Below are positions 1 through 13,629 of a stretch of 13,629 nucleotides of DNA, one piece after another. Positions within the stretch are counted from its first letter, which is position 1. Every line of letters begins with the position of its first letter. Made by a program: the position numbers and the translations under genes. The notes below the pieces were generated by a model, which searched no databases, was not told where the DNA came from, and saw nothing but the letters and a program-made list of their open reading frames with translations. Origin of the DNA: a bacterium (lineage in GTDB: Bacteria > JAHJDO01); the NCBI GenBank assembly GCA_030611945.1, contig JAUWOV010000050.1:1-13629 (forward strand), read 5' to 3'.

Positions 1-66
1 CCAGGCATAAAACGTTCTTTGAGTGAATTATAGTGATTTGAAAGGAAATTCTTGGCAGAAATAAGT

Positions 67-87
67 AGATTAGGTAAAAACTAATCT
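67..87. other. Short inverted repeat, possible weak terminator
   Basis: AGATTAG (67-73) and CTAATCT (81-87) form a 7-bp perfect stem with a 7-nt loop, followed on the plus strand by a T-rich but interrupted run (91-98). It could end a transcript entering from the left edge. The stem is A+T-rich and the U-tract is poor, so this is a weak call. I see no gene in 1-150. Confidence 0.2.
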
Positions 88-150
88 CGAATTTTCTTTA
101 GATCCCTGTGTTTGCCGGTCTAAATAGGAATTTGGGAAAGATAAAATAAC

Positions 151-178
151 TTGACAAATTCTGCTCATATGGCATAAT
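151..178 (+). promoter_or_regulatory. Sigma-70-type promoter of the toxin-antitoxin operon
   Basis: A perfect -35 box TTGACA (151-156) is followed after 16 bp by CATAAT (173-178), a five-of-six match to the -10 consensus. The antitoxin start codon lies about 40 bp further on. Two more TATAAT hexamers occur at 186-191 and 191-196, but they are too far from this -35 box and have no good -35 of their own. Confidence 0.7.
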
Positions 179-206
179 TATCCTATATAATATAATTAGG
201 ACAATT
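176..206. promoter_or_regulatory. Inverted-repeat operator overlapping the -10 region
   Basis: AATTATCCTA (176-185) and TAGGACAATT (197-206) are inverted copies matching at 9 of 10 positions, separated by an 11-bp A+T spacer. The repeat starts inside the -10 box and covers the expected transcription start. Phd/YefM antitoxins, alone or with their toxin, typically repress their own operon by binding such palindromes, so this is the likely autoregulatory operator. Confidence 0.6.
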
Positions 207-219
207 ACAGGAGGGTAAT

Positions 220-492
220 ATGAGAAAAACAGTAAGCGCTTTAAAGATTCGCAAAAATCTCGGTCAATTATTAGAACAGGTATATTACAAAAGGGATGAA
301 GTGATTGTAGAAAGGGCAGGGAAAGAAATGGCTGTGCTTATTCCTTTTGAAGAATATACAAGAATGATGGTTGAAAGAGAGAAAAAGTTTTCTGTAGTTA
401 ATAGGGTCCAGAAAAAATTACAAGGTGTTTCAGAGAAAGAGCTAGATAAAGTAATTGGTGAAGCAACCAGAGCGGCCAAAAAAAATGCTTAG
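220..492 (+). CDS. Antitoxin, Phd/YefM type
   Basis: The 90-residue protein has the layout of Phd/YefM antitoxins. Residues 1-50 resemble the N-terminal DNA-binding and dimerisation part (KTVSALKIRKNLGQLLEQV, then a strand pair ending AVLIPFEEYTRM). The charged, probably disordered tail (about 55-90, rich in K and E) would wrap and neutralise the toxin. The start is set by a strong AGGAGG Shine-Dalgarno (209-214) five bases before ATG. Its last 8 bp overlap the PIN-domain toxin gene, the usual antitoxin-first arrangement that couples translation. A promoter and palindromic operator lie directly upstream, so autorepression is likely. The assignment rests on pattern and neighbour; the exact antitoxin subfamily is uncertain. 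Confidence 0.8.
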   Translation: MRKTVSALKIRKNLGQLLEQVYYKRDEVIVERAGKEMAVLIPFEEYTRMMVEREKKFSVVNRVQKKLQGVSEKELDKVIGEATRAAKKNA

Positions 493-904
493 AATAGTAT
501 TAGATACGAATCAGCTAGTGAGTGGGCTGCTTAAAAAAAACAGTATTCAAGCTAAACTTATAGAGGCATGGAAAAATCAAAAAATTATAATAATTATATC
601 TGACGAAACGGAAGAAGAATTTCGGAGGGTTATTCACTATAATAAGTTTAAAAAGTACAACATTAACGAATGCGACATAAAAGATATTCTTAATCTTTTT
701 AACACCGAGTCCATAAGAGTCAAAAATGATCACCAGATGGAGATACAGCTAAACGATTGCACTGATGAAAAATTTTTAAAGGCAGCTGTGAGTGGAGAAG
801 CTGATTTTATAGTGACAGGAGATCAAGAACTTTTAGACGTTGTAACCTATAAGGGAATAAGAATAATATCTGCTTCTGAGTTAGAAAAAATTATAACTCA
901 ATGA
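485..904 (+). CDS. PIN-domain ribonuclease toxin (VapC-like)
   Basis: This 139-residue protein resembles the PIN-family toxin component group (COG1569-like). PIN toxins are Mg-dependent ribonucleases that cut RNA and arrest growth. The acidic centre is visible: D7 in IVLDTN, E44/E45 in DETEEEF, D94 in CTDEKF and D113 in TGDQEL. The chain ends after a typical strand at 126-129 (RIIS). I chose the ATG at 485, which overlaps the antitoxin stop. An upstream in-frame start at 455 would add ten residues in front of the conserved first strand and is unlikely. Translation is probably coupled to the antitoxin. It ends 21 bp from the converging permease gene. The family is clear; the RNA target cannot be read from sequence. 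Confidence 0.85.
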   Translation: MLRIVLDTNQLVSGLLKKNSIQAKLIEAWKNQKIIIIISDETEEEFRRVIHYNKFKKYNINECDIKDILNLFNTESIRVKNDHQMEIQLNDCTDEKFLKAAVSGEADFIVTGDQELLDVVTYKGIRIISASELEKIITQ

Positions 905-925
905 TGCGCATATAGTAGGGATAGT

Positions 926-1879
926 CTATCCAAGAATGATTGTCAGAAAAGCAGGAATAGTAATCATAGAAAGCAAAGTTGTCGAATAAATAGCAGATGC
1001 TGTAAACTCCTCATCTCCTCCGTATTGTTTTATAACAACTGAGACTGTAATCGCAATAGGCATAATAGCTATTATGCTTGCGATTTTTTTACTTATAACC
1101 GGCATATTAAAAAAACTAATTAGTATAAGAATACATATTGGTATCACTACTAATCTCAATACATTAATTAATATTACGTTTTTATCTTTGAATACCTTGA
1201 GATAATGAATATCCGCAAGTGCAAAACCAGCTATCAGCATTGCAATTGGAACAGTTGTTTTTCCTAGCGAGCTCAGCAGTCTCATAAACACTAAACCTAA
1301 ATCTGTAACTGGTTTTGGGAACTGCGGGTGGAATCCGCTTAAGGTCATTCCTAAGATTATTGCAATAAGCGGCATATTGACTATTTTTTTGAGAGAGGAT
1401 ATTCCAAGTCTGTGAGCAGTAACTATATAAATTCCTAATGTCCACTGAATGAGAATCGTTCCAAGGTTACATAACGCCAGCAGGACGACTCCCTTTTCTC
1501 CAAATAAAACCAAAACAATCGGTAAAGGAAGAAAAGAGTAATTGTTTATCATACAGGCGTATAAAAATGCGCTCTTCCTGGGCTTTGGTATTTTTCCGAT
1601 TTTTGCTCCAATAATTCCAATAATATAGCCTATAACTACTATCAGAGCGCCAATGAGTATAAGAACCAGATTTTCTCTTATCAGATTCCAATTGCATTTT
1701 TTCAGCATCGCAGAGAAGAGCAATGCTGGCCAGGCAATATTCATTAAGATACCTGAAAGAGATTTTGAACCTTCGTTAGAAATTATATTGAGCTTTTTTG
1801 CAAATACACCAACAAGTATGAGAAGGAATACATAGATTATCTCAATCCAAACCGACCAGAAAGTTTGTAAATAGTGCAT
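926..1879 (-). CDS. AEC (auxin efflux carrier) family permease
   Basis: A 317-residue very hydrophobic protein with about ten predicted membrane segments and the feel of the AEC/PF03547 transporters: an N-terminal helix ending LVGVFAKKLNIIS, the conserved stretch NIAWPALLFSAML near 48-60, and a second half-repeat beginning near 165 (KKIVNMPLIAIILGM) followed by a glycine- and proline-broken helix at SSLGKTTVPIAMLIAGF. Bacterial members export or import organic acids or amino-acid-like anions; the substrate here is unknown. The gene starts 3 bp after the stop of the PII-like gene, so the two are almost certainly co-transcribed and probably translationally coupled. It is the last gene of the antiporter/PII-like/permease unit and converges on the toxin gene. 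Confidence 0.8.
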   Translation of the reverse strand: MHYLQTFWSVWIEIIYVFLLILVGVFAKKLNIISNEGSKSLSGILMNIAWPALLFSAMLKKCNWNLIRENLVLILIGALIVVIGYIIGIIGAKIGKIPKPRKSAFLYACMINNYSFLPLPIVLVLFGEKGVVLLALCNLGTILIQWTLGIYIVTAHRLGISSLKKIVNMPLIAIILGMTLSGFHPQFPKPVTDLGLVFMRLLSSLGKTTVPIAMLIAGFALADIHYLKVFKDKNVILINVLRLVVIPICILILISFFNMPVISKKIASIIAIMPIAITVSVVIKQYGGDEEFTASAIYSTTLLSMITIPAFLTIILG

Positions 1880-1882
1880 ATT

Positions 1883-2236
1883 TTATGTGAGCTCTTCTTC
1901 GGATTTCACAATCTCATTAACAGGCACAGTAAACATTATTCCCGTACCTGGTTCTGTAAAATCGATCCCTTCGTCTTTTAAAATTTTCTCCAGTTTGGAA
2001 AGAAAATTATCTCCCTCAACCAAAGCAAATATTGTTTTTGACGGAGTTTTTTCTTCTCCCATAAGCTGTCTTAATCCGGCGAATATCGGCACTTCATATG
2101 CCAAAAACTGACCTAAGCCCATACTATCTATAATTGTCGCTCCGCTAGCTCCCAGCTCTGCAAGAATGGACAGAACATCCTCTAAATGTTTTTCCTTATT
2201 CAAAACAATGAATAAAAGTTTCGTCCCGCTTGACAT
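1883..2236 (-). CDS. PII-like (GlnB-superfamily) small protein
   Basis: The 117-residue product shows the beta-alpha-beta, beta-alpha-beta order of PII proteins: strand KLLFIVL (6-12), helix to about 27, GASGATIID strand (29-37), a T-loop-like insert (about 38-66), strand TIFALVEG, helix, and a B-loop-like EPGTGIMFTVPV near 95-106, where PII has its GDGKIFV segment. PII-family trimers sense nucleotides or metabolites and bind transporters and enzymes. The canonical uridylylation tyrosine context is absent, so this is a PII-like protein, not GlnB or GlnK. It lies 21 bp after the antiporter gene with a strong GGAGGG ribosome site, and 3 bp before the permease gene. A role in gating one of these transporters is inference from context. 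Confidence 0.7.
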   Translation of the reverse strand: MSSGTKLLFIVLNKEKHLEDVLSILAELGASGATIIDSMGLGQFLAYEVPIFAGLRQLMGEEKTPSKTIFALVEGDNFLSKLEKILKDEGIDFTEPGTGIMFTVPVNEIVKSEEELT

Positions 2237-2257
2237 ATCATTCCCTCCGTAAAGTCG

Positions 2258-3466
2258 TTAATAACGGCTTGTTTTTTTCTTGCCTATTTCTCCCGCTTTT
2301 GAGATAGCAATTTTTGTTGTTATCGGTCCTATTATTTCAAAGAAAATCGTAGTGGCAGCAATTGTGTTTATTACAAGGACTGCCAGATGTTGCCCTTCAC
2401 TTCCTAAAGTCCCAAATTCCTTTGTAGCCAGAATAGCAAGCCCTATAGCAACACCTGCTTGTGGAAGCAGTCCAAGTCCTAGATATTTTCGAATAACCGG
2501 TTTTGCCCCTGCCATTACGGCTCCCAAATGCGCTCCTCCCATTTTTCCAACGGATCTGGAAACTATATAAATTAATCCTACCAGTCCCATAGCAGGAAGA
2601 AGCTTTATCTGAAGATGAGCGCCTGCTATGACAAAGAAGACTATAAATATAGACGTAGTAATAAAATTAATCGCCTCATAAGCTCTCCTGTTTGCAAATA
2701 AAAAAATATTGGTAAACACTACGGCTAAACTCATATTTGCTAAGATAAGAGAAAATTTGAAGTAATTTGATAAACCTGTACATATTAAAATTCCTCCAAG
2801 AGACACAGCTAATATCTCCGTCTTCCTATGCAGCTTTCTTAAAAAATATCCAAGAATAATTCCCATTAATCCGCCTAAAAGAATTGAGCCTAATATTTCA
2901 ATTACAGGTCCTTTTATAATCCCAATAAATGATATTTGGCTGCCAATTAAAAACATCTTTACAAAGGCCGCAATGAATACATAGATTACGACAGCTACAC
3001 CATCATCCAAACCAACAATTGCATATATTGTATTCGTCAAGACCCCTTTTGATTTATACTCCTGAAGAACTGCGACTGTTCCAGCTGGAGCTGTAGCTGC
3101 TGCCAGAGCTCCAAATATCAGCGCAATATGAAACTGACGAGTTAAAAAATAAACGCCCAGTGTTACAAGTAGAACTGCGCCAAATGACTCTCCTAAGAGA
3201 ATTATTAGAATCCCTTTCCCAAATTTACGTATTACACTAATACGCATCTCACTGCCGATGATAAAAGCAACAATTCCCAGAGCAAAATCGCTAAAAATAC
3301 TTATTCTATCTAATGCCTTCAAACTAAAGATGTTAAAGACAGAATTCCCTAATAGAAGTCCTGCAAGAAGATATCCAACAACTGAAGGAAGCTTAACCAG
3401 CCTGGCAAGCTTCCCTCCAATAAAACCACAGATCAGGGCCAATCCTATAAAAAACAATATGTCCAT
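2258..3466 (-). CDS. CPA2-type cation:proton antiporter
   Basis: A 402-residue integral membrane protein of the Na+/H+ exchanger superfamily (PF00999), about 12-13 helices. Conserved landmarks are the N-terminal PSVVGYLLAGLLLG (27-40), GSEMRI (71-76), the broken-helix segment ATAPAGT (124-130) and the adjacent double aspartate VGLDDG (151-156), which corresponds to the ion-binding pair of electrogenic antiporters. There is no C-terminal RCK/TrkA-N domain; the chain ends in a short basic tail, so regulation would have to come from a separate protein. The PII-like gene lies immediately downstream. The ATG is the natural start for the first helix, but the Shine-Dalgarno is weak (GGAAT). Ion preference (Na+ or K+) cannot be read from the sequence. 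Confidence 0.85.
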   Translation of the reverse strand: MDILFFIGLALICGFIGGKLARLVKLPSVVGYLLAGLLLGNSVFNIFSLKALDRISIFSDFALGIVAFIIGSEMRISVIRKFGKGILIILLGESFGAVLLVTLGVYFLTRQFHIALIFGALAAATAPAGTVAVLQEYKSKGVLTNTIYAIVGLDDGVAVVIYVFIAAFVKMFLIGSQISFIGIIKGPVIEILGSILLGGLMGIILGYFLRKLHRKTEILAVSLGGILICTGLSNYFKFSLILANMSLAVVFTNIFLFANRRAYEAINFITTSIFIVFFVIAGAHLQIKLLPAMGLVGLIYIVSRSVGKMGGAHLGAVMAGAKPVIRKYLGLGLLPQAGVAIGLAILATKEFGTLGSEGQHLAVLVINTIAATTIFFEIIGPITTKIAISKAGEIGKKKTSRY

Positions 3467-3510
3467 ACTAAATTAATTCCAGTTTATTTGTCATCTATTG
3501 ACCTTGCTGC

Positions 3511-3516
3511 ATAATA
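3511..3516 (-). promoter_or_regulatory. Possible -10 element upstream of the antiporter unit
   Basis: In the 96-bp gap between the antiporter and batE, the minus strand reads TATTAT at 3516-3511, about 45 bp before the antiporter ATG. The -35 position 17 bp upstream (CTTTTA) is a poor match. The gap size suggests that the antiporter unit has its own promoter, but this site is only a candidate. Confidence 0.3.
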
Positions 3517-3562
3517 TCATTTTTTCATAAAATTAAAAGAATCTATTCTGACTAGGCGCCAT

Positions 3563-4357
3563 TTATATTACCTCCAAACTTGTTTTCTTAACCCATCCGA
3601 TCTTTTTATCGGAGCGTTTTATTTTGTTCCAACCGTCTTTTGTGGAAAGAATATAGATCTTTGTTCCTTCGTAGAGAGTAAAATATGTGGTTGCTCTGTC
3701 AAATGGTCCGTATTTAGCCTCTGCCTCCTTTTTTGCAACAATTGCTTCTCTACCGAGAGAAGATACTCTTTTGTAAAACGAAAAAGAACCTGCAATTAAA
3801 AACAATATAAGAACAAACACCGAGATCAGCAAATATCTTTTAAGCCCGACAATTCTGAGAAAAATTCTCACAGTTAGAATTAAGAAAATAAGCGCGCAGA
3901 CCATACTTAGAATAACAGTCATCTCATTGAGAGTAAATTGTCCGTAGAATTTATCAACCTGTTTTTTCAGCCATGGCATTTTGGATTCTGCAACACAGTT
4001 AGTTATTAATGACTTGGCATACAGGTAATTAGCCTCCAGATCCTTATCTCTGGGAATTAGTTCCTTTGCTCTTTCATAATTTAGAACAGCCTTGCCCAGA
4101 GCGCCTTCTTTTAGATAAGAATTTGCCAGATTATAATACAGATTACCGCTTTCGTATCCTTTTTCGAGTATTTGTTCATATTCTTTAACAGCCTCATCAT
4201 ACTTTGCTTGTTTATAAAAATTATTTGCGTTATAGAACATGTGTTTTTCGCTATGAGAATTTCCTTGTTCTGCCAGCAGGATTGAACAGGACATAAAAAA
4301 AATTCCAATAATAAAAAGCAGGATATACAATAGTTTATTACACTTTAGAAGCATCAT
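3563..4357 (-). CDS. batE: BatE-like TPR and SH3-domain membrane protein
   Basis: The 264-residue protein has an N-terminal signal or anchor helix (9-29), two to three TPR units (about 40-107, with the YDEAVKEYEQIL and GKAVLNYERAKEL patterns), two membrane helices (about 145-169 and 174-194) and a C-terminal bacterial SH3-like domain (about 203-262, ending GWNKIKRSDKKIGWVKK). This order is that of BatE of the Bacteroides aerotolerance operon, thought to act in a periplasm-facing complex with BatD. The start overlaps the batD stop (ATGATG overlapping TGA), so translation is coupled. A second ATG follows immediately, so the start could be one codon later. The symbol rests on architecture and on being next to batD. 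Confidence 0.75.
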   Translation of the reverse strand: MMLLKCNKLLYILLFIIGIFFMSCSILLAEQGNSHSEKHMFYNANNFYKQAKYDEAVKEYEQILEKGYESGNLYYNLANSYLKEGALGKAVLNYERAKELIPRDKDLEANYLYAKSLITNCVAESKMPWLKKQVDKFYGQFTLNEMTVILSMVCALIFLILTVRIFLRIVGLKRYLLISVFVLILFLIAGSFSFYKRVSSLGREAIVAKKEAEAKYGPFDRATTYFTLYEGTKIYILSTKDGWNKIKRSDKKIGWVKKTSLEVI

Positions 4358-6180
4358 AGTCTTTCCTTTTCCAGAAGCCTAATGACTTCTTTGACTTTTT
4401 CAAAAAGGCTGTCTGTTTCTTTTTCGCTGCGCTCTAAAAGAGCGTATCTTGTAGCGTCGCACTTCTTAAAAATATCATCCAAAGCATTTAATATCTTCTT
4501 ATTTATTGCTTTACGCCTTAAAACTTTGTCAACAATATCCGACGTTATTCCGCCCGGAGCAATATGCAGCTTATTCCCCAGATATTCCTTTAATGTTTTT
4601 AATATGGAATCGTAAAATTCCCGAGTTCTTTTTCGCTCAAGAAGACTCTTTGCTTTTTTAATCCCCTGCTTTGCCTTTTTAAATGCGCGCAAATTCCGAG
4701 CATATCTCAGATCAGTTCTCAATTTTTCAGTTCGTTTGTGAACAATAGATAGGAATATAAATATGATTAACGGAAATAATTGAATGAGCAGAAATATTCT
4801 GTTTTTGTAAATGCATGCCTGATTTTTTATCATATTACCCGGTTCATCCTTAATATATACAATATCTCTGCCTAATACTTCCTTTTTAACATACTTTGCA
4901 GCAGATTGAGACGACTCAACTATTCTTAATCCTTTTCCCTTTTTAGATTTTGTTATTTTTATCGGAACAGGTCCTTTTGATATTGTGCGGTAGACTTTTT
5001 TTTCTGTATCGAAACAGCTGAATGTGATTTTGGGGATTTCTTGGACAGTATCCGTATCAGGCATTAATATCTGCTCAAATGTTTTTGTTCCGTATTCCTG
5101 TTTCACTTCAGGATCATAAATCTTGAAGGATTGGTTAGCCTCAAGTTTCGGACAGGTTACTGTCGCAAAATTACCTCTGCCTTTTATAACCATCTTCAGC
5201 GTGATCGGATCCCCGACATTAACTTCCTTTGGCTCAGCTTTTAAATCAAATGTAAAGTTTCCAACAGCGCCGCTAAAGTCTTCGGGCTTTCCCTCTTCAG
5301 GAAGGTCTTTGACCGTTATCGGAATTTCCTTAGACTTCAAACTCAGAGGATAAATCTCTCTCCTGCTAAAAAAGTCCCCGAACGCATCATCTCCGAAAAA
5401 ACTATCAAACGGAGAAGAACTTCTTTGTCTTTTCTTGTTAACGATAAGGTTGCATTTAATCTGCGCAGGACCTAAAACAAGTTTAGCTGTCTTTGTTCCG
5501 AAAATATTTGTTTTAAATTCTATCACCTCATATTCCCTGCCGTTTAAAACATCCCTGTATTGCGCAGGTTTGGCAAATTTATCTGTAGAGAATCCGTTAT
5601 GAGAGAATATCGGATATTCTATATCTCTTACAGCAAGTCTGCTTACATACAATTTTATTGTTAATGGGATAATTTCGTTTAAATATATATCCTGTTTTGG
5701 AACGGACATCTTCAGGAAAATATTATCGCCTAATTTAGATGCTTCTTCCGAAGAAGACCGCTGTGTGCTCTCCGATGCATTAACACTGCCCTCTACAACC
5801 TCAACTGTTATCTGCTTTGAAGTATAGGTTTTCTTCTTGTATTCTAAAGACAAGGGTCCAATCTTGAATTTCCCGACCCGCATAGGAATAAGCGTATATA
5901 TATGGGTTATTGAACTGGAAATCTTTCCGTTGACCATTGACACTCTTGTTGAGGGCCCCTGATAACGGGATTGAAATCCATCTATCTTAGGAAGCTGCGG
6001 CGCAGGCATACGCTGAGTGCCGTAAAAAGTAAGATTGAGATTTATAGCGCTGCCCAAAGAAACCTTGTTCCTATCAACAGAAGCCTGAAATTTTATATCA
6101 GCTGCAAATGCTGTTCCTGAAAAAACAAAAGACAAGATAACTATACTAAAAATCTTCCTAATTAATTTAGAATTTCCCAT
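4354..6180 (-). CDS. batD: BatD family protein (aerotolerance operon)
   Basis: A 608-residue protein with a clear signal peptide (1-26, cleavage after AFA), a long beta-rich periplasmic part made of repeated immunoglobulin-like modules (FQASVDRNKVSLGSAINLNL, and later FDLKAEPKEVNVGDPITLKM), one membrane helix at about 460-481, and a basic, helical cytoplasmic tail of about 125 residues. This is the BatD (PF13584) layout. Bat proteins were named for a role in oxygen tolerance in Bacteroides; their biochemistry is unsettled. I place the start at the ATG at 6180, which overlaps the batC stop as TGATG. An in-frame TTG two codons upstream is possible but less likely. It is followed by batE with a 4-bp overlap. 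Confidence 0.85.
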   Translation of the reverse strand: MGNSKLIRKIFSIVILSFVFSGTAFAADIKFQASVDRNKVSLGSAINLNLTFYGTQRMPAPQLPKIDGFQSRYQGPSTRVSMVNGKISSSITHIYTLIPMRVGKFKIGPLSLEYKKKTYTSKQITVEVVEGSVNASESTQRSSSEEASKLGDNIFLKMSVPKQDIYLNEIIPLTIKLYVSRLAVRDIEYPIFSHNGFSTDKFAKPAQYRDVLNGREYEVIEFKTNIFGTKTAKLVLGPAQIKCNLIVNKKRQRSSSPFDSFFGDDAFGDFFSRREIYPLSLKSKEIPITVKDLPEEGKPEDFSGAVGNFTFDLKAEPKEVNVGDPITLKMVIKGRGNFATVTCPKLEANQSFKIYDPEVKQEYGTKTFEQILMPDTDTVQEIPKITFSCFDTEKKVYRTISKGPVPIKITKSKKGKGLRIVESSQSAAKYVKKEVLGRDIVYIKDEPGNMIKNQACIYKNRIFLLIQLFPLIIFIFLSIVHKRTEKLRTDLRYARNLRAFKKAKQGIKKAKSLLERKRTREFYDSILKTLKEYLGNKLHIAPGGITSDIVDKVLRRKAINKKILNALDDIFKKCDATRYALLERSEKETDSLFEKVKEVIRLLEKERL

Positions 6181-6950
6181 CACCAATTCTTTAATACATC
6201 GGAATAATAACCCTGCTGCTTCATTTTTTTGAGCTTCTCCTTTGATTCTTCTTCATGCTTATATCCTTCTAAAAGCATCTTTGCTTCCTGCTCAGACATT
6301 TCCTTAGGCTTTTCAGCCTTTTGTTTTTTAGCTTCATTGCCCTGTTTCTGTTCTTTTTTGCCGAAATCTTTCTGCTGCTCTTTTCCCGTTTCCCTTTTTC
6401 CTTCTTTCTTCTTTTTGTCTTGTTTCTGTTTCTGCTGTTTTTTCTGTTTATCCAGTAAAACCTTCAGCTTTTTCTCAACAAATTCGTGATTGAATTTAGC
6501 GTCCTTATTCTTTCCATCCAATTCTATCACTCTCTTATAATAGTCAAGCGAGTCCCTTAATAAACTTATTGCAGAAGACAAATCTGTATTTTCTTTAAGG
6601 ACCGCCTGTTTATATTTACTGTTTCCAATATTGTAATTTGTCTTTGATTCAAGTTTCCCGTCCTCTGATATTAATGCTTTTGTAAAAGAGCCAAGCGCTT
6701 TTTCTTAATCCCCTTTTTTATACTGAGCTGCTCCTATATCAAAATTTATAATTGCAGAATTCGGAGATTTTGTTAATGCCTTATTGTATTCCATTAATGC
6801 ATCGTCGTATTTTTTGTTTTCATACAACTTATTGGCATTTTTTACTAAACCTGCACTGCTCTCTGCAAAGACGGAACAAGTGAACAGTGATAGGTAAAGA
6901 GTGATGAGTAATGAGTAAATAGTGATAAGCTTTGAGTTTTTTATCTTCAT
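6180..6950 (-). pseudogene. batC: BatC-like TPR protein interrupted by an in-frame TAA
   Basis: One reading frame of 256 codons runs from the ATG at 6950 to the TGA at 6180, broken only by TAA at 6707-6705 (codon 82). The halves belong together: YKKGD before the stop and EKALGSFTKAL after it form one TPR, where a tyrosine is typical at the stop position. The layout is a signal peptide (1-29), TPRs (about 36-165), then a long K/Q/E-rich tail ending in LKNW, much like other BatC proteins. A single base change (TAT or TAC to TAA) or a sequencing error would explain it. Restart at TTG 6581 would lack a signal peptide. The gene overlaps batD by one base and its hydrophobic core is encoded by a 7-bp repeat array. 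Confidence 0.75.
6879..6927. repeat. Heptanucleotide tandem array inside batC signal sequence
   Basis: Seven contiguous degenerate 7-bp units read on the plus strand as AGTGAAC, AGTGATA, GGTAAAG, AGTGATG, AGTAATG, AGTAAAT and AGTGATA. On the coding (minus) strand the array encodes residues 9-24 of the batC product. Because 7 is not a multiple of 3, the protein repeats every 7 residues (LITIYSL, then LITLYLS). The array forms the hydrophobic core of the signal peptide. Confidence 0.8.
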
Positions 6951-6962
6951 CTAAAATTTTCT

Positions 6963-7103
6963 TCAGATTTCCAAACGCACCTTAAAAAATCTGTTATTAA
7001 TTATTTCCATCTCACCTGATTCTATTCTGCTTTCAAACCTTTTTTTATCCATTTCCATTAAAGCGTCTCTCTCCTGAACATTTCTAGTCCTGTTTCTGGG
7101 CAT
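6963..7103 (-). CDS. Orphan 46-residue ORF, possible tail of a lost gene
   Basis: An unrecognised charged peptide starts MPRNRTRNVQERDALM and ends NNRFFKVRLEI. It stops 12 bp before the batC start. The same frame is open further upstream through the dispersed repeat at 7153-7217 without a stop, and the residues just before the ATG (FSLKAKLGYKR) look equally protein-like. The ORF may therefore be the 3' remnant of a longer gene whose front was replaced by the repeat. The ribosome site before this ATG is weak. I recognise no domain and assign no function. Confidence 0.35.
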   Translation of the reverse strand: MPRNRTRNVQERDALMEMDKKRFESRIESGEMEIINNRFFKVRLEI

Positions 7104-7152
7104 TCTCTTATATCCAAGTTTAGCCTTTAAGGAGAAAATTTTTGCAAATACT

Positions 7153-7217
7153 TGGAAATGGTAAGATACACCCTTACCCCCCAGGTGGAGGATACAAGGG
7201 TCAGGAAAATATTAATA
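7153..7217 (+). repeat. Dispersed 65-bp repeat, copy A (no palindrome)
   Basis: This stretch matches 13492-13539 plus 13569-13585 at 63 of 65 positions, in the same orientation. It begins TGGAAATGGTAAGATACA and ends TCAGGAAAATATTAATA, and contains a CCCTT/AAGGG pair at 7171-7200 around an imperfect G/C-rich stem. It lies just downstream of pdxJ. The copy lacks the 29-bp block that contains the palindrome in copy B. Confidence 0.9.
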
Positions 7218-7232
7218 ATACTAGAATTTGTT

Positions 7233-7958
7233 TCATACCTGATTGCATTTTATTAAATTCATCATATCCTTCACAGCTCTTTCCAGCCCTACAAATACAG
7301 CGCGAGATATAATTGAATGTCCGATATTCAGTTCTTCTATTTCCTTGATGTCGGCTATTTTCTTAGCGTTGAAATATGTTAATCCATGTCCTGCATGCAC
7401 GGTAAGTCCATGTTTTCTGGCATAATCTGTCGCATCCACAATCTTCTTGAATTCGTCTTCCATAGCTGACTGATTGGCCGCATTTGCATAACTCCCCGTA
7501 TGCAGTTCAATCGCATCTGAGTTGACTTCCAAAGAAGCCTCTATCTGGGATATTTCAGGATCTATGAACAAATTCACAATAATATCCTTATCCTTGAAAC
7601 GCTGAATTGTTTTCTTTAATTCATTTCTTTTTAAAACTACATCCAATCCGCCTTCTGTTGTAACTTCTTCTCTTTTTTCGGGAACCAAGCTTACCTGATC
7701 AGGTCCAAGTTTCAGAGCAATATCAACAATTTCGGCTGCAATTGACATTTCAAGATTGAATCTTATATTTACGATTTCTTTTATCAGCCTTACGTCTCTA
7801 TCGTTAATATGTCTTCTATCTTCCCTTAAATGGGAAACAATGCTGTCAGCGCCGGCAATTTCACATAAATGAACAGCTCTTACAGGGTCAGGTTCAAAGG
7901 TTTTTCTAGCCTGTCTGACCGTTGCAATATGGTCTATATTTACACCTAATTTTGACAT
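7233..7958 (-). CDS. pdxJ: Pyridoxine 5'-phosphate synthase
   Basis: PdxJ condenses 1-deoxy-D-xylulose 5-phosphate with 3-amino-2-oxopropyl phosphate to make pyridoxine 5'-phosphate, the ring-closing step of the DXP-dependent vitamin B6 route, in the cytoplasm. The 241 residues match the family length. Visible signatures are GVNIDHIATVRQAR (5-18), SHLREDRRHI (42-51, catalytic H43), NLEMS (68-72, E70), ELHTGSYA (151-158) and HAGHGLTY (188-195, H191), all at positions close to the E. coli enzyme. The ATG has a good AAGGAG site eight bases upstream. It follows ybbR by 14 bp and ends the run. The acpS gene that often follows pdxJ is not here; a dispersed repeat is. Confidence 0.95.
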   Translation of the reverse strand: MSKLGVNIDHIATVRQARKTFEPDPVRAVHLCEIAGADSIVSHLREDRRHINDRDVRLIKEIVNIRFNLEMSIAAEIVDIALKLGPDQVSLVPEKREEVTTEGGLDVVLKRNELKKTIQRFKDKDIIVNLFIDPEISQIEASLEVNSDAIELHTGSYANAANQSAMEDEFKKIVDATDYARKHGLTVHAGHGLTYFNAKKIADIKEIEELNIGHSIISRAVFVGLERAVKDMMNLIKCNQV

Positions 7959-7972
7959 CGGATATCTCCTTA

Positions 7973-8350
7973 TTACTTCTTAAGCACAACTTTTATGATA
8001 GGCGGAGTAATTTGAATAAGTTTTACGCCAGCAGGTAATTTGATTTGTACTGGTAAAACATATTTTCCCTTGTTTAAGTTACCTACGTCTACAAAAACAA
8101 GAATGCTTTTAGAGGTTAGTTTATCTACAATATGTGACGCGCCCCTTATTTTTACACTTATATGTTCTGGATTCAGTTTTGTTTGCAAGATAAAAGAAGA
8201 TGGATGTACTACCTTTACAACAACATTCCTGAACACTCCATCCTTTTCTCTTCTTTTTGCAATATCTGCCCCTTTTTCTCCAGATACATAAAACCAAATC
8301 ATACAGGCAATGAAAAATGATAATATTTTTAATCCCCAATTTTTGGACAT
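7973..8350 (-). CDS. cdaR: YbbR-domain protein, CdaA regulator (CdaR-like)
   Basis: A 125-residue protein with one N-terminal membrane helix (about 7-23, ending ACMIWFYVSGE) and a single extracytoplasmic YbbR-like beta domain (about 40-123; HPSSFILQTKLNPEHISVKIRG is a typical YbbR turn pattern). In Firmicutes, CdaR has several YbbR domains and modulates the diadenylate cyclase CdaA; this is a minimal, one-domain form. I choose the ATG at 8350, whose first base is the last base of the cdaA stop (TAATG) and which has a GAGGAG site at the right distance. A longer reading from 8374 lies wholly inside the cdaA coding end and is unlikely. Pairing with cdaA supports the role. Confidence 0.8.
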   Translation of the reverse strand: MSKNWGLKILSFFIACMIWFYVSGEKGADIAKRREKDGVFRNVVVKVVHPSSFILQTKLNPEHISVKIRGASHIVDKLTSKSILVFVDVGNLNKGKYVLPVQIKLPAGVKLIQITPPIIKVVLKK

Positions 8351-9165
8351 TAGTTGCTCCTCTTCCATATCCAAAAAGATTTTTTGCTTTTCCTCTTCGG
8401 AGCATATAGATTCTGCAATATTTTCCTCAGAGTAATACCGTCTATGTCGCGTGTCAGTTTTCGCTTTATTGCAACAGATATACCCCCTGTTTCTTCTGAT
8501 ACCACAATTACTACAGCATCGGTCTCTTTTGTTAAACTTAAAGCTGCCCTATGTCTTGTACCCATTATCCTCCCAACATTTGGAAGTTCTACAAGAGGCA
8601 AAATACAGCTCGCAGCAACAAGCTCTTCTCCTTCAATTATGACTGCGCCGTCATGAAGAGGGGAATTGGGAGTAAAAATACTGCTTAACAATTCACTTGT
8701 GACTTTAGCATTTACACGCACACCTGTTTCCACATAATCTTTTAGGCCAATTTCACGACCAATTACAATAAGCGCACCGATGTTTTTCCTGGAAAGCATA
8801 TTAACAGATTTCACTATTTCATCTATTAATTCATTTTCCTGAGAAGACATATCTATAAGCGGATTCTGACCTATTCTTGAAAGAGCGCGTCTTAATTCAG
8901 GTTGAAAAACAATCAAGACAGCTATCACACCTATAGCCAATACTCTCTCAAGTATCCAGCTTATCGTATACAAGTTCATTATTTTCGCCAAAAGCGCAAC
9001 AAGTACAATTACAAAGAGTCCTTTCATAATCTGAACAGTTCTGGTGCCTTTGACAAACAAAAAAACTCTATAGAAGATAACGGACAACGCAAGAACTTCC
9101 ACAAAGTCCCGCCAGCCTAAAACAGAAAAAAACCTTATAGTATTATTAAGAAAGTTTGAAAACAC
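8350..9165 (-). CDS. cdaA: Diadenylate cyclase CdaA (c-di-AMP synthase)
   Basis: CdaA joins two ATP molecules into cyclic di-AMP, a second messenger that controls potassium and osmotic balance and cell-wall state. The 271 residues have three N-terminal membrane helices (about 20-38, 45-62, 72-88) followed by a DAC domain with both active-site motifs intact: DGA at 172-174 (PLHDGAVI) and RHR at 204-206 (GTRHRAAL). The start is GTG at 9165, overlapping the folP stop (TAGTG), with AAGGG upstream; no ATG gives a better N-terminus. The C-terminal tail is basic and tryptophan-containing. It is coupled by overlap to folP before it and ybbR after it. Confidence 0.95.
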   Translation of the reverse strand: MFSNFLNNTIRFFSVLGWRDFVEVLALSVIFYRVFLFVKGTRTVQIMKGLFVIVLVALLAKIMNLYTISWILERVLAIGVIAVLIVFQPELRRALSRIGQNPLIDMSSQENELIDEIVKSVNMLSRKNIGALIVIGREIGLKDYVETGVRVNAKVTSELLSSIFTPNSPLHDGAVIIEGEELVAASCILPLVELPNVGRIMGTRHRAALSLTKETDAVVIVVSEETGGISVAIKRKLTRDIDGITLRKILQNLYAPKRKSKKSFWIWKRSN

Positions 9166-10013
9166 TAATTACCCTTTATAGCTTTTATCATATCAATAAC
9201 TCTTCGTGTCTGTACAACATCATGAACACGAATAATATTTACGTCCTTCAAAGCCGCATATGCCACTGTGGCTAATGTACCTTCAAGCCGCTCCTTAACA
9301 TCTAAATTAAGCGCATTTCCTATAAACGATTTCCTTGACGGTCCTAAAACAACTGGTTTTCCCAGTATCTTAAACTCATTAATTCTATTAATAATCTTCA
9401 AATTATCTTCTGTAGTCTTGCCAAACCCAATTCCTGGATCCACTAGAATGTTATCTTCTCTTATTCCAACGTCCTGTGCCAGAGCTATACTATTCTTTAA
9501 TTCCTCTATAATATCTGAGACGACCGATCTGTATTTAATATCCTTTTGCATAGTCTGCGGATTTTCTCTCATATGCATAAGAATAATAGGGACATCATAA
9601 TGTGCGACAACTTTACCAAGTTCCGCGTTCTCTTTCAATCCTCCTACATTATTTACCATACAAGCGCCTGCGTCCAGAGCTCTCTTCGCAACTTCTGTTT
9701 TTCTTGTATCAATGGAAACAGGTATATTAAATTTTTTAACTATCTCCCTTATCAATGAAACAACTCGGGCGCTTTCCTCTTTTTCTGTAACTAGTTCTGC
9801 CCCCGGACGCGTTGACTCACCTCCTATATCTATAATATCCGCCCCCTGTGCAATCATCTCATCAACACGATTTATTGCCTTCTGATGTGTATTATACAAT
9901 CCTCCATCAGAAAAAGAATCTGGGGTTACATTTAATATGCCCATTAACGCTGGCTTAGTTGCCAAATCTATTGTGTACTCACCGCATTTTAATATAAAAT
10001 TATTAATTTTCAA
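9165..10013 (-). CDS. folP: Dihydropteroate synthase
   Basis: FolP condenses 6-hydroxymethyl-dihydropterin diphosphate with p-aminobenzoate to dihydropteroate in folate synthesis. The TIM-barrel signatures are all present: MGILNVTPDSFSDGG (24-38), DIGGESTRPGA (62-72), SIDTRK (100-105), NNVGG (121-125), DPGIGFGKT (192-200), GPSRKSF (224-230) and RVHDV (262-266). Length (282) is normal. The start is uncertain: TTG at 10013 gives the right N-terminal length but has no convincing ribosome site and sits within a 7-bp-periodic AATT-rich array. The next ATG (residue 24) would remove the first strand. cdaA overlaps its stop by one base. I see no good promoter in the 440 bp upstream. Confidence 0.95.
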   Translation of the reverse strand: MKINNFILKCGEYTIDLATKPALMGILNVTPDSFSDGGLYNTHQKAINRVDEMIAQGADIIDIGGESTRPGAELVTEKEESARVVSLIREIVKKFNIPVSIDTRKTEVAKRALDAGACMVNNVGGLKENAELGKVVAHYDVPIILMHMRENPQTMQKDIKYRSVVSDIIEELKNSIALAQDVGIREDNILVDPGIGFGKTTEDNLKIINRINEFKILGKPVVLGPSRKSFIGNALNLDVKERLEGTLATVAYAALKDVNIIRVHDVVQTRRVIDMIKAIKGN

Positions 10014-10055
10014 TTTCTAATTTCCAATCAATTACTAATTTCAAAATTGCTAATT
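10005..10055. repeat. AATT-rich heptanucleotide-like array at the folP start
   Basis: AATT motifs recur at 10005, 10012, 10019, 10030, 10037, 10045 and 10052. Consecutive spacings are mostly 7 bp, and the clearest units are AATTTTC, AATTTCT and AATTTCC. It resembles a decayed 7-bp tandem repeat. The folP start codon (TTG, 10013-10011) is inside it. Confidence 0.6.
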
Positions 10056-10066
10056 GCCTGCTCAAC

Positions 10067-10105
10067 ATCCCCCTGAATCCCCCTTCAAAGGGGGACTTTT
10101 TATTT
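10067..10105 (+). repeat. CCCCCTT/AAGGGGG hairpin repeat with T-tract
   Basis: Two CCCCCT units (10069-10074 and 10079-10084) are followed by AAGGGGG (10088-10094). CCCCCTT and AAGGGGG form a 7-bp stem with a 2-nt nominal loop, then CTTTTTATTT. It has the form of an intrinsic terminator on the plus strand, but no plus-strand gene precedes it. From general experience, near-identical elements are scattered in many bacterial genomes, so I class it as a dispersed intergenic repeat. Confidence 0.6.
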
Positions 10106-10124
10106 ATGCATTTTCGCTCATCAC

Positions 10125-10215
10125 TGGTCATTGCGAACAAAGTGAAGCAATCTCGCTCTTTATGATTTTTTTGCAATCACTTTCCAATCCTACTTAGTTT
10201 TGCTTCAGAATGATA
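10125..10215. repeat. Degenerate copy of a CATTGCGA...GAAGCAATCTC intergenic repeat
   Basis: TCATTGCGAACAAAGTGAAG at 10128-10147, continuing CAATCTCG, is close to the widespread TCATTGCGAGCGAAGCGAAG dispersed element, with several G-to-A type changes. The far end (TTGCTTCAGAATGATA, 10200-10215) looks like its decayed partner arm (GCTTCGCTCAGAATGACA in typical copies). The middle is eroded. No coding function is apparent. Confidence 0.5.
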
Positions 10216-10233
10216 CGCTTTTGTCTCCATCTT

Positions 10234-10431
10234 TTAGTGCTCTGTCTCTGCCTGTACACGCCCGTCAGCATAGCCGATACAACTTGCAGGTTTCCCATCA
10301 ATAGTATGATTATAATTTTTCTCTATCAAAATGATTTTATTCGGTTCTTTCTCATCAATTTCTTTGGTAAGTCCTGCACCTCTATATTCATAACTGCTTT
10401 TAATATCTATTTCTCCAAATTGGAGTATTAC
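10234..10431 (-). pseudogene. Remnant of a pseudopilin-like gene 3' end
   Basis: A 65-codon open stretch on the minus strand ends in TAA at 10236-10234 and has no usable start: it is bounded upstream by TGA at 10434-10432 and contains only ATA/ATT/GTA near its front. It reads EIDIKSSYEYRGAGLT near its start and GYADGRVQAE near its end. The SYEYRGAGL segment, an internal N-H, and the final ADGRV fit the C-terminus of prepilin-like proteins with an ...ADGHV ending (DUF1559/H-X9-DG type), which are numerous in PVC-group genomes. It lies directly after the PH-like gene and is most simply a truncated fragment. Family assignment is tentative. Confidence 0.45.
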
Positions 10432-10456
10432 TCACTGACTTTGCGTCTAAAAGTCT

Positions 10457-11119
10457 CTATCCCTCGCAGATATTCAAAATAGATTGTGCCATTGCTCTAT
10501 TATCCTCATCAAGAACAATTATTTCATGTTTCTTCCCATTGTCCATAAGAATCTTCAGATCCGTCCTACCAGATTCAACCTGCGAAATTCTGTTGAATGG
10601 AATATCTGCCAATTCCTTTTTGGGCCCAACCCAACCCACATCAAGAGCTATCAAACGTTTAGTGGTTACAAGAATGGCGCCCGCACAACTCATAAGACCC
10701 GAATACTTGGGTAGTTTGTTAGGTTTTGGCTTTTCTTCACCTGAATATAGAAATAGAATATCTTCATTTTGGATATTGAAGCTTCGCTTCTTACTTAACG
10801 CTTCCAGGAAATTGCGAATAACATGATCATCGTAGATGATTCTATGAGAATCAGTTACAGACTCTTTGAAAGCATTAAAAACCGTTTCTTTCTCCAGAAT
10901 ATCTGGAAGATGTGATAATCGTGATATTTGTTTCTTTGTCTCAGGAAGTAAGATGTGATTGACAAGATCACCAGCAAGCAACATTGTCCCTATAGCTATG
11001 ACCAACCCAATCCATTCAAATTCGTCGGGGGCGACACTATGCCAAATGAACCAAATCAGAAATGCAGAGACCCATCTTACAGCACTTACAATTCGCTTTG
11101 CCGTTTTTATATTCTTCAT
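10457..11119 (-). CDS. Membrane-anchored bacterial PH-like domain protein
   Basis: The 220-residue protein has two N-terminal membrane helices (about 12-29 and 36-58), a helical linker (60-115), and a C-terminal domain (about 118-218) with the alternating strands and final helix of bacterial PH/GRAM-like domains (YokE/bPH_3 type): GAILVTTKRLIALDVGW, then IPFNRISQVES, LKILMDNGKKHEIIVLD and a last helix DNRAMAQSIL. Such domains are usually membrane-associated stress proteins of unknown function. The ATG at 11119 is preceded by AGGAG at good spacing; the longer frame from TTG 11140 lacks one. It lies between the nucleotidyltransferase and the decayed gap before folP. The fold call is moderate and the function unknown. 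Confidence 0.65.
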   Translation of the reverse strand: MKNIKTAKRIVSAVRWVSAFLIWFIWHSVAPDEFEWIGLVIAIGTMLLAGDLVNHILLPETKKQISRLSHLPDILEKETVFNAFKESVTDSHRIIYDDHVIRNFLEALSKKRSFNIQNEDILFLYSGEEKPKPNKLPKYSGLMSCAGAILVTTKRLIALDVGWVGPKKELADIPFNRISQVESGRTDLKILMDNGKKHEIIVLDEDNRAMAQSILNICEG

Positions 11120-11154
11120 GTTTTCTCCTGTTTTTTCCAAACATTGTTCAAAGT

Positions 11155-11523
11155 TTAGATTTTTCTTGAATGAAGTCTGTGGTTTTTTCGTTCATAAAGC
11201 ACCTTGCCTTTGCTAATTATATCTTTAATAAAATAGTCTCCAATCTTAATTCTCTCTTTCACTTCTTTAGGTGTACGTACAATAATATCCATTGCTAATG
11301 CTCTTGGATAAAATAACTTTGAAATAAAAATACTGCGTTTTATAGGTCTTAACTTTGTTTCCATGATTATCAGCAAGTCAATATCACTATCAATATTTGG
11401 TCTTCCATATGCATAGGAACCAAACATTATGATTTTTTCAGGATGCATATTATCTGTAATTCTATTTGTAATATCTTTAATCAGTCTAGATATGTTTTGT
11501 TTTGAATTTTGTGTTTTGATCAT
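11155..11523 (-). CDS. MNT-type nucleotidyltransferase domain protein
   Basis: The 122-residue protein is a minimal nucleotidyltransferase of the polymerase-beta fold. The signature GSYAYGRPNIDSDIDLLI (35-52) supplies the G-S motif and the metal-binding D47 and D49; the third carboxylate is probably D79 in LAMDIIV. Such small MNT proteins commonly act as antitoxins that AMPylate a HEPN ribonuclease encoded next door. Here no HEPN gene is adjacent: ftsH precedes it with a 4-bp ATGA overlap, and the PH-like gene follows after 35 bp. It may therefore be an orphan or have a different partner. The ATG at 11523 is chosen for the overlap. Confidence 0.8.
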   Translation of the reverse strand: MIKTQNSKQNISRLIKDITNRITDNMHPEKIIMFGSYAYGRPNIDSDIDLLIIMETKLRPIKRSIFISKLFYPRALAMDIIVRTPKEVKERIKIGDYFIKDIISKGKVLYERKNHRLHSRKI

Positions 11524-13406
11524 TTGAGTTTATTTGAAGTTGTGCGCTTAGAATTTTCTCTTTTTTTTGCTTTTTTCTTTGTGCCTTTTCCCCTTTTCCC
11601 TTCCAGAATAGCCTCTACATCCTTTCTATCAATTACCTCTTTCTCTAGCAACTCTTTTACAATTTTCTCCAATTTGTCCCGCTTCTTCTTAATAGTGTCT
11701 TCTGCCTGTTTATATGCATTTTCAACCAGTTTGCGAACTTCTATATCTATCTTCTTTGCTGTGTCCTCGCTATATTCTCTTTCTTCTGTTATATCTCTTC
11801 CAAGAAAAACCTGATTATGCCTGCGGCCAAATGAAAGAGGACCAAGTTCTTCGCTCATTCCCCATTCACATACCATTTGTCTGGCAAGCTCTGTAGCAAT
11901 TTTTATATCATTTGCAGCGCCTGTATATGTATTATTAAACACTAAAATCTCTGCAGCTCTTCCTCCCATCAAACTTACCAGATTACTCATATAATGCGAT
12001 TTGCTCTCAATGTACTTATCCTTCTCAGGCAATATATGAGTCAGACCCAGAGCTCTTCCTCTTGGAATAATTGAAACCTTATGAATGGGATCTGCATCAG
12101 GCAAGTAATACTGAACCAATGTATGCCCGGCTTCATGGTAGGCAATAATCTTCTTTTCCTCATCACTAATAACAAGACTTTTTCGCTCTATTCCCATCAT
12201 TACTTTATCTCTGGCTTCCTCAAAATCAATCATTCCAATCTTCTTTTTATTCTTTCTTGATGCAACAATCGCAGCTTCATTACATAGATTCTCCAGATCT
12301 GCGCCTGACATACCGGGAGTCCCTCTCGCAACAACATTAAGAGCAACATCTTTACCAAGCACAAGGTTCTTTGTATGAACTTTCAATATGCCCATTCTGC
12401 CTTTGATATCCGGCATCTCAACCATAATAGTTCTATCGAATCTACCGGGTCTCAGAAGCGCTGGATCCAGCACATCGGGACGATTTGTTGCGGCAACTAA
12501 AATTATACCCTCTTTTGTGTTAAAGCCATCCATTTCCACAAGTAAAGCATTTAGAGTCTGTTCTCTTTCATCATGTCCACCGCCAAGTCCGGCAAAACGC
12601 TGTCTGCCTACTGCGTCAATCTCATCTATAAAGATCAAACACGGACTATTCTTTTTTCCCTGCTCAAATAAGTCCCGCACACGTGATGCTCCAACCCCTA
12701 CAAACATCTCTACAAAATCAGAACCGCTTATACTGAAAAAAGCGCATTTTGCCTCTCCGGCAACTGCCTTTGCCAAGAGCGTCTTTCCTGTGCCCGGATG
12801 CCCCATCAATAATACCCCTTTTGGTAACTTACCGCCTAATTTCTGAAATTTCTTTGGAGTCTTTAGGAATTCTACTATCTCCTGCAGCTCCTCTTTTGCT
12901 TCATCTATACCTGCTACATCCTTAAAAGTTGTTTTAGGTCTATCTTCCTTTATCATCTTGGCTCTGCTTTTACCAAATGAAAACGCTTGCCTGCCGCCAG
13001 CCTGCATCTGTCTATATACAAAAAACCACAGAAAGCCTATAAACAACAAAAAGGGAAGCGTACCTACTAATAGCTGTTGCCACACACTTGTCTCCGGTTT
13101 CCCCTTTGCCTCAACGTTATGCTCCTCCAGGGATTTCCATAAATCAGGATTTTCTATTGCATATGTTGTGAATTTGTCCCCAGTAACATATTGTCCGGAA
13201 ATATTCTTACCTGCTATTTCAACATTTTTTACACTGCCAGCATTAATATCTGCTATGAATTGGCTGTATACAATCTTTTTTGTACCCTTACCTGGCATTT
13301 GAGAGAATTGGACAAAGAAAATCACTATTATTCCAAGCACAAGCCAGATAGCTAGTGTTTTATTGAATTTGTTGAGTTTGGGTTTATTAAACTTGGTCTT
13401 GCTCAA
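11520..13406 (-). CDS. ftsH: ATP-dependent zinc metalloprotease FtsH
   Basis: FtsH is the membrane AAA+ protease that degrades misfolded membrane proteins and regulators. The 628 residues show an N-terminal helix (18-33), a periplasmic domain (34-110), a second helix (112-131), Walker A GHPGTGKT (202-209), the FVG pore loop (235-237), Walker [10 protein letters not shown] (257-265), the second region of homology ending RPGRFDR (319-325), the zinc site HEAGH (424-428) and the third zinc ligand D500 in GAANDI. The extreme C-terminus (about 604-628) is strongly basic. The start is TTG at 13406 with AAGGAG seven bases before it; it gives the expected short cytoplasmic lead. The stop overlaps the nucleotidyltransferase start. 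Confidence 0.97.
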
Positions 13407-13443
13407 TTCTTTGCTCCTTATATCTGTTTAAATTCTACCGTGA

Positions 13444-13472
13444 ATGTTAGCACACACGCTGTGAAAAGACAA
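13444..13472 (-). promoter_or_regulatory. Candidate ftsH promoter
   Basis: On the minus strand, TTGTCT (13472-13467) and TAACAT (13449-13444) are separated by exactly 17 bp, each matching the sigma-70 consensus at four of six positions. The -10 box ends about 37 bp before the ftsH start, leaving a short leader that contains the AAGGAG site. No heat-shock-type element was obvious. Confidence 0.45.
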
Positions 13473-13491
13473 CAGAGAATCCTACTTAGAA

Positions 13492-13585
13492 TGGAAATGG
13501 TAAGATACATCCTTACCCCCTAGGTGGAGGATACAAGGGACCCCATCCCGAAAGCTTTCGGGATGGGGTCAGGAAAATATTAATA
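13492..13585 (+). repeat. Dispersed repeat, copy B, carrying the palindrome
   Basis: This is the second copy of the repeat at 7153-7217, in the same orientation. It matches over 13492-13539 (2 mismatches in 48) and 13569-13585 (identical over 17), with 29 extra bases (13540-13568) between. It lies upstream of the ftsH promoter. Outside these limits the two loci do not resemble each other. Confidence 0.9.
13539..13570. repeat. Perfect 32-bp palindrome inside repeat copy B
   Basis: Arms GACCCCATCCCGAAAG (13539-13554) and CTTTCGGGATGGGGTC (13555-13570) are exact inverted copies with no spacer and a central HindIII-like AAGCTT. As RNA or single-stranded DNA, either strand would fold into a very stable hairpin. 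There is no T-tract on either side, so it is not a standard intrinsic terminator. The last 59 bases of the window (13571-13629) beyond the palindrome show no gene I can support. Confidence 0.95.
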
Positions 13586-13629
13586 GTATCTACGGGAATA
13601 TTTAAGGAGATAAAGAAAGAAGCATCATG

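Follow-up and report, generated by a model that had tools for sequence, protein, structure and literature searches.

Signal peptides are nearly free of fixed sequence, and the way in which a new one comes into being is rarely visible. The window analysed here, which is the whole stretch of 13,629 nucleotides of a bacterial contig, raises the question of whether the N-terminus of its batC gene records an event of this kind. The raw material still appears to be visible in batC, as a tandem repeat that reads as one peptide in any frame, together with substitutions that raised the hydrophobicity of that peptide.

The BatC N-terminus and its genetic neighbourhood

The array, the gene that contains it and the neighbouring genes of the window are as follows.

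6864 to 6950, minus strand: predicted signal peptide of BatC, 29 codons (MKIKNSKLITIYSLLITLYLSLFTCSVFA), with a charged start, a hydrophobic stretch and an A-x-A-like end, cleavage being predicted after VFA
6879 to 6927, plus strand: seven degenerate heptamers with the consensus AGTRATG (ATYACTC on the coding strand), which make up batC codons 8 to 24
6928 to 6941, plus strand: two more worn, putative units (AAAAACT and CAAAGCT in the register of the coding strand), perhaps the upstream edge of the batC array
6705 to 6950, minus strand: first open part of batC, 81 amino acids, comprising the signal peptide and the first TPR (TPR_11, matched by residues 40 to 80, E 1.7e-9), and stopping at an in-frame TAA
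6180 to 6704, minus strand: batC continued in the same frame past the TAA for 174 codons, the C-terminal part being rich in K and Q
4354 to 6186, minus strand: batD, the downstream gene in the same operon (PF13584, E 5.1e-30)
3563 to 4357, minus strand: batE-like gene (signal peptide plus TPR), next to batD
7233 to 7958, minus strand: pdxJ, the upstream neighbour of batC, found in all four congeners

The minus-strand ORF that begins at 6950 and carries the array reads MKIKNSKLITIYSLLITLYLSLFTCSVFAESSAGLV, and its identification as BatC draws on the combination of a signal peptide with a TPR in a gene that adjoins batD and a batE-like gene. Judged by inspection and by the alignment of homologues, the N-terminus has the layout of a Sec signal peptide, with a positive n-region (MKIKNSK), a hydrophobic core (LITIYSLLITLYLSLFT) and a cleavage region (CSVFA^ES) whose A-x-A-like site precedes the mature domain, and it presumably functions as one. 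Distant BatC homologues can be aligned with this protein over the mature part; their signal peptides end at the same position, before the conserved TPR, and are ordinary, non-repetitive and different in sequence.

No batC orthologs were found in the four congeneric genomes (G001 to G004), and batC and batD are both missing from them, with the exception of a weak match to the C-terminal part of BatD in G003 (L153). The Bat operon may be decaying in the genome examined here, or may have been gained recently by it. The in-frame nonsense codon of batC (TAA at 6705 to 6707) is codon 82 and lies 171 bp past the array, and given this codon, full-length BatC may no longer be made. A first-pass annotation of the window had tied the nonsense codon to the array as a sign of decay, a connection that the reading frame does not bear out: the frame is kept through the array to codon 82, so that slippage in the array did not make the TAA. 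A frame-shift origin of the nonsense codon is likewise rejected, since the frame is the same before and after it.

Just upstream of batC, at 6971 to 7150 on the minus strand, some 60 codons are open (KIFSLKAKLGYKRMPRNRTRNVQERDALMEMDKKRFESRIESGEMEIINNRFFKVRLEI) and resemble the 3' end of a gene that has otherwise disappeared.

Composition of the heptanucleotide array

On the plus strand, positions 6879 to 6927 read AGTGAAC AGTGATA GGTAAAG AGTGATG AGTAATG AGTAAAT AGTGATA. A period-7 consensus is fitted by 38 of these 49 bases, and all remaining periods between 3 and 13 fit only 21 to 28. Lag identities within the array are 0.64 (lag 7), 0.69 (lag 14) and 0.75 (lag 21), and the program Tandem Repeats Finder (TRF) calls the array at each of the periods 7, 14 and 21. 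The first-pass annotation had described seven contiguous degenerate heptamers inside batC that supply almost all of the hydrophobic core of a signal peptide, and this description holds in both respects: the sequence is as it was described, with a periodicity that exceeds that of synonymous recodings (see below), and the array, at codons 8 to 24 of MKIKNSKLITIYSLLITLYLSLFTCSVFA^ES, covers nearly the whole hydrophobic core of the predicted 29-residue signal peptide.

A second period-7 array, of an AATTTCC type, is located at 9998 to 10028 of the window, where it overlaps the start of a folP-like gene.

Heptamer arrays in related genomes

With a strict detector (at least five units, at least 82% lag identity, low-complexity sequence removed), 1.66 Mb of sequence from four genomes of the genus, including the genome of the window (G000), yielded 19 period-7 arrays and no array at periods 6, 8, 9 or 10; the batC array itself is so degenerate that this detector misses it. 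Within the genus, period 7 stands apart from the neighbouring periods. Most of the strict arrays (17 of 19) overlap ORFs, with eight of them in the first 50 codons (231 kb) and seven in ORF interiors (1,257 kb), a distribution for which the binomial P is 0.0008, or 0.006 after the removal of obvious orthologs. This N-terminal excess is provisional, coming from a sample in which many stretches of G002 to G004 were chosen via earlier contig hits and ORF starts were set at the leftmost possible codon; in the stretches of G000, most of which follow the order of the contigs, a single one of the six strict arrays is N-terminal.

Perfect arrays of the batC heptamer family exist in the congeners G003 and G004. 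A radical-SAM/B12 gene has ACTCATC four times in G004 (L227), as opposed to ACTCAAAACT in G003 and ACTCACCACT in G002 (L228, L229), and the corresponding protein segments are AAAAAAACTCATCACTCATCACTCATCACTCATCACTAAATTAGAA in G004, AAAAAACTCAAAACTAAATTAGAA in G003 and AAAAACTCACCACTGAACTGGAA in G002. Relative to the other two genomes, the G004 gene has undergone a clean in-frame gain of 21 bp, which amounts to three units of the batC type. At other loci the unit itself differs between genomes: a loop of HisH is written with GACCATA-type units in G000 and with AAAATTC/AAAACTC-type units in G003 (L224, L225), and the junction between a queD-like gene and a fumarase gene (L214 to L217) has AGTGATG units in G003, GGATAAA units in G000 and, in G002 and G004, nothing beyond worn units. 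In G003, the hisH match (L225) has one TGA inside a frame that is open otherwise.

Several of the heptamer arrays are in predicted leaders of exported proteins. In G004 and G002, prepilin leaders before the FTLIE motif are built of heptamers, as is the predicted signal peptide of a G002 protein (...FSWTQTD) whose relative in G000 starts differently; units of a GGTCTAT type make up a predicted signal peptide of G002. The predicted signal peptide of an amidase is MIKRVFIFAALILSASCSAYC in G003 and MTKIQMTKTMFRILKIRILDLFRISIFGFRIFVFSALILSASYSAYC in G000, and the extra part of the G000 version, an insert that G003 lacks, is a dispersed element of ~140 bp bordered by heptamer stretches.

Copies of this ~140-bp element are seen at 1096 to 1236 of L159 (G000:C1) and in L213, L175, L206, L193, L186 and L181; there are many in G002 and G004, and none at the amidase start of G003 (L217). 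The ends of the element, CGAAGCACGAAATACGAAAC and TTTCGATATTCGGATTTCGG, are roughly inverted, it reads MTKIQMTKTMFRILKIRIL..., and amidase, NlpC/P60 and GspJ-like ORFs begin with it.

Two coding arrays are common to G002 and G004, one at the N-terminus of a RarA-like ATPase and the other in an ORF of 713/716 amino acids, and both have equal length in the two genomes, with substitutions at most. The array of the RarA-like protein, located at 15973 to 16016 of L241 (G004) and at 5250 to 5293 of L295 (G002), consists of AAAACTC units (KLKTQNSK) that closely resemble the AAGACTC units and RLKTQDS heptads of neuO, a gene discussed below. Gaps between the congeneric genomes are mainly of 1 to 3 bp, and lengths of 7, 14 or 21 are not generally over-represented among them, so that frequent current turnover of units is unsupported and the growth of heptamer arrays in the genus is rare.

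Distribution in other phyla and relation to known repeats

Exact AGTRATG arrays account for at least 116 stretches among the matches listed for species-representative genomes, and these matches come from Cyanobacteria, Bacteroidota, Chloroflexota, Nitrospirota, Acidobacteriota, Deltaproteobacteria and others. Three exact AGTRATG units were found in 6 of 385 genomes of a mixed sample; this genus, represented by five genomes, accounts for two of the six. The array-bearing loci of other phyla contain 137 further period-7 arrays, of other heptamer families, in 828 kb, versus 15 arrays for periods 5, 6, 8, 9, 10 and 11 together, in loci that were fetched for holding a heptamer array, so that the counts describe the surroundings of such arrays and not genomes at large. 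In these same loci, 200 of 252 arrays are outside ORFs, some of them directly 5' of start codons. The reversed-pattern control is not an independent one, (GTAATGA)n being a rotation of (AGTAATG)n, and the matches of this control in G320 are therefore not noise. A start codon followed by an array of the batC family was seen in 1 of the 385 genomes, and the use of a heptamer array in a signal peptide is unusual.

With exact 7-bp units above chance, and with its family also represented in the genus and in distant phyla, the batC array belongs to a class of dispersed heptamer arrays that is already known. TAACTGA heptamers have been described as direct repeats in Beggiatoaceae, Cyanobacteria and Bacteroidetes (MacGregor 2015, PMC4679880). 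They are similar to the batC family in forming short tandem 7-bp arrays over distant phyla, in having stops in all frames of one strand and a single heptapeptide on the other (LSVISYQ, versus LLITHYS for the batC family) and in a few cases that lie, like batC, inside ORFs near protein ends. They differ in their unit and in being mostly intergenic, just 5' of start codons; a signal-peptide role is not mentioned in the sections drawn on here, whereas the batC array is the core of a predicted export signal. The batC array is not a TAACTGA repeat proper, given its AGTRATG unit and its position inside an ORF, and is kin to those repeats in class only. The heptameric SSRs of Xanthomonas and Nostoc (PMC4692102) and the heptanucleotide elements of Geobacter metallireducens (PMC2700814) resemble it in that they are period-7 repeats, over-represented in bacterial genomes, dispersed and in some instances intragenic, but they have G-rich units, a proposed quadruplex or regulatory role and, in PMC4692102, mostly intergenic positions. 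Rickettsia palindromic elements (RPE; reviewed in PMC10969869) are likewise repeated DNA in frame within ordinary proteins; they are, however, palindromic elements of ~150 bp, whereas batC has a simple tandem array, and it is the ~140-bp element of the present genus that is more RPE-like. A literature search on heptanucleotide repeats in signal peptides yielded, by title and abstract, no paper on signal peptides built from repeats. What is unusual here is the array as the core of a signal peptide, with parallel cases in the genus.

Alternative explanations for the array

Signal peptides are low in complexity, and a hydrophobic, A+T-rich one that draws on Leu, Ile, Thr and Ser codons might look periodic by accident; the BatC protein itself does lift the expected period-7 score, to a mean of 30.4 of 49. 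When codons 8 to 24 were recoded synonymously, with the exact BatC protein kept and local codon usage applied, the expected score was 30.4 +/- 2.1 and the observed score of 38 had a P of 3.8e-4 (0.038% of trials), while the lag score gave a P of 3e-5 (0.003% of trials); for shuffled residues and for a generic signal-peptide composition, the P values of the period-7 score were 1e-5 and < 1e-5. A score of 38 was reached in only 6 of 215,497 overlapping 49-bp windows of sequence from the same genome, and batC ranks first in 5'-end period-7 score among 684 ORFs sampled from 653 kb of that genome. These results, and the presence of the family of the batC unit as perfect arrays in congeners, make an accidental origin of the pattern very improbable. 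The array might instead be a 5' leader or an intergenic repeat that only looks coding, either with translation from a downstream start or in a decaying pseudogene whose frame is open as a by-product. It would then be like the arrays of other phyla, which are mostly outside ORFs and sometimes directly before start codons, and the TAA at codon 82 would agree with decay. However, no ATG exists between the array and the TPR part, and the only start-like codon there, a TTG at codon 42, is past the predicted cleavage site; through the cleavage-like VFA-ES the array runs straight into the conserved mature part of BatC, the homologues have their signal peptide at exactly that place, and 174 codons are open beyond the TAA. 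On balance, we consider this reading unlikely.

The dispersed element at the amidase start, with its many copies in G000, G002 and G004, suggests that the array might have arrived within some longer element of that kind. A comparison of the 5' region of batC (6841 to 7010) with 660 kb of sequence from its own genome and with congener sequence, however, gave no long match, only the heptamers and short A+T-rich words, which renders such an arrival very improbable. Little more can be said for the suggestion of the first-pass annotation that the array is an on/off contingency locus, in which units gained or lost by slippage would toggle batC. The established case of such a switch is neuO of E. coli K1, whose poly-psi VNTR has 2 to 93 copies of AAGACTC units that encode RLKTQDS heptads (PMC3046976, PMC13001214). 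The two genes are alike in having a heptanucleotide repeat at the 5' coding end, with three units per seven residues and heptads retained in the protein; their units share ACTC, and in batC, too, the reading frame depends on the number of units modulo 3. But the neuO repeat consists of a single unit whose copy number varies between strains, with a proven on/off effect and no role in an export signal (PMC3046976, PMC13001214), whereas no adjacent pair of batC units is identical and the longest exact lag-7 run is 8 bases, which is not the pure, fast-slipping tandem that a neuO-like locus would have. In addition, the batC array is in frame, the coding arrays that G002 and G004 have in common are of equal length, and batC is not an obvious surface-variation gene. 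A contingency function is thus quite improbable.

Origin of the array and its probable recruitment as an export signal

The heptamer array at 6879 to 6927 is real; it belongs to a repeat class already known and supplies the core of the predicted signal peptide, and we think it probable that an array of this widespread class grew by slippage and was exapted for that role in BatC. A heptanucleotide array would have arisen at or in the 5' end of batC, its growth having most likely occurred by slipped-strand duplication from a short seed with 7-bp spacing, and would then have been recruited as the hydrophobic core of the signal peptide. Later substitutions (both His codons to Ile or Leu, and one Ser to Leu) might have improved the export signal; the normal cleavage region and the mature part of BatC would have been kept. 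Since 3 does not divide 7, the stop-free strand of such an array reads LLITHYS in all three frames, and because the peptide is the same in any frame, an array in the open orientation is a ready-made, moderately hydrophobic segment.

The batC array departs from the family consensus at 7 of 48 positions, with outcomes that include His to Ile, His to Leu and Ser to Leu. If the consensus is assumed as the ancestral array, the mean hydropathy has gone from 0.71 to 1.81 in the batC copy, a value that random drift with an equal number of substitutions and no stops reaches with a P of 0.0014 (0.0022 with A+T bias). Among 368 overlapping 16-residue windows from arrays elsewhere, 11 are equally hydrophobic, the top ones all coming from one locus. 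Provided that the array started from the consensus, such values fit selection that improved the core once the array existed. The proposal of the first-pass annotation that the array was co-opted as, or grew within, a secretion signal can therefore be retained in part: a real array of the heptamer class supplies the core, and congeners have in-frame heptamer growth elsewhere as well as arrays in other signal peptides and in prepilin leaders, but the contingency switch and the link to the nonsense codon, which had accompanied the proposal, are not supported.

In this genus, a period-7 process of replication or repair might seed arrays in genes, with survivors of unrelated families repeatedly and independently becoming signal-peptide cores or prepilin leaders, which would make such arrays a recurrent natural origin of secretion signals; we offer this broader scheme tentatively and consider it doubtful at present. 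Should an unbiased count bear out the genus-wide pattern, new N-terminal leaders and loop insertions could be traced to heptamer arrays as their source, and the recurrence of such arrays in distant phyla would become a measurable evolutionary question.

The BatE-like protein of an unrelated genome (L018, G047:C71) has the N-terminus VIASEAKQS...LLRRLAMTLILVFSSSPLFA, which has the look of another dispersed repeat in the role of a signal peptide.
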